A DNA stretch of 57,330 bases from positions 1 to 57,330 of IMG/VR virus record IMGVR_UViG_3300021963_000149; one strand, written 5' to 3'. How positions within the stretch are numbered: the stretch's first letter is position 1; every line of letters starts with the position of its first letter. The DNA comes from a virus. The translations under genes and the position numbers were made by a program. Under the pieces are notes generated by a model. The model searched no databases. It saw only the letters and a program-made list of their open reading frames with translations, and was not told the origin of the DNA. This document shows positions 1-57,330 of this stretch, piece by piece.

Positions 1-235
1 GAGTGCCTGGGTTCTCTGTATAACGACCAGAAACTTTTGTAGGACCAGGAAGACCAGCACCTCTCACATCACGCTCCAGTTGTCTAGAGCGTGCTTTGTT
101 TTCTGCTTTTGATTTATCACCACGTTGGGCGGACATAATTGCCATGCCACCTTTCTTTGACTTACTCATCACACGAGTGAGAGATGTTTCCTGAATAGAA
201 TAGCATTCTACTATAAATTCCTGAAAGGTTTTCAT
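1..235 (-). CDS. Candidate internal head protein with T4-like capsid-targeting N terminus (3' end outside window)
   Basis: The reading frame starts with ATG at 235 and is still open at the window edge, so only 78 residues are seen. The first ten residues, MKTFQEFIVE, nearly match the capsid-targeting peptide of T4 internal protein III (MKTYQEFIAE), including a glutamate at position 10 in an I-x-E context, the cleavage signature of the T4 gp21 protease. The rest is basic and low in hydrophobics (SKSKKGGMAIMSAQRGDKSK) and then reads GAGLPGPTKVSGRYTENPGT, consistent with a small DNA-associated protein. A late-promoter-like CTAAATA lies about 20 bases upstream, as expected for a virion component. 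The targeting role is inferred from T4; the family of the body of the protein is not recognised with certainty. Confidence 0.7.
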   Translation of the reverse strand, partial: MKTFQEFIVECYSIQETSLTRVMSKSKKGGMAIMSAQRGDKSKAENKARSRQLERDVRGAGLPGPTKVSGRYTENPGT

Positions 236-253
236 TTTTATGAACTTTTTAGG

Positions 254-260
254 TATTTAG
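254..260 (-). promoter_or_regulatory. Late promoter (CTAAATA)
   Basis: Minus-strand CTAAATA lies about 20 bases upstream of the ATG at 235 and overlaps the stop codon of the preceding gene. The motif is the cyanophage variant of the T4 late -10 element (TATAAATA). Confidence 0.5.
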
Positions 261-2461
261 GCAACGAAAGAAATGAACTCACCAAGCAATTTCTTATTCA
301 GTTTTTTAGTTTTCAGAGATTTGACAAAAGCATTTTTGATTTGAGATTTAGTAGCATCCTCTGCAACATCAAACTCGGAATCCTGTGCTAGAGCAGTAGA
401 AGAAATACCAAAGTAAGCATCATATCCAGAATTAGTGATTGTAAAACTTCGAAGTTTCTTCCAATCATTCTGAATCTTTTCATACTGCTTATCCTCAAAG
501 TCATGATACATACGAATAAAACGATTAGCATCCCGACCAGGAAGAACACGAATACCAATAAAGTTCATTAACGGAAACTTATCCTTCAGATTACGAAGAA
601 GAACATCCGTAAAATGGAAGTATCCAGAGTCAATCTTATATGTGGTTCCAAGTTTGCGGTCACGAAGAAAAGTTTTGCCAGGATGAATACCAGAAACTCC
701 CAAATAGGGTTCAGAATCAAGATTACGACGCACTTCACGATGATAGGGAATGTGATTTGCCTCACCGTCAGTCAGCACAATGCAATGAACCTTCTGAAGT
801 TTATTCTCTTTCTGGAACTGTGGCAGAATTTCGTGCAAAGAAATCAATGATTCATTCAGAGGAGTGCCAGAAAGACAAAGCCGTGTGGGATAAGTATATG
901 GAGTGCTATAACTATTTGCAAAGCACAGAGCCAATCGCCATACATTCATCATCTGATGTTCCAGTTCTTTACCAGAAACTTTGCTGGTAAGAAGATTCAT
1001 CAAAGAAAATGCTTCATCAACAACAAGCACACCTTCTTTCTTTTCATAATGAGGAGTGCGGTCTGCAGCAGTAAATTTTCCAGTTACATAATCATACTCA
1101 CCACGGCGCCACTCACTAGTAAAAGCATAAACCTCAAACGGAATCGAAACTTTTTTGCAGAACCAAATCAGATTAAACAGTTGCTTACAAGTATCACCCA
1201 TCACTTGTTGCATAGAACCAGACCAGTCCAGAACAAACACTAGACCGTGATTCTTACCATCAGGAAGAATTGTGATTTTCTTAAAGAGGTCTTCATTAAA
1301 CTTATATGAATGCAGGCGAGCCGTATCAAGAACACCAGTGCGTGATGTTGCAGCACGAGCATAAGAATCTGCTGCTTTACGGCACTCAAATTCTTTAACC
1401 AAATAGTTGACTTCTTTCTGTGCGGATGCTTTAAACTTTTTAAATTCAGTATCTGCATTCAGAAATAAATCAATTGGAGGAAATCCTTTCTCTTCAGCAA
1501 TTTCTGTGTGAGACTTTTGTTGTTGCCTAAAAGCAGCATCAATATCAGCATGAACATCCGCATTCTTAGCAATGACAGTATTGAGATTTACTTTAGGAAC
1601 CTCAATATAAACATTTTCCAGACCATCCAGATTTACCAAATCACGAATCTTATCCTCCAAAGAATCAAGAGTCTGCACTTCAGGTTCATTATCAGACTGC
1701 AAAGAAGTTTGGTCTCCAGCAGAAGTCCCAGTTTCATCAGACTGCTCTGGTTTTGAGGATTGAGACTCACCCTCTTCTTCAGAATTGGGGTCTTCCTCTA
1801 CAGTGCTCTGTTGCTCTCCAGAATTTACCGACGAATTTTGTTGTTCCAAAGAATCTAGATTTGCAATCTTTTGCTTCTGTTCTTTTTCTTTCTTGCAATA
1901 CTTATAGAGTTCTTCAGCAGCAACCAACACATCTGCAAAAGTTTCAGTTTCTGCAATCAGATTGATAATTTCAGTTTCCTCACCACGCTGAATCGGAACA
2001 TTGATGTGATTACCAATCTTAAACCACAAATTTGCACGGTCAGCCAAATTAAAATTGGAAATATCTTCATCCTCCAGTTGGAAGAAGTCCTCATCGGAAA
2101 GTTCTTTATATCCATTAAAGAATGTCTTAGCAAGACCAGCATACCGACGCTTCATCAGACGCTCAATACGCGCATCCTCCACCACATTCACGAACTGAGA
2201 TGGAATCTTGTGTTCTTTCGACCAATCTTCATCAGGAGTATAGAGTGCATGTCCCACCTCATGCCCCACCAGCAGGTCATAAACAGTATCACTTGCCCTT
2301 TCCCACAGAGGCAGCGTCAGAACCCGTGTATGAACGTTAAAACAAGCAGTGGCAACCTTCTTGTGCTCTACCACAAGGTCTTCCGTGGCAAGCAGTTTAG
2401 CAAGTTGGGACTTGATTTCGTGACGGACGGACATGAATCTCTTTTCGTATGACACCATCAT
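257..2461 (-). CDS. CobT-like protein with HEXXH metallopeptidase motif and VWA domain
   Basis: 734 residues. The N-terminal region has HEVGH at residues 67-71, a zinc-metallopeptidase-type motif. An acidic, Gln/Ser-rich linker at about residues 195-265 is followed by a C-terminal von Willebrand A domain whose metal-ion-dependent adhesion motif LDWSGSM lies at about residue 412. This order (N-terminal domain, acidic linker, VWA with DxSxS) is that of CobT, the partner of the AAA+ ATPase CobS, and T4-like cyanophages are known to carry cobS. No cobS is seen in the window; it could lie further left. An alternative start at 2434 (MSVRHEIKS) has a somewhat better ribosome-binding site (GAGA). The first 65 bases overlap the preceding small ORF. 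Cobalt chelation is not implied; a MoxR/VWA-type remodelling or protease role is equally possible. Confidence 0.8.
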   Translation of the reverse strand: MMVSYEKRFMSVRHEIKSQLAKLLATEDLVVEHKKVATACFNVHTRVLTLPLWERASDTVYDLLVGHEVGHALYTPDEDWSKEHKIPSQFVNVVEDARIERLMKRRYAGLAKTFFNGYKELSDEDFFQLEDEDISNFNLADRANLWFKIGNHINVPIQRGEETEIINLIAETETFADVLVAAEELYKYCKKEKEQKQKIANLDSLEQQNSSVNSGEQQSTVEEDPNSEEEGESQSSKPEQSDETGTSAGDQTSLQSDNEPEVQTLDSLEDKIRDLVNLDGLENVYIEVPKVNLNTVIAKNADVHADIDAAFRQQQKSHTEIAEEKGFPPIDLFLNADTEFKKFKASAQKEVNYLVKEFECRKAADSYARAATSRTGVLDTARLHSYKFNEDLFKKITILPDGKNHGLVFVLDWSGSMQQVMGDTCKQLFNLIWFCKKVSIPFEVYAFTSEWRRGEYDYVTGKFTAADRTPHYEKKEGVLVVDEAFSLMNLLTSKVSGKELEHQMMNVWRLALCFANSYSTPYTYPTRLCLSGTPLNESLISLHEILPQFQKENKLQKVHCIVLTDGEANHIPYHREVRRNLDSEPYLGVSGIHPGKTFLRDRKLGTTYKIDSGYFHFTDVLLRNLKDKFPLMNFIGIRVLPGRDANRFIRMYHDFEDKQYEKIQNDWKKLRSFTITNSGYDAYFGISSTALAQDSEFDVAEDATKSQIKNAFVKSLKTKKLNKKLLGEFISFVA

Positions 2462-2603
2462 AAAACGAAAGGTCGCCTTTTGGACGACCCATGTGACGCT
2501 TTTTAAATTGGGCCAGTCGTGCTTTTGCCTGGCGCAATGCTTGCGGTTTTAGTTTTCGTTTTTGTTCTTTCTTGGAATGGTGCTTCCAATTTGGGACTTG
2601 CAT
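2397..2603 (-). CDS. Small basic protein, unknown function
   Basis: 68 residues from ATG at 2603, with a good Shine-Dalgarno (AAGGAGAG, two bases before the ATG). The frame can be extended upstream to 2795, but the extension runs antiphase through the 3' end of gene 46 and is probably not translated. The sequence is strongly basic (KKEQKRKLKPQALRQAKARL) and suggests a nucleic-acid-binding peptide. It sits directly after gene 46 and overlaps the start of the CobT-like gene in another frame. A terminator-like hairpin falls inside the ORF. No family recognised. Confidence 0.5.
   Translation of the reverse strand: MQVPNWKHHSKKEQKRKLKPQALRQAKARLAQFKKRHMGRPKGDLSFYDGVIRKEIHVRPSRNQVPTC
2462..2489 (-). 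terminator. Terminator-like hairpin before the CobT-like gene
   Basis: On the minus strand GGTCGTC, loop CAAAA, GGCGACC (7 pairs, one G-U) is followed by TTTCGTTTT and then by the ATG at 2461. It would end the 47-46 transcript or modulate entry into the next gene. It lies within the 68-residue ORF, so it may instead be coincidental. Confidence 0.4.
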
Positions 2604-2616
2604 GACTCTCCTTGTT

Positions 2617-4329
2617 CTATGCCACCATACGCGAAAAACCTTTGATTTTCTCAAAGCGTAGGACACTTTCGAATTTGTCCTCCATACCCGTTTTATGAGA
2701 GATGACAAAGATGTTTGCGTTCTTAACCACATACCGAATGATTTTAAGAAACTCTTCGGTTCCTTGACTATCCAAAGAACTATCAAAGATTTCATCCAAT
2801 ATCATTAGATTGGTTGAGACTGAATTCTTAAACTTGGCAACCTCACGCCAAGTAAAAAGAAGTGCGAGGTCAATTCTTTGCTTTTCACCCTCACTAAAAG
2901 AACTGTAAGAAAAGTCCTCATGAATGGGTGATTGGACGGTTTCATTAAACTCCTCATCAAGTGTAAAGTTAATGTAGAAATCCATCATCTGAAGATAACG
3001 GTTTACTTGCTGATTAATCAGCGGGAGATACTTCTTAATGATTTTAGTTTTAACTCCACCGTCCTTTAATAATCCGTATGTAAAATCGTAGTATTTAATT
3101 TTGTCTTTTTGAGTTGCTAATTCTTCATACGTTTTTTGGAGATCTGTTTTAAAAGATTCTAACTTCTCATGTTCAGTATTTCTGTTTTCAAGTTGACTGG
3201 TAAGTGTTTGAATTTCACTTTCCAAATCTCTGATCTGTCTTTGGCATCCAGAGATTTTAGTATTGTTTTGAGAAATGTCATGCGTTAGTTTTGTTATCTC
3301 CTTGGATAGAGCAATGAATTGACGCTCTCGCTCTTCTTCCTCTTTAATTGCCTCTTCCAGTTCTTTATAACCAGATTGCAACTCCTTTGCTTTAGATTGA
3401 GCGTCTGTAATTTTATTTATTCTGAACTCTTCTTCAATGGACTGGGTGCAAGTAGGACAAACCGTATTCTCCGTAAAGAACTTATGCTCTTGCGTAATGG
3501 TTGATACTTTCTGAGAAATCTTACCTTTTAGATTTCCCAACTTACGCAATTTTTCTGTTGCCCCAGTGACAAACTCTTGCTCTTTAGTATATTTAAAAAT
3601 ATCTTCCTCTAGAGTGGCATTCTCCTTCATATAAATGCCAACTTCAGAATCTAAATTGGTAATCTTTTCGTGATTGGCATTTATCTTGGCATTTCCACGA
3701 TTCTCCAACTCCTCAATAAAGTTTTTCTGCATCTCAACTTTATCTTTGAGTGTTTCTTTCTTTAACTCATAGACTTTAATATCTTCCTTCAACATACGAA
3801 TCTTTTCCTTGATAATCGTATTCATAGAAGAAAAGATTTTAATATCCAACAAATCTTCAATTACTTCACGCCGATGAGCTGCAGGAAGTTGCATAAACGG
3901 AACAAAAGTGCTACTACCCAGAATCACAATTTGAGTAAAAGACTTATAGTTCATCTTCAGAACATTTTGTTCTAACCATTTTTGCTGGTCCAATGCAGCA
4001 GCAGATTGGTCAAGTGCAGCACCGTTTCTCCAAATTTCAAATACCGCAGGTTTAATTCCCCGCACAACTTTCCACTCAATGTTTCCAATTGAGAATTCAA
4101 CTTCAACCCTACAATCTTTCTCATTGGTAGAGTTTAAAAGTTGTGGTTTATTAATTTTGCGAAATGGTTTTCCAAACAAAGAAAAAGTCAAAGCATCCAA
4201 AACAGTGCTTTTACCAGCACCATTTGTTCCCACAATCAATGTAGTGGAATCTTTTTGAAAATTAATTTCTGTATATTGATTCCCTGTGGAAAGAAAATTT
4301 TTCCAGCGAATCTTTTCAAATAAAATCAT
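2617..4329 (-). CDS. 46: gp46, SbcC/Rad50-like recombination exonuclease subunit
   Basis: 570 residues (T4 gp46 is 560). The Walker A motif GTNGAGKS is at residues 34-41. Long coiled-coil arms flank a zinc-hook CPTC at about residue 290. The ABC signature SFSEGEKQR is at about residue 477 and the Walker B LMILDEIF at about residue 507. With gp47 it forms the Mre11/Rad50-type nuclease that resects ends for recombination-dependent replication and degrades host DNA. Its start overlaps the end of the DUF3110-like gene by 14 bases, so it belongs to the 55-47-DUF3110-46 operon. Confidence 0.96.
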   Translation of the reverse strand: MILFEKIRWKNFLSTGNQYTEINFQKDSTTLIVGTNGAGKSTVLDALTFSLFGKPFRKINKPQLLNSTNEKDCRVEVEFSIGNIEWKVVRGIKPAVFEIWRNGAALDQSAAALDQQKWLEQNVLKMNYKSFTQIVILGSSTFVPFMQLPAAHRREVIEDLLDIKIFSSMNTIIKEKIRMLKEDIKVYELKKETLKDKVEMQKNFIEELENRGNAKINANHEKITNLDSEVGIYMKENATLEEDIFKYTKEQEFVTGATEKLRKLGNLKGKISQKVSTITQEHKFFTENTVCPTCTQSIEEEFRINKITDAQSKAKELQSGYKELEEAIKEEEERERQFIALSKEITKLTHDISQNNTKISGCQRQIRDLESEIQTLTSQLENRNTEHEKLESFKTDLQKTYEELATQKDKIKYYDFTYGLLKDGGVKTKIIKKYLPLINQQVNRYLQMMDFYINFTLDEEFNETVQSPIHEDFSYSSFSEGEKQRIDLALLFTWREVAKFKNSVSTNLMILDEIFDSSLDSQGTEEFLKIIRYVVKNANIFVISHKTGMEDKFESVLRFEKIKGFSRMVA

Positions 4330-4591
4330 GTCTTTCAGTCTTTGGAGGAACTACAATATCATTTGGAGTGATGACAGTATATTCATATCCATGAGATTCA
4401 CAGATTTGAACCATCATATCATCTTCAACCTCAATTACATGCATTTCTGGATAGTCTTCATCTTCTAACATCAGAGCATAACGAGTAGCATCATCTTCTT
4501 CTTCAAACAAATAGAGAACTTGTTCTCCCTCTTCGTTTTTAACAGAATAAGCTCCCTCATCTTCTTTACCCAACAGTGTTAGAATAAACAT
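4316..4591 (-). CDS. DUF3110-like small acidic protein
   Basis: 91 residues, strongly acidic. The segment VLYLFEEEDDATRYALMLED followed by a YPEMHVIEVE strand resembles DUF3110, a short domain known mainly from cyanobacteria and plastid-bearing plants, with no established function. The ATG overlaps the gp47 stop (TAATG) and the 3' end overlaps gp46, so it is translated between the two nuclease subunits. In T4 the same gap holds unrelated small genes. Acquisition from a cyanobacterial host is inferred, and a role in nuclease control is only suggested by position. Confidence 0.7.
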   Translation of the reverse strand: MFILTLLGKEDEGAYSVKNEEGEQVLYLFEEEDDATRYALMLEDEDYPEMHVIEVEDDMMVQICESHGYEYTVITPNDIVVPPKTERHDFI

Positions 4592-5631
4592 TACACCAAC
4601 TCACACGCTTCCTGATAGATGTCTTGAATCATTTTTTGAATGATTGATTTTTCCAAATTAACTTCAGATTCCTCAATGTATCTATTTAAAATTGAAAGCG
4701 TATCTTCCGATTCAAATGCTTCAAAGTCTTCGTTTTCTTGAATTTGGAAATTCTCAATGACTTTTAACTCATTTACACCTGAACTATAAAGTTTGTCAAT
4801 GAATTTTTCAAACTTTTTAGAATCACTTTTTTTACGAACTACAACTTTAACAATTTTGTTTTCATAGTCGCGAGTGTCAAAAGTTTGATAGGAAGTATCC
4901 TCATAGTAGATATTATAGAACATTCTGTAAGGATTGTTAATAGGTGTATGAACACATGTTTCCGTATCAAAGATATGAAACCCGCGAGTGTCATTCAAAT
5001 CGTTCCAGAACATCTCATATGGATTACCAAGATAATAAATCTTACCATCATCTGACCGAGTATGATAATGTCCCGAGTAGACACGTTCAAACTTATTGAA
5101 CAATTTTGTATCCATCCCATCTTCCATCACATGACCACGATGAGCACGGAAACCATTCAGTTCCAAGTGTCCCATTGCAATCTTACATGAAGTCTTTTGA
5201 ATTAATTGTTTGGTTGTTTCAAAGTTCTCTTGATTAATCCAAGGTATAAAGAGAACTTTGAGTTTATCTAATTTAACTTCCTTTGGTTCGGGATATACTG
5301 TTACATTAGAATACTCACGAAGCAATAAATCTACAGCATTAACTTCGTTTGTATTCTTATAATATGCAGTATGATTGCCAACAATTGTATGAACCTGAAC
5401 TCCCATTCCTTGGAGACGGTCATAGTAATTATTTTTTGCCCATGACAGTGCTGAAAAGTCAATTCCTTTGCGACTGTCAAATGTATCTCCCATATCAATA
5501 ACCGCAGTAATTCCTTCCTGTTGTAAAGTAGGAAAGAAAATGTCATTATAGAACTTCAAAAAATACTCATGAAAAAGTTTTGAGTTCTTTCTTGCTCCAA
5601 AATGCTGGTCGGTGATAATGGCAACTTTCAT
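4591..5631 (-). CDS. 47: gp47, SbcD/Mre11-like recombination nuclease subunit
   Basis: 346 residues (T4 gp47 is 339). Calcineurin-type phosphoesterase motifs appear in order: DQHFG at residues 8-12, DMGDTFDSRKG at 46-56, GNHTAY at 85-90, then GHLELNG and YSGHYHTRS further on. These residues bind the two metal ions of Mre11-family nucleases. It partners gp46. The gene begins one base after the gp55 stop, and its own stop overlaps the next ATG, so the operon is translationally coupled. Confidence 0.96.
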   Translation of the reverse strand: MKVAIITDQHFGARKNSKLFHEYFLKFYNDIFFPTLQQEGITAVIDMGDTFDSRKGIDFSALSWAKNNYYDRLQGMGVQVHTIVGNHTAYYKNTNEVNAVDLLLREYSNVTVYPEPKEVKLDKLKVLFIPWINQENFETTKQLIQKTSCKIAMGHLELNGFRAHRGHVMEDGMDTKLFNKFERVYSGHYHTRSDDGKIYYLGNPYEMFWNDLNDTRGFHIFDTETCVHTPINNPYRMFYNIYYEDTSYQTFDTRDYENKIVKVVVRKKSDSKKFEKFIDKLYSSGVNELKVIENFQIQENEDFEAFESEDTLSILNRYIEESEVNLEKSIIQKMIQDIYQEACELV

Positions 5632-6126
5632 TCAGTAACGCAGTTTTGCGTGAACACTATCTTTAATGCTATTATAGTCGGCATGTCCGATTGAGTCAAC
5701 CCCATCATCAAAGAAAACTTCGTTGTATCCAGAACGCTCAAGGATTTTATTTTTGATTTCTAGTTGACGCTTCTCTCTTTGAATGCGGCGAAGGAATGCG
5801 TAGTGAATAATTTGAGTAAAGTATGCAAAAGGATTTTGTGACTTCTCTGGATTGAAGTTGTGAATGTACTGAACACAATTTTCAATACCATCAGAAATCA
5901 TGTCCTCTTTAAACATGTAATTCACAAAGTTTGGTTTGAAGGACAGGTGATTCGCAATCTTCAGGAAGCACTCTCCAATGTAGCGAGGAATGGGAGGTTT
6001 TGGTTTTCCTTGAATCTCTGCGATTTCTTTATCTTCACGATACTTGATGAGAGCAGCAAGAAACTCTTTATTGTTTACATAGTGCTCTGACCTCTTTCTT
6101 TTGGTCATGACTGCTGTAGATATCAT
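5632..6126 (-). CDS. 55: gp55, late-transcription sigma factor
   Basis: 164 residues (T4 gp55 is 185). The core NPFAYFTQIIHYAFLRRIQ followed by EKRQ is the region-2-like helix block shared by T4-type late sigma factors that recognise TATAAATA. A second possible start (MTKRKRSEHY) is at 6108. The gene has its own sigma70-like promoter, logical for a factor needed before late genes can fire. It heads the operon 55-47-DUF3110-46. Confidence 0.93.
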   Translation of the reverse strand: MISTAVMTKRKRSEHYVNNKEFLAALIKYREDKEIAEIQGKPKPPIPRYIGECFLKIANHLSFKPNFVNYMFKEDMISDGIENCVQYIHNFNPEKSQNPFAYFTQIIHYAFLRRIQREKRQLEIKNKILERSGYNEVFFDDGVDSIGHADYNSIKDSVHAKLRY

Positions 6127-6150
6127 TAGTTTATCTCATAATATGTATGA

Positions 6151-6179
6151 ATTATACCATTTTTAAAAATAGTTGACAA
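6151..6179 (-). promoter_or_regulatory. Sigma70-like promoter for gp55 operon
   Basis: Minus strand: -35 TTGTCA (6174-6179), 17-base spacer, perfect -10 TATAAT (6151-6156), with the ATG at 6126. Its -35 box overlaps that of an oppositely directed promoter. Confidence 0.75.
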
Positions 6180-6201
6180 GGTATTTCAAATCATGTACAA
6201 T
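6173..6201 (+). promoter_or_regulatory. Plus-strand sigma70-like promoter, antisense to the uvsW region
   Basis: Plus strand: perfect -35 TTGACA (6173-6178), 17-base spacer, -10 TACAAT (6196-6201). No convincing plus-strand ORF follows; a transcript would run antisense into the 131-residue gene and uvsW. Confidence 0.55.
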
Positions 6202-6229
6202 TACCTTTGTGGAGGTTGAAAGTCAGGTA

Positions 6230-6625
6230 TTAGCTATTCTTAAAGAGTTTTTCTAGAATCTCCTTAGCATCATTGACTGTAGAAATATATCCCATCTTAC
6301 GACTTAACTTAGGTTCATTTCTTTTGTCTTTGGATGACTGTCTTACAAATGATTGATACATTTCAATCATTTCAATATCACTTGATTCTGACATGGTTAA
6401 AACATCAGATAAGTCAAGAATAAACATATCATCTTTAGTTGTCTTTAACCAGGGTTCTAATTTATATCCTACAACACCAATACGAGATTTAATTTCATTC
6501 ACAATAATTGGATTTGTAATAATTAACAATGTTCTATCTTCTTCCTCAGAGGCAGCTACTTTGGCAAATATTTCTTCACCAGACTTGAGTTTGAGTGTAG
6601 CGTAAAAGTCTTCTTCAATTCCCAT
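6230..6625 (-). CDS. Unknown protein between uvsW and gp55 (possible Sm-like N-terminal fold)
   Basis: 131 residues. The N-terminal LKLKSGEEIFAKV followed by LLIITNPIIV resembles the strand pattern of Sm/Hfq-like small barrels; this is a weak pattern argument, not a family match. The middle is acidic and Ser-rich (TMSESSDIEMIEMY), and the C terminus ends in a helical EILEKLF. The start overlaps the uvsW stop by 11 bases, so it is co-translated with uvsW. Position next to gp55 raises the thought of a transcription accessory, but nothing in the sequence proves it. Confidence 0.75.
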   Translation of the reverse strand: MGIEEDFYATLKLKSGEEIFAKVAASEEEDRTLLIITNPIIVNEIKSRIGVVGYKLEPWLKTTKDDMFILDLSDVLTMSESSDIEMIEMYQSFVRQSSKDKRNEPKLSRKMGYISTVNDAKEILEKLFKNS

Positions 6626-8093
6626 TTTTTCCTAGTTGTATGGTGATTATGTCATAGTTAAAATTTTCTTCATTATAGATTTTAATTCTTTCAATGAGGT
6701 GATTTAAAGTGTAGTTTTTTCTTGACTTATAAGTACAATCATCAGAGATGTCGTAGAGGACTGCTTTAGTTTTATTTTTTCCTTTTCTAAGTACTCTTCC
6801 AATAGATTGTAAATTTCTAATTCGTGACTTACTGGGTGAAGCAAAGATAACATTATGGAGGTTCTTAATATTAATGCCAGTAGAAAAGGTTCCATAGGAT
6901 GCAACAATGATTGCGTTATTTTCCCTTTCTGTTATTTCTCTCACCAACTCTCTTTCTTCTGCATCTACACCACCATGAACAAAAAATACTTTACGGTCAT
7001 CTCGCTTATTTTTATTTATCTTTTCATAGAGTATTGCTCCATGTGCTTCAACGCGGCTAAAAAGTACAAGTGTGTTTCCTTTGAGATCTAATGTCAGATT
7101 TGTAATAAATTTATTTCGTTGCTCATGAGAAATTAAATATTGTATTTCATCTTCATATTTTTCAAATTTTTGTGGTGGATGTTTAAGAACAAGACATTGA
7201 ATATCTAATTGAGAAAGATGTCCTTGTCTCATCAGTTCTTCTGTTTTGGTGACTTTATATGATGGTCCAAACAGTCCTTCTAACACCCATTTATGCGTCT
7301 GTGTGCCGTCTAAAGTTCCTGTAAATCCAAAACGATACTTAGCATGATGAAGTTTAGTCATAATATCAATTAAAGATTTACTCTTGAAAAGATGTGCTTC
7401 ATCGCCTATAATGACTGAATAATCTTCAAAAAATGAACGTTCTAATTTATAGACTGATTGCCAAGTTGTAATCGTAACAGCATACTCATTTGTTTTTTCT
7501 TTTCCTGAATATATTCTGTGACAATATGACTCAGCATCCCAACCATAATCCTGGAAATCCTTGTACATCTGCTCTACAAGAGATGTCGTTGGAACAACTA
7601 AAAGAATTTTTTGTCCTTTACCCACATAATATCTTACGAGGGAATAAATCATCAACGATTTTCCGCTGGCAGTCGGGCTTATCAATAGTTTTCTATTATG
7701 CCTTAGAGCATCATATACTCCCTCTACTTGATACTGACGCGGGGCATGAGAGCAAATAGATTGCATGTAATCTTTGACACCCTCATATGAGATTCCTTCA
7801 TTAACCTCAAATGGTTGTCCGTAAAATTTATTATCTTCAAATTTATAGGTATAATTATATTGTTCACAAAAATTAACAATCTTGTCTAAGAGACCAACAT
7901 AGATTTGTTTAGACCTCATATCAAATAAATGAATCTCACCATTCCAATTTCTCTTTCTATATTGAGGCATGAACTTAGCACCGGGAACTTCAAACTTAAA
8001 GTGGTCCCTGAGTTCATACTCAATATGAGGTTCAGTATTGATTTTTAAAAATACTTCGTTAGATTTTGAGATAATAAGATCTGTTGTATTCAC
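6615..8093 (-). CDS. uvsW: UvsW, RNA-DNA and recombination helicase
   Basis: 492 residues (T4 UvsW is 503). The N-terminal HFKFEVPGAKFMPQYRKRNW matches the small substrate-binding domain of UvsW. Walker A PTASGKS is at residues 140-146, DEAH at 231-234, motif III FGFTGTLDG follows, and motif VI reads QSIGRVLRKGKNKTK. This superfamily 2 helicase unwinds R-loops and branched intermediates and shifts T4 from origin- to recombination-dependent replication. A late-type ATAAATA lies about 22 bases upstream, matching late expression of uvsW in T4. Confidence 0.95.
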   Translation of the reverse strand: MNTTDLIISKSNEVFLKINTEPHIEYELRDHFKFEVPGAKFMPQYRKRNWNGEIHLFDMRSKQIYVGLLDKIVNFCEQYNYTYKFEDNKFYGQPFEVNEGISYEGVKDYMQSICSHAPRQYQVEGVYDALRHNRKLLISPTASGKSLMIYSLVRYYVGKGQKILLVVPTTSLVEQMYKDFQDYGWDAESYCHRIYSGKEKTNEYAVTITTWQSVYKLERSFFEDYSVIIGDEAHLFKSKSLIDIMTKLHHAKYRFGFTGTLDGTQTHKWVLEGLFGPSYKVTKTEELMRQGHLSQLDIQCLVLKHPPQKFEKYEDEIQYLISHEQRNKFITNLTLDLKGNTLVLFSRVEAHGAILYEKINKNKRDDRKVFFVHGGVDAEERELVREITERENNAIIVASYGTFSTGINIKNLHNVIFASPSKSRIRNLQSIGRVLRKGKNKTKAVLYDISDDCTYKSRKNYTLNHLIERIKIYNEENFNYDIITIQLGKNGN

Positions 8094-8114
8094 GATGACT
8101 CATTCATCTATGAA

Positions 8115-8121
8115 TATTTAT
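8115..8121 (-). promoter_or_regulatory. Late promoter (ATAAATA) upstream of uvsW
   Basis: Minus-strand ATAAATA in the 28-base gap between uvsY and uvsW, about 22 bases from the ATG. Confidence 0.45.
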
Positions 8122-8559
8122 TTACCCCAGTCCAGCGTTAAATCTCATAAACTCAATTGCATTCTTAATTTGATATGTTCTGTTCTGTATCATTTTGAGA
8201 ATGCTTTCAATATATACCAGCATTGTGTCATAGTAATCAATTTTTAAACATACGGTTGAAAGTTTTTCATCCGCATCCAAATACTTTTGCATTGTATCTT
8301 TGTCACGAATTTTTTTAGGAAATGGATTTTCATAATATACATCTGGATCTGCTTTTCCAGAATAATATTCATATCGTTCGTGGCGAATATTTCTCTTTTG
8401 TTGCTCTGCTTTTTTTCTTAATAAAAAAATCGTATTATATAAATCAAAATATTTTGCATGAAGAACGGGGATGTTTAATGATTCGGTATGTAGATTATCG
8501 GGATCTATCTTTACATCTTTTTCCCACATTTCTTGAATTTTGTCAAGATCAATACTCAT
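8122..8559 (-). CDS. uvsY: UvsY, recombination mediator
   Basis: 145 residues (T4 UvsY is 137). The N terminus IQEMWEKDVKIDPDNLHTES and the C-terminal helix with IKNAIEFMRFNAG are characteristic of UvsY, which loads UvsX recombinase onto gp32-coated single-stranded DNA. The middle carries many basic residues (RKKAEQQKRNIRHERYEYY), fitting single-strand binding. Its ATG overlaps the stop of the tail-tube-like gene by 4 bases. Confidence 0.92.
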   Translation of the reverse strand: MSIDLDKIQEMWEKDVKIDPDNLHTESLNIPVLHAKYFDLYNTIFLLRKKAEQQKRNIRHERYEYYSGKADPDVYYENPFPKKIRDKDTMQKYLDADEKLSTVCLKIDYYDTMLVYIESILKMIQNRTYQIKNAIEFMRFNAGLG

Positions 8560-9107
8560 AATTTATTTCCAGATAAATCACTTATGTTATAAGAAGTATA
8601 CTTGAAACTTACATCTGCTGTAAAGTATTGAATGTCTGTATCTGTAGCATCGAAGGTTAATGTTGTCAATGAATATGGAAATAAGTCTTGAAAGTTCACA
8701 TTAAATTTAGCAACTAAATTGCTGCTTAAAATTTGTAGTGTTCCATCAGAGTAAATATTTTGTTTATCATTAACATATCTACCTTGGATTAAACCTTCCG
8801 ATTCTAAGTTTCTAAATTCCTGAACGCTTTCTGGATATCCTAAACCACGAATCCAGTTTTGAATTTCCATAAAGTTTTCAAGATTTTCATCTACAAGAAA
8901 TCTTAAATTTAAATCCCCAAATTCAATTTTATCTCCAGGTGTTGGAATATCGCGAAGATAGTTTGGTTGAACAGTTGTTCCAAGTGTTAAGTCTGGAACA
9001 TTTGCTTGATTACAAAAGAAAGCAACTTTTGGACTTCTTTTAAGATTGAATTTAAATCCTGTAGGAGAGAGAAAATTACGATTCTCTATCTGCGATGGTC
9101 CTGCCAT
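8556..9107 (-). CDS. Tail-tube-fold structural protein (gp3 or gp54-like position)
   Basis: 183 residues. SPTGFKFNLKRSPKVAFFCN, then VPDLTLGT, DIPTPGDKIEFGDLNLRF and MEIQNWIRGLGYPE give the strand/helix order seen in the gp19 tail-tube family and its baseplate relatives such as T4 gp54. In cyanophages the gene after 23 is often labelled gp3 (tail-tip or completion protein), but no T4 gp3 motif is recognised here, so no symbol is given. It follows the gp23 terminator and precedes uvsY with a 4-base overlap. Confidence 0.7.
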   Translation of the reverse strand: MAGPSQIENRNFLSPTGFKFNLKRSPKVAFFCNQANVPDLTLGTTVQPNYLRDIPTPGDKIEFGDLNLRFLVDENLENFMEIQNWIRGLGYPESVQEFRNLESEGLIQGRYVNDKQNIYSDGTLQILSSNLVAKFNVNFQDLFPYSLTTLTFDATDTDIQYFTADVSFKYTSYNISDLSGNKL

Positions 9108-9117
9108 TTTTTCTAAT

Positions 9118-9124
9118 TATTTAG
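9118..9124 (-). promoter_or_regulatory. Late-promoter-like CTAAATA after the gp23 terminator
   Basis: Minus-strand CTAAATA lies between the gp23 terminator and the next ATG, about 11 bases from the start. That would leave an almost leaderless mRNA, so activity is uncertain. Confidence 0.3.
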
Positions 9125-9125
9125 A

Positions 9126-9154
9126 TAAAAAAAGAGGGTCCTTTTGGACCCTCT
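9126..9154 (-). terminator. Intrinsic terminator of gp23
   Basis: Minus strand: perfect 9-bp stem AGAGGGTCC / GGACCCTCT with an AAAA loop, followed directly by an uninterrupted T run. It is 23 bases beyond the gp23 stop and is the clearest terminator in the window. Confidence 0.93.
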
Positions 9155-9176
9155 GGATAAACCATGTGAGGTTAAA

Positions 9177-10607
9177 TCACATGAGGTTCTTAACAGCAAC
9201 TCTTCTGTAGTAACGGTTTGCGTTGACATTGAGTGAGCCGAGACCCTGGTTGGTTCCTTCCGCGAATGGGTTTGCGACCATGCCGTAGCGGGTCTTAAAG
9301 CCAATCTTAGGCTGGAAGGAGTTCTCACCAACGGCACGAACCATTTGGAGAGGAACATATGGGCAGTAGAAGATGCCAGCGTCATAAGGTGAAGTGCCCT
9401 TATAACCAACAACATAATACTGGTTGCCAGGTGATGCATTACCTGCAGTCAGGTTTGCAGCATAAGGATCGATATAAACACGATACTTACCTTGCAGAAC
9501 ACCAGCGAAGGTGTTGCCAGTGTCATCAACGTTCAGATTGGCGTTGAGTGCTGGGGTGTAGTCCAGAACACCAGCCATGGTCAGAGCGGAAGCAACGTCT
9601 GCAGAGCAGAGGATAACGTTGCCCTTCCCACGACGAGTTCTCTGAGCGATTGCATTAGCATCACGCTCAATTTGGAACAGAAGACCTTTGAACTTCTCAA
9701 CAGACCAACGACCGTTGGAGTCAACGTCGAGGTCAAAGATGCCTGCGGTGGCAGTGTTTTGAACAGCACCTTGCTCAGCAACCTTGTAGATGGTTCTGAT
9801 AACTTCGCGGTTGATTTCAGCAAGAATCTCAGTTGAGAGAATGTTTGCTAATTCCGCTTCAGCGTTCAGACCATGGATTGCCTTGAGGTCTTGTGCCAGT
9901 TCCAGTGAGTACTCAGCTTTGAGAGCGCGTGACTTTGCAGTAACGGTTACTTTCTCAATGCTGAATGCCATCTGGTTGAAGGCATCAGAACCAGTGCCAT
10001 CCAGGTTCTCAGCGTCGCCAGTCTGCATACCCTGACCGACGTTGTATCCGATTGAAGAAGCGGATGCAACAGGGTTCAGAACAGATGGGTTAGTTCCGCT
10101 TTGAGCGGTAGTACCCATACCAGAGTTGCCAGCGGTGAATCCACCCTCTTCGTCGCGACCAGCGTCTTGACCTGAGAATGCAGAATCAACTTCGTTGTAG
10201 AAGGTTTCAGTTCCGCTTTGGTTGGTATAGCGTGAACGCATTGCGAAGATGAGTCCAGTAGGACCGCTCATTGGTTGAACGCCTGCAACATCATAGGCGA
10301 TCAGGTTAGGCATTGAACGTCTGATCAGTGAAATCAGAACGGGGTCAAAACCAGCAACAGGGCCAGAGGCAGTAGCGCCACCACCGAAGCCGCCAGAAGC
10401 GCCTGCAGCGTTGCCTGAGTTGGTTGGTGATTCCATGAGCATACTCATGGAGCCGTTGTCGAAAGCAGATTGCTCACGAAGGAATTTTTCTTGGTTCTCT
10501 AACAGGACGGCGGTTACCGCTCTACGATGGGAATCTTTGATTTGATCAAGACCCTCATAATTGAGGAGAGGTGCCCACTTTTCCTGCAGATGCTCGGAAT
10601 GGAACAT
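9177..10607 (-). CDS. 23: gp23, major capsid protein
   Basis: 476 residues (T4 gp23 is 521). The N-terminal HLQEKWAPLLNYEG, the RRAVTAVLLENQEKFLRE helix, RSMPNLIAYDVAGVQPMSGP and the following GLIFAMRSRY are diagnostic of gp23. LME at residues 57-59 followed by Ser is a plausible gp21 processing site, placed like T4 cleavage at residue 65. A Gly/Ala-rich stretch follows the cleavage point. Base composition is richer in GC than neighbouring genes, as is usual for this highly expressed gene. A strong terminator follows. Confidence 0.98.
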   Translation of the reverse strand: MFHSEHLQEKWAPLLNYEGLDQIKDSHRRAVTAVLLENQEKFLREQSAFDNGSMSMLMESPTNSGNAAGASGGFGGGATASGPVAGFDPVLISLIRRSMPNLIAYDVAGVQPMSGPTGLIFAMRSRYTNQSGTETFYNEVDSAFSGQDAGRDEEGGFTAGNSGMGTTAQSGTNPSVLNPVASASSIGYNVGQGMQTGDAENLDGTGSDAFNQMAFSIEKVTVTAKSRALKAEYSLELAQDLKAIHGLNAEAELANILSTEILAEINREVIRTIYKVAEQGAVQNTATAGIFDLDVDSNGRWSVEKFKGLLFQIERDANAIAQRTRRGKGNVILCSADVASALTMAGVLDYTPALNANLNVDDTGNTFAGVLQGKYRVYIDPYAANLTAGNASPGNQYYVVGYKGTSPYDAGIFYCPYVPLQMVRAVGENSFQPKIGFKTRYGMVANPFAEGTNQGLGSLNVNANRYYRRVAVKNLM

Positions 10608-10664
10608 TTGCGTTTTACCTTTTACTAAGTGTTTGTTTTTTGGTTTGAATTATATTAAATTCAA

Positions 10665-11828
10665 TTATTTGCTGAATGCTGAAAGAGTCTTCAGATAGGC
10701 AGCCATTGAATCTGAGACAAACTCAGGAGAATTGTCTACACCTTCAGACAGCGTTTCAGTTCTTGCATTTGGAGAAGTTTTCTTTGAAGGGAAATATGAT
10801 TCCTTCAGCATCTCCAGTTTTTCACGATATTCTTCCTCACTTTCAAACTCAACACTTTCGGCAAGTGAAGCGAGTTTCTCTTTCTGGGTATTGGCTAAGC
10901 CACCAGAAATCTCATCGAAGATACCATCAGCAACCGACTCTGCGAGACGCTTGTTGAGAGAGATATTCTTTTCGATTTGCTCGTTGAGTTTTTCTTCCAT
11001 CTCATCAAGTTTTTCTACCATGCTCTCAAGAACATCATATTTATCTTCAGGGATTGATACATAATGTGCTTCAAAAAGATCCTTCATTCCGGTCAGGAAT
11101 GATTCGGTCATTTCTGTCTTGAGACCTTGCTCAATGACAAGTGCGTTCTCTTGGAACCACTCATCAGCAACATACTCAAGATAAGAATCAACACGCTCTG
11201 CAAGGATGGTCTTAATTTCTTCGACCTCTTCAGCAAGAGCGATTTCATATTGCTCTTCTAAAGATTGCTTGATTTCAAGAACCTTTGATTTAAGAGCAGC
11301 TTCAAAAATAACTTTTGCTTTTTCTTTAAACTCTTCAGAGAGTTCTTCTCCTCCAAGCAGAGCATTAACATCCTCTTCGATGTTATACTCTTCTTCCATT
11401 TCCTCTTCTTCTTCCTCTTCTTCTTCCTCTTCTTCTTTCTTACCTTTCTTCTTACCGCCCTCTTCTTCTTCCTCTTCCTTAGCTTCTACAATTTCCTCTT
11501 CCTCTTCTTCAGTTTCTTCTAAGAGTTCTTCATCTTCTTCATAATCCTCTTTAACACCAGCAGCTGGCATAGCAGGCTTTGCTCCTTTGTTTACAACATC
11601 CTTAACTTGCTTAAGAGTTGCACCTGGAGTCTTCAACTTTGCTGAATCATCATCTGGTTTGTAGTTAGAAGGATCTGGTCCACCAAGATCTTCCCAACTG
11701 CCGGTTTGACCTGGAGTAGAACCAGAAAGACTTGGCATCGCGTCCGCTGCTTTGGCATTAGCATTAACAGCGGTCCTGGATTGCTTTGTGCCTACTTCCA
11801 TTTCTTGTAATTGTGTGCCACGAGACAT
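10665..11828 (-). CDS. 22: gp22, prohead scaffold (core) protein
   Basis: 387 residues (T4 gp22 is 269). Pro/Gly-rich N-terminal 90 residues are followed by an extreme acidic tract with runs of Glu at about residues 96-148, interrupted by a basic patch GGKKKGKK. The C-terminal half is alpha-helical and charged, with heptad-like repeats (VLESMVEKLDEMEEKLNEQI), and ends YLKTLSAFSK. Scaffold proteins of this type fill the prohead and are digested by gp21; several L-x-E sites are present. A perfect TATAAATA late promoter lies 37 bases upstream. Confidence 0.92.
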   Translation of the reverse strand: MSRGTQLQEMEVGTKQSRTAVNANAKAADAMPSLSGSTPGQTGSWEDLGGPDPSNYKPDDDSAKLKTPGATLKQVKDVVNKGAKPAMPAAGVKEDYEEDEELLEETEEEEEEIVEAKEEEEEEGGKKKGKKEEEEEEEEEEEEMEEEYNIEEDVNALLGGEELSEEFKEKAKVIFEAALKSKVLEIKQSLEEQYEIALAEEVEEIKTILAERVDSYLEYVADEWFQENALVIEQGLKTEMTESFLTGMKDLFEAHYVSIPEDKYDVLESMVEKLDEMEEKLNEQIEKNISLNKRLAESVADGIFDEISGGLANTQKEKLASLAESVEFESEEEYREKLEMLKESYFPSKKTSPNARTETLSEGVDNSPEFVSDSMAAYLKTLSAFSK

Positions 11829-11864
11829 TTGAACTCTCCGATTTTCCTGTATAAAATCTATATT

Positions 11865-11872
11865 TATTTATA
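11865..11872 (-). promoter_or_regulatory. Late promoter (perfect TATAAATA) for gp22
   Basis: Minus-strand TATAAATA, 37 bases before the gp22 ATG, in the 47-base gap after gp21. Exact T4 late consensus. Confidence 0.7.
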
Positions 11873-11875
11873 GAA

Positions 11876-12526
11876 TTACAAATTTGAGATAAACTCATCA
11901 AATAGGTTTAACTTGAACTCATCAAGTTTTCTTTGATCAACTAATGTATTTATTCTACGCTTTGTATTTTCTGCTAATCTTTCGCGAAGCATTCCACCTT
12001 CCCAAACCCATTCTTTACCTTCCATAATTCCCTGAACAAAAGCATCGGGTGCAGATGGATCGGCAACAATATCAGCAGCAGTTGCAAGCATGAAATCTTC
12101 ACCAACTTCACTATATCCGTTTTGAGTTGGTTTTAAAGAACCGATTCCACGAGAGGAAACTCCGAGAGTAACTCCTTCTTTTAAAAGAGACTCTGCAATT
12201 TTACCCATTGGAGTAGAAAGAATCTGTGCTTTTCCAATAAAATCATTTCCTTCTCGATGAAGAGAAACAATTTTGTGAGAAACACGATCAAGATTTACGG
12301 TTGGACCATCAGGGTGTCCAAGTTCACCAAGAGCACGACCTTTTTGCACATACTGTTCAGTATAACGCTTAACCTCTCTTTCCATAATCGGCAAACGATA
12401 CATTCTATTGTTGCGATTTGGTTGTTCGGTTTGAAGGAACGGTCCTTGAATGTAGAGTGTTTTTTTACCGTTTTTTTCTTCGGTAATAACTTCTACTGAT
12501 TCAATTTCTTCGGTGATGAGTTTCAT
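11876..12526 (-). CDS. 21: gp21, prohead core protease
   Basis: 216 residues (T4 gp21 is 212). The catalytic His lies in ALGELGHPDG (H71) and the Ser in TLGVSSRGIGS (S124 or S125), with an Asp-containing segment ADIVADPSAPDA after it, the pattern of the herpesvirus-like serine protease fold of gp21. It cleaves head proteins after L/I-x-E. The ATG overlaps the stop of the preceding gene as TAATG. Confidence 0.95.
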   Translation of the reverse strand: MKLITEEIESVEVITEEKNGKKTLYIQGPFLQTEQPNRNNRMYRLPIMEREVKRYTEQYVQKGRALGELGHPDGPTVNLDRVSHKIVSLHREGNDFIGKAQILSTPMGKIAESLLKEGVTLGVSSRGIGSLKPTQNGYSEVGEDFMLATAADIVADPSAPDAFVQGIMEGKEWVWEGGMLRERLAENTKRRINTLVDQRKLDEFKLNLFDEFISNL

Positions 12527-13083
12527 TATGCTTGACCTGAAATTTGAATTTGTTGAACAAAAATAGAACCAGCACCACCATTGGTAATTGCTGATACTCT
12601 TTGTGAGTTTCTCAAAGTCGCATCTTGAGAAGAAAATGCTGTAGTGATTCCACTTGTATCTGCTTCAACTGTAATGGAAGTTTGGAAGTTTCCATTAAAA
12701 TCTGATTTTGTATTTACAGATAAAACTTTTGCGTGAGTGATTATAGAATTATATTGAGCAAAGTTTGCACCAGAAAGTGTCACTCTATCACCAACACCAA
12801 AAGGCATTTGAGTTCCTTCTGGACATGTGATAATTGTGTTCGTTCCTGTTGTAATTCCAATAACTCTTTGAGATGCTTTGGTTAAAGCAAGAGTTGCTGA
12901 AGTTCCAGCTGGAATTGCATAATCCGCAAGAGTTGCTGACGGATCTGTTCCAATTGCCACAAATGCATTTGCACCAAGAGCAACAATTCTCAATACATCA
13001 CTTTGTACTGAAAACGATGTTGTCAATGCTGCTGTTGAAGTTGTGCTAATGGATGTTCCCGATCCAACTGGTCTATGTGCCAT
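12526..13083 (-). CDS. Putative virion structural protein between gp67-like and gp21
   Basis: 185 residues, rich in Thr, Ser, Ala and beta-strand-like patterns (FVAIGTDPSATLADYAIPAG, RVTLSGANFAQYN). No signal peptide or membrane segment. The VAIGTDPSAT segment looks like the small beta domains of phage head-decoration or fibre proteins, but no family is recognised. It is translationally coupled to gp21 and sits within the head-core genes, so a capsid role is the simplest inference. T4 has gp68 near this position, but similarity to gp68 is not visible. Confidence 0.7.
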   Translation of the reverse strand: MAHRPVGSGTSISTTSTAALTTSFSVQSDVLRIVALGANAFVAIGTDPSATLADYAIPAGTSATLALTKASQRVIGITTGTNTIITCPEGTQMPFGVGDRVTLSGANFAQYNSIITHAKVLSVNTKSDFNGNFQTSITVEADTSGITTAFSSQDATLRNSQRVSAITNGGAGSIFVQQIQISGQA

Positions 13084-13108
13084 TATTCTTTATAATTCAT
13101 TTAGTAAT

Positions 13109-13115
13109 TATTTAT
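13109..13115 (-). promoter_or_regulatory. Late promoter (ATAAATA)
   Basis: Minus-strand ATAAATA about 26 bases upstream of the ATG at 13083, just after the stop of the gp67-like gene. Confidence 0.5.
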
Positions 13116-13123
13116 TAACTTAA

Positions 13124-13297
13124 TCATTCGTCGTCATTTTCTACTTCACTTTCCACTTCTCCAAACATTGAAGTTGCAATATCCGGGCGGAAGGAATCAA
13201 TTCTTTCCGATGATTTTGCAAACAAAATTTCTTTAATTTTGTCGCTTGTTTGAATTGGAGATTCGTCGTTAATAATCAAATCTAAAAGTTCTTCCAT
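13124..13297 (-). CDS. gp67-like prohead core protein
   Basis: 57 residues (MEELLDLIIN at the start, EVESEVENDDE at the end). A short N-terminal M-E-x-L-I helix and an acidic C-terminal tail match the layout of T4 gp67 (80 residues), a prohead core protein encoded between genes 20 and 21. The gene order here (20, oxygenase, this ORF, 185-residue protein, 21) supports that. A perfect TATAAATA is 25 bases upstream. Because the protein is so short, the assignment rests on position and composition. Confidence 0.65.
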   Translation of the reverse strand: MEELLDLIINDESPIQTSDKIKEILFAKSSERIDSFRPDIATSMFGEVESEVENDDE

Positions 13298-13321
13298 GTT
13301 AATATCAAATGTGATCTTTTA

Positions 13322-13329
13322 TATTTATA
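13322..13329 (-). promoter_or_regulatory. Late promoter (perfect TATAAATA) for the gp67-like gene
   Basis: Minus-strand TATAAATA ending 25 bases upstream of the ATG at 13297 and overlapping the end of the oxygenase gene. Confidence 0.65.
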
Positions 13330-14080
13330 ATTTTGAAAATAACTTATAGAATGATTTTCCAAGATTAAAAATTACCCGATGAGCAATCGTTAAGTTTGTT
13401 TTGTTTATTTTGTCTCTGAATTCTTGGGAAGACCTTTTTAATTTTTCAATTGAATCTTGAAACTTCATTGTTTTTGAAATTCCCTTTGTATCATATACAT
13501 CCATAATTAAATGAAATCGGTCAATATCAGAGTCATTTCTGATTTGATGCCTATTATTAACTGGCAACATATAAACTGAACCATCTGCTGGCATATGAAA
13601 TTCACCTTGCTCTGTCCAGTGAGTACATTTTTTATCAGTAATGATAGGTACATGCACTCTACACATATAATTACCATTTAAATTATCTCCAGGCCATGCA
13701 TTATCAATATGAACAATACTGAATGTATGTGCTTTTATCATTGTAATTCTTGCTCGTCTTGGATAAAATCCATGAGTATCAAGAATATCAATAATTTTTT
13801 TAATCTCACCAATACAAGCAGGTGTTGGATTAATGTGCTCAAATGGATGAGAAATTTTTAAATGTTTGGCAAGAAAATATTTGTATGATTTATTTTCGCA
13901 TTGTTCTATTCCAACTTCCCACCCATCATTGCAAGTTCCAGTTCTACTCAGAACACTCCATCCACCAAAATTACTATAACCATATTCTTTACCCTGTAAA
14001 GTAATTGGTATTTTTTTTACTTCAACAAGATCTTTTTGTAGTGCGTTAATGTCAACACTAAAAGGTAATTTTTCAATCAT
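13325..14080 (-). CDS. 2-oxoglutarate/Fe(II) oxygenase-like protein (aspartyl/asparaginyl beta-hydroxylase type)
   Basis: 251 residues. SIVHIDNAWPGDN gives the facial-triad H-x-D (H124, D126). The RVHVPIITDKKCTHW strand follows, and the distal His is in NNRHQIRNDS (H178), with Arg188 as a possible 2-oxoglutarate-binding residue. This order fits the aspartyl/asparaginyl beta-hydroxylase family. T4-like cyanophages carry several oxygenases of this superfamily, mostly with unknown substrates. The gene lies between the portal and the gp67-like gene in the late head operon, so a virion or host protein substrate is inferred. The C-terminal 60 residues are a basic helical extension with no recognised domain. 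Confidence 0.82.
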   Translation of the reverse strand: MIEKLPFSVDINALQKDLVEVKKIPITLQGKEYGYSNFGGWSVLSRTGTCNDGWEVGIEQCENKSYKYFLAKHLKISHPFEHINPTPACIGEIKKIIDILDTHGFYPRRARITMIKAHTFSIVHIDNAWPGDNLNGNYMCRVHVPIITDKKCTHWTEQGEFHMPADGSVYMLPVNNRHQIRNDSDIDRFHLIMDVYDTKGISKTMKFQDSIEKLKRSSQEFRDKINKTNLTIAHRVIFNLGKSFYKLFSKL

Positions 14081-14101
14081 GATATGAGAGACTATTTGAA
14101 A

Positions 14102-15814
14102 TTAAATTGTCCCACCTTTTGGCATTTTGGTGACTGAAGTGTTTGGTTCAGCAGCTGCTCCACTAACTTCAGTAGATCCACCCATCGTAGCACCATCAGT
14201 ATTTGGTTCCATTACTGGTGCTCCCAAATCCATCTGGGCAGCACCTTGGTCTAAAGGAAGACCAGTTTGTGGATCAACAGGTGCATTTGGATCAGGAATA
14301 ACTCCTTTTTTGATTTCTTTTTTGATTAAAGCATCTTGCTCAATAATTTCAATATCAGTTTGGCGAAGAATTTTTCTACGAACATAGTCTTGAGAAAAAT
14401 ATCTACCAACATATGGTTCTGCAACTGCAACCATATTTAATCTTTCATTAAGTAATTCTACATCTTTAAGTTCAGAGAAGTGATTGTCATAGAGGAAATC
14501 ATATTGAATATGCTCACTCATAATCTCCCAGTCTTCTGGAGTAATAATGTTCTTAAGAATCAATTGAGTCTTAAGCATATCATTGAACATATTTGAGAAT
14601 CTCTTTCTCAAACGACCAACAAATTTAGTGAATTTTAATTCGTCTCTGAGGATTTCGGAGGAACGACCGAGATTAAATCCACCTTCGCCATCCATGCGAG
14701 ACGGCGGCACGTTGAGGGACCTGTATAACTTCTTTTTAAAATACTCAATGTCCGTGATTTCTCCAAGGTTTTGTCCTCCTGGAAGAGTAGTAATTTCAGT
14801 ACCACGTCCTCCCTCTCTGCGAGGAAGCCAAAAATCCTCCAACATTGCCATAAATTTTTTGTCATCGCGAATCTCTCCCGTACTAGCATCGTACACAAGT
14901 TTATTACGATAACGCATCATAACATCACGAAGATATTGTTCTGCTTTTACCTTTGGAAGATTACCTACATCAATATAGAAGATTCTTCTTTCTGGAGCAC
15001 GAGACAATCTATAAATGACAAGGCTGTCTTCAATCATGCGAAGTTGATTGAGTGACTTAATTGCTTTATGTAAGTAAGATAAAGTATTACCTTTATTTCT
15101 ATCTACCAGTCCAGATGTGCAGTATGTAATTGCATCTTTTGCAATTTTAATACCTTGACTTGCATTTGTCTGAGCTGGGTTTGTTGATGGATAAATTGTT
15201 TTTGGATTATAGATGAAATATTCTTCAACCTCAGGAAAATCAAAATCCATTGGATTATCACTATGCAATTTTTGAAGAGGTGCAAGTTTATCGTTTGGAT
15301 TTTTCTTTTGTTGACGAACATAACGCATTTTCATTGCGTCAATATAACGAAGTTCTTGAATTCCTTCATGAGGATTTTTTAAATCAATTACCTTATGATA
15401 ATAAATTCTTCCATCAATATACCAGTTTCTATAAATTTCGTGAGATTTTTTGTCAAAATCTAAGAGGTCTAAAATATATTTAAATTCATCTCTAATTTTT
15501 TTCTTTATTCCGTCGCTTGCATTTAGATTATCTAAATCAATTTGAACCGGCGTATCATTTGTATCTGATACAATTGCTTCATTTACAATATCTTCAATGG
15601 CACTATCGCACTCTGGGTGCAATGCCATTTCTCTATATCTTTTAATCAGTTCAAATTCTGTTCGATATACACCCTCAATGTCGATGTATGAACCAAAAAA
15701 ACCACTACTCAAATAATGGTCAACCCCGTCCTCATTATTGGGCGGGACGGGGGAGAGCGCATTTGGTGAGAGTGGTTCAGTGTCCTCAATAGAGAACCCA
15801 AATAATTTTGCCAT
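14102..15814 (-). CDS. 20: gp20, portal vertex protein
   Basis: 570 residues (T4 gp20 is 524). Typical segments include YRTEFELIKRYREMALHPEC, AIEDIVNEAIV, SRAPERRIFYIDVGNLPKVK and PGGQNLGEITDIEYFKKKLY, followed by LNVPPSRMDGE. It forms the dodecameric DNA gate, initiates prohead assembly and docks the terminase. The C-terminal 60 residues are Pro/Gly/Ala-rich and probably flexible. ATAAATA is about 21 bases upstream, overlapping the gp19 stop. Confidence 0.97.
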   Translation of the reverse strand: MAKLFGFSIEDTEPLSPNALSPVPPNNEDGVDHYLSSGFFGSYIDIEGVYRTEFELIKRYREMALHPECDSAIEDIVNEAIVSDTNDTPVQIDLDNLNASDGIKKKIRDEFKYILDLLDFDKKSHEIYRNWYIDGRIYYHKVIDLKNPHEGIQELRYIDAMKMRYVRQQKKNPNDKLAPLQKLHSDNPMDFDFPEVEEYFIYNPKTIYPSTNPAQTNASQGIKIAKDAITYCTSGLVDRNKGNTLSYLHKAIKSLNQLRMIEDSLVIYRLSRAPERRIFYIDVGNLPKVKAEQYLRDVMMRYRNKLVYDASTGEIRDDKKFMAMLEDFWLPRREGGRGTEITTLPGGQNLGEITDIEYFKKKLYRSLNVPPSRMDGEGGFNLGRSSEILRDELKFTKFVGRLRKRFSNMFNDMLKTQLILKNIITPEDWEIMSEHIQYDFLYDNHFSELKDVELLNERLNMVAVAEPYVGRYFSQDYVRRKILRQTDIEIIEQDALIKKEIKKGVIPDPNAPVDPQTGLPLDQGAAQMDLGAPVMEPNTDGATMGGSTEVSGAAAEPNTSVTKMPKGGTI

Positions 15815-15834
15815 AATTTATTGTGTGTTTAGAC

Positions 15835-15841
15835 TATTTAT
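15835..15841 (-). promoter_or_regulatory. Late promoter (ATAAATA) for gp20
   Basis: Minus-strand ATAAATA about 21 bases upstream of the gp20 ATG. Confidence 0.5.
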
Positions 15842-16431
15842 TAACCGTTTGGACCACCAGTTCCAGCAGCAGAGAAGGACTGAACTTGGAACTCAACAGT
15901 AAACTCTTCAATTGTATCTCCACTATCATAGGAAAGATCGATTTGAGATACATTTGTTGGGAAGATGTCAATGAAATCATACTGCTTCAGAACAGAATTT
16001 GCAGTCCCAGCATTTGTTTTGCTGCTTGGAGTTGAACCTCTTCCAAGTTGATAGACAGTTGCATTTGTCATGTATGCAGATGGATCAGTAGCACCAAGGT
16101 TATTGTCCAGTCTAGCAATTAAATCTGCCCACTGCTCAAAAGCGTTTCTTAAAACGAAACCTTCATCATTAATTACAGTAACTGTCCAGGTGTCAATAGT
16201 TCTATCACCAGCTACTTTAAAAATACGACCCCTGAATGGAACATCAATTGAAGCGATGTTTTGAGCAGGAAGTGCTGCTGCTTTGCACATAAATCTGAAG
16301 TTGTTTGCATCCCAAGCAATTCCTGCAGGGAATGTGGTTAATTCAACTTCAAATAGATTGGGTCTTGCGCCGCCACCTACTAGAGCGGACTTAAACTGAG
16401 AAATTGTTTTGTTTTCTCTTGTTGTTGCCAT
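15841..16431 (-). CDS. 19: gp19, tail tube protein
   Basis: 196 residues (T4 gp19 is 163). GGARPNLFEVEL, CKAAALPAQNI, VAGDRTIDTWTVTVINDEGF and a C-terminal DTIEEFTVEFQVQ line up with T4 gp19 (CKATALPAG, VAGDRTFDDWTVTVMNDE). It polymerises into the inner tail tube around which gp18 assembles. A strong AGGAGG ribosome-binding site precedes the ATG, in keeping with the high copy number of the protein. Confidence 0.97.
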   Translation of the reverse strand: MATTRENKTISQFKSALVGGGARPNLFEVELTTFPAGIAWDANNFRFMCKAAALPAQNIASIDVPFRGRIFKVAGDRTIDTWTVTVINDEGFVLRNAFEQWADLIARLDNNLGATDPSAYMTNATVYQLGRGSTPSSKTNAGTANSVLKQYDFIDIFPTNVSQIDLSYDSGDTIEEFTVEFQVQSFSAAGTGGPNG

Positions 16432-16450
16432 GATTTGTTCCTCCTGTTGT

Positions 16451-16457
16451 TATTTAG
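16451..16457 (-). promoter_or_regulatory. Late promoter (CTAAATA) for gp19
   Basis: Minus-strand CTAAATA 20 bases upstream of the gp19 ATG and just before its AGGAGG ribosome-binding site. Confidence 0.5.
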
Positions 16458-16467
16458 ATGTTCTTAA

Positions 16468-18687
16468 TTAAACTCTACCTACGACTTCTTCAAATGAGAC
16501 ACCAGTTCTCGTGGCAACAAACGTAAGTGTTACATAATTAATAGATTTCGCTGGCTTCAGGAAGATGTCAGCTCTGAATTCATTATTATCAATAACATCT
16601 GGAGTGTTATTGGAGGTGTCGCAAACAACTAAAAATCCATAGAGTCCTCGTTTTGCTTCAACATCTCTCAAGTATGGTTCAACAATGTTTCTAAAGTTTG
16701 CTCTTGTCAGTTCATCGTTCAATTCAAACAGTTGAGCTTCTGCTGCTCTTTGGAGAGCTTGCTCAATTGTAAGGAAGAGACGGCGAACATTAATTCTATC
16801 AAATGCAGATGCATACCCAAGAGCAGTCTTATCACCGAAGAGAAGTGAACCAATACCTGGTTTTGTGATGATTGAGTTAATTCTCAATGGATACAGTTGA
16901 TCTCTTTGTGCTTTGGTTGGATTGTATGCAAGTTTAACAACATTATTTAAAATACCTCTTTGTTGTCCTGCAGGTGAGAACCAAGGATATGCAACAATGT
17001 TTGTTCTTGTCATTAATCCTGCAATGTCTGCATTACATGGAACATATCTAAATTCATTATTAAATCTGTCATATGTATATTTGTATCCAGTATCAAATGT
17101 TGCATAAGAAGAGGATGACAGTGGAGCAAAGAATGTAATCAGATTTGTTGTTTGTGTGGTCGTGTTTGTGACATTAACCAAATCTGCTCTGTGGGGTCCA
17201 ATGCAAGCCATGCAGTCTTTTCTAGACTCTGCAAGAGAAATTAAATAATTTGCTTTTGCTTGAGACTCATTCTTGTCTCCAAGACCAGGACCCATAATCA
17301 GATAATCAACTTGAATTTCATCCTTGTTTTGGAAATACCCATATGCAGTAATCAAGTTTGCTAATGTAGCAGTCATTCCACCATTTGAACCAAGAGCAGG
17401 AACTCCAGCAGAATAATCTTCTCCACCAGCAAGTGAATATGTTACATTTCCAATTGCAGAGAATGTATTGTCTTGTGCTTTTTGACCCCAAAGACCAGAT
17501 GCTGTGGTGATTGGAGTAAATGCAGTAGAGAATCCAACTGCTCTTGGTTCTGTATTGTAGAATCCATCTCTACCATTAGATGGGTTGTATCCAGCATAAA
17601 TGTTTGCTGAGTAGTCTGCAACAAATTGCTTATACCAGATTTTTTGAGGAGCATTTACATTGGATATTGCATCAACTGCTTTAGAGAGTGATACATGCTT
17701 TTCAAGGATTGTTCCTTGGTTTCCAGTAATTGTTCCGTAATCATCAACAACAACAATGTGAAGTGCGTCACCTTCACCATTTCTAGCAGTTGAATAAACA
17801 TTAGAAATTGGTTTTGGTGCAATAGACTTCCAATAAATTATCGAATTATCCAGGTCTAAAGTTTGCTGGTCATACCAATCATCAACAGATACTGGAGTAT
17901 ATGCTGCAGATGCAGATAATCCAGTGTTAATGCCAGAGTTGTTGACAAAGAACAAGGCATCTGTTGTGTCAAATGATGCATATTGAGTATTTTGTGAGTA
18001 ATCAATTTTTGTTTCGGTTCCTGCAGAAGAAACTCTAGAAACAATCTTAATATCAATTGTGCTATTTCCGTTTGTTGAGTCTGTATTAATACCAGTGATA
18101 ATTCCCTTTAAATAACCACTAAATCCTGTAGTGGTTCCAGCCCCAGGAACTGTTACATTGGTTAAAGCAGCAGTAACACCAAAACCAATTTGAGCACCTG
18201 CCAATCTAGGGCTTACGGTGTTGATTCCAATTCTTTGGTCTGCTAAATCATCAATAAAACAAACTTTTAATCCATTTGCCCAAGAACCTGGGTTCTTTGC
18301 AGCATAAGTGAAATTTGTTCCATCTACATGATTGTTTTGATAATCATCATAGTTGTCAATTTGTAATGCATTAGTTGATGCGATTCCAACACCAGCATTT
18401 GCATTGTTGAGGTCAGCGTCTGTTGCTCTAACAACCTTAAGAACGCCACCGTATGACAAGAATGATGCTGCACTCATCCAGTATTCATATTGGGAATCCG
18501 TTGAGAGTGGCTTACCAAAGACATTAATAAGATCTTGCTCTGTAGTAATGTCGATTGGTTCATTCACAGGTCCAATTCTGAAAGGTCCAGCAATTGCACC
18601 GATATTATCTAAAACATTATCAGCTCTTCCTACAGTTAAGTCAACCTCTCTGACGAGTACGCCTGGAGATAATTGAGGAGTCGCCAT
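16468..18687 (-). CDS. 18: gp18, contractile tail sheath protein
   Basis: 739 residues (T4 gp18 is 659). The N-terminal SPGVLVREVDLTVGRADNVL and the C-terminal LFLTIEQALQRAAEAQLFEL, then LRDVEAKRGLYGFLVVCD and KPAKSINYVTLTFVATRTGV are hallmark sheath sequences. The extra length falls in the variable middle domains. Subunits assemble around the gp19 tube and contract at infection. ATAAATA lies about 36 bases upstream. Confidence 0.97.
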   Translation of the reverse strand: MATPQLSPGVLVREVDLTVGRADNVLDNIGAIAGPFRIGPVNEPIDITTEQDLINVFGKPLSTDSQYEYWMSAASFLSYGGVLKVVRATDADLNNANAGVGIASTNALQIDNYDDYQNNHVDGTNFTYAAKNPGSWANGLKVCFIDDLADQRIGINTVSPRLAGAQIGFGVTAALTNVTVPGAGTTTGFSGYLKGIITGINTDSTNGNSTIDIKIVSRVSSAGTETKIDYSQNTQYASFDTTDALFFVNNSGINTGLSASAAYTPVSVDDWYDQQTLDLDNSIIYWKSIAPKPISNVYSTARNGEGDALHIVVVDDYGTITGNQGTILEKHVSLSKAVDAISNVNAPQKIWYKQFVADYSANIYAGYNPSNGRDGFYNTEPRAVGFSTAFTPITTASGLWGQKAQDNTFSAIGNVTYSLAGGEDYSAGVPALGSNGGMTATLANLITAYGYFQNKDEIQVDYLIMGPGLGDKNESQAKANYLISLAESRKDCMACIGPHRADLVNVTNTTTQTTNLITFFAPLSSSSYATFDTGYKYTYDRFNNEFRYVPCNADIAGLMTRTNIVAYPWFSPAGQQRGILNNVVKLAYNPTKAQRDQLYPLRINSIITKPGIGSLLFGDKTALGYASAFDRINVRRLFLTIEQALQRAAEAQLFELNDELTRANFRNIVEPYLRDVEAKRGLYGFLVVCDTSNNTPDVIDNNEFRADIFLKPAKSINYVTLTFVATRTGVSFEEVVGRV

Positions 18688-18722
18688 GTTTTTCTCCGTG
18701 AAGTCTCAGTTTATCTAAAAAA

Positions 18723-18729
18723 TATTTAT
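18723..18729 (-). promoter_or_regulatory. Late promoter (ATAAATA) for gp18
   Basis: Minus-strand ATAAATA, 36 bases upstream of the gp18 ATG, in the 83-base gap after the zinc-ribbon gene. The same gap holds a 10-base palindrome GTGAATTCAC at 18762-18771. Confidence 0.5.
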
Positions 18730-18770
18730 TAAAAACACACTTTACAGGGGGGAAACAAGCCGTGAATTCA

Positions 18771-19001
18771 CTACCAGTCAGGATATTCCCATCTTATCTG
18801 TGAGTTAAAATCTTTTTTGGTTTCTAATATTCTTTTAATAGTGCAGTCCTTACACTCATATGAATATGAAGATGCCACCGCTCCTCTGTCTTTACGAGTT
18901 CTATAAAATCCGTCTATTAAATTTTTTGTTTCTCCACAGACTCTACATTTTCTATCGACTAAAAGCAAATGACCTAGTTTTATTTGCTTATCAAGTTCCA
19001 T
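18771..19001 (-). CDS. Zinc-ribbon protein coupled to gp17
   Basis: 76 residues from the ATG at 19001, which overlaps the gp17 stop as TAATG. A start five codons earlier (19016) is also open. Two Cys pairs (C19-x2-C22 and C50-x2-C53) in KCRVCGETK and YECKDCTIK form a zinc ribbon like those at the N termini of HNH-type phage endonucleases and their free-standing recognition modules, with the FYRTRKD link typical of that group. No HNH nuclease residues follow. It could be a relic of a homing-type endonuclease or an accessory to terminase; only its position supports the latter. Confidence 0.75.
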   Translation of the reverse strand: MELDKQIKLGHLLLVDRKCRVCGETKNLIDGFYRTRKDRGAVASSYSYECKDCTIKRILETKKDFNSQIRWEYPDW

Positions 19002-20647
19002 TACATATATTCCCACATATAAGCGCGATCTCCATATTCATCAGTAAACCATCTATCGCCATCTACATCAACAAAACTAGAGTTGTCTAATCCATCAGAA
19101 ATAAATCCAAATGGTGCCATATCTTGTTCTATTTGGTTTTTTTGTTCCTCATAAAGTCTCTTACGAATGTCTTGGTCTGTAAGTTCTTTGAAATAGTCTT
19201 GAGCAACTAACCAGGCATAAATGACAAGACACATTGCTAAGTCATCATTACAACCCTCTTCTGCCTCAAATGAATTGTGTTTGGAGATGAATGTTGTGAG
19301 TTCTGAAATAATTTCATAATCTTTAAATAGTAACTTGTCACTCTCAATCATTGCCTTAAGATTGAGTGCTCCAACTTTTTTTACAGTCTTGGACATTTTA
19401 ACGCCAAGTTGAGTTTTCTTTCCACTAAAACCCTGTCCAACAATTTGACCTGCACGACCCCTCATTGAGCACATTAAAACATTTTGATATTCCAAATCAT
19501 AATGTAACAATGATGCTACTTGGTCTCCGATGTCATTAACCTCACAAAGAATATATGCACCATTATAATTTTTTGCTACTTCATAAATGATATTCGGAAA
19601 TAGCATTGGTTTGATTTCATTGTTTCGATATTTTGCTACAATTTTATGTGGAAAAGATGTTATATCAACCACAACAAATGCAGAATAATCTTCACTGACT
19701 CCTCTAGCTACATCAACAGTAATTACATAATCATGGTCATCTATGACTTCCTCATAAACATCCAATCCGGCACTTCTTTTAATTGGATTCTCATACACAA
19801 AGTTTTTTAATTTGCTTGGTGCAATCAGAGTATCAACAGATCCAAGAAATTCACATTCAAACTCAATTTTAAATTGTTGTTCTGAAGTGTTTGCAATAGT
19901 CTGTGCTTTCCATTTTTCGTCTCTTCCAGGCACCTCTGACCAATGCACATCTGTTGGAATATATTCATTTCTACTTCTTTCTGCATCATGCCACATACGG
20001 TAGAAATGATTCATACCGTGTGGGGTGGAAACTATGATGACTTTTGTGCTTTTACCAGAAGTAATAGTAGGATAAACAGATGCAAAGAACGAGTCTGCAA
20101 TATGGTTTGGAACGAAAGCGAATTCGTCGAGGAAGAGGATATTAAAAGACATGCCTCGGACAGCACTTGCAGATGTAGAAGCTGCCAATATCTTACTGCC
20201 ATTTTCTAACTCAATATTTCCTTTGTTCCAAGCAATGATGCCTTGTTGCATCCACTTTGGTAAGTTTTCATATGCTGTTGCTAGTCTTCCTAAAAGTTCT
20301 CTTGCGGTTGCGGCTTTGTTTGCCAAGATGCCAATATTGACACTATCATTAAAGATTAAATAGTGTAGCAAATATGCAACAACAGTTGTGGATTTACCAG
20401 TCTGTCGCGGCATCTTACAGATATTAAATCTGTTTTTATGGAAATTTGTAATTAACTTTTCCTGGAAATGATAGGGTTCAAATCCAACAAGACCTTCGTC
20501 AAGAGAAACAATCTTTACATAGTTTTTTGCAAAATATACTGGATCATCTTTACACTTAACAAATTCAAGAATTTGCTCTTGAGTAAATTCAATTGCTGTA
20601 TTTGCTTTTTTTAAATTAGGATTACCAAGATATACACTTTCACTCAT
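19001..20647 (-). CDS. 17: gp17, large terminase subunit
   Basis: 548 residues (T4 gp17 is 610). Walker A MPRQTGKST is at residues 79-87 and Walker B ILFLDEFA at 170-177. The RuvC-like nuclease domain begins at about residue 305 with VITVDVARG (D312), followed by CEVNDIGDQVASLL and, near the C terminus, EAEEGCNDDLAMCLVIYAW carrying the last acidic residues. It cuts concatemers and pumps DNA into the prohead through gp20. Unusually, it is separated from gp16 by five genes. Confidence 0.97.
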   Translation of the reverse strand: MSESVYLGNPNLKKANTAIEFTQEQILEFVKCKDDPVYFAKNYVKIVSLDEGLVGFEPYHFQEKLITNFHKNRFNICKMPRQTGKSTTVVAYLLHYLIFNDSVNIGILANKAATARELLGRLATAYENLPKWMQQGIIAWNKGNIELENGSKILAASTSASAVRGMSFNILFLDEFAFVPNHIADSFFASVYPTITSGKSTKVIIVSTPHGMNHFYRMWHDAERSRNEYIPTDVHWSEVPGRDEKWKAQTIANTSEQQFKIEFECEFLGSVDTLIAPSKLKNFVYENPIKRSAGLDVYEEVIDDHDYVITVDVARGVSEDYSAFVVVDITSFPHKIVAKYRNNEIKPMLFPNIIYEVAKNYNGAYILCEVNDIGDQVASLLHYDLEYQNVLMCSMRGRAGQIVGQGFSGKKTQLGVKMSKTVKKVGALNLKAMIESDKLLFKDYEIISELTTFISKHNSFEAEEGCNDDLAMCLVIYAWLVAQDYFKELTDQDIRKRLYEEQKNQIEQDMAPFGFISDGLDNSSFVDVDGDRWFTDEYGDRAYMWEYM

Positions 20648-20661
20648 AATAAAACTCCTTT

Positions 20662-22248
20662 TTAATCTTCTACATAAATGAACGTGGCACTAGCAGCAGT
20701 CATATTACTTGAAGATGAAACGACTGCTGTTAGAAAACTATTGGGTGGAATATCAATACCAATTTGAGACAAATCAACATCAATAGTAGAATTATCTGTC
20801 ATATGATATGCAGCAATTGGCGGTGTTGATTGTGCTGGTAAAATAAACAATCCAGTACTATCTTGAGTTGCATAAAGTGATGCATTAAAATCTGTTTGAG
20901 TTGTCCATCTCAAATAATTTGTTACTGTTGGATTAAAGTATATGTATATGATTGCCGGGTCACCTGCGGTATTTACTGAAGCAGTAAGTCTCTTGGGAAT
21001 TAAGTCTCTTGTGTTAATTTTATTCTGATAAATGAGTTTATTTTTGAGCGAAATGAGATGATAAAGAGATCCAGTAGAGTTCATCGCATCAGTCCTAGTT
21101 GTAGTTACAGAATATGGAAGTCTTGTTTGTTGAACAATTCCTTCAATAGCACCAAGAAATGAAGAACCGGTGCAAGTTACAACACCACTTGTGGGTGATC
21201 CCAAATTTGCTGCTACATATCCAATCTTTAGTGATGGATTGTCTAGGTGTGGAAACTCATTTCTATTTGTATAATGTTCATGGTGGAAGAACATCATATC
21301 CCCATTAGTTGGGTTTTCAACCGCATAACGAATCTCACCAGCACCTAACCAACGGAAGTTAATTTGATATACATTTAGTTTTGATGGATCTAAAGTAACG
21401 CCAGAATATCCAGTTCCATCAAGTTTATCTAAATTAAAATCTTCTTGGAATGTCCAATATTCTGTTTGTGCTACACCAGTTTGATTTGTTGTGTTTGTAA
21501 ATGTTATTGTTGCATTACTGGTTGCATTAAATGTCCCATTTTGGGGTCCAAGAGATGTTGATAAAAACTTTATTCTTGTTTGATCATATTCAGCTACATA
21601 ACGAGCAGTAAATGCTGCTTGAGCTACTAATCCTTGTACGAGCAAAGCAATATTTCCAGCAACAGACCCCGCATTTAAAGTTACAGCAGTAAAAACAGTT
21701 CCATTAAGAGTAACTGTTACAACTCCATCTGCTAATGCACTAAAAGTAAAACTTTGAATATGTGCTTTACCACCATTTGCACGAAGAACACCAAACTGCC
21801 CATTGGTGGATGCATATCCAATTTGAATAGCTTGTTCCTGATTAAATAATCCTACTCTTTGAGTAAATCCTACTGGATTAGAAGAATATGCAGCAGTAAA
21901 TCTGCAGACCGCACCTTGTCCAGGACGATATCTCAAAAAGTTGGTACTTCTAATAACACCATAAGAATTAGCATCTGTTCCAGCACCAACTCTAAATCTA
22001 GAACCACCATTTGTAGCAATTCCACTGGAACTAAAAGTAAATCTCTCAAACTCTCTAGGGTCTAATCCATAGACAGCATCGCCCTGAACTTTTGGCGTAA
22101 TTTGAATTGCAATATTCTCACCAAAAGCAGATTTTGCACAAGCACTTTCATTTAGAATATTTCCATATTCATCAGCACGGATATAAACTTCATGAAGTGT
22201 TCGTTCTTGATTTAGATAGTCTTGTTCATTCTTATTCCACTGAGCCAT
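20662..22248 (-). CDS. Virion structural protein, unknown family
   Basis: 528 residues. The N terminus reads WNKNEQDYLNQERTLHEVYI, with the rest beta-rich (FTFSALADGVVTVTLNGT, GAGEIRYAVENPTNGDMMFF, TNRNEFPHLDNPSLKIGYVA). The GEIRYAVENP and PHLDNPSL segments are like those of large phage tail or fibre subunits, but no T4 counterpart is recognised. It lies in the insert between gp16 and gp17, 3 bases from the 105-residue gene above it and 14 bases from gp17 below. A virion role is inferred from composition and position. Confidence 0.75.
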   Translation of the reverse strand: MAQWNKNEQDYLNQERTLHEVYIRADEYGNILNESACAKSAFGENIAIQITPKVQGDAVYGLDPREFERFTFSSSGIATNGGSRFRVGAGTDANSYGVIRSTNFLRYRPGQGAVCRFTAAYSSNPVGFTQRVGLFNQEQAIQIGYASTNGQFGVLRANGGKAHIQSFTFSALADGVVTVTLNGTVFTAVTLNAGSVAGNIALLVQGLVAQAAFTARYVAEYDQTRIKFLSTSLGPQNGTFNATSNATITFTNTTNQTGVAQTEYWTFQEDFNLDKLDGTGYSGVTLDPSKLNVYQINFRWLGAGEIRYAVENPTNGDMMFFHHEHYTNRNEFPHLDNPSLKIGYVAANLGSPTSGVVTCTGSSFLGAIEGIVQQTRLPYSVTTTRTDAMNSTGSLYHLISLKNKLIYQNKINTRDLIPKRLTASVNTAGDPAIIYIYFNPTVTNYLRWTTQTDFNASLYATQDSTGLFILPAQSTPPIAAYHMTDNSTIDVDLSQIGIDIPPNSFLTAVVSSSSNMTAASATFIYVED

Positions 22249-22251
22249 GAA

Positions 22252-22569
22252 TCACTCACTCCAAGATAGTCTTTCTGGTTGATACCTCTGAGAACTCTTA
22301 ATTTTTAAAGAACTTTGAGATTGTGATGGGTAAACATTGTGAACAATTGCTCCAGGATACTCATCCTGAAGTTGTTCAGCGAGAGCGTTCTTATCCATCA
22401 TAGAACCCTCCACTTCCAAGCGATACATCTTTCCTTCCCAAACTACATCAGCGAGAAAAGATTCTCCAACTGGTTCTGATTGTGATTCAGAACCATTGAT
22501 GTATAGATTGCCGTTGAAATCTCCGGCAATATTAACGCTTTCGGACAAAAACTTTTTAAATGATTTCAT
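22252..22569 (-). CDS. Candidate internal head protein with capsid-targeting-like N terminus
   Basis: 105 residues from ATG at 22569, which overlaps the upstream stop (TAATG); this start is preferred over 22584. The N terminus MKSFKKFLSES resembles the T4 capsid-targeting peptide MKTYQEFIAEA, with an L-x-E at residues 8-10 that fits gp21 cleavage. The body (DVVWEGKMYRLEVEGS, then LAEQLQDEYPGAIVHNVYPS) repeats the fold pattern of residues 405-465 of the protein encoded just upstream, indicating a shared domain. Likely packaged with DNA or bound in the head; this is inference. Confidence 0.7.
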   Translation of the reverse strand: MKSFKKFLSESVNIAGDFNGNLYINGSESQSEPVGESFLADVVWEGKMYRLEVEGSMMDKNALAEQLQDEYPGAIVHNVYPSQSQSSLKIKSSQRYQPERLSWSE

Positions 22570-24317
22570 TAGTTGCAGTTCCAACGACGAAGAGCTTTGT
22601 TAATATTGCTGTCTGGATCTCTTGCAGTTTTTGCAGAAGTCAATTTAGATTTCATTCCTTTCATTCTGCGACAAAATGATTTGCGACGAGATGCTCTTTT
22701 ACCTGTTGGATTTTTTTCAGTAACCGCAGTTTGAAGTTTTGAACCTGGATTCTCACGACGATATGCATTTACTGCTGCTTGACTTAAACCAGCAGTTCTA
22801 TCCTTACGATTTACTGATTGCCAATCTTCCTCAATCTCAATTTCTTCTCCCATTGGTTTTACATAATTTTTATTTGGACCAAGTTTTGCAGCACTGCCTC
22901 CCTGAAGACCCGCTTGAATTAAAGGTTGACCCGGAATAAAATCAGAAACTGAATGATAAACAACTCTTGCTTCAGGGTAAATTTTTTGTATTTCACTAGT
23001 TATTTCTTGACGACTTGGAAGTTTTGCTTGTGGAAAGAACATTCGTAATGCATAATACTTTCCTCTCCAAGAAAGAGTAACTTCAACAACATTTCCATTT
23101 TGTGCTTGAAGTCTGCTTGCTTCTTTAATTTGAGACTTAAATCCCTTAATGGGTTCTGGTTCAATCAAATCAACAACTTCAGCAAAAGTATTACCATCGG
23201 CATCTTCAATTGTTACATCTTCTGCTTTAACACAATTTGGATATCTTTTACCAAACATTGTCTTCATACCTTTCTTTTTATATCCAGGCCAACATTTTTC
23301 ACTTAAGATTTCATCTAAAATTTTATCAACAAGTTTTTGTTCTTCCATTTCTCCGCTTGCAACATAATCTGCTGCAGTATCAATATAATCTGCTGCTTTA
23401 GTGATTTTTGATTGAACCCATGCTTCTAAATCTCCTTCTCCTCTTCCAACTTTCATTTGAAGTTTTTTAACAGCATCCGCAATTGTTTTGAGTTCAGATC
23501 TTGCCATTGAATATTCATGGTCTTTGATGGAAACTTTATCCCATGCTTTTCCACCATAAGAACATTCAGATCTTGTCTCTCTTTTATCGCACAATGGACA
23601 ATATCTTTGTTCTTCTTTCATAGTTTCTTCCGATTTAGTTCCCCAATTATCAGCACCAACTTTACGACATTTTACAAGTGCTCCGGAAGCATATGCGCTT
23701 GGCCAAACGCTATAGCGAGACTTAACTTTATGATAGCAAGCATCTTTAGTGCCACTACCTTTACTTGGTTTATCTTTTGCTTCTTGCACTTCCATTTCTT
23801 CTTTCATTTTTTTCTTGGGTGAATCTGTAGAAACATAGGTTGGTTTTGCAGCTCCTGTTTTTTGTTGCTGACCAGGATCTGCTGCTTTTTTTCTTCTTGC
23901 TGCAGAAAGTCTTTCTGCTTTTGTCATACTTGCTCTCTTTGCAGAAGAAACGCACTTTGGTGTTCCTTCTCCAGGTTCATCACTTGCACATGTCCCACCG
24001 GTCACCACATTAACCCATCCAGATTTTCCATCTTTAGATTTGGATTTTCCAAACCAATCACGAAGACCTTCTTCCGTTACATCTTTAAATTGTTTATGAT
24101 GTTTTTTAGCGTTTGCTTCCATCTTTTTCAAACGAGTGTAATAGTCTGGGATTTCATCTAAGTGCTGAAGAGCAATATCCATTGCAAGTTCATGGTCTTT
24201 TGTATGTTCGTGCTCAATTGGCTCTCCCATATCAAGTTGCTTTTGTATGAAAGAAACATCAAGGCGATGCTTCTTTGCAATTTGCTCAACTGTTTTATGT
24301 GACTTAATTTGGGGCAT
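22569..24317 (-). CDS. Mosaic basic, Cys-containing protein, probable DNA-associated virion protein
   Basis: 582 residues built from discrete blocks joined by charged linkers. About 20-70: EHTKDHELAMDIALQHLDE (DUF5661-like). About 85-165: GKSGWVNVVTGGTCASDEPG. About 188-226: KDACYHKVKSRYSVWPSAYA. About 340-366: CWPGYKKKGMKTMFGKRYPN. About 405-465: an alpha/beta domain also present in the next gene. About 540-582: ASRRKSFCRRMKGMKSKLTS and an end in KALRRWNCN. Several of these blocks recur in marine phage proteins. The protein is highly basic. Its neighbours carry capsid-targeting-like N termini, so a DNA-binding internal protein is the working idea. Overlaps both neighbours by TAATG. Confidence 0.72.
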   Translation of the reverse strand: MPQIKSHKTVEQIAKKHRLDVSFIQKQLDMGEPIEHEHTKDHELAMDIALQHLDEIPDYYTRLKKMEANAKKHHKQFKDVTEEGLRDWFGKSKSKDGKSGWVNVVTGGTCASDEPGEGTPKCVSSAKRASMTKAERLSAARRKKAADPGQQQKTGAAKPTYVSTDSPKKKMKEEMEVQEAKDKPSKGSGTKDACYHKVKSRYSVWPSAYASGALVKCRKVGADNWGTKSEETMKEEQRYCPLCDKRETRSECSYGGKAWDKVSIKDHEYSMARSELKTIADAVKKLQMKVGRGEGDLEAWVQSKITKAADYIDTAADYVASGEMEEQKLVDKILDEILSEKCWPGYKKKGMKTMFGKRYPNCVKAEDVTIEDADGNTFAEVVDLIEPEPIKGFKSQIKEASRLQAQNGNVVEVTLSWRGKYYALRMFFPQAKLPSRQEITSEIQKIYPEARVVYHSVSDFIPGQPLIQAGLQGGSAAKLGPNKNYVKPMGEEIEIEEDWQSVNRKDRTAGLSQAAVNAYRRENPGSKLQTAVTEKNPTGKRASRRKSFCRRMKGMKSKLTSAKTARDPDSNINKALRRWNCN

Positions 24318-24472
24318 TATTCAACTGGTTTTGATTTAGTCTCTTCACCTTTTGCTCTTTTTCTTCTTCCCGCACAGTGAGCGCGTTGAGAAAATCCTTT
24401 TGGATTTGAGCAATCAATACTCTTTTTATATTTATTCGTCCAGTCTTCTTGAAATTGTTTGAATGTTTTCAT
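24317..24472 (-). CDS. Tiny basic protein with capsid-targeting-like N terminus
   Basis: 51 residues. It starts MKTFKQFQED, related to the T4 targeting peptide MKTYQEFIAE but with F-x-E rather than I/L-x-E before the expected cut. Then come KKSIDCSNPKGFSQRAHCAG and a run of Arg/Lys (RRKRAKGEETKSK). The two Cys in a C-x11-C arrangement and the basic tail resemble the Cys-containing blocks of the adjacent mosaic protein. Both ends overlap neighbours by TAATG, so it is co-translated with the fibre-like and mosaic genes. Confidence 0.7.
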   Translation of the reverse strand: MKTFKQFQEDWTNKYKKSIDCSNPKGFSQRAHCAGRRKRAKGEETKSKPVE

Positions 24473-25833
24473 TAGATTTTTGTAAGGACTTTTGATATTT
24501 TAAAAACTGTAGAAGCATCTGAAGTTGGAATAACTAAAATTCTTACAGATCCAGAATTTATATCTGCATCAAAAGATGCTAAAGGTTCCGAAGTTTTGAT
24601 TGTGCCAAATTCGCTGATATAAACATCTGTTCCATCATGTAAAACATTAAGAGTAGTGAGATGATAAAGTGTTCCCCTTGTAATTTGAATTTGATATTGT
24701 GCAGAACGATAAATGTTTATATCAAAAGTATCTATACTAGTAGAGGACAATGTAGTTGTTGTTGAAGATACTGCTTGTAAAGAAATTATTGAAATATTAG
24801 TGCCAGAACCAATTTCTACTCCAGATCTTGCTGTAACGATTCCAATAGAATCTACATTTGCTACATCTTCATATATGAGAGTTCCACCAATGGAGACATT
24901 ACCACTAATTGTTGCGCTTGAAGCAATAATTGACCCTACTGTTATATTTGGAGTTCCAGTAAGTCCTTGAGAAACTGTTGATATGCCTGCAGTGGTTGCA
25001 TATGTTGCTATACCTGCTGATGTAGCATAAGTTGCAGATGATGCATTTCCTGTTAAGGGTCCAATAAAATTTGTAGATGTAATAACACCAACAGACATTC
25101 CAAGGTTTGATGTATTACCATAACTTAAAGTTTGATTTAATGTTTGTGTGCCACCACTCCCTCCACCACTTGTTACAGCAGCTCCAACCCACTTATCTAA
25201 TGAAGAATCATATTTTAGATAAAAATCATTTGTTTTTGCGGTGCTCCTATCAATATCATCTAAAAACTCAAGACGAACTTCACCTCCGCCACCTTGAGCG
25301 TTGACAAGGTTTTTTAAATATTCAAGTTCTCTTCTAATTTTAATTATTTCTGGATCTTTAATATTTTCTTGTATTTCTTCTTTTGTTTTTATTTTTCCTA
25401 AAATTTTAAGGGCATAATCTATAGTATCTTCATCAGCATGTTCATGTTGATGCTCATAATTGTTTGTGTTTATTAGTATATCTTCAGTTATTATTTCATT
25501 ACTTTTTGGTTCTTCAATTTTTTCAATTGGTAATAATTCTGTTTCTTCAGGTAAAATATTTTTTACAACTTTTTCTTCTTTTTTATTCTCTTTTAATTCT
25601 TCTATTTTTTCTTTTATTGGCTCAGCATACAACCATGCCTCAAGTGCTTTAACTTGACGTTGAATTTGTTTTTCCTGCTTTTCTTTTTTATTCTTTTCCT
25701 CTTTAACAGATTGTTTTACTTGAGTAAAAAGTGAGTCAATATTAATATCTCCAACAAGAGACTTAAACTCGTCTTCTTTTTCCTTTTTTGCTTTACCTAT
25801 TAGCGAAAAAAATTCTTGAAGTTCGGTGCTCAT
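24472..25833 (-). CDS. Fibre-like virion protein
   Basis: 453 residues. Residues 1-180 are charged and helical, with Lys/Glu-rich coiled-coil character. A Gly-rich hinge (AQGGGGEV) leads to DIDRSTAKTNDFYLKYDSSL and then a short repeat block TGNASSATYATSAGIATYAT typical of trimeric fibre shafts, followed by YEDVANVDSIGIVTARSGVE. The C-terminal 100 residues (TLNVLHDGTDVYISEFGTIK) recur in the 4048-residue baseplate protein. Such layouts occur in cyanophage tail or head fibres. It starts 4 bases inside the gp16 end. Confidence 0.75.
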   Translation of the reverse strand: MSTELQEFFSLIGKAKKEKEDEFKSLVGDINIDSLFTQVKQSVKEEKNKKEKQEKQIQRQVKALEAWLYAEPIKEKIEELKENKKEEKVVKNILPEETELLPIEKIEEPKSNEIITEDILINTNNYEHQHEHADEDTIDYALKILGKIKTKEEIQENIKDPEIIKIRRELEYLKNLVNAQGGGGEVRLEFLDDIDRSTAKTNDFYLKYDSSLDKWVGAAVTSGGGSGGTQTLNQTLSYGNTSNLGMSVGVITSTNFIGPLTGNASSATYATSAGIATYATTAGISTVSQGLTGTPNITVGSIIASSATISGNVSIGGTLIYEDVANVDSIGIVTARSGVEIGSGTNISIISLQAVSSTTTTLSSTSIDTFDINIYRSAQYQIQITRGTLYHLTTLNVLHDGTDVYISEFGTIKTSEPLASFDADINSGSVRILVIPTSDASTVFKISKVLTKI

Positions 25834-26255
25834 TTTTTATCATTTTCGTTTTTCTTTAATAGTTTAGCTAATTCTGCAGTAGATCCAACAAACAAAGCAT
25901 TAGTAACATTTGTTGGTCCTTTAGTATTATCTTCAGTAACTTCTTTTACCTTTTTTTGCAAATCCATCAACTTATCAGTTGCATCAGCAACACTTTTTAT
26001 CAATTGTCCAGCCACTTCATAAGCTCTTGGCATTTCACTTTCTTGAGCAAGTTCTAAAATTCCATTAATTGCCTCTTGCCCCTTTTCAATTAATGAATAC
26101 AAATTTCCTCTAGTATAATCATAATCTTTTTTAATATCATCATTAAAATTTGAAGACGCAATTTCAATACTTGTAGTTTCTTTTTCTGTAGAAACTATAC
26201 TACTTTCTACATTAAAAGTTTCATCTAAATTTTTATAGTTTTTTGACATTTTCAT
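25830..26255 (-). CDS. 16: gp16, small terminase subunit
   Basis: 141 residues (T4 gp16 is 164). The central helical pair RGNLYSLIEKGQEAINGILE and ESEMPRAYEVAGQLIKSVAD, with the following DKLMDLQKKVKE, is the oligomerisation region of T4-type small terminases. It recognises DNA and stimulates the gp17 ATPase. Gene order 15-16 is as in T4, but gp17 is displaced by five genes. Confidence 0.92.
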   Translation of the reverse strand: MKMSKNYKNLDETFNVESSIVSTEKETTSIEIASSNFNDDIKKDYDYTRGNLYSLIEKGQEAINGILELAQESEMPRAYEVAGQLIKSVADATDKLMDLQKKVKEVTEDNTKGPTNVTNALFVGSTAELAKLLKKNENDKK

Positions 26256-26257
26256 AC

Positions 26258-27262
26258 TTATGCTATAGTTCCACTAAATCCAAAATCATCACCATCTGCT
26301 ATAAGTGCATTATCTGCTGCGGTAATAGATTTAACTGGAGCTCCAGTTAAATGAGTTGCAATAGTTGTTCCATCTTTACCTCTTTCAACCGTAATACTAT
26401 TTCCACTAATTAAAGTCACATAGACTTCTTCACCATCAATATCTAGGTAAGTTTTTGTTGCAAGAGAACTCGTATCATTTAAGTGGAAGATGGTGTCAGC
26501 AATTGCAACATCTTTTGCTAAGTTAGTGACAACTGTGCCAGTATAATTTTTAATTGCTCTTGGAGTAGAAACATAAGAAAGTTCTCTTGTTGTATTAGTT
26601 GTATCTGTTCCAGCAAGATAACTTACCCTTGCTGTTCTAACAATATCGGAAGTAGCAGTAGATACAGGACCAAAGAGATATGTTTTTGCAGAAAATCTTA
26701 AAGTATAAAGTAAAACTCTTCTTGTAGAAAAATTTCCTTCATAATCATCTTGCATTGTGATATTTTCTAATATCACTGGAATATCTCTTTTTTCATTAAT
26801 ACCTGAACCAACAAGAGTTACTGTTAAATTATATGCTGGTTGAAAATATGGAAGAATTTGTTCTACAATTTGTAAAGCATCATCATTTAATTTACACATA
26901 ATGCTCAATTCAAATTGCATATTATATGGAACTGGCATGTATGCTTTTTTTGTCATACTACCATTTGTAGCATCAGCAACAGTAAATTGTTGAGTTGTTG
27001 TCACCTTTCTAGAAGGATCATAAGTAATTCCAGTAAACTCAAATGACATTCGAGGAAGTGTAATTTGAGTTGATTTATTAAGGTCTGGTGATTGTTCTAA
27101 TCTAGCTAAAAACTTTTGTGTGGGCCCATAAGCAAGGGGAACTTTAATGACATCCGTAACAACATCGGATGAATTTGTATGTTTGATTGAAATATCATTG
27201 AATAATGTCCCAAATGCAATCACCGTTTTTCGTAAAATTTGGTGATAAAAATACTCAAACAT
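26258..27262 (-). CDS. 15: gp15, tail terminator / sheath stabiliser, with C-terminal extension
   Basis: 334 residues (T4 gp15 is 272). The start MFEYFYHQILRKTVIAFGTL, then FNDISI and VIKVPLAYGPTQKF, match T4 gp15 (MFGYFYNSSFRRY, IRVPITYAS). It caps the finished tail and joins it to the neck. Residues from about 235 form an extra domain (DTIFHLNDTSSLATKTYLDI, DGEEVYVTL, ERGKDGTTIATHLTGAPV) that also occurs in the gp7-like and 2531-residue proteins. CTAAATA is about 36 bases upstream. Confidence 0.93.
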   Translation of the reverse strand: MFEYFYHQILRKTVIAFGTLFNDISIKHTNSSDVVTDVIKVPLAYGPTQKFLARLEQSPDLNKSTQITLPRMSFEFTGITYDPSRKVTTTQQFTVADATNGSMTKKAYMPVPYNMQFELSIMCKLNDDALQIVEQILPYFQPAYNLTVTLVGSGINEKRDIPVILENITMQDDYEGNFSTRRVLLYTLRFSAKTYLFGPVSTATSDIVRTARVSYLAGTDTTNTTRELSYVSTPRAIKNYTGTVVTNLAKDVAIADTIFHLNDTSSLATKTYLDIDGEEVYVTLISGNSITVERGKDGTTIATHLTGAPVKSITAADNALIADGDDFGFSGTIA

Positions 27263-27297
27263 TTTTTTGCCCTTGCAAACAATAAGTTAATAACAAT

Positions 27298-27304
27298 TAT
27301 TTAG
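27298..27304 (-). promoter_or_regulatory. Late promoter (CTAAATA) for gp15
   Basis: Minus-strand CTAAATA, 36 bases upstream of the gp15 ATG, in the 43-base gap after gp14. Confidence 0.5.
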
Positions 27305-27305
27305 G

Positions 27306-28718
27306 TTAAGGTTGACCAAAAGGATTTTTTTCGCTAAAATCAACAATAGAATCGGATTCTATTTCAATTTGATTATTGTCCGTATATCCATCATCTTGTG
27401 GATTTGCATTGACTAAAAGTAAAGGATGAGAAGCTCCTGATATAGATCCAACAATGTTTTCACCAACAGTAAATGAACCATCAATATTATAAACATCCAA
27501 AATATTAGTGGCAGAATTCCAACTTCTAACTCTTGCCATGGTTCCACTTAAAGACCCGGTTACTGTTTCATTAAATTCAAAATCTCCAACTGCGTTTGAT
27601 GATGGCGTTGAAATGGTTATTATTGGTGCTACAGTGTATCCTGCGCCAGCATTAGTTAAATATATTGTAGAAATAGTTCCAGCAGCACTGACGACTGCTG
27701 TAGCAGCTGCTGAAACTGTGGATATGCCCGTAAAAGTTATTGCTGGAGGTAATGTGTAACCAGAACCACCATTAGTAATAGTAATAATTCCTACAATTGC
27801 ATTTTCAATTACTGAAGTTGCAGCTGCCCCACTGCCTCCACCACCAATAAATTTAATTCCAGGTGCCTGAGTATATCCTGCACCAGCATTGATAATTCTA
27901 ACACTTTGCACAGACTGAGCAGATGGATTAACATTGTCTGTACAAACAACTATACCGCCAATCATGGTTGCTGTTGCCACACCAGTAATTCCACCATTTG
28001 GTGCAGACCCAATTCCAACTGTAGGAGTGCTTATATATCCACCACCTCTATTTGTAACAGTAATTAATTTTATACCGCCATTAACAACTCCAGCAGTTGC
28101 AGTCGCTGTTACTCCAACTCCAACTAATGTCAATCTTTGTATGTTTCCAACTAAAATAGTTCCACCATCTGCAGAATCAATTGGTTGCAATAGATCGTCA
28201 ATTTCATCAACTCCAGTATCAATAACCTCATCTTCATATCTAAAGAGTTCACACCTTAATTGATAGACATAATTTTTTTGAAGTTGGTAAAATGGTTTTT
28301 CGTGCTCAACATACTTAATTTCAAATAAACGATCTCCTAAAGGAAAATAAATTAAATCTCCCTCTTTTGGTCTTGCTGATAATTTGATATTTTCTTCATT
28401 TTTTATAAGTGGAGATATATATGTTTTAAATCTCTCTTGTGAAATAATTAAATTAATTTCATTAGTTGCTTGTATTCCAAATTTTGATAATAAAACAGGA
28501 TTTTCCGCATATCCCTCATAATTTTCAACATAAGCTTCTATTGGATATGCGTCATCAAATTTAGATTCGATTACTTCTTTTATTACTGTTTTTTCTGTTA
28601 GGTATTTTCTGGGCAAATAATATACCTCAATACCATACATTCTCAATTGTTCATTGATTAAACTTTGAACAAGATTTTGTTCGGATGATGACCCCTGTAA
28701 AAAGTATGGATTTAACAT
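27306..28718 (-). CDS. 14: gp14, neck protein, with inserted GxGY repeats
   Basis: 470 residues against 256 in T4. Residues 1-175 are clear gp14 (MLNPYFLQGSSSEQNLVQSL, then YGIEVYYLPRKYLTE and GDLIYFPLGDRLFEIKYVEH). Residues about 190-372 are repeats of the type S-I-x-I-x-N-x-G-x-G-Y-x-x-x-P, and about 380-430 is a GETVTGSLSG-type module. The C terminus, IVDFSEKNPFGQP, again looks like a gp14 tail. The extra part is therefore best read as an insertion rather than a fusion. gp13 and gp14 form the neck that seals filled heads. Confidence 0.93.
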   Translation of the reverse strand: MLNPYFLQGSSSEQNLVQSLINEQLRMYGIEVYYLPRKYLTEKTVIKEVIESKFDDAYPIEAYVENYEGYAENPVLLSKFGIQATNEINLIISQERFKTYISPLIKNEENIKLSARPKEGDLIYFPLGDRLFEIKYVEHEKPFYQLQKNYVYQLRCELFRYEDEVIDTGVDEIDDLLQPIDSADGGTILVGNIQRLTLVGVGVTATATAGVVNGGIKLITVTNRGGGYISTPTVGIGSAPNGGITGVATATMIGGIVVCTDNVNPSAQSVQSVRIINAGAGYTQAPGIKFIGGGGSGAAATSVIENAIVGIITITNGGSGYTLPPAITFTGISTVSAAATAVVSAAGTISTIYLTNAGAGYTVAPIITISTPSSNAVGDFEFNETVTGSLSGTMARVRSWNSATNILDVYNIDGSFTVGENIVGSISGASHPLLLVNANPQDDGYTDNNQIEIESDSIVDFSEKNPFGQP

Positions 28719-28723
28719 GCGAT

Positions 28724-29569
28724 TTATCCAATCATATCCAGAGGTGGAAGTTCATAGGTATTAGACATTTTTTCCATTAAAATATCTAACTCTCTTTGAG
28801 CATCATCATAAATTTGTCTCCCATTTAATTCCACTCCACCAGGGAGTTTTACTCCTTGGAATTTAATTAAATTTTGTCCCCATTGTTTTTTAATTAAAAG
28901 AGTAAGATATTTTTTAAGAAATGAATCATTCCAAACTCTTGCATAATCATTTGGATCTAATGTTGAAAAACAGTCTATAACAAAATAATCTCCCACCCTA
29001 ACAGAAGACCAATCTATATCAAGATATAATCTGTCTTGTCTTTTATTAAATCTAATTTGTTTTTGTGTTGTCAACAGAAAATTAATATCTTCCAAATATG
29101 TTTTAACCATTGCGTATGTCAATAGTTCAGTTGTTCCCCAATAATAAATATCGTTTAAAAATAACTGATATTTAATACTAAACATATTACTAGTAATATT
29201 ATTAGATCCATCAAAGTGAAATATTTTAGTTACTCCAATGACCGATGGGGGCACTTGCAAATAATTACTATTTTCTTCATATGAAAAAGTAGTAGCAGTC
29301 CCAACTATTGTTGTTGATGCTGTTGTAGTTACAATTCCAATTGGATTTTTTCCGCCTCTACCTCTTCCTCTATCAATATCATCTTGCGTTATTTTATATT
29401 TGAAAAATGTAGGATATACACCATCAAAATGTCTTTCTTGAAAAAACTGAACGGCATCATCAACTAAATCTTCTATTTGCTCATCAGCAACATTAATCTC
29501 AAGTACAGGCGCCCCTAATTGCCTTTTGCAATAATTAATTAGTTCTGTCCTAGTAGATGGTTGCGCCAT
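28724..29569 (-). CDS. 13: gp13, neck protein
   Basis: 281 residues (T4 gp13 is 309). LINYCKRQLGAPVLEINVAD, EQIEDLVDDAVQFFQERHFD, LNDIYYWGTTELLTYAMVKT and the YARVWNDSFLKKYLTLLIKK helix are typical of gp13. It binds below the portal and connects to gp14 and gp15. The gene is 5 bases from gp14, and ATAAATA lies about 20 bases upstream. Confidence 0.95.
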   Translation of the reverse strand: MAQPSTRTELINYCKRQLGAPVLEINVADEQIEDLVDDAVQFFQERHFDGVYPTFFKYKITQDDIDRGRGRGGKNPIGIVTTTASTTIVGTATTFSYEENSNYLQVPPSVIGVTKIFHFDGSNNITSNMFSIKYQLFLNDIYYWGTTELLTYAMVKTYLEDINFLLTTQKQIRFNKRQDRLYLDIDWSSVRVGDYFVIDCFSTLDPNDYARVWNDSFLKKYLTLLIKKQWGQNLIKFQGVKLPGGVELNGRQIYDDAQRELDILMEKMSNTYELPPLDMIG

Positions 29570-29588
29570 TTATCAGTACCTCTCCAAG

Positions 29589-29595
29589 TATTTAT
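29589..29595 (-). promoter_or_regulatory. Late promoter (ATAAATA) for gp13-gp14
   Basis: Minus-strand ATAAATAC, 20 bases before the gp13 ATG, overlapping the stop of the preceding gene; an AGAGG ribosome-binding site follows. Confidence 0.5.
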
Positions 29596-29978
29596 GGTGC
29601 AGATGAAATTCCTGGTTTAACCAATATCATTCCGTCTATAATTCTATAAACTGTAGACCCAGAACTAACTAAAATATCGTAAATGTATCTTCCTTCAGTT
29701 AATTCTCTGGTTGTTGTTGACCCTAAAGAGATACTAAACTTTCCATCGGCAGCACTTGTAAATCCAACATTAAATGTTGCTACTGCATATGAAGTTGATC
29801 CAATAGATACACTTTTTGCCATTTGAGATGAACCAGTATATCCTGTAAAATTAAAGGCAGTATTTGCCGTGTTGAGAACTTCAAAATTTGACTTAAATGT
29901 AGCACCAGTGTTAATAGTTAAATTAACTGGATACGCTACACCTGCATCAGGATCAAATGTGATTTTATTCGTAGACAT
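29592..29978 (-). CDS. Small beta-rich structural protein
   Basis: 128 residues, mostly short beta strands (VNLTINTGATFKSNFEVLNT, FSISLGSTTTRELTEGRYIY, DILVSSGSTVYRIIDGMILV). The layout, a domain ending in YIYDILVSS...V.RIIDG, is like small domains used in phage baseplate or fibre upper parts, but no named family is certain. It overlaps the 61-residue ORF by 14 bases and lies just upstream of gp13. Likely a virion component, by context. Confidence 0.72.
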   Translation of the reverse strand: MSTNKITFDPDAGVAYPVNLTINTGATFKSNFEVLNTANTAFNFTGYTGSSQMAKSVSIGSTSYAVATFNVGFTSAADGKFSISLGSTTTRELTEGRYIYDILVSSGSTVYRIIDGMILVKPGISSAP

Positions 29979-30150
29979 TTGAAACTCCTAAATTGGCAAC
30001 AACTTCTTGCTGTTTTAGATAAAGTTTATAATAACATTTAGCAATATTCTTGACTTGCTCAATATTATCTAAATTATCTATTTCTGAAGAAATTTTGAAA
30101 TACTCAAAACTTTTACTCAAATTTTCCAATTCTATTTTATCAGGATCCAT
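29965..30150 (-). CDS. Small acidic helical protein, unknown
   Basis: 61 residues, predicted almost wholly helical (DKIELENLSKSFEYFKISSE, IKCYYKLYLKQQ-type end). It overlaps both neighbours (11 and 14 bases), which supports real translation. No family recognised. Confidence 0.6.
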   Translation of the reverse strand: MDPDKIELENLSKSFEYFKISSEIDNLDNIEQVKNIAKCYYKLYLKQQEVVANLGVSNVYE

Positions 30151-30364
30151 TTACCAAACTCCTAAGTAAAGATTTAATCTCATTCAAATCATCTTTCATA
30201 TTAGCAACATCAGACTCTAAATTATGTATTTTTTGTTGCTCTTTTTCTTTAGAATCACGACGAGCAACATACTCATTGTATTCTGATATGTTTGTATTAA
30301 TTATTGCATTAGTTCTTGGGTCTCTTTTAAGGTATTCATACCCTTTAACTTTTACATTTTCCAT
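30140..30364 (-). CDS. Small coiled-coil protein, unknown
   Basis: 74 residues. The N-terminal KGYEYLKRDPRTNAIINTNI is followed by a charged coiled coil (HNLESDVANMKDDLNEIKSL). It begins 1 base after the stop of the 2531-residue gene and overlaps the next ORF by 11 bases. Possibly a small virion or assembly factor; no family is recognised. Confidence 0.65.
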   Translation of the reverse strand: MENVKVKGYEYLKRDPRTNAIINTNISEYNEYVARRDSKEKEQQKIHNLESDVANMKDDLNEIKSLLRSLVNGS

Positions 30365-30365
30365 A

Positions 30366-33300
30366 TTATGCTAATGTTATTACTCTCAGTTCTCTGACTC
30401 TTGGAACATATGCTTGATTTGTTGAAGTAAGAACAAATTTAATTCTATATGTTCTAAAAGATGGAAGATTATTTGCAGTAAAAGTATACTCTTTATAATC
30501 TAAATCTTCAGATAAGAATCCACGAGCATCAGAGAGACTTACATAATTGTCAGGTTTACCATTGCTATTAGACACACTAATTACCTCACCTTTAGCATTT
30601 AAATTATCATATCCTGGGAAAGGAACAAAAATTGGATTGAAGTTTTCACTATCACTGATTGCATAAAATGCTCTAATGTCCGAGTAATCATTGATATGGG
30701 CTGACAATACAATCTTAATTGAAGATGCTGAAGTTTCTAATACATTTTCTTTTGAAATGTACTGGCAAGCAGTTGGATCTTCTGTGAGAGTATTTACTCT
30801 ATTATCAGTCACATAATTAGAAATAGCATTATTTACTCTGTTGGAAGTAAGAATTGCATTCATTCTTTGAATATCAATAATAGGAGACAAACGACCATCA
30901 ACAGAACTTAAATTCAACTTGATATTAAAAGATCTGTCTCCTGGGAAAGCTTGAATAGAATTGTTAGATGTTTCGTTAATTCTAGAAGCGATAATTCTTG
31001 GAGAATTCAAATAGTTTGATTTATTAAGAGTAATTGGTTCATAACCTTTATTAACAAATGGAACATCTGCACCTGTTCCAGAACCATCATTTAAACTTGT
31101 GCCAGAAACGGTTCTCATTTCCGCAGTCACATTTGTTCCAGGAACAGTAATGTTTTGAATCATTGGAGTAATAATCTCAAATGGAATGTTTTGAGTCGCT
31201 CTAACATTTAATCCACCGGTGGATTTGGTTTGATTTGCATAGAGTTTAGGGAAACTTGTTCCATCAGTTCTAGCAACACCACTAGATGCCATATCAAGTT
31301 TAATATTGTAAGAATCAAAAGTTAATGGATTTGAAACTGTTACATCATCCAACAAATGAGTCTTATTGATTCTTCTCAAGGAAACGCCGCCAAGTTCATA
31401 CTTATAAACAGGGGTTCCTGACAAATAGTTCTTTGGATTAGAACCTCTTGTGATTCCACTGATGGAACCTGCAGAAACAGAACTGTAACTAATAACTTCA
31501 CTTCCGATCAACAAATATCCAAGATTTGTTGTGCCAACTCCAACATTTTCAAAAGTTCCGAATCCTGAACTGTCATCTACAGAAATTGGTGCAGTAGAGT
31601 CTGAAGCATATGGAAGAACAAGTTTTGTTGGGACTACATCAGACTCAACACCAGAAATTGTGACTCTGTTGGTTTCATGATACATACCATGGTTTTTATG
31701 ATTCACGACTGCATGTAAACCATCGCTGACAACTTCAATGATGGAAGGAGTTACATTTCCACCTCTTGCAGCATTGAAATCTGTTGTAATGCCAAGACTA
31801 TTTGTGTATCTAAGGGTTTTTCCTACACCCACAACAAAATCACCTTGAACATTATCTAAAACAATTTCATTGGTGCTGGCAATTGATACGACAGAAAGGC
31901 GAATATTTCTACCAACAGAAACATTTCCAATAGTTGAAATCCCAAGAACGTCGCCAACTTGATATCCAGTACCAGAAGTTACTACAGTTGCAGCAATTGC
32001 AACTCCATTTTCAACAGTAACATTAGCTGTTATGTTCTTACCAGTTCCTGTAATATTGGTAAGTCCGACTCCAGCAAAAGTAAATGAACCTGAAGCAGGT
32101 GTATATCCAATACCTGCATTAATAATTCCAAGTGTTCCAGTAGCAATACCAGCACTGCCAACATAGTTGCCAGTTGCATTAGTTCCTTGTTGAGAAACTG
32201 TATTACCAAATTGCAGTCCAGTTGCAACACCAACAACTTCTTGAAGTGTAGATCCAAGTCCAACTCTTACTCTTCTGGAATTCAGAATAACTGAATTTGG
32301 CATTAACTTTGGAATTTGTCCATTACCTTCACCTAAAACTGGATTATAAACTTCCAGAGTTCCAGATGGTTCAAACTCTGCTCTATAAAGAGTAAATTTC
32401 AAGTCTTCCCATTGACTTGGTTCCCATGTAGAAGCGTTTTGGGATTTAAAGAGTGAACCTAAGTACGGTTGATTTGAAATAAATTCGTCCGTAACTAAAT
32501 CGGATTCACCAACTCTTGAAATAAACACTCTGTATTTTGTTGACCAAGATGCAAGACAAATTGCATAGTCAACTCCACCTTCTAGATAAACTGGAGCCTT
32601 AAATGTAAATCTTGTTGGAACAGTTCCATCTTGGGATGTTTTGATTTGACTTGGGTCAACAACAATTTCAGAGAATGGAAGAATCTTTTGTGTTGGAGTT
32701 CCTCCTTGCATTGTACGAATTTGGAATGTCATAGGAATATCCATGTCATCTTTCGTTTGGAAGAAGACATCACAACTTGTAATAAAGACTCCAGTTTCAT
32801 CTTGTACTTGGAATGACTGTGCTAATGGGTCATACCATTCTGTTACGGTTTGAGACCTTGTTGTTTGTGATATGACTCTAGTTCCAGTTAGTTGTGGTCC
32901 AGTTGTTCTTCTAGCTGCAGCAGTTTCAATTTCTTGTTTAATTTCAACTCTTGCATTTCTAACTGAAATAATATTTTCTTGAACTGTTTCTAAAGTTCCA
33001 CTGGAGGAGAAAGATTCTTCTGCGATAGTATCAGCAGTATTTGCATTATTATCAGAGTTATTAATTAGAGTCAGTTTTTTGGTTCCAGTTGCAAATCTTG
33101 GGTTTGTGCCAACATTTGGATTTGGAATAAAGAAACTACCAATAAGATTTGCGCCAAGGTCTGATATAAGTCTCAGATTTGTGATTGTTGCCTGAGCACC
33201 ACTAGTTTGTCCAACTAAAATCATTCCAGTTTCAACATACCCACTAAATTCTCCCTGTGCTTGAAGTGAGAGAGAATATGTGTCAACATTTAAAATTGTT

Positions 33301-36300
33301 GAGGTTGATGAATATGTAGCAGGAATTGTATTTCCTTGTCCTGCCAACTGAACGGTTCCTGGTGTTCCTAAGAAGGTTTCTAATCCAGTTGCTCCAATTT
33401 GAGATGTGTATGGGTTGTTTGTAAAGACACTAGTTGGTGCATTATAAGGACCTTCTCTATGATTACTTTGAGCGGCTCTAAATGTAATCTGTGGGTTAGA
33501 CAGTCCAACAACAGGTTGAATTCCAGTGTTTCTTACTGTACCAACAACGGTCTCTCCAACTTGGAAAGAACCAGAAATCATAGAAATTTCAAGAAGTTTT
33601 GGAACACAATATTTGGTTACATTAACTCCATCAAAGAAAGCATAAATTTGAGTAAGTGGTTTTAACTTCTTAGATACAAACTGAACATTTCTAGAACGCA
33701 TAAATGCAATGATCTCTCTGTTGACAACTCTGTCACCAACAGATTGCATATCAAATTGTTCAGTAATTACAGTTCTTGTGCCATTTCTGGTTGATGTTCC
33801 TGTATTAATGACTTCTCTAAAGGAATCTTCAAAAACTGTATCAGTTGTACTTTCTGTAAATGTTCTCGTTCTTCCACGACCACCACCACCTTGTCGTTGA
33901 GTAGGACCTAAATCACCTCTAACCTCTCTTGTTCTGGTTGTATCAATAATTTCTTGTCCAGTCCAAACAGTTTCCCATGCATTCCATAAGATAGGACTTA
34001 ATCCTGTTTGTGGGTCTAATCCTATTGTTCTTTGGGCATTAGCAATTGTTTCAGTATAATTACCTTCGGTATTAATAATTTTTGCTTCAATTCTTGCTGT
34101 ATCAACCCAAGTATCTGATGCCGGAGTTAATTCAAGAGTTGCTTGCCAGAAACTTACTAAGAAAGGTGTTATACTTTCAGTTCTCGTGGCAAAAGATTGC
34201 TTAAGCCACTCAACTTCAGTGTAGTTTAAGGTTACAACATCACTTGATCTCTTAATACCAGTACCTTCTGGTTGTAAAAATGCAAGGTCTTCGGTTGCAC
34301 TCACATTTTCAACTGGACCTAATTGTAAGTCAATTGAATTAGTGAAGTGTCTAGGTCTTAATTCCTTATTGGGAATATCAATACTATTTTTAACTTCTAT
34401 TCCCGACTCTTGTGGTAAAATTGTAGTAAAATTATCAACAAAAAAACCAGATTTAAATCTATTCAGTCCATTAGAATCTGGGATGAACAGATTTGCAGTG
34501 TTTGTTTCCAGTAAAGAAAGAGTCGTGTAATACTCAAGATTTTTGATTCTATCCTCAAGTTTTCTAATATCAGACATTCTATATCTTTTATGATTTAAGA
34601 AAGACAGAGATGCTGATTCCACATCATACAAATATGGAGGCATAAGAACCGATCCAATTTCCAAAGCATCATCAATTGGAATTGGTTTATCTAATTTTTC
34701 AGATGGCTCTCCATATTGGATTTCAAATCTCCCATCTTTTGTTAAATAAATTCTATCAATTCTTCCAACATAGAATGAGAAGTTTGTAACGATAGATTCA
34801 TCTGATGCTAAGATATTAGCAGCAGAGTTTCCAGAACCATTAAAACTTCTACCAAGGAACTCCAATGGAGACCTTGACCCCTCAAGAACACTGTATGTTG
34901 ATACTCTTGGTCTAATATCAATTATATCAGTATTTCTATTCCCATTAATTGTAAGAATATCGTTTTTATAATCAAATGTATCATATGAATTTTTAGTTGT
35001 AATATCACCATCATCAGATGATTCGTAATAAGCGTTAGTAAAATAAACCTTTAATCTCTTGGATGGCTCTTTTACATTACTTTTTCTTGTTATGAACCCA
35101 TGGTCATAGAAAGTTCCCTCTTGCCCAGAATTAAAAGTATAATTAGCAGAAACATTTCTACTTGGTGTCTCTAAAGTTGTGACAATTGCTTGTATTTTAG
35201 ATTCTTCAAAAGTAACAGTTTCTCCTTCTTTAAATGAGATTTGATTTTTTAGAACATATGTAATTTGAGAATCAGATAATTTTTCCGCAACGACAGCAAT
35301 TGCACCAGATGCAGAACCTGTAATTTTTTCTCCAATAACTAAATCGGAAGTTTTTCCTGTAGGACCGTTTAATGAAGATAATGTTACTTTTGGTGCTGAA
35401 GGATTTGCTGTTGTTGTAGACTCAAAAATACCAAGAATTCTAATAATATCTGGAGTGTTTAAACAAATATTTTCATCTTGAACTCTAGTTCCATATGGGA
35501 AATTGCCATAAGTAAGTCCATCATTTAAAGTTGTTGCTCCAACTCCAGAACCAGAAAGTTTTGACTTATCGACAACGATTGCATTAACTCTGTTTTGTCT
35601 CTTAACTTTTGCTTTTGGCTTTGATTTTGTAAGTGTTGCAACTAATGTTGCTCCAATATCATCTGAGGATAAATTATTAATTTGAAGAACTGTTGAACCA
35701 GAAGAGAATGAAAACTTATCTGAAGTAAGAACTTCAGTAACTCCATTAGATCTTACTAATGAATATCTCTCTTCATCAAATGGTAAGAAAGTTTCGTTAG
35801 TTCCAGCAGTTAAAGCAGAAGAGAGACGATTTCCAGAAATATTTACAGTATATGACTTTCTAATTACTAATGATGCATTTGTCAAATCTACATTTGAAAT
35901 ATTTCTCTTTGGCATCAAAGTGTATAATGTGTTATCAACAGAATCATTTAAAGGTGTAGATAATACTTTAAAATCTGTTACTGAAAGAGTTGATGATGGT
36001 GGAAGTTTTCCTTCTGCCACACCACTGACTGTGGTCACTCCTACAATTGTAATAGATGTAGAAGCAGTGCTTACAACTCTGGCAAAAATTGGATCTGCAA
36101 GATTTAGTCCCGTAAATTTAACTAAATCATTTCTTTTTACAAGATTACCTGGGAAAAGTGGATTTGTGCTAACAACAGTGCTTTCTCCAGAAGCAGCAAC
36201 ATATGCTGTAATTGTTGCAATACCAATATTGAAGGCATCTGTTTGAATTGTATCTGCAGAGAAAGTTTTTGCAAATCCTACATTACCTAAATCAGGTCCT

Positions 36301-37961
36301 CCATAAACTGATTTTACATTTGACATTCCAAAAGCAGTTACTCCTGTAGCAACTCTTGTATCTTCAATTCCATTAAAAATAAATGGTTCGTTTGCTACAA
36401 ATTCTCCCGATTTATTATAAACAGTTAATGCTGTTCCTGCTGCAACTGAACTTCTCAGGAATGCTGTCGCACCACTGTATTTTCCTTTGATAAAAGTTGG
36501 AACAGATAATGTAATTGGTTCATTCAGAGTGATATGTGAGAATAATTGAACATCATAAAGAGAAATGTCCCACTCGTTAATATTTGGATTTGATGAAGAA
36601 TATGAACCACCTTCTAAATTAAAATCATAAACTCTTGCTAATCCAATTTCTTTTCCTGGAGAGGTAATACTGTTAACACCTACTCTATTATCTCTTAAAC
36701 TTAAGATATAAGTGTTTCCAACTCCGACCACAGGATTTCCAAAAACACGATTTAATTTAAGAGTGGTTCCTGTAGTATAATTGATACCTTGATTTTCTAA
36801 AGTTTTTGTTGTTCTTGTCTTAGGTGCATCGATATAAGTTGTACTAATTGTTTCAATCTCATATCCTTTAACAAATGCTTTTCCTGGAGAAATTTGATAA
36901 AGTGCTAAATCTTCACTTGCTAAAGTTCCTGAATAAGTAAATTGACCTTGCTCAAAAACACCGTTATTTGCTATACCATCATTTAAAGAATCTTTAACTG
37001 TAATGTCAAAAGGAGTAACTGTATAGTCTCCAGATTCAGAGAAAGTTCTTCTTGCAAGTTCATCAGCAATTAAACTATATTGAGTATTTTTAACTTGAGA
37101 ACGTAAAATGCCATTGTTTACTGTTGCCAATTCAACAAAATTTGAGTCATTAAAATCATCAATAGCTTTGAAAAATAAAGAACAAGTAATCTTTAAACGA
37201 TCTGCTCCTGGAGCGGCATAATTATTAAATCCTTTAGAATTATCTGTTAATGTTTCGTCTTCATCGGCATTGATGATTTCTTCTTGAACTCTAAGACCAA
37301 TTCTTCCTGTGGGTGTGTTTGAATACTGCTGAAGAAGAATAGTTTCGTCCTGAACATTTACAAATGTTCCGCGAACAAAATACACACCATTTGAAATAGA
37401 AAAAGATGATGCTGTAGAAGTTGCATTTGTAGAGATTGCGGAAGCAAAAGACTCTCCAGATGGAATAAAAGTATTATTTAATGGTCCTGTAATAATATCA
37501 GTATCTGCCGCTAATAATTCGCCATCTAAAAATTGTTTAATATCTGGATTTTGCACCCCAGATGAAATATAAGAAACATAGATTGTGAGATTTCCTCTTT
37601 CAGAATCTTCTGATTTTAAAATTTTATCAATAATTGCAGTTACACCGGAAGTTAATCCTATGATTTTTCTTTTCAATAACTGCTCAACATAATATTCAAC
37701 AGGAACTCCAAGATGAGTGTTATTTAATTCAACTGCATAATAACTTTGGCTATATCCAGTGTTTCCTGGAATTACTTTTGCACCTTCTTTAAAAAAGTGT
37801 TGACCAAATTTATCAATTTGGTTTTGTAAAATTGATTGCAGACCAGTTAATTCTCTTGCTTGTACTGGATAACCTGGCTTAAATAAAATTCTGTAATAAT
37901 TATCATTTTCATCAAAGTCATCAAAATATGGAGAAACATTGAGATTAGTTTGCTGAGCCAT
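30366..37961 (-). CDS. Giant structural protein with DUF4815-like N terminus (gp9/gp10 position)
   Basis: 2531 residues. The N terminus, LNVSPYFDDFDENDNYYRIL and FKPGYPVQARELTGLQSILQ, is of the DUF4815 type found in large phage baseplate or tail-fibre proteins. Many beta domains follow, including GE-x-I-x-G-x-x-SGA modules, a Gly/Arg/Thr-rich stretch near residue 1360 (GGGGRGRTRTF), a GxGY repeat block at about residues 1945-2010 and an RG-x-x-P/GT module at about 2135-2180. The gene sits where T4 has genes 9-12, between gp8 and gp13. It may replace gp9/gp10-type adaptors and carry fibre attachment, which is inferred from position only. Confidence 0.85.
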   Translation of the reverse strand: MAQQTNLNVSPYFDDFDENDNYYRILFKPGYPVQARELTGLQSILQNQIDKFGQHFFKEGAKVIPGNTGYSQSYYAVELNNTHLGVPVEYYVEQLLKRKIIGLTSGVTAIIDKILKSEDSERGNLTIYVSYISSGVQNPDIKQFLDGELLAADTDIITGPLNNTFIPSGESFASAISTNATSTASSFSISNGVYFVRGTFVNVQDETILLQQYSNTPTGRIGLRVQEEIINADEDETLTDNSKGFNNYAAPGADRLKITCSLFFKAIDDFNDSNFVELATVNNGILRSQVKNTQYSLIADELARRTFSESGDYTVTPFDITVKDSLNDGIANNGVFEQGQFTYSGTLASEDLALYQISPGKAFVKGYEIETISTTYIDAPKTRTTKTLENQGINYTTGTTLKLNRVFGNPVVGVGNTYILSLRDNRVGVNSITSPGKEIGLARVYDFNLEGGSYSSSNPNINEWDISLYDVQLFSHITLNEPITLSVPTFIKGKYSGATAFLRSSVAAGTALTVYNKSGEFVANEPFIFNGIEDTRVATGVTAFGMSNVKSVYGGPDLGNVGFAKTFSADTIQTDAFNIGIATITAYVAASGESTVVSTNPLFPGNLVKRNDLVKFTGLNLADPIFARVVSTASTSITIVGVTTVSGVAEGKLPPSSTLSVTDFKVLSTPLNDSVDNTLYTLMPKRNISNVDLTNASLVIRKSYTVNISGNRLSSALTAGTNETFLPFDEERYSLVRSNGVTEVLTSDKFSFSSGSTVLQINNLSSDDIGATLVATLTKSKPKAKVKRQNRVNAIVVDKSKLSGSGVGATTLNDGLTYGNFPYGTRVQDENICLNTPDIIRILGIFESTTTANPSAPKVTLSSLNGPTGKTSDLVIGEKITGSASGAIAVVAEKLSDSQITYVLKNQISFKEGETVTFEESKIQAIVTTLETPSRNVSANYTFNSGQEGTFYDHGFITRKSNVKEPSKRLKVYFTNAYYESSDDGDITTKNSYDTFDYKNDILTINGNRNTDIIDIRPRVSTYSVLEGSRSPLEFLGRSFNGSGNSAANILASDESIVTNFSFYVGRIDRIYLTKDGRFEIQYGEPSEKLDKPIPIDDALEIGSVLMPPYLYDVESASLSFLNHKRYRMSDIRKLEDRIKNLEYYTTLSLLETNTANLFIPDSNGLNRFKSGFFVDNFTTILPQESGIEVKNSIDIPNKELRPRHFTNSIDLQLGPVENVSATEDLAFLQPEGTGIKRSSDVVTLNYTEVEWLKQSFATRTESITPFLVSFWQATLELTPASDTWVDTARIEAKIINTEGNYTETIANAQRTIGLDPQTGLSPILWNAWETVWTGQEIIDTTRTREVRGDLGPTQRQGGGGRGRTRTFTESTTDTVFEDSFREVINTGTSTRNGTRTVITEQFDMQSVGDRVVNREIIAFMRSRNVQFVSKKLKPLTQIYAFFDGVNVTKYCVPKLLEISMISGSFQVGETVVGTVRNTGIQPVVGLSNPQITFRAAQSNHREGPYNAPTSVFTNNPYTSQIGATGLETFLGTPGTVQLAGQGNTIPATYSSTSTILNVDTYSLSLQAQGEFSGYVETGMILVGQTSGAQATITNLRLISDLGANLIGSFFIPNPNVGTNPRFATGTKKLTLINNSDNNANTADTIAEESFSSSGTLETVQENIISVRNARVEIKQEIETAAARRTTGPQLTGTRVISQTTRSQTVTEWYDPLAQSFQVQDETGVFITSCDVFFQTKDDMDIPMTFQIRTMQGGTPTQKILPFSEIVVDPSQIKTSQDGTVPTRFTFKAPVYLEGGVDYAICLASWSTKYRVFISRVGESDLVTDEFISNQPYLGSLFKSQNASTWEPSQWEDLKFTLYRAEFEPSGTLEVYNPVLGEGNGQIPKLMPNSVILNSRRVRVGLGSTLQEVVGVATGLQFGNTVSQQGTNATGNYVGSAGIATGTLGIINAGIGYTPASGSFTFAGVGLTNITGTGKNITANVTVENGVAIAATVVTSGTGYQVGDVLGISTIGNVSVGRNIRLSVVSIASTNEIVLDNVQGDFVVGVGKTLRYTNSLGITTDFNAARGGNVTPSIIEVVSDGLHAVVNHKNHGMYHETNRVTISGVESDVVPTKLVLPYASDSTAPISVDDSSGFGTFENVGVGTTNLGYLLIGSEVISYSSVSAGSISGITRGSNPKNYLSGTPVYKYELGGVSLRRINKTHLLDDVTVSNPLTFDSYNIKLDMASSGVARTDGTSFPKLYANQTKSTGGLNVRATQNIPFEIITPMIQNITVPGTNVTAEMRTVSGTSLNDGSGTGADVPFVNKGYEPITLNKSNYLNSPRIIASRINETSNNSIQAFPGDRSFNIKLNLSSVDGRLSPIIDIQRMNAILTSNRVNNAISNYVTDNRVNTLTEDPTACQYISKENVLETSASSIKIVLSAHINDYSDIRAFYAISDSENFNPIFVPFPGYDNLNAKGEVISVSNSNGKPDNYVSLSDARGFLSEDLDYKEYTFTANNLPSFRTYRIKFVLTSTNQAYVPRVRELRVITLA

Positions 37962-37967
37962 AGTTAG

Positions 37968-39518
37968 TTAGAACTGCAATATAACTTTGATATCTTCTTT
38001 TTGATTTGAAGATCTTGTGATTGATGGTCTATTGTCCACATAGATAATGTTTCCAGAATATTTTTTAACCTCTGGATTTGACAAACCATTGGCAAATGTT
38101 TGACCAAGATAATATGTCCTATTATTTATTGAGGTAGAGACACCGCTAAATGAAGTGCTTATTGATAAATTGATACTACCACCAACAATTGTTAAATTGC
38201 CACCAGTAGATGGAGCAGAAGTAAATCTAGTAAGATTATATCCGTATGTTGGAGAAGTTTGTGCAGTTCCGACTGTATTAAAACCTGCAAGAGTTCTTTC
38301 TTGCCAATATTTTAAAACACCGGTGACTTGATCATAACTAATAACCTTACCAACAGCAGTAACCCCCGTTCCAACTGTTTGAGTTACAAGCGCATCTGGA
38401 ACAAATGATGCTGAACTATATCCCGCTCCTGTTAATCTAAGAGCATATGCAGCACTTGCTTTATCTTGTGTTAAAAGTTGTGATGAGCCATATGCTAAAG
38501 GATTCTCGACAATTCCAATTCTAGCAACTTCATTACCTGTTATAAAATCTGGATTTTCGGAGTCATTTTCAATTCTTGCATATAAAAGAACATTAGTTGC
38601 TCCCAACTCTTTATAAATGTCCGAACCATGTCCACCTTGAGGTGGAATAATTACATCTAAAATTGGAGGAGATGATGGTGATGGAACTCCACCGGCAGTT
38701 AAATCTACATTGCCAAAAGTATATCCCGAACCTTGATTTGATACTGTTATACTTTCAACCTGTTGGTCATTATTTACTACCACTGTGCATTCCGCACCAT
38801 TTCCATCTCCTTTAATTGGAACTCTTGTATATGTTCTATTTGCGGTTCCAACACCAACTCCTCTGTCTTTTATAACAATTACTTTGATTCCACCATCAAC
38901 AGCATTATCCCTAATAGATGCATTTTCACTATTAGTTTTCCAATTGCTTGGAACTGGCATAAATTCAGTTGAATCAAATTTTATTAATTCCGATGGTTTG
39001 ATGGTATAAAGATATTTCCAAATATAACCATCACCACTTGTACCTGCGGCTCTTGGTTCTAAATCAGTAAATGTTGGTTCATCTAATGAAGGTTTACCAT
39101 CTGGAGTTTCTGGTGCAGTTCCATTTTGTAAACAAATATAGACTCTATAGTCACTGTTTACTATAAAATAATTTGCAGAGTATAATGATGTGCCACTTGA
39201 ATTTTTTGGCACATTTGAAATGCTATAGTCATGACGATAATAATCGTAAGTAATTCCAGAAGACCAATTATTTTTTCTTACAACCTGTTTAACATCACTT
39301 GATGTTATTTTCTTTAATGCTATTACTGTATCCCAATAATCACTTTCTGAACTAAAATTATCTGTTGGACTTGGTGGATTTGTATTCCAATCAGATTGAA
39401 TATTATTTGGATTTGGTAGTCCAATGAATGCATAATAAGAATTTGTTGAGGTGGAAACTGCCCCAACAAAGTTTTTAGCATTCAATATTCTAATCTGATC
39501 AGTTATAATAGCAGCCAT
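37968..39518 (-). CDS. 8: gp8, baseplate wedge protein (expanded)
   Basis: 516 residues against 334 in T4. The middle SGDGYIWKYLYTIKPSELIK followed by FMPVP and the C-terminal YSGNIIYVDNRPSITRSSNQ followed by KEDIKVILQF match T4 gp8 (GDGYVWEYLFEI; YMENRPPI then EEINILFTF). The extra residues between them carry a GxGY repeat (VESITVSNQGSGYTFGNVDL) and beta domains. gp8 links gp7, gp6 and gp10 in the wedge. A late-type ATAAATA is only about 16 bases upstream. Confidence 0.9.
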   Translation of the reverse strand: MAAIITDQIRILNAKNFVGAVSTSTNSYYAFIGLPNPNNIQSDWNTNPPSPTDNFSSESDYWDTVIALKKITSSDVKQVVRKNNWSSGITYDYYRHDYSISNVPKNSSGTSLYSANYFIVNSDYRVYICLQNGTAPETPDGKPSLDEPTFTDLEPRAAGTSGDGYIWKYLYTIKPSELIKFDSTEFMPVPSNWKTNSENASIRDNAVDGGIKVIVIKDRGVGVGTANRTYTRVPIKGDGNGAECTVVVNNDQQVESITVSNQGSGYTFGNVDLTAGGVPSPSSPPILDVIIPPQGGHGSDIYKELGATNVLLYARIENDSENPDFITGNEVARIGIVENPLAYGSSQLLTQDKASAAYALRLTGAGYSSASFVPDALVTQTVGTGVTAVGKVISYDQVTGVLKYWQERTLAGFNTVGTAQTSPTYGYNLTRFTSAPSTGGNLTIVGGSINLSISTSFSGVSTSINNRTYYLGQTFANGLSNPEVKKYSGNIIYVDNRPSITRSSNQKEDIKVILQF

Positions 39519-39533
39519 TTTAGGTTTTTTATT

Positions 39534-39540
39534 TATTTAT
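39534..39540 (-). promoter_or_regulatory. Late-promoter-like ATAAATA upstream of gp8
   Basis: Minus-strand CATAAATAAATA, about 16 bases before the gp8 ATG; the leader would be short, so confidence is modest. Confidence 0.38.
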
Positions 39541-42500
39541 GAACTGTAGTTTTGATACTTGAGAGATTTATTTCTCTTAACAACTGGTCCTGTTTGAATT
39601 CCAACAATACCTTTTGTTGTAGTAACATTGTAAGATTGGAGTTTATTCCTCTCAGATAAAAGAAGTCTTCCCCAACTATACTCTCCATAGAAACTACTAT
39701 ATCCAAGTCCAGGTATTGTTAATCCATTAAAACTAGAGACACTAACAGTAACTCTAGTAACAACAGTCACTCCAAGTCCAATCGCACCTGTAGTTGCAAT
39801 TCCTACGCTGGCAACTCTATAAATGTTGTCCAAGAATGTTGTTCCAACTCCAACAACAGAGTTTCCTTCTCCTAAAGAAGTAACGCCATTTCCAACATTT
39901 GAATTATAAACAATAAAATAATAACCAGTATCAATTCCACTTCTGGTTGTAAACGATGTAACATCTGCGTTTCGTAAAGATGAATTTTGAGGAATCACTA
40001 AATCAAATACAATTCCAGTTACTGCTGCTCCAACTGATGTTGTTGAAATTCCAGTAATAATTCCATAATCTCCTTGGTAAGAGACAATAGTGTTGTCTTC
40101 CGTTGTAAATGTTGGTGGACCTATTAATACAACAGGTGGATTTGTATCGGTGTATCCAGTTCCAGGTGAAGTTACTGATATGCTAGATACTGTTCCTCCA
40201 GCAGATATGACTGATGTGGCAAGAGCTCTTGCTGTTGTTCCCAATCCAATTGGATTTTGAATATTAACTTCTGGATTTGTACTATAACCAACACCACCAT
40301 TAGATATTACAATAGAAGATATTGTACCAGCAGCAGAAACTAAAGCAGTTGCTGCAGCAGAAATCTTATCAGTATTATTAACAATGATAATCTCTTTTTG
40401 GAAATCTACAGACACAACATTTTCATTTGTTGGGTTAAAGAATGGTCTAATATTATCAACAAAAACAACTGTAGATCCAATTCCAACTGATTGAATCAAA
40501 TAAGATGAAGGGAAGATTAGAGGTTCATACAACTCTCTTGCTTTACTTACAACTTGACCATCAATAATTCTATCTTCAGTTTGTCTGCACCATTCAACTG
40601 GTCTATAAAGAGTATTATCTTCGGAGAGACCAGGACCATAATAAACTGTTGTATCAGTTGAATTTGAAGAGGTAACTTCCGTTACTGTTCTTGTGCTTTG
40701 TTGTAAGAAAGATTGTTGATTAAGAACATTACTATATCCAATTGTTAAATCATCACCTGCTTTAACAGTATCAATTACTTCTCTATCAATAACATCAGAA
40801 CCACCAGTTCCTTTGTAGAAAATAAATTTAAGTGCATCTCCAGATTTTGGAGCCTCCTCAAAAGTTATACTACTACCACCTGTAAATGTATAAGATTCAC
40901 CAGGAACTTGAAGAATATCATTGATAAAGATTAAAAGTGTATCTTGAACAGTGATATTTGAACCTGGTTTTGCTTGAATTGAAAGTCTGTTGCCATTATT
41001 ACTAATTGGGAAAGTTTTTCTAGTACCATTAAACAGATTTGAAAAATTATCTAATACCTGAAGTTGTCCAACAGACCAAGCAGAGAATGAATCTTTATCA
41101 GATTCTTGTACTGTAATTTGAAACTCCTTAAAGTTTGCGCTTGAAGTCGTTGGTATTCCAGTTAATCCACCAGTTGGAACTGTTAAAATTTGTCCAACAC
41201 CATATCCATATCCTGTATTTACGATTTCAAAATCAATAACACTAGAACCTTGTCCAACTACAACATTAATTTTTCCTTGAGCACCGCCACCACCTGCAGA
41301 ATCTGCACTATAAACTAATGGAATATTTGTATATGAAAGCGGAGGATCGATTACAACATATGGTGGATTTGTTGAAGTATAACCAACACCTGGGTTTGTA
41401 ATTGCAATGCTAACCACATGACCATTGCTAACAACGGCAGTTCCAATAAATTCAATGTTTGGAGTTTCTCTGGAAGAAAGTGCAACGCCAACACGAACAG
41501 TTTGTACGCCAACTCTATAACCTGAACCACTGTTACCAATACTTACGAGAGAAATTGTTCCTGCAGCAGAAACAACTGCTGTTCCTCCAGCACCAATAAG
41601 AGGTTGATATCCAAATCCTGCAGTTGAACCAACAGAAACAATCACTCCACCAACAGGTATGTTTGCATTATTTGGATCATAAGCAACAGAACTTGCAGTT
41701 CCAGTAAATGAAATTGTTGTAATTCCAGATGCTTCATTTAATGTATAATCATATGTCAGTCCTGGACCTTGGAAAATGCCATTGACTAAAACAATAGCAT
41801 TATTTGTTGCAACACCAATTACATTTGATTTATTAGATGTAAGAGTAAAGTTTTTAGTTTGTCCCGTAAAGTTTTGAGAAATATCATCATAAACATAATT
41901 CTTAGCGTAGGTTTCTTCTGTTCCTCCTTGAATTCCAGAACGAGTAAAGACTCTTCCATTAAAACTTGATGAAGTTGTAATACCAATCCAGTCTCTATAT
42001 TGAGGTGGATCTGTTATGCTTCCAATTGGGTTGTTACCGTATGGGGCTTCAATAAAGTAAATCATATTATCAACAATATTGTAGTTGCCCTGAATTTTAG
42101 TTACCTTAGCTCCTGTGGAATGTCCAGCAATGGTTGTTCCAAGCCAAGAGCGAGCAACTTTAACTGCGTTAGTGCTTCCAATTCCAACACCAAGAACTTT
42201 CATAATTTCATTATCAACTTGAACATAATCTGCACCAAAGAATGATGTTATACCACTAAAATATGCCACATCTTCGGTGACAAGAAACTCTCTAGATAAA
42301 GAAGTCGTTACTGAAGTGCCAACGATTGGGGACTGTATAGCATTATCAATAGATACTAAAACTTTTTGATTTTGATTTTTAGATGTTATACTATGAGATG
42401 TTCCTATGCCTACAGAAGTAATATCAAGAGCAACGGGGTTTCTCTTAAGAGCATTTTCAGCAGTTGCTGCAAATCTTATTTTATTCTCACTAACTTTAAT

Positions 42501-45500
42501 TACAAATACTGATGAAGGAAGTTTGTCTGTGGTTCCAATTCCAATAATTGATGTGGTTCCAATTCCTATGCAATTAGTAGTAATTCCAGTTTGTGGTGCA
42601 TAAGAAACTTCTTCACCGCTAACAAAGAAATGATTTGGTAAAATTACTGAATTATCAGCAACATCAACAATATTAGAATCTGTACCATCAAACACTCTCT
42701 TGAAAATTGGATATGTTTTATGGGTTAAATTAAAATCTTTTTTAATAGTCGCTTCAGTTCCAACATAGATTACAAATCCACTATCAATAGAAGCATTATT
42801 AAAGTCTTTATATGCCTCTCCAGATGGGTTTTCACTAATTCTAAGTGCATGAGTTAATGTTTTAATGTGAGCATTAATTCCGCTATTTGGTGTAAATGTT
42901 AATTCAGTAATATCGCCTGTTCTCTTTCCACCAAAAGTTCCTAATCCTGCAGATGTTTCAACATTTGCATATTCTGTCAAGTATACTTCGTTATTATCAT
43001 CTAAAATAATAATTTCGCAGAATTGATGATTATTATTTGTAGTATCTGAAACTTGTACTAAACAATATGCTGCATCATAATCATTAAAATAACTTGCAAC
43101 TCCAACAGCAGATGGAGATCCAGAGGCTGCAATATTCGTAGATTTTGCAGTGAGTTGACCATATGACATTGCAAAAGTACCAAGTCCAGTATATCCTTCG
43201 GAAGAAATTGCAACAACAACTGTATTGAGTTTGGCAGTTACAATTCCAACTGCTGGTGTGTAGTCAATTTTGATGTCTGAACCAGAGAAATATGGATAAT
43301 ATGTTCCAAGACCAGACGAAGAAAACGCATCAAGAGAATGAATAGTCAATTGACCATACTCCAACATTTCAACTTCTGTTCCGTCATGAACAAGATTCAA
43401 TTCTTCATATTCGCATCTACCATCATCTGTTTCAATATTAACTAAAATCTTTGCGGATCTTGTTCCAGAAGATGTTGTTCCAACTCCCGCAAGAGTAACC
43501 ATTGTTTGTGCTATAGCACCATTAGCAAGAATACTGGATGTTGCAATACTAACCAATGCACCATTAAATCCCGATGCAGTAGACACGCCAATAGTAGTGC
43601 TTCCAATTGAAGCAAGATTTGTTGTGCCCATATCAAGTTGGTCAATATTATATGCCAAAGGAACAACATTATAATTGTTTAAAGTATATTTTGTTGGATA
43701 GTAATTGAGAACACCATCAGAACCGTCAACAACATAGTCAAAAGAACCAAGGTCTAAAACAGATTCAACTCTTCCATACTGATTAATCATTGAGAAACCA
43801 CGACCAATGTCATTTAAGACCGTGACCATCATTATCTGCCTTTCGCCAGTGTAAAGTCTGTCTCTTACATATACAATGAATTTTTGTGCTCTTCCATCAG
43901 CAAGTCTCTTTCTAAAAACTTCCGTGTATGGTGTGGATCTTGGATTATTATTAAATTCTCCACTAACATCATCAATTGTTAATACTCTGTTAGATATTGA
44001 TTCTGCATAATCTGTTAAAATTCTAGTTTTAAAGATTATCTCATCAGAAAAAGCGAGAGTATTATTTGAAAGATAAGTTTCTGAAACTAAATCAAAATTT
44101 GGAACACAATTTAAATCATATGAGCTAATTAAATCAAGTTGATTAGTTACTGTTCCAATAGGACGAAGGGTTAAAGTATCTACTAATAAAGAAGGGAGTT
44201 TAGATTCTATCTGCAAATCGCTGAATTTTTTAAATCCAGAAGTGTGATTTAATGAACTAACAACATCACTCCATTCTTCATAAGGAACTTTAGATTTTAT
44301 TGAATAGGAGAAACTTTGATAATATTCATTATCATGAATTCTTTGAAGTTCATCACTCAAAAATCCAGTTGAGTATTCCCAACCATTTTCAACTACGGAA
44401 TAGTAATCTAAACCATAATTGGACTCGAACGCTACAACTTCTTTTATCAGTCCTTTGGCACCAGTTTGTGGTGAATTTATTATTTTACCTGCAGTAAAAG
44501 TGTGAGAAGTTTCAACAGTTAAGTACTTACTGTCAGTATCCCAATCAAATACAACTCCAGATGCATTGCCATCAGTAACTTCATTAGATTTGACAAAATT
44601 ATTTGATTTTAAAACTGGATTAAATTGTGGGAAATATTTTTCTGGAACTAAAGTCATTGATGAATTTTCAGAATCAAAGTTGCCTGGATATTCTCCATCG
44701 TTCACATATCCACTCATTGTGTATGTTACAATCCCAGCGCCGCCACCAAGATTGGGGTGAGTTTTAGTCACCGTGAATAAAGAGTAGTTGTATGAAGAAG
44801 AATTAAATCCTTTTCCAGTTGAACCTACACCAACACTGACTCCCTCTACTAAAATTTTATCATTAACCGACAATGGGAAAGAATCGCTATATTCAGTTTT
44901 TAAAGTAGCGGTTACTTCTTGAGTTGCGGTGTTGTAAGTAATAGTAGAAACTCTAACTCCGTTTGGATTTTCTGTTGGAATAATTGTTGGTTTTGTATTC
45001 GATAATTTTAAACTATTTTGAATAATTTCTACTTTGTCTTTACCAAGGACATATTTTAAATCAACATCATCAATTATATTTTTTGTTTTTCCGTCAAGAA
45101 CAATAAGTTTTGGTGCTATTGTATATCCAGTTCCAAAAGAAGTAATACCAATATAGTCAAATCCTGTCAGAGGTTCAACTTTTAAAACCTGCGGAATACT
45201 AGCATCTGGTTTTAGAGTTAAATCTGATGGGTAATCAAATCCAATATTTTCTATTTTTGTAGTTTTAATCTTACCAATTGTTTTACTTGAAGCTTCTAAT
45301 ATTGCTCCTGTTCCATAAGTAGAAGCAACTGTTGTAATACCTGGAACTTTTGAATAACCTTTTCCTTTATCACTTATTTTTGTAGAAAAAATAGGACCAA
45401 AAGCATTAATTGAGTCTGTTGTGTAACTTATTTCAGATTGGGAAGAATTATATGAAGAGGACTCTGGGTATTTGGTTAAATTGTATAAAAATGTATTTTC

Positions 45501-48500
45501 AGTATAATCTGAAATTTTAAATTCACCACTATATTCGCTATTTTTAACTAAAATTTGATTATTTAAATTAACACTATCATCAACGACAATTTCTTTATTT
45601 CCACTTAAATTATCTTGGGAATTTATGGGAGTGAGTTTATAATAAAGAATGTTAGGAGTATTCTTATTTACTTTAAGAGTAACTTTTGCGTCGGAAGTAA
45701 CTCCAACCGTTCCGCTTTGTGCAATATCAAAAGTGGATTCTGCTCCACTAGTTTCATATTTTTGTGTAAAAAGAGAATCTTTATAAAATTCAAGCGTAAA
45801 CGCAGAATAACTAGTGCTACTTTGTGTATATGATAAAGATGAATCTCCAAGATTAAATGAAACTGTTGAATTTCTATAGAAAGTTAATGGTGGATTAACT
45901 GGAGAAATTGTTCCAGAGGATTGAGTTGATATATCAACAAAGTTGGGAACACTTTGTTGAGTATCAAATTTACTATTGGTTAATTTAATATTATCTTTGT
46001 CAACAACATAAACAAAATATTCTTTATCATTTTTTAGTCCACCAGCGGGAGAAGTTGAATTATGAATTACTTTTTGTCCAGTAATTAAACCGTGATTGTC
46101 AAGATAAATTGAATTTGATGTTGTTCCTACTCCAGCAGCAGTAAAACTTAAATCTGTTGATAAAAGTTTTCTATTTGGAACATTATATTTAAAAGTTACA
46201 GATGTTGAAATGGATGGATTAACACTGATTTCTGCAACATCTCCTCTCAACAATCCATGAGTTCCAGCTGTTGCAACAGTTACAAGATTTTTTTCTATTG
46301 ATGACTTAATAACTCCTGGATATGAAACTTTAAAACTATGATAGTTTCCGGTTCCCAATCCAACAAAATAAAGAAGTCCTTGATGTGAAGTTGTTGAAGC
46401 GATTCCGACAAAAGTACCAGTAGTACCAAGACCGACACGAACAGATGAAATACCAATAAGATCATCGTTTAATTTTGCAACATATAAAACAGAATGATTT
46501 GAAAGTCCATGTGTCGAACCACCACTTACTGTTGCTACGCCTATAGAACTTCCAGTATTAGTTTGATATGTTAATTCATCACCAGTGATTAATCCATGAT
46601 TTGGTAAATAAATGGATCTCGTTGGAATAAAAATCCCAGTAATACCTGCTCCAGGATTTGTAAAGGATAATGTTATTCCTATTCCAATTCCAGAAGTTGT
46701 TCCCAATCCAACAGATTCTATTGGATTAAAGTAGTATTCTTTGTTTATATTGTTGTCAAATGTTGTTTTATAACCAACATTGATTGTAAATCTTCTTGGT
46801 AATTCTTCTAGAACTGTACTTGCAGTGTGAGCTGCAGATACGCTTCCTTCTACTTGTCTTAAAACTCTAATTCTGGAAGAAAGACGGTCTACATTTAAAA
46901 TTTTAACCTTTTCAGATTCAATTGCAAAAACATCATTTTCTCTAATGTTTGAAAAATTAAGATCGCCTAAAACAGAAAAATAAGTAACTATTCCAGTAAG
47001 TGATGCAGCAGAAACTGCTGATGAAAGACTTAACTTATTAGTTGTGACTCCAACTGGATATGAACCCTCTGTTAAAGATGAAGTGGTTGAAACTCCAGAA
47101 ACAACTACGATATCGTTAAATTTAAGGGTATGTGGTGATGTATATACCCCAACAAAATCTCCGTTTCCATTAACAGGATAAAGTTCAACATTTAAAAGTT
47201 TTGTATTTGCAACACTTATTGTACCAACACCAACACCAGATAAACGAGAAACTTTTGCAACAGCAGAAAGTCCTCTAGTAGCATTATTGCTAAAGACAAT
47301 CTTATCGTTGACTTTGTAGTTTGTGCCGCCAGTAAGTATTCCAATAGAATCTACCGAACCTTTTTCGGCAAATTTAATAATCGAATCTTGATTAACATAT
47401 TTGTAAGATTCACTTATATATTCATAACCACTGTATTTTTTATCTAAAGAGTATGGATAGGTATTTCTAATCCAACTGCTATGATTTAAATCATAATCAT
47501 TTTGATTTGAGTCTTTCTTAGTATTAAACTCATTAGGTTTAGCATTAAATGATTTACCAATTAAATACGGGAATGCTGGTTTTTTGTAATTTTTAAATAT
47601 ACCATCTGCTGAAGGAGCTGACTCAAAAGTTGCAAAGTATGCATATGTACCATTAGGATATTCTGGAGTGACACAGAATCTACCATTATTTTCATCAAGA
47701 ATAGTTTCATTTGAAGAGTTCGTCCAAGTAAAATCTTCAACAAAAAATTCTGATGGAAAAACACTGGTAGGAGGTCTATTTGGTTTTAAGTCTAAAGCAT
47801 ATCCAGACTTAAGTTGAGTTACAATTCCTCCAGATTTTGTGCTATATCCATAAGGTCCATATATTGGATATCCATCGTATGACCACCCAATAATTGGTGA
47901 GTGATCTGAATTGGTAGATTCTTGACCATTTACCAAAGTTAAATCTTTTTTGCCATATAAAGTATTTCCATCCGCATCAGTTGCATAAAGAACTCTTCTA
48001 AGAGCTCTTGGAGCATAGACATGAGAGCACTGCAATCCAAAATCAATATTTGTTGGTTTTGATATGAAAGCATCATCTTCGGTTAAATTGTTATAATTTT
48101 TTCTAAATTCATTGACTCTCCAAGTTTGAAGATTTGTTTTAAATTCTGCTCCAACACCTGCCGACTTTACATTAATAAAAGTTGTTGATACTCCATATCC
48201 AACTCCACCATTGTTTATTTTGATAGAGGTAATTACTCCATTAACAATTTCTGGTGTTAAAACTGCTCCTGTGCCGATTCCAGAAACTGATAATTCTGGT
48301 GGAGTATTATAATTGTTGCCACCATTATTAATTGCTACACTTACGATTTTACCTTGAGAAATTACTGGAGTTAATTCTGCATTATTACCGGAGTATAAAT
48401 TAATGGCTGGATATCTTTCAAAATTAAGAACTTCTGATACTCCATAACCAACACCATTATTTGAAAGATGTATTGAAGTAATTTCTCCTCTGACTATTGG

Positions 48501-51500
48501 TTGAGCAATAGCTTTAAAAGTTTCTCCACCAATTGAAGATAATCCAACTTTACCAATAACTTCTACAGAAATATCTTGATAATTGAAAGTATGAGTTCCA
48601 ACACCAACAGATGTTAGGTTTTCATATTGACCTGTTCTGAAATAAAAATCTTTTGTTGTTGTACCAACACCAACAACAGACAGTTTAAAGGAATTTTTGT
48701 CTACTACTGTAACATAATATTCAGAAAGTGTGGAAAGACCTGATATGGAAGTGCCATCAACCGAATACTTGACAATTTCTCCAGTTTTATAATTGTGATT
48801 TGAAATATTAATTATATCTAATGCGGTATTGATTCCCGAAACTCCACATGTTCTCTTTTTATTCTCATATCCAACTCCAGGGTCAGTTATTATAATAGAA
48901 TTTAAAATTGCTTTTCCGTTTAGAGAACTTAGAGAATGAACGCCATCACCATAATTTGTAAAAACAACGGTATTAATACCAACTACAGCATCATTTAAAG
49001 TCTTATGTAATTTTACAGTGTAATCATCTTTTACTGAAACATAATATATCGCGCCAGTATTAAGTCCTACTAATGCGGTTCTACCAAAAGTTTTATATAC
49101 AACTCGCTCAGCATTTCTTAATTTATGATAAGTAGAAAATCCAATAGATGAGTTTGCAGACCCAATTCCAATCGCTGTACCAATTCCAGATGCATTAAAT
49201 GAAACTTCATGGGGAATTGTAACTAATTTTGCTTCGGCTTTAGCACCTTGTCCATTTCCTCCATTTATTTTGATAGTTGGAACCTCTACATAGTCAAAAC
49301 CAGAATTTAAAACTCTAATTTCAGCAAAAGATCCTTTAACCGAACAATATCCAGTTGCTCCTATTCCAACATCATCAGTTATACTTAAAACTGGTGGAGA
49401 AACAACATCATAATTTTTTCCTCCAGAAACAATATCAATTGAATTGATTTTACCATAATAAACAATATCTCTTGACTTATAATTTAAAATTTCTACACCA
49501 TTGACCAAAATTCCATTATATCCAATTGTTGTTTCATATATTTTTCCATCATTAATTGGAGAATCTATTTCTCTCAATAATTTTTGTGGTTCTATAAATT
49601 TCCCTTTATAATCATATTTTTCAATAATATTATTTTGAATCGATATTGTATCACTTCCATCAGTTTTTACTTTTGCAAAAATGTTATTGTAAATATTCGA
49701 TCTACTTTTTGCCAACTTTACACTTTTTTCATCAATTCTTTGTACAAAGTATAGTCCCTCTTCAAAAAGTGAACTTATGACATATTCTTGTAAAATTGAT
49801 TCTCCACTAGAGTCTATCGTAACTACAGATCCTTTTTCTGGTGTATAGTAAACAGCATCACCAGTAAAAAAGTTGTGGTCTACAACATTAGTAAAAGTTA
49901 AAGTCTCTTCATTTTTATTGAAAGTTCCACTAAAAGTTATTTTTTGAGTTTTTGGTCCAAATTTTACACCAGTTGGTGATAAAGGTTCACCAAAAGATGG
50001 TAAAGAAGAAGATGCTACCAAAATTTTATCAGAATCCAAATACACATTTTGAATATTTGAAGTAATTTTATTAAGATTTTGGTGCAGACTAGAGTCTATC
50101 TTTGTAATGGTTCTTCTGACTTTAATAATTTGTGATGAATCATCAATACCAAGACCTCTAATTAAACATGTTTGATTGTTAAAAACATCAAACACAATAA
50201 ATTTATTTGATAAAATTTCGTTGTTTTTGTTAATTAAAGAAACACCATCACCTATTCGAAGAATATTGACATCTGTTGTTACTAATCTGTATGTATTATT
50301 TGTAGAATCAATTAAAGTCAACGATGAAACATCATAACTTTGAGCGGTATTAAATAACCATCCATTTGCTTTTTTATTATTAGATACCCTTCCTAAGGTT
50401 TTAAATTTAACTAAAGAACCAGATTGCTGATACTTTGTATTTTGTGGAATATTGAGTTGATTTAAAACAGATCTAATTTTAACTTTAATTCCATCTGTTG
50501 AGCCAGCTCCAGCGGCATAAGCATAAGTATTTTGATCAATATCAGTTTTATCTAAAATTGTTGTTGTAATTGCATTAGTTGATATACCAAGAAACTGGTT
50601 GATTGTCTTATCGGAATAAGTTAAAACTCCAGATGTGCCATTATTGTAAACAAAAGATAAAGTTCCTGTTTTTGGAAATCCTAATGTAGAATCAACATCA
50701 AGAAAAGTTTGTCCAGCACCAACATTACCTATAATTTTTGTTTTGGAGTGAATGGAAAGATTGCCATACAATAACTCCGCAGAACCATCATTCTGGGTGT
50801 AAGAACCATCGATGCTTACTTTGTAATAAGTATCGGTTAAAACGCCAACGGAAACTCTTTCAACGCTTGCTACAGGTGCATACGCTTTTGAGATATTCTC
50901 AAATTCATCTTGGAAAAGAGTTTTATTTTGTAATTCAAAAGGATCTCCAGAAATAGATTCTACAATCAAATCTCTTGTTTTTCTATAATTTGCATTAGAT
51001 GGGGAAATTACATAATCTCTTGGTCTAATAATACTTACATCTTCACCATAAAGAGATTTGAAAAGAATCTTAAATGATTCGTCTGTTCCTCTGGTTGAGT
51101 AAAAGTTTTTTGATTGTCTAATAAATTGTGGTTGATTTAATCCATCAACAAGATTTCTACCCTGCAAACCTGGTAAAACTTGTTTTTTGACTTTTTTTAA
51201 AAATTCTTCCAAAAATAAAACACTCAAATTTTCTACTATTGCTTCATTTGAGTGATCATCTGCTACAGAAGTTGAAAAAATTAAATCTTCTGGATTATTT
51301 GGATCTGTAAATGAGGTAATTCCACTAAATCCCCTTACACACCCAACAAAAGAAACATTGGTTTTACTAGTATATGTAATTACCTCATTATCAATTTTGA
51401 TGAGTCCGTAATTTGCGGGAAATCCTTCTGTATTTTCAACATTTATCGTTGTATCAAAAGAATCGATACTTTCAGTGAGAGTTGTGGATTTTATAATTTT

Positions 51501-51683
51501 TCCACAAGAATCTAACTTGATGTAAGAATCAATATTTTGAATTAAATCAACAGGAGCTCCCTGATATTCTTGTCCCAAATAATATTGAGACAGGAACTCA
51601 CCAATTAATGGAAATTCTTCTTGGACATAAGAAGGTAATTGATTTCTTACAATTTTGTTAAACTGAACTCTCTTTTCTGTCAT
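39537..51683 (-). CDS. Giant baseplate protein with gp7-like N-terminal part and YHYH-type domain
   Basis: 4048 residues, the largest gene here. Residues about 15-220 (IGEFLSQYYLGQEYQGAPVD and SKNFYSTRGTDESFKILFKS, then LYGEDV) resemble the C-terminal third of T4 gp7 (SYDFYSTKGIEASYKFLFKV, then LYNEEVEI). The order 6-this-8 is that of genes 6-7-8. No counterpart of the gp7 N-terminal domains is visible. The remaining 3800 residues hold many GxGY repeats, RG-x-GT modules, a domain at about 1210-1375 (HSPIIGWSYDGYPIYGPYGY; RFCVTPEYPNGTYAYF) of the YHYH family, and two NLVHDGTEVEMLEYG-type modules also seen in the fibre-like protein. Probably a wedge protein with a large external appendage. Confidence 0.85.
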   Translation of the reverse strand: MTEKRVQFNKIVRNQLPSYVQEEFPLIGEFLSQYYLGQEYQGAPVDLIQNIDSYIKLDSCGKIIKSTTLTESIDSFDTTINVENTEGFPANYGLIKIDNEVITYTSKTNVSFVGCVRGFSGITSFTDPNNPEDLIFSTSVADDHSNEAIVENLSVLFLEEFLKKVKKQVLPGLQGRNLVDGLNQPQFIRQSKNFYSTRGTDESFKILFKSLYGEDVSIIRPRDYVISPSNANYRKTRDLIVESISGDPFELQNKTLFQDEFENISKAYAPVASVERVSVGVLTDTYYKVSIDGSYTQNDGSAELLYGNLSIHSKTKIIGNVGAGQTFLDVDSTLGFPKTGTLSFVYNNGTSGVLTYSDKTINQFLGISTNAITTTILDKTDIDQNTYAYAAGAGSTDGIKVKIRSVLNQLNIPQNTKYQQSGSLVKFKTLGRVSNNKKANGWLFNTAQSYDVSSLTLIDSTNNTYRLVTTDVNILRIGDGVSLINKNNEILSNKFIVFDVFNNQTCLIRGLGIDDSSQIIKVRRTITKIDSSLHQNLNKITSNIQNVYLDSDKILVASSSLPSFGEPLSPTGVKFGPKTQKITFSGTFNKNEETLTFTNVVDHNFFTGDAVYYTPEKGSVVTIDSSGESILQEYVISSLFEEGLYFVQRIDEKSVKLAKSRSNIYNNIFAKVKTDGSDTISIQNNIIEKYDYKGKFIEPQKLLREIDSPINDGKIYETTIGYNGILVNGVEILNYKSRDIVYYGKINSIDIVSGGKNYDVVSPPVLSITDDVGIGATGYCSVKGSFAEIRVLNSGFDYVEVPTIKINGGNGQGAKAEAKLVTIPHEVSFNASGIGTAIGIGSANSSIGFSTYHKLRNAERVVYKTFGRTALVGLNTGAIYYVSVKDDYTVKLHKTLNDAVVGINTVVFTNYGDGVHSLSSLNGKAILNSIIITDPGVGYENKKRTCGVSGINTALDIINISNHNYKTGEIVKYSVDGTSISGLSTLSEYYVTVVDKNSFKLSVVGVGTTTKDFYFRTGQYENLTSVGVGTHTFNYQDISVEVIGKVGLSSIGGETFKAIAQPIVRGEITSIHLSNNGVGYGVSEVLNFERYPAINLYSGNNAELTPVISQGKIVSVAINNGGNNYNTPPELSVSGIGTGAVLTPEIVNGVITSIKINNGGVGYGVSTTFINVKSAGVGAEFKTNLQTWRVNEFRKNYNNLTEDDAFISKPTNIDFGLQCSHVYAPRALRRVLYATDADGNTLYGKKDLTLVNGQESTNSDHSPIIGWSYDGYPIYGPYGYSTKSGGIVTQLKSGYALDLKPNRPPTSVFPSEFFVEDFTWTNSSNETILDENNGRFCVTPEYPNGTYAYFATFESAPSADGIFKNYKKPAFPYLIGKSFNAKPNEFNTKKDSNQNDYDLNHSSWIRNTYPYSLDKKYSGYEYISESYKYVNQDSIIKFAEKGSVDSIGILTGGTNYKVNDKIVFSNNATRGLSAVAKVSRLSGVGVGTISVANTKLLNVELYPVNGNGDFVGVYTSPHTLKFNDIVVVSGVSTTSSLTEGSYPVGVTTNKLSLSSAVSAASLTGIVTYFSVLGDLNFSNIRENDVFAIESEKVKILNVDRLSSRIRVLRQVEGSVSAAHTASTVLEELPRRFTINVGYKTTFDNNINKEYYFNPIESVGLGTTSGIGIGITLSFTNPGAGITGIFIPTRSIYLPNHGLITGDELTYQTNTGSSIGVATVSGGSTHGLSNHSVLYVAKLNDDLIGISSVRVGLGTTGTFVGIASTTSHQGLLYFVGLGTGNYHSFKVSYPGVIKSSIEKNLVTVATAGTHGLLRGDVAEISVNPSISTSVTFKYNVPNRKLLSTDLSFTAAGVGTTSNSIYLDNHGLITGQKVIHNSTSPAGGLKNDKEYFVYVVDKDNIKLTNSKFDTQQSVPNFVDISTQSSGTISPVNPPLTFYRNSTVSFNLGDSSLSYTQSSTSYSAFTLEFYKDSLFTQKYETSGAESTFDIAQSGTVGVTSDAKVTLKVNKNTPNILYYKLTPINSQDNLSGNKEIVVDDSVNLNNQILVKNSEYSGEFKISDYTENTFLYNLTKYPESSSYNSSQSEISYTTDSINAFGPIFSTKISDKGKGYSKVPGITTVASTYGTGAILEASSKTIGKIKTTKIENIGFDYPSDLTLKPDASIPQVLKVEPLTGFDYIGITSFGTGYTIAPKLIVLDGKTKNIIDDVDLKYVLGKDKVEIIQNSLKLSNTKPTIIPTENPNGVRVSTITYNTATQEVTATLKTEYSDSFPLSVNDKILVEGVSVGVGSTGKGFNSSSYNYSLFTVTKTHPNLGGGAGIVTYTMSGYVNDGEYPGNFDSENSSMTLVPEKYFPQFNPVLKSNNFVKSNEVTDGNASGVVFDWDTDSKYLTVETSHTFTAGKIINSPQTGAKGLIKEVVAFESNYGLDYYSVVENGWEYSTGFLSDELQRIHDNEYYQSFSYSIKSKVPYEEWSDVVSSLNHTSGFKKFSDLQIESKLPSLLVDTLTLRPIGTVTNQLDLISSYDLNCVPNFDLVSETYLSNNTLAFSDEIIFKTRILTDYAESISNRVLTIDDVSGEFNNNPRSTPYTEVFRKRLADGRAQKFIVYVRDRLYTGERQIMMVTVLNDIGRGFSMINQYGRVESVLDLGSFDYVVDGSDGVLNYYPTKYTLNNYNVVPLAYNIDQLDMGTTNLASIGSTTIGVSTASGFNGALVSIATSSILANGAIAQTMVTLAGVGTTSSGTRSAKILVNIETDDGRCEYEELNLVHDGTEVEMLEYGQLTIHSLDAFSSSGLGTYYPYFSGSDIKIDYTPAVGIVTAKLNTVVVAISSEGYTGLGTFAMSYGQLTAKSTNIAASGSPSAVGVASYFNDYDAAYCLVQVSDTTNNNHQFCEIIILDDNNEVYLTEYANVETSAGLGTFGGKRTGDITELTFTPNSGINAHIKTLTHALRISENPSGEAYKDFNNASIDSGFVIYVGTEATIKKDFNLTHKTYPIFKRVFDGTDSNIVDVADNSVILPNHFFVSGEEVSYAPQTGITTNCIGIGTTSIIGIGTTDKLPSSVFVIKVSENKIRFAATAENALKRNPVALDITSVGIGTSHSITSKNQNQKVLVSIDNAIQSPIVGTSVTTSLSREFLVTEDVAYFSGITSFFGADYVQVDNEIMKVLGVGIGSTNAVKVARSWLGTTIAGHSTGAKVTKIQGNYNIVDNMIYFIEAPYGNNPIGSITDPPQYRDWIGITTSSSFNGRVFTRSGIQGGTEETYAKNYVYDDISQNFTGQTKNFTLTSNKSNVIGVATNNAIVLVNGIFQGPGLTYDYTLNEASGITTISFTGTASSVAYDPNNANIPVGGVIVSVGSTAGFGYQPLIGAGGTAVVSAAGTISLVSIGNSGSGYRVGVQTVRVGVALSSRETPNIEFIGTAVVSNGHVVSIAITNPGVGYTSTNPPYVVIDPPLSYTNIPLVYSADSAGGGGAQGKINVVVGQGSSVIDFEIVNTGYGYGVGQILTVPTGGLTGIPTTSSANFKEFQITVQESDKDSFSAWSVGQLQVLDNFSNLFNGTRKTFPISNNGNRLSIQAKPGSNITVQDTLLIFINDILQVPGESYTFTGGSSITFEEAPKSGDALKFIFYKGTGGSDVIDREVIDTVKAGDDLTIGYSNVLNQQSFLQQSTRTVTEVTSSNSTDTTVYYGPGLSEDNTLYRPVEWCRQTEDRIIDGQVVSKARELYEPLIFPSSYLIQSVGIGSTVVFVDNIRPFFNPTNENVVSVDFQKEIIIVNNTDKISAAATALVSAAGTISSIVISNGGVGYSTNPEVNIQNPIGLGTTARALATSVISAGGTVSSISVTSPGTGYTDTNPPVVLIGPPTFTTEDNTIVSYQGDYGIITGISTTSVGAAVTGIVFDLVIPQNSSLRNADVTSFTTRSGIDTGYYFIVYNSNVGNGVTSLGEGNSVVGVGTTFLDNIYRVASVGIATTGAIGLGVTVVTRVTVSVSSFNGLTIPGLGYSSFYGEYSWGRLLLSERNKLQSYNVTTTKGIVGIQTGPVVKRNKSLKYQNYSS

Positions 51684-51688
51684 GTCTT

Positions 51689-53623
51689 CTATCTAACAAT
51701 ACTTTCGTTATGATAACTTGAACTTACTTTATAGTTTGAACCTGCAGGATCTAATCCAGAACTGATTTCATCAATAATCATTTCAACATTACTTCTATCT
51801 AGTTGCAAATATAAATCCTGTAAACCAATTACATCATTAGAAGTAGGAATTCCAGATATTTCTAGAATTTGTTGTCCATCTTTTATTTTTCCAGAGATAA
51901 TATTCACTGGATTAAGTGTAACACGACCTTTTTTGTAATCTATTTTACCAACATTTCTTCTTCTAACTACTGGAGTTGTTGAACCAGCAGAAGGAAGGGA
52001 GAAAAGTGAAATAGTTCCAGTTTTTTTATCTGAATTTGGAACATCAAACAAATAAACATCATCAGATATGTCAATAATTTTAAATGCGCTAGACTTAATG
52101 TTATATCCACTCATTGATGCAATATGAATTTCATTTCCAAAGTCAATTGCGTACTCTGCAAAGGTGTTTAATGCAATTCTTACATCTCTTCTCATTTGAA
52201 CGGTTGTAATATTTGATGTGATGGAAGAATGACTTTGATCAATCACTTTTAAAAGTTTACTGTATTTAAATCTTGCTCCATATCTATTTAATTCAGATGA
52301 TTCGGCGTACTTGTTGATATTTGATTGAACTAATGTTGACACGAAAGATGCATTTGGTGCTAGATTGCTGTTATAGTAAACTTTACTGTCAATTTCAACA
52401 TACAAATACTTAAGATCTAAAATTTCTGGTACAATTCCAGCAACAGCGTACTTTTTTAAATCTCTTTTAATATTTTCTTTGATTGAATTCGGAACAAAAT
52501 CGCCAATTCTTGGTTTTATGCTGATAAAAACCTTTCCATACTGTGGTGGTATTAATTCCTCACCACCAAATACTGAAATTGACTCTGCTTCGGGGTAAAT
52601 TTTGTTTGGAATTAAAATTTCATAGTCATTTGATGTTAAAGCTCTGTTTTGAGTTGAATATACATGAGGAGCATATTTGCGAATTGAATCAACACTCTCT
52701 ATTTGCTCTCCACCGCTTGAAGGAGTTGCTGCACTAATCAAAGAAATGCCACTTGTAATTGTATATTCAACAGAATTTCTTGTATATGTCAGTTTTCCAC
52801 TAAATGTAAAGTTACTAATGCCGTTTGCAGAGTCTCCATCAGTCACAATATAGGAAACTTCGATGACATTTCCATCTTGAAGTGCTTTTCCAAATTTTCC
52901 ATCACCAAAAACAAGTTCATATTGCTCATCTTCAACTTCATTGATGAAATAAATTGTTGAATTGCCAGTGACTACAGATCCAGTTGTATCGTCAAAGAGA
53001 TTATCTTGTCGTGTATACCGAACTGACACTGTAGACAAGTTACTTGGCTTAACGCTCACCTTTAAAGTGTCCAAATCAATACCCGAATTGGGCAAAATAA
53101 ACCTTTGAAATGGATTTCTGGAAGAATACTCAAAACTTTGCTCAATAACCGTTCCTTGATAGACTTCAAGACTGTCAAAAGTTGCAATTCCATCAACTAC
53201 AGAAATGGATTTGTCCTCAGTAATTCCAAAAACATAAGATTGCCCTGCAAATTGATTACTAGTTGCTGCAACAGGACCTTTTTTGAGGACTAAAGTAGAT
53301 GGAGTTGGTGAGATATTTGTTGTATCTACAAAGAAGTTAATAGATGCACGAGATGACTTCTTTGATCTTGGCAAATATCCAATATTGCGTGCAAGTGCAA
53401 CAACATTTTCTCTTAAAGTTGCACTATCAAGAAATACCTCATTCGCAACCATGTTTGCATTGTATGAGGTGATGTAAGTATTGTATGCCAGAACATCAAG
53501 AATGGTTGATAAATTGGACCCATCAAAGTCATAATCCGTAAAATTGGAATTTGATTTTAAATAGTCTTTTAAAGTTTGTTTTATCTGGTCAAAATCGAGA
53601 CCAGTGAAGTTTTGAAGTGGCAT
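51689..53623 (-). CDS. 6: gp6, baseplate wedge protein
   Basis: 644 residues (T4 gp6 is 660). The N-terminal NFTGLDFDQIKQTLKDYLKS, STILDVLAYNTYITSYNANM, FLDSATLRENVVALARNIGY and the later EEQYELVFGDGKFG-type strand are characteristic of gp6 and related J-like wedge proteins. It forms the inner ring linking the six wedges. It abuts gp25 with no spacer. Confidence 0.95.
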   Translation of the reverse strand: MPLQNFTGLDFDQIKQTLKDYLKSNSNFTDYDFDGSNLSTILDVLAYNTYITSYNANMVANEVFLDSATLRENVVALARNIGYLPRSKKSSRASINFFVDTTNISPTPSTLVLKKGPVAATSNQFAGQSYVFGITEDKSISVVDGIATFDSLEVYQGTVIEQSFEYSSRNPFQRFILPNSGIDLDTLKVSVKPSNLSTVSVRYTRQDNLFDDTTGSVVTGNSTIYFINEVEDEQYELVFGDGKFGKALQDGNVIEVSYIVTDGDSANGISNFTFSGKLTYTRNSVEYTITSGISLISAATPSSGGEQIESVDSIRKYAPHVYSTQNRALTSNDYEILIPNKIYPEAESISVFGGEELIPPQYGKVFISIKPRIGDFVPNSIKENIKRDLKKYAVAGIVPEILDLKYLYVEIDSKVYYNSNLAPNASFVSTLVQSNINKYAESSELNRYGARFKYSKLLKVIDQSHSSITSNITTVQMRRDVRIALNTFAEYAIDFGNEIHIASMSGYNIKSSAFKIIDISDDVYLFDVPNSDKKTGTISLFSLPSAGSTTPVVRRRNVGKIDYKKGRVTLNPVNIISGKIKDGQQILEISGIPTSNDVIGLQDLYLQLDRSNVEMIIDEISSGLDPAGSNYKVSSSYHNESIVR

Positions 53624-54025
53624 TTATCGTGTTGGCAACAAGACGAATTCTAATTGTTGAGCAGGAATATCTGCTCCGACGATTCTGTATACAATAACAA
53701 CATTAAATCCATTATTATCATAGTCTGGAGTTGCCTCCACACTCACTAAACTTACTCTTGGTTCATAATTCCGAATTGAATTTTCAATTTCATCTTGAAT
53801 TGTGACCGCAGTAATGTCATCAATATTTTCAAAAAGAGAACGAGTTACATTTGAACCAAAATCTGGGTCAAAAAACTTTTCTCCAGGAAAAGTAAATACA
53901 ATATTACGAATAGAGCGGGCAATAGAAGTCTCATTTTTTAAGGCAATCAAATCATTATTCAGGGGATTAACCTGAAATGACATACTGATGTCCTTAAATG
54001 CTTGACTTACCCGCTCTAAAGGCAT
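53624..54025 (-). CDS. 25: gp25, baseplate wedge / sheath-initiator protein
   Basis: 133 residues (T4 gp25 is 132). Contains the family signature around ARSIRNIVFTFPGEKFFDPD, followed by FGSNVTRSLFEN and IENSIRNYEPRVSLVSVEAT. The EPR motif is the conserved core of gp25/GpW-like proteins, which connect the baseplate to the first sheath ring. It is the first gene of the baseplate operon; ATAAATA lies about 21 bases upstream. Confidence 0.97.
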   Translation of the reverse strand: MPLERVSQAFKDISMSFQVNPLNNDLIALKNETSIARSIRNIVFTFPGEKFFDPDFGSNVTRSLFENIDDITAVTIQDEIENSIRNYEPRVSLVSVEATPDYDNNGFNVVIVYRIVGADIPAQQLEFVLLPTR

Positions 54026-54045
54026 GGATGATACAAATTCTAACT

Positions 54046-54052
54046 TATTTAT
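54046..54052 (-). promoter_or_regulatory. Late promoter (ATAAATA) for gp25-gp6 operon
   Basis: Minus-strand CATAAATAAG, about 21 bases upstream of the gp25 ATG, in the 40-base gap after the 55-residue ORF. Confidence 0.55.
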
Positions 54053-54065
54053 GGGTAATTTTTAA

Positions 54066-54233
54066 CTAAAATTCAGACAAAGGAATGGGTTCGGTGCCAT
54101 ATTCCCAATCATCATAGTCTTCATCATTGCGAATTTTAGCATGTAACTCTTTTTGCAATGAAAAATCATGTTTTTTTGGAGTTTGATTGTCATTCGCAAT
54201 CTCTCTCAACATTTTTTTCTCGTTGTTTTCCAT
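54066..54233 (-). CDS. Small acidic ORF, unknown
   Basis: 55 residues (MENNEKKMLREIANDNQTPK at the start, DWEYGTEPIPLSEF at the end), hydrophilic. It overlaps the end of the 231-residue gene by 44 bases in another frame. An AGGAG-type site (cAGGAGC) lies just upstream of the ATG. No family recognised; the end motif DYDDWEYGTEPIPL looks like a conserved short linear motif. Confidence 0.55.
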   Translation of the reverse strand: MENNEKKMLREIANDNQTPKKHDFSLQKELHAKIRNDEDYDDWEYGTEPIPLSEF

Positions 54234-54885
54234 TTTTTGCTCCTGATTCGTTAAAATCAGAACTTTTTACGGGGTTGCTATCCCGAATGTCAATGTAAAA
54301 TCCTTTTCTTAGATAGTCTTGGTCCTCAACGAAAGTTAAATTTTGAACTTTTTCTATATTTTGATCGTTCCAAACTGGAATTGCTACGGAATTTTGAAAA
54401 CGAAAGTCTGGATTTCTTCTGAAATGAACCTCTATAAGGTGATTACCAATAAATTCGCAATTAATCCACTCATAATTACCTTTTAATTTATGTAAAATTT
54501 CGGGAAAATCTATATCTTCTTCAATTTTAGTCCATTTCTTCCATTTATACAATGGGTCATGATTGTCTCTTTCTCCTAAAACCACCAGTTCTGATTTTTG
54601 ATGATGAAAGTCTACGCTAAGATGTCTTCCTTCAAAAATTTCACACCAAAATTCAGCTGGATGTAAATGATCCGTTGATGCATCAATCCATTCAATACGA
54701 GAAAATCGCCCCATCCCCAACAAATTAATACAAGGACGGACGATATAGTTTCCCGAATATGGAACAGAGCACCCTGTAGGACCACACAGGTGCCCCAGAC
54801 GATGATTTAAGATTAACTTATGATAGACCCAAAGATCTTCTAAATGAATTGATTTCCACTCGTCTGTTGAGTCTGAGTAATACAT
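54190..54885 (-). CDS. Conserved-looking phage protein, unknown function
   Basis: 231 residues. The N-terminal part (VYHKLILNHRLGHLCGPTGC, then SVPYSGNYIVRPCINLLGMG) has a compact enzyme-like character with conserved-looking Cys and Gly, and LHPAEFWCEIFEGRHLSVDF follows. The C-terminal 35 residues are charged and overlap the next ORF. The start overlaps the upstream gene by 46 bases. No family with a known reaction is recognised. A real gene is supported by length, codon pattern and domain-like sequence. Confidence 0.7.
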   Translation of the reverse strand: MYYSDSTDEWKSIHLEDLWVYHKLILNHRLGHLCGPTGCSVPYSGNYIVRPCINLLGMGRFSRIEWIDASTDHLHPAEFWCEIFEGRHLSVDFHHQKSELVVLGERDNHDPLYKWKKWTKIEEDIDFPEILHKLKGNYEWINCEFIGNHLIEVHFRRNPDFRFQNSVAIPVWNDQNIEKVQNLTFVEDQDYLRKGFYIDIRDSNPVKSSDFNESGAKNGKQREKNVERDCE

Positions 54886-55091
54886 GTATGAATTCCTGAT
54901 ACATGATTTCGATGAAGAGTATAATTTTTTTGAATTCGAATATCAGAGTTTTTAAAAGTCCAACACTCTCCTGTACTATCTAGAAAAACCACCCATTCTA
55001 AATCATGTTCTTGAGAACGATCAATCACAAAAAAAGCCCAGCCATTACCTTTAGGAGTAATGACTGGGATTTGAGGATTTAATTGAATCAC
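54840..55091 (-). CDS. Small protein with GTG start, unknown
   Basis: 83 residues. Translation starts at GTG (55091) inside a GTGA overlap with the previous stop. IQLNPQIPVITPKGNGWAFF followed by DLEWVVFLDSTGECWTFKNS suggests a small beta barrel. The last 15 residues, in the overlap with the 231-residue gene, look less conserved in character. Reaction unknown. Confidence 0.7.
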   Translation of the reverse strand: MIQLNPQIPVITPKGNGWAFFVIDRSQEHDLEWVVFLDSTGECWTFKNSDIRIQKNYTLHRNHVSGIHTCITQTQQTSGNQFI

Positions 55092-55228
55092 CTACCTTGT
55101 CCTCTGTACCTTTTCTTCTTTCCATTGCGAGAGGTTGCTGAAAGAAGTGTTCTAGGCGAGCGACCTTGGCGAGTCTTCTTTGGTGCTCCAGGTTCAAAAA
55201 TAACCTTATTGCTTCCACCTTTAGCCAT
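55088..55228 (-). CDS. Tiny basic protein, unknown
   Basis: 46 residues starting MAKGGSNKVIFEPGAPKKTR and ending NGKKKRYRGQGR. Highly basic and Gly-rich, so nucleic-acid binding is plausible. It lies 14 bases after the glycosyltransferase stop and is joined to the next gene by a GTGA overlap. An AGGGA ribosome-binding site lies just upstream. Confidence 0.65.
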   Translation of the reverse strand: MAKGGSNKVIFEPGAPKKTRQGRSPRTLLSATSRNGKKKRYRGQGR

Positions 55229-55242
55229 CTAAAATCCCTCCA

Positions 55243-56010
55243 TCAAATAATACGAGTTTTTTCATGACCCACACGAATACGAGGATCACACCAGATTTCA
55301 AAGCCTGCATCCTTTGCATCAAGACAGAATGAGACATCCTCACCACACATGTCCTGAACACTGCCAGACTCAAAGACTTGCATTTTCGGTGCAAACCAAG
55401 GATATTCAAGATTCTCAAAGACACCCTTTTTAATCAGCACCCAACCAAAACCTGTATAGTCTACCGTGAAAGGTTTCTTCCGTTTTGACATTGTTTCGAC
55501 AGTTTCGTGATTCATCACTCCACCATTCTTACGGAAATCATCTTCTTCTAACCAGTGTGCGACAGAAGTTGTGTGACCATCTTCCGTTGCATACCAACCT
55601 GCAGCAATTTCCTTCTCTTCTCCATCAGCAGAAAGAGCTAAATCACAGAGTTGCCAGAACTTGGTTGTATCAAAAACAATGTCATTATCAATCCAAAGTT
55701 GATAATCATATTCCAGTTTACCATCCCAAGGAATTTGTTTCGGTCCTCTCAAAACATTTGCACCAAGAACCTTACAACGTGCAAAGTTTACCATTGATGA
55801 GTAGTCTTGAGAAATCTGAATACTCATTCCATTCTGAACCATATCAAAACAAAGTTGTACAAAGTTCTTCAGAAAGATATATGAACAACCTCTACCAGGA
55901 AGACAGAATACAATTCCTTTTCCTCTCATTCGTTCTTTAATCGCATCAATATCCCAAGTCGGTTCTTGAGTCTTTGGTGCTACTGTCTTTACTGTAAATC
56001 CTTTAGCCAT
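55243..56010 (-). CDS. Family-2-type glycosyltransferase-like protein
   Basis: 255 residues. KGIVFCLPGRGCSYIFLKNF begins the nucleotide-binding half, ISQDYSSMVNFARCKVLGAN follows, and LWIDNDIVF at residues 106-113 is a D-x-D-type metal/nucleotide-sugar site. GEDVSFCLDAKDAGFEIWCD near the C terminus resembles the ED-type catalytic region of GT-A enzymes. The acceptor is unknown; T4-like phages use such enzymes to decorate DNA or surface glycans. Possible control by an overlapping sigma70/late promoter pair upstream. Confidence 0.8.
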   Translation of the reverse strand: MAKGFTVKTVAPKTQEPTWDIDAIKERMRGKGIVFCLPGRGCSYIFLKNFVQLCFDMVQNGMSIQISQDYSSMVNFARCKVLGANVLRGPKQIPWDGKLEYDYQLWIDNDIVFDTTKFWQLCDLALSADGEEKEIAAGWYATEDGHTTSVAHWLEEDDFRKNGGVMNHETVETMSKRKKPFTVDYTGFGWVLIKKGVFENLEYPWFAPKMQVFESGSVQDMCGEDVSFCLDAKDAGFEIWCDPRIRVGHEKTRII

Positions 56011-56034
56011 AAGATTGAATTACCTTCAAAATCA

Positions 56035-56063
56035 ATTTTATCGTTCTATTTAGAATTTGTCAA
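56035..56063 (-). promoter_or_regulatory. Overlapping sigma70-like and late promoters for the glycosyltransferase
   Basis: Minus strand: -35 TTGACA (56058-56063), 17-base spacer, -10 TAAAAT (56035-56040). A late-type CTAAATA (56047-56053) lies within the spacer. The ATG is at 56010. Confidence 0.6.
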
Positions 56064-56251
56064 TACGAAGAATTTTGCTGTATGTCTTTTCTTACAATCA
56101 CTTCTTCATATGACAAATCATCTAATTCATAATCCGTTTTCATCAATCCAACAAGATGATGAAATGTATTCCATGTGGCACGAAAATCTTCTTCCTTAAT
56201 TGAATGCATCAAGCATTTATCTTTTGCGTAGATATGATAAACCTTTTCCAT
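56060..56251 (-). CDS. Small protein, unknown (MEKVYHIYAKDKC)
   Basis: 63 residues: MEKVYHIYAKDKCLMHSIKE, then FRATWNTFHHLVGLM and a basic end. Helix/strand mix with no membrane segment. It has the look of the small host-takeover proteins in cyanophage early regions, but function is not recognised. It follows a long untranslated or short-ORF leader. Confidence 0.7.
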   Translation of the reverse strand: MEKVYHIYAKDKCLMHSIKEEDFRATWNTFHHLVGLMKTDYELDDLSYEEVIVRKDIQQNSSY

Positions 56252-56306
56252 AAAAACTTTGTGGGCGGAATTTTTTTTGATCCCAAGGTATATATTCTTC
56301 TCTCAT
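56217..56306 (-). CDS. Possible 29-residue leader ORF
   Basis: Reads MREEYIPWDQKKFRPQSFYG and ends SYLRKR, overlapping the start of the 63-residue gene. A GGAGG lies one base before the ATG, closer than usual for a ribosome-binding site. It could be a leader peptide or a genuine mini-gene. Confidence 0.3.
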   Translation of the reverse strand: MREEYIPWDQKKFRPQSFYGKGLSYLRKR

Positions 56307-56453
56307 ACCTCCGGAAAATTTTTATGAGTGTGATATTTCTCTCGCGTTTTGTCACCTCTGTAGGTTAGGGTAGTTTGGGTTTTTTATAACGACAACGCCG
56401 CCCCGCGCCATCAACAACCGCCCGCAAAACACTGCCAAACGACTATAATCACG

Positions 56454-56482
56454 AGTATAACATAAACGCTCCCCAGTGTCAA
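56454..56482 (-). promoter_or_regulatory. Sigma70-like promoter for the 63-residue gene
   Basis: Minus strand: perfect -35 TTGACA (56477-56482), 17-base spacer, -10 TATACT (56454-56459). The -35 box lies in the loop of the palindrome at 56467-56492. Confidence 0.65.
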
Positions 56483-56492
56483 CCAGGGAGCG
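56467..56492. terminator. Palindrome CGCTCCC/GGGAGCG, possible terminator or operator
   Basis: A perfect 7-bp GC-rich stem with a 12-base loop lies 13 bases beyond the stop of the 46-residue gene. On the minus strand it is followed by TTTATGTTAT, a weak U tract. It could end the early operon, but the stem also frames the next promoter's -35 box. Confidence 0.5.
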
Positions 56493-56504
56493 CACAGTTA
56501 GGTA

Positions 56505-56645
56505 TTAGAACTGCACCTCATTCAGAGTGGGTTCATTATCACGTTGCTCCGAAACATTATCAGCAACGAGTGCATCGAGAATGGACAGAATCTCGCTGCC
56601 AGTATTACCTTGAGCCAGCAGAGAAAGTGCAATCGACTTGGACAT
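56505..56645 (-). CDS. Small helical protein, probably early, unknown
   Basis: 46 residues: MSKSIALSLLAQGNTGSEIL, then SILDALVADN and an acidic tail. The pattern LLAQGNTGSEIL-xx-LD resembles short cyanophage proteins of unknown function. The start is chosen at 56645 because the upstream extension to 56708 has no ribosome-binding site and enters the conserved leader repeat. Confidence 0.65.
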   Translation of the reverse strand: MSKSIALSLLAQGNTGSEILSILDALVADNVSEQRDNEPTLNEVQF

Positions 56646-56659
56646 TTTGTGTTGTTTGT

Positions 56660-56675
56660 TGTTAGAAACTGTGTG
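56660..56675. repeat. 16-base leader repeat, copy 1
   Basis: TGTTAGAAACTGTGTG on the plus strand, 15 of 16 identical to the copy at 56918-56933; both lie just upstream of small-gene starts. Confidence 0.55.
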
Positions 56676-56724
56676 TTGTGTGAGTGTCTTTATGAGGGCG
56701 CATCTCATTCCCCATTGTTAATGC

Positions 56725-56913
56725 TTACTGTGCGACCAGTGGTGCATCATAACTCCAGAACTTTGCGGTGTCATTATAGCGATAGAACTTTCGCACCTCA
56801 CTATAAACATCCGTCACCACTGGTTTGTGACACACAGCGGGACGATTGATGGCAGCACGACATTGCTCTGCGATCTCATCCAGAGTATAACGGGAAGAAG
56901 GAATGTAACGCAT
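56725..56913 (-). CDS. Small protein, probably early, unknown
   Basis: 62 residues: MRYIPSSRYTLDEIAEQCRA, AINRPAVCHKPVVTDVYSEV, then FYRYNDTAKFWSYDAPLVAQ. It is higher in GC than the structural genes. The leader carries the 16-base repeat. No family recognised. Likely transcribed with the 57-residue gene from the promoter at 57187-57215. Confidence 0.55.
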   Translation of the reverse strand: MRYIPSSRYTLDEIAEQCRAAINRPAVCHKPVVTDVYSEVRKFYRYNDTAKFWSYDAPLVAQ

Positions 56914-56917
56914 AAAG

Positions 56918-56933
56918 TGTTGGAAACTGTGTG
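56918..56933. repeat. 16-base leader repeat, copy 2
   Basis: TGTTGGAAACTGTGTG on the plus strand, 5 bases upstream of the ATG at 56913; see copy 1 at 56660-56675. Confidence 0.55.
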
Positions 56934-56977
56934 GGGGTGTCCCTTACACTACTGCAACACTTTAGAGGATCCAAGTA

Positions 56978-57008
56978 TGAGTAACTCACCAACGCTCTGG
57001 GTTACTCA
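56978..57008. repeat. Inverted repeat at end of the 57-residue gene
   Basis: TGAGTAAC (56978-56985), 15-base loop, GTTACTCA (57001-57008). It spans the stop codon of the 57-residue gene. There is no T run after it, so an RNA-processing or stability role is as likely as termination. Confidence 0.5.
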
Positions 57009-57159
57009 AATCCTCCACGTATGATTCACACTTTTCTGCGGGTTCCAGTTCGAATAACTTTTCCCAGTCAATCTGATGCGGGTCGAAGTCACTGAAAACA
57101 TCAAGTTCCAGAGTGATTCTATAACGCTGCCTCTGTGCTGACTGATAAGCAACTGACAT
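56986..57159 (-). CDS. Small acidic protein, first gene of early cluster
   Basis: 57 residues: MSVAYQSAQRQRYRITLELD, VFSDFDPHQIDWEKLFELEP, then an acidic end. The RYRITLELDVFxDFxPHQIDWEKLF pattern looks like a conserved fold of small cyanophage early proteins; function unknown. This frame is preferred over the overlapping 93-residue ORF at 57006-57287 because it has a GGAGCG ribosome-binding site and starts just below a consensus promoter. Confidence 0.72.
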   Translation of the reverse strand: MSVAYQSAQRQRYRITLELDVFSDFDPHQIDWEKLFELEPAEKCESYVEDLSNPERW

Positions 57160-57186
57160 AGTTTCGCTCCGTTTGTTACTGTAAGT

Positions 57187-57215
57187 ATTGTAAGATGCTG
57201 GGCGTTTTCTGTCAA
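57187..57215 (-). promoter_or_regulatory. Sigma70-like early promoter
   Basis: Minus strand: perfect -35 TTGACA (57210-57215), 17-base spacer, -10 TACAAT (57187-57192), 28 bases before the ATG at 57159. A minus-strand ATAAATA (57217-57223) lies just upstream of the -35 box. Confidence 0.75.
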
Positions 57216-57254
57216 GTATTTATGAAGCGTGATGATACTTTTGCGCGACTCTGT

Positions 57255-57296
57255 GGGGGTTTGGGGATACTCGGGGGGTCTTGACATTTGTGCGGG
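57255..57296 (+). other. G-run tract between divergent promoters
   Basis: Plus-strand runs of 5, 4, 6 and 3 G with loops of 3, 6 and 15 bases, unusual in this AT-rich genome. It could form a quadruplex, although the last loop is long. The 57160-57330 stretch otherwise holds only promoter motifs. Confidence 0.4.
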
Positions 57297-57309
57297 TTCG
57301 TGATAGAGT
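57281..57309 (+). promoter_or_regulatory. Possible plus-strand sigma70-like promoter
   Basis: TTGACA (57281-57286), 17-base spacer, TAGAGT (57304-57309). The -10 matches at 4 of 6 positions. It would transcribe out of the window to the right. Confidence 0.4.
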
Positions 57310-57330
57310 GCGGGGAAAGATCACAAGACT

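Follow-up and report, generated by a model that had tools for sequence, protein, structure and literature searches.

A conserved antisense promoter with a candidate start-site operator beside the late sigma factor gene gp55 of T4-like cyanophages

Introduction

The early promoters of T4-like cyanophages are sigma70 promoters of the TTGACA/TATAAT type, presumably served by the unmodified host polymerase, and the -10 element of the late promoter in S-PM2 is NATAAATA (PMC2984593). Cyanomyoviruses are devoid of MotA, Asi, Alt and Mod, which leaves the timing of their early, middle and late transcription to be explained (PMC2984593). Antisense RNA is also known from this group, in the form of CfrI of S-PM2, which belongs to the psbA/homing endonuclease locus and is tied neither to gp55 nor to a recurring promoter block (PMC2984593). 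Divergent transcription from overlapping elements is described for the bacterial bidirectional promoters of Warman et al., in which the -10 is shared and the starts are 10–23 bp apart (PMC12825309).

The locus considered here, between the late sigma factor gene gp55 and a gene for an Sm-like protein, can be compared with each of these systems. With the Warman type it has in common divergent starts, overlapping elements and opposing polymerases that could not bind together, but its -35 elements are shared or adjacent, its -10 elements are about 40 bp apart and its predicted starts are 64 bp apart; a bidirectional promoter of that type is ruled out, as no -10 is shared. As with CfrI, the product would be an antisense RNA in a T4-like cyanophage, here predicted from sequence. 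Its rightward promoter resembles the early promoters in its elements, and differs from them in that it carries a start-site block found at only two to four promoters per genome and in that the gp55 copy is antisense. Phage operators can overlap the start site of a promoter. The block described below is like them in being a repeated, roughly dyad and genome-specific element across +1 at a few promoters, although its cognate repressor is here only putative and the phages are lytic.

Among the papers accessible to a literature search, none was found to describe this locus. What is new here is the conserved block after the rightward -10 and its recurrence at other promoters. We think it probable that the locus holds a divergent, overlapping promoter pair whose rightward, antisense member belongs to a set of two to four promoters with a block bound by a putative phage protein. 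A conserved antisense promoter with a genome-matched block offers a testable lead to the missing regulator and to the control of gp55 and UvsW.

The Promoter Pair

The window, that is, the whole stretch of DNA analysed, is a 57,330-base virus record from a T4-like cyanophage, in which the ORFs of at least 120 codons are on the minus strand except for two, both overlapping longer minus-strand ORFs. The promoter pair occupies the 103-base gap between gp55 and the Sm-like gene, with uvsW upstream (Table 1). The first-pass annotation had placed two sigma70 promoters back to back around one TTGACAA here, and divergent, overlapping elements of this kind are indeed present, TTGACA/TACAAT on the plus strand and TTGTCA/TATAAT on the minus strand; its 131-residue gene is identified by Pfam and phrog matches as that of the Sm-like protein.

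Table 1. Features of the gp55–uvsW region (window positions).
Feature	Position	Strand	Remarks
gp55 late sigma factor	5632..6126	-	phrog_234 E 9e-68, Pfam Sigma70_r2
Leftward -10 TATAAT, extended -10 TG	6151..6156	-	17-bp spacer; predicted start ~6144, for gp55
TTGACAA, -35 of both promoters	6173..6179		rightward TTGACA 6173-6178 (+); leftward TTGTCA 6179-6174 (-)
Rightward -10 TACAAT, 17-bp spacer	6196..6201	+	predicted start ~6208 from canonical spacing
Start-site block (T)ACCTTTGTGGAGGTT, conserved; candidate operator with a weak dyad	6202..6217	+	
Predicted antisense non-coding transcript across Sm-like gene	6208..6625	+	end nominal; possibly further into uvsW
Sm-like protein (annotation 'methylamine utilization')	6230..6625	-	Pfam Sm_like 1.6e-10, phrog_471 6e-40
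UvsW helicase	6615..8093	-	Pfam UvsW_N, phrog_16

In a sequence scan each site agrees with the consensus at 11 of 12 positions. Shuffled sequence yields such single-scan matches just as often (50 promoter-like sites observed in 16 kb, 48.5 expected), and hence the case for the promoters has to be made by comparison. Viral contigs were searched twice, and this gave 135 distinct intergenic sequences between Sm-like gene and gp55, which serve here as the close relatives. The plus-strand boxes, whose absence from close relatives would have spoken against the original proposal, are kept throughout: all 135 have the rightward TTGACA and, 16–18 bp away, a TAnnnT, on the strand opposite gp55. The -10 reads TACAAT in 55, TAGAAT in 38, TATAAT in 23, TAGACT in 14, TAAAAT in 3 and TATGAT in 2, with positions 1, 2 and 6 invariant while the adjoining spacer sequence varies freely, and the spacer is 17 bp long in 117. 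The best rightward site has at most one mismatch of 12 in 121 of the 135, against 0.6% of dinucleotide shuffles. The site thus has the sequence elements of a sigma70 promoter, conserved near-consensus -35 and -10 elements 16–18 bp apart. The leftward -10 is TATAAT in 103 of the 135 relatives and TATACT in 16, and its position before gp55 agrees with the suggestion that it serves gp55 expression.

Among 23 cultured cyanophage genomes the rightward site is kept in 21, of which 19 were found with the block model described below and two (ACG-2014d and ACG-2014f) by eye; it is absent at gp55 from P-TIM40 and from the distant BUCT-ZZ01. P-TIM40 (KP211958), in which the module of promoter and block is missing at gp55, has one antisense copy beside structural genes (101110, minus strand; loci L226, L355). 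Near-consensus promoters in 11 cyanophage genomes and the window lie on the coding strand in 131 cases and on the other strand in 20, and the gp55 rightward site makes up 11 of these 20; of the 11 such promoters in P-SSM2, it alone lies on the reverse strand. A T4-type late promoter, with a -10 resembling TATAAATA, was considered and is ruled out by the -10s found here, TACAAT and TATAAT. The rightward site very probably functions as a promoter and gives rise to an antisense RNA.

Predicted Antisense Transcript

The rightward promoter points against the strand of the genes it faces and has no ORF of its own. No conserved ORF was found downstream of it among the 135 relatives. The idea that it serves a gene present in some relatives was rejected, as the insertions in the relatives examined lie on the far side of gp55, between gp55 and gp47, which leaves the rightward RNA without a gene to serve. 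Terminators for this RNA, sought in its first ~170 nt, occur in 4 of the 135 relatives, the level of shuffled sequence, and a scan of the window found no plus-strand terminator-like site between 6208 and 13188. With neither ORF nor terminator following the promoter, its predicted RNA would encode no protein and run antisense to the Sm-like gene and uvsW, in keeping with the earlier reading of its direction. The corresponding antisense starts are predicted at about NC_008296.2:123698 (minus strand) in Syn9 and NC_006820.1:84439 (minus strand) in S-PM2, and those of the sister modules at about 52776 (plus strand) and 162772 (plus strand). The Sm-like codons beneath the antisense RNA, including those at the 3' end, show no overall extra synonymous constraint. 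Four successive codons of that gene, N-D-A-K (window ~6261–6272), have an unusually low synonymous diversity among relatives (ratio 0.36–0.61).

Shared -35 Box and Promoter Overlap

The first-pass annotation had assumed one -35 box for both promoters, their probable mutual exclusion and, from this, a switch next to the late sigma gene. The box is common to both in 129 of the 135 close relatives; farther afield the sharing breaks down, the two -35s being separate in S-PM2, S-WAM2, S-CAM3, ACG-2014d and S-H38 and interlocked by 10 bp in Syn9, ACG-2014c, S-RIM12 and S-SCSM1. The offsets among cultured phages are +1 (shared), about -7 to -12 (separate) and +10 (interlocked), in steps of about one helical turn, which is suggestive only. 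Overlap of the promoters as such is present in every examined phage that has both, whereas about half of the distant phages have lost the shared box. The overlap makes mutual exclusion plausible; a switch goes further and may only be surmised. Overlap and exclusion could also be by-products of a short intergenic region of ~70–120 bp. In S-SRM01 the module occurs antisense a second time, back-to-back with another promoter at a distance of 10 bp.

Start-Site Block and Its Recurrence

The strongest feature of the locus was missing from the first-pass annotation: the rightward start lies within a block that is particular to each genome and is found again at other promoters. The block directly follows the rightward -10 and spans the predicted start, reading TACCTTTGTGGAGGTT in the window (6202–6217), and its positions 8, 11 and 20, counted from the start of the -10, are 99–100% conserved in the 135 relatives. 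Most sequences have a short inverted repeat ACCT..AGGT within the block region; the dyad pairs, out of 7, exceed those of shuffles modestly (for cultured phages 4.38 against 2.98, for contigs 3.81 against 3.42).

A pattern search found the block elsewhere in two cultured phages, preceding runs of small hypothetical genes. A sequence-only block model, built from the gp55 sites of uncultured relatives, was then run on the 23 cultured genomes and 8 long contigs, weak matches without a -10 or within genes being removed by eye, and gave at least one further site in most cultured genomes. Each phage genome has the module at one to three promoters besides that at gp55, in most cases ahead of a small gene without known function, and the genes concerned vary by phage; those that follow encode small proteins of unknown function (phrog_507, 718, 869, 878, 1653, 662), a CpeT-like protein, a UvsW-like helicase and a family named minor coat protein. 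The window's exact module was found at 80 loci in viral contigs. Since 71 of these are the Sm/gp55 site, this site is the constant member of the set; most of the 9 others lie directly before one small gene family resembling phrog_1653 members. No second block site was found in the window, where a minus-strand promoter at 57215 is without the block, and P-HM2 has the promoter with a different block, of which no second copy was found.

The block varies between phages and agrees among the sites of one phage. That of S-SRM01, AGGTTTGTT.., occurs at three sites and that of S-H38, AACACTGTAGGGG, identically at two, and the block is AACAATGTCAGAT in ACG-2014d and AACTCTGCCAG in S-CAM9. In a set of 20 genomes, the gp55 block lies at a mean distance of 2.48 from the other blocks of its own genome, against 4.93 (sd 0.34) when genomes are shuffled (p 5e-5; this p-value and the one below are inexact, as the statistics ignore kinship); gp55 blocks of different phages are at a mean distance of 4.95. 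In an automated scan of 11 whole genomes, independent of hand-picked sites, a genome's own block matched at 2.36 sites, counting that at gp55, and a foreign one at 0.46. The spacers of the same promoters (sites from scan and model hits) do not match within genomes (8.77 against 8.93, p 0.36), so that whole promoters are unlikely to have been copied. Different blocks are found in S-PM2, S-SKS1 and S-SCSM1, which have a common host strain, WH7803, and accordingly a phage factor is likelier than a host factor. One block at several promoters of a genome, varying between genomes, is the pattern of an operator and its regulon. Selection by a common factor is the simplest reading of the within-genome match, and the block is probably the target of a putative phage-encoded DNA-binding factor.

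Proposed Mechanism

The sequences show the promoter elements, their conservation and orientation, and the recurrence and within-genome match of the block; we infer RNA production and its timing, the existence of a factor and its repression of the rightward promoter, and an effect on gp55 and uvsW. The leftward promoter would start the gp55 mRNA. The rightward one, regarded as a strong promoter of the sigma70 type, would give rise to a non-coding RNA that lies antisense to the Sm-like gene and probably reaches into uvsW. Early in infection, host RNA polymerase would fire the rightward promoter and, where the -35 regions overlap, compete with the start of gp55 transcription; an accumulating phage factor would then bind the block and stop it, which would free the leftward promoter and end antisense transcription over Sm-uvsW.

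UvsW of T4 is a late protein, and its early presence would disturb R-loop origins, which makes an early antisense cover plausible. A role of the rightward promoter in the timing of gp55 and UvsW can nevertheless be put forward only tentatively. Equally tentative is the wider proposal of an unrecognised early DNA-binding regulator that governs a small, phage-specific regulon through start-site operators, with the antisense promoter restraining gp55 and UvsW until late infection. If true, the constant target of the regulon would act as a timer of the early-to-late switch.

Alternative Explanations

The rightward promoter may be real and the block may act in the RNA or on the polymerase, as an early leader, in promoter escape or as the leader of a ribosome site, and not as an operator; at gp55 there would then simply be an early promoter making antisense RNA. 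In S-SM2, Bellamy and SynMITS9220M01 the block does enter the leader of a small gene, with the ATG ~10 nt after GAGG, and the transcribed part of the block also matches within genomes (3.55 against 4.88). The best within-genome match, however, is in the left part of the block, most of which precedes the predicted start (1.35 against 3.14); in S-PM2 the ribosome site is a separate one much farther downstream, and the block varies by phage. We regard this explanation as unlikely. Still less favoured is a block that belongs to the leftward Sm-gp55 sense transcript, as a hairpin or weak terminator beside an incidental rightward promoter match. The ACCT..AGGT repeat would suit a hairpin, but there are no T-runs, and elsewhere the block follows a TTGACA-17-TAnAAT on its own strand, usually with a same-strand gene after it, which makes this highly improbable.

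Two further explanations leave the block unaccounted for. A two-way sigma70 switch through the shared -35, without a further factor, would draw on the overlap seen wherever both promoters are present and on the finding that overlapping divergent promoters can compete if one is strongly active (PMC12825309). Yet both promoters are kept in the distant phages that have lost the box, and in the E. coli tests of that study basal activity did not suffice for competition (PMC12825309), so that we give this switch little credence. The main alternative effect of the antisense RNA would be protection, in which it shields the Sm-uvsW mRNA of infected cells against the host's RNase E and represses nothing; such protection by antisense RNA has been reported in other cyanophages and also suggested for Kyanoviridae (PMC10976474). 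It fails to explain a genome-specific block, and we consider it improbable here.

Arrangements at Other Module Sites

Several non-gp55 modules, among those in S-H38, S-PM2, S-CAM9, DSL-LC02 and ACG-2014f, are followed by CTAAATA or CTATAAATA, like cyanophage late promoters, and may be read as an early and a late promoter in tandem. In S-SKS1 (169871, minus strand) and S-SRM01 (44624, plus strand), a terminator-like hairpin lies at most ~60 nt after the module, overlapping a second TATAAT, and is followed by the gene for the UvsW-like helicase, an arrangement that possibly yields a short leader RNA. The promoter back-to-back with the second antisense module copy of S-SRM01 (MW015081, 10942–11100, plus strand; locus L356) is followed by hairpins, a strong terminator-like run and a glutaredoxin gene, and the stretch before this gene is a candidate small RNA.
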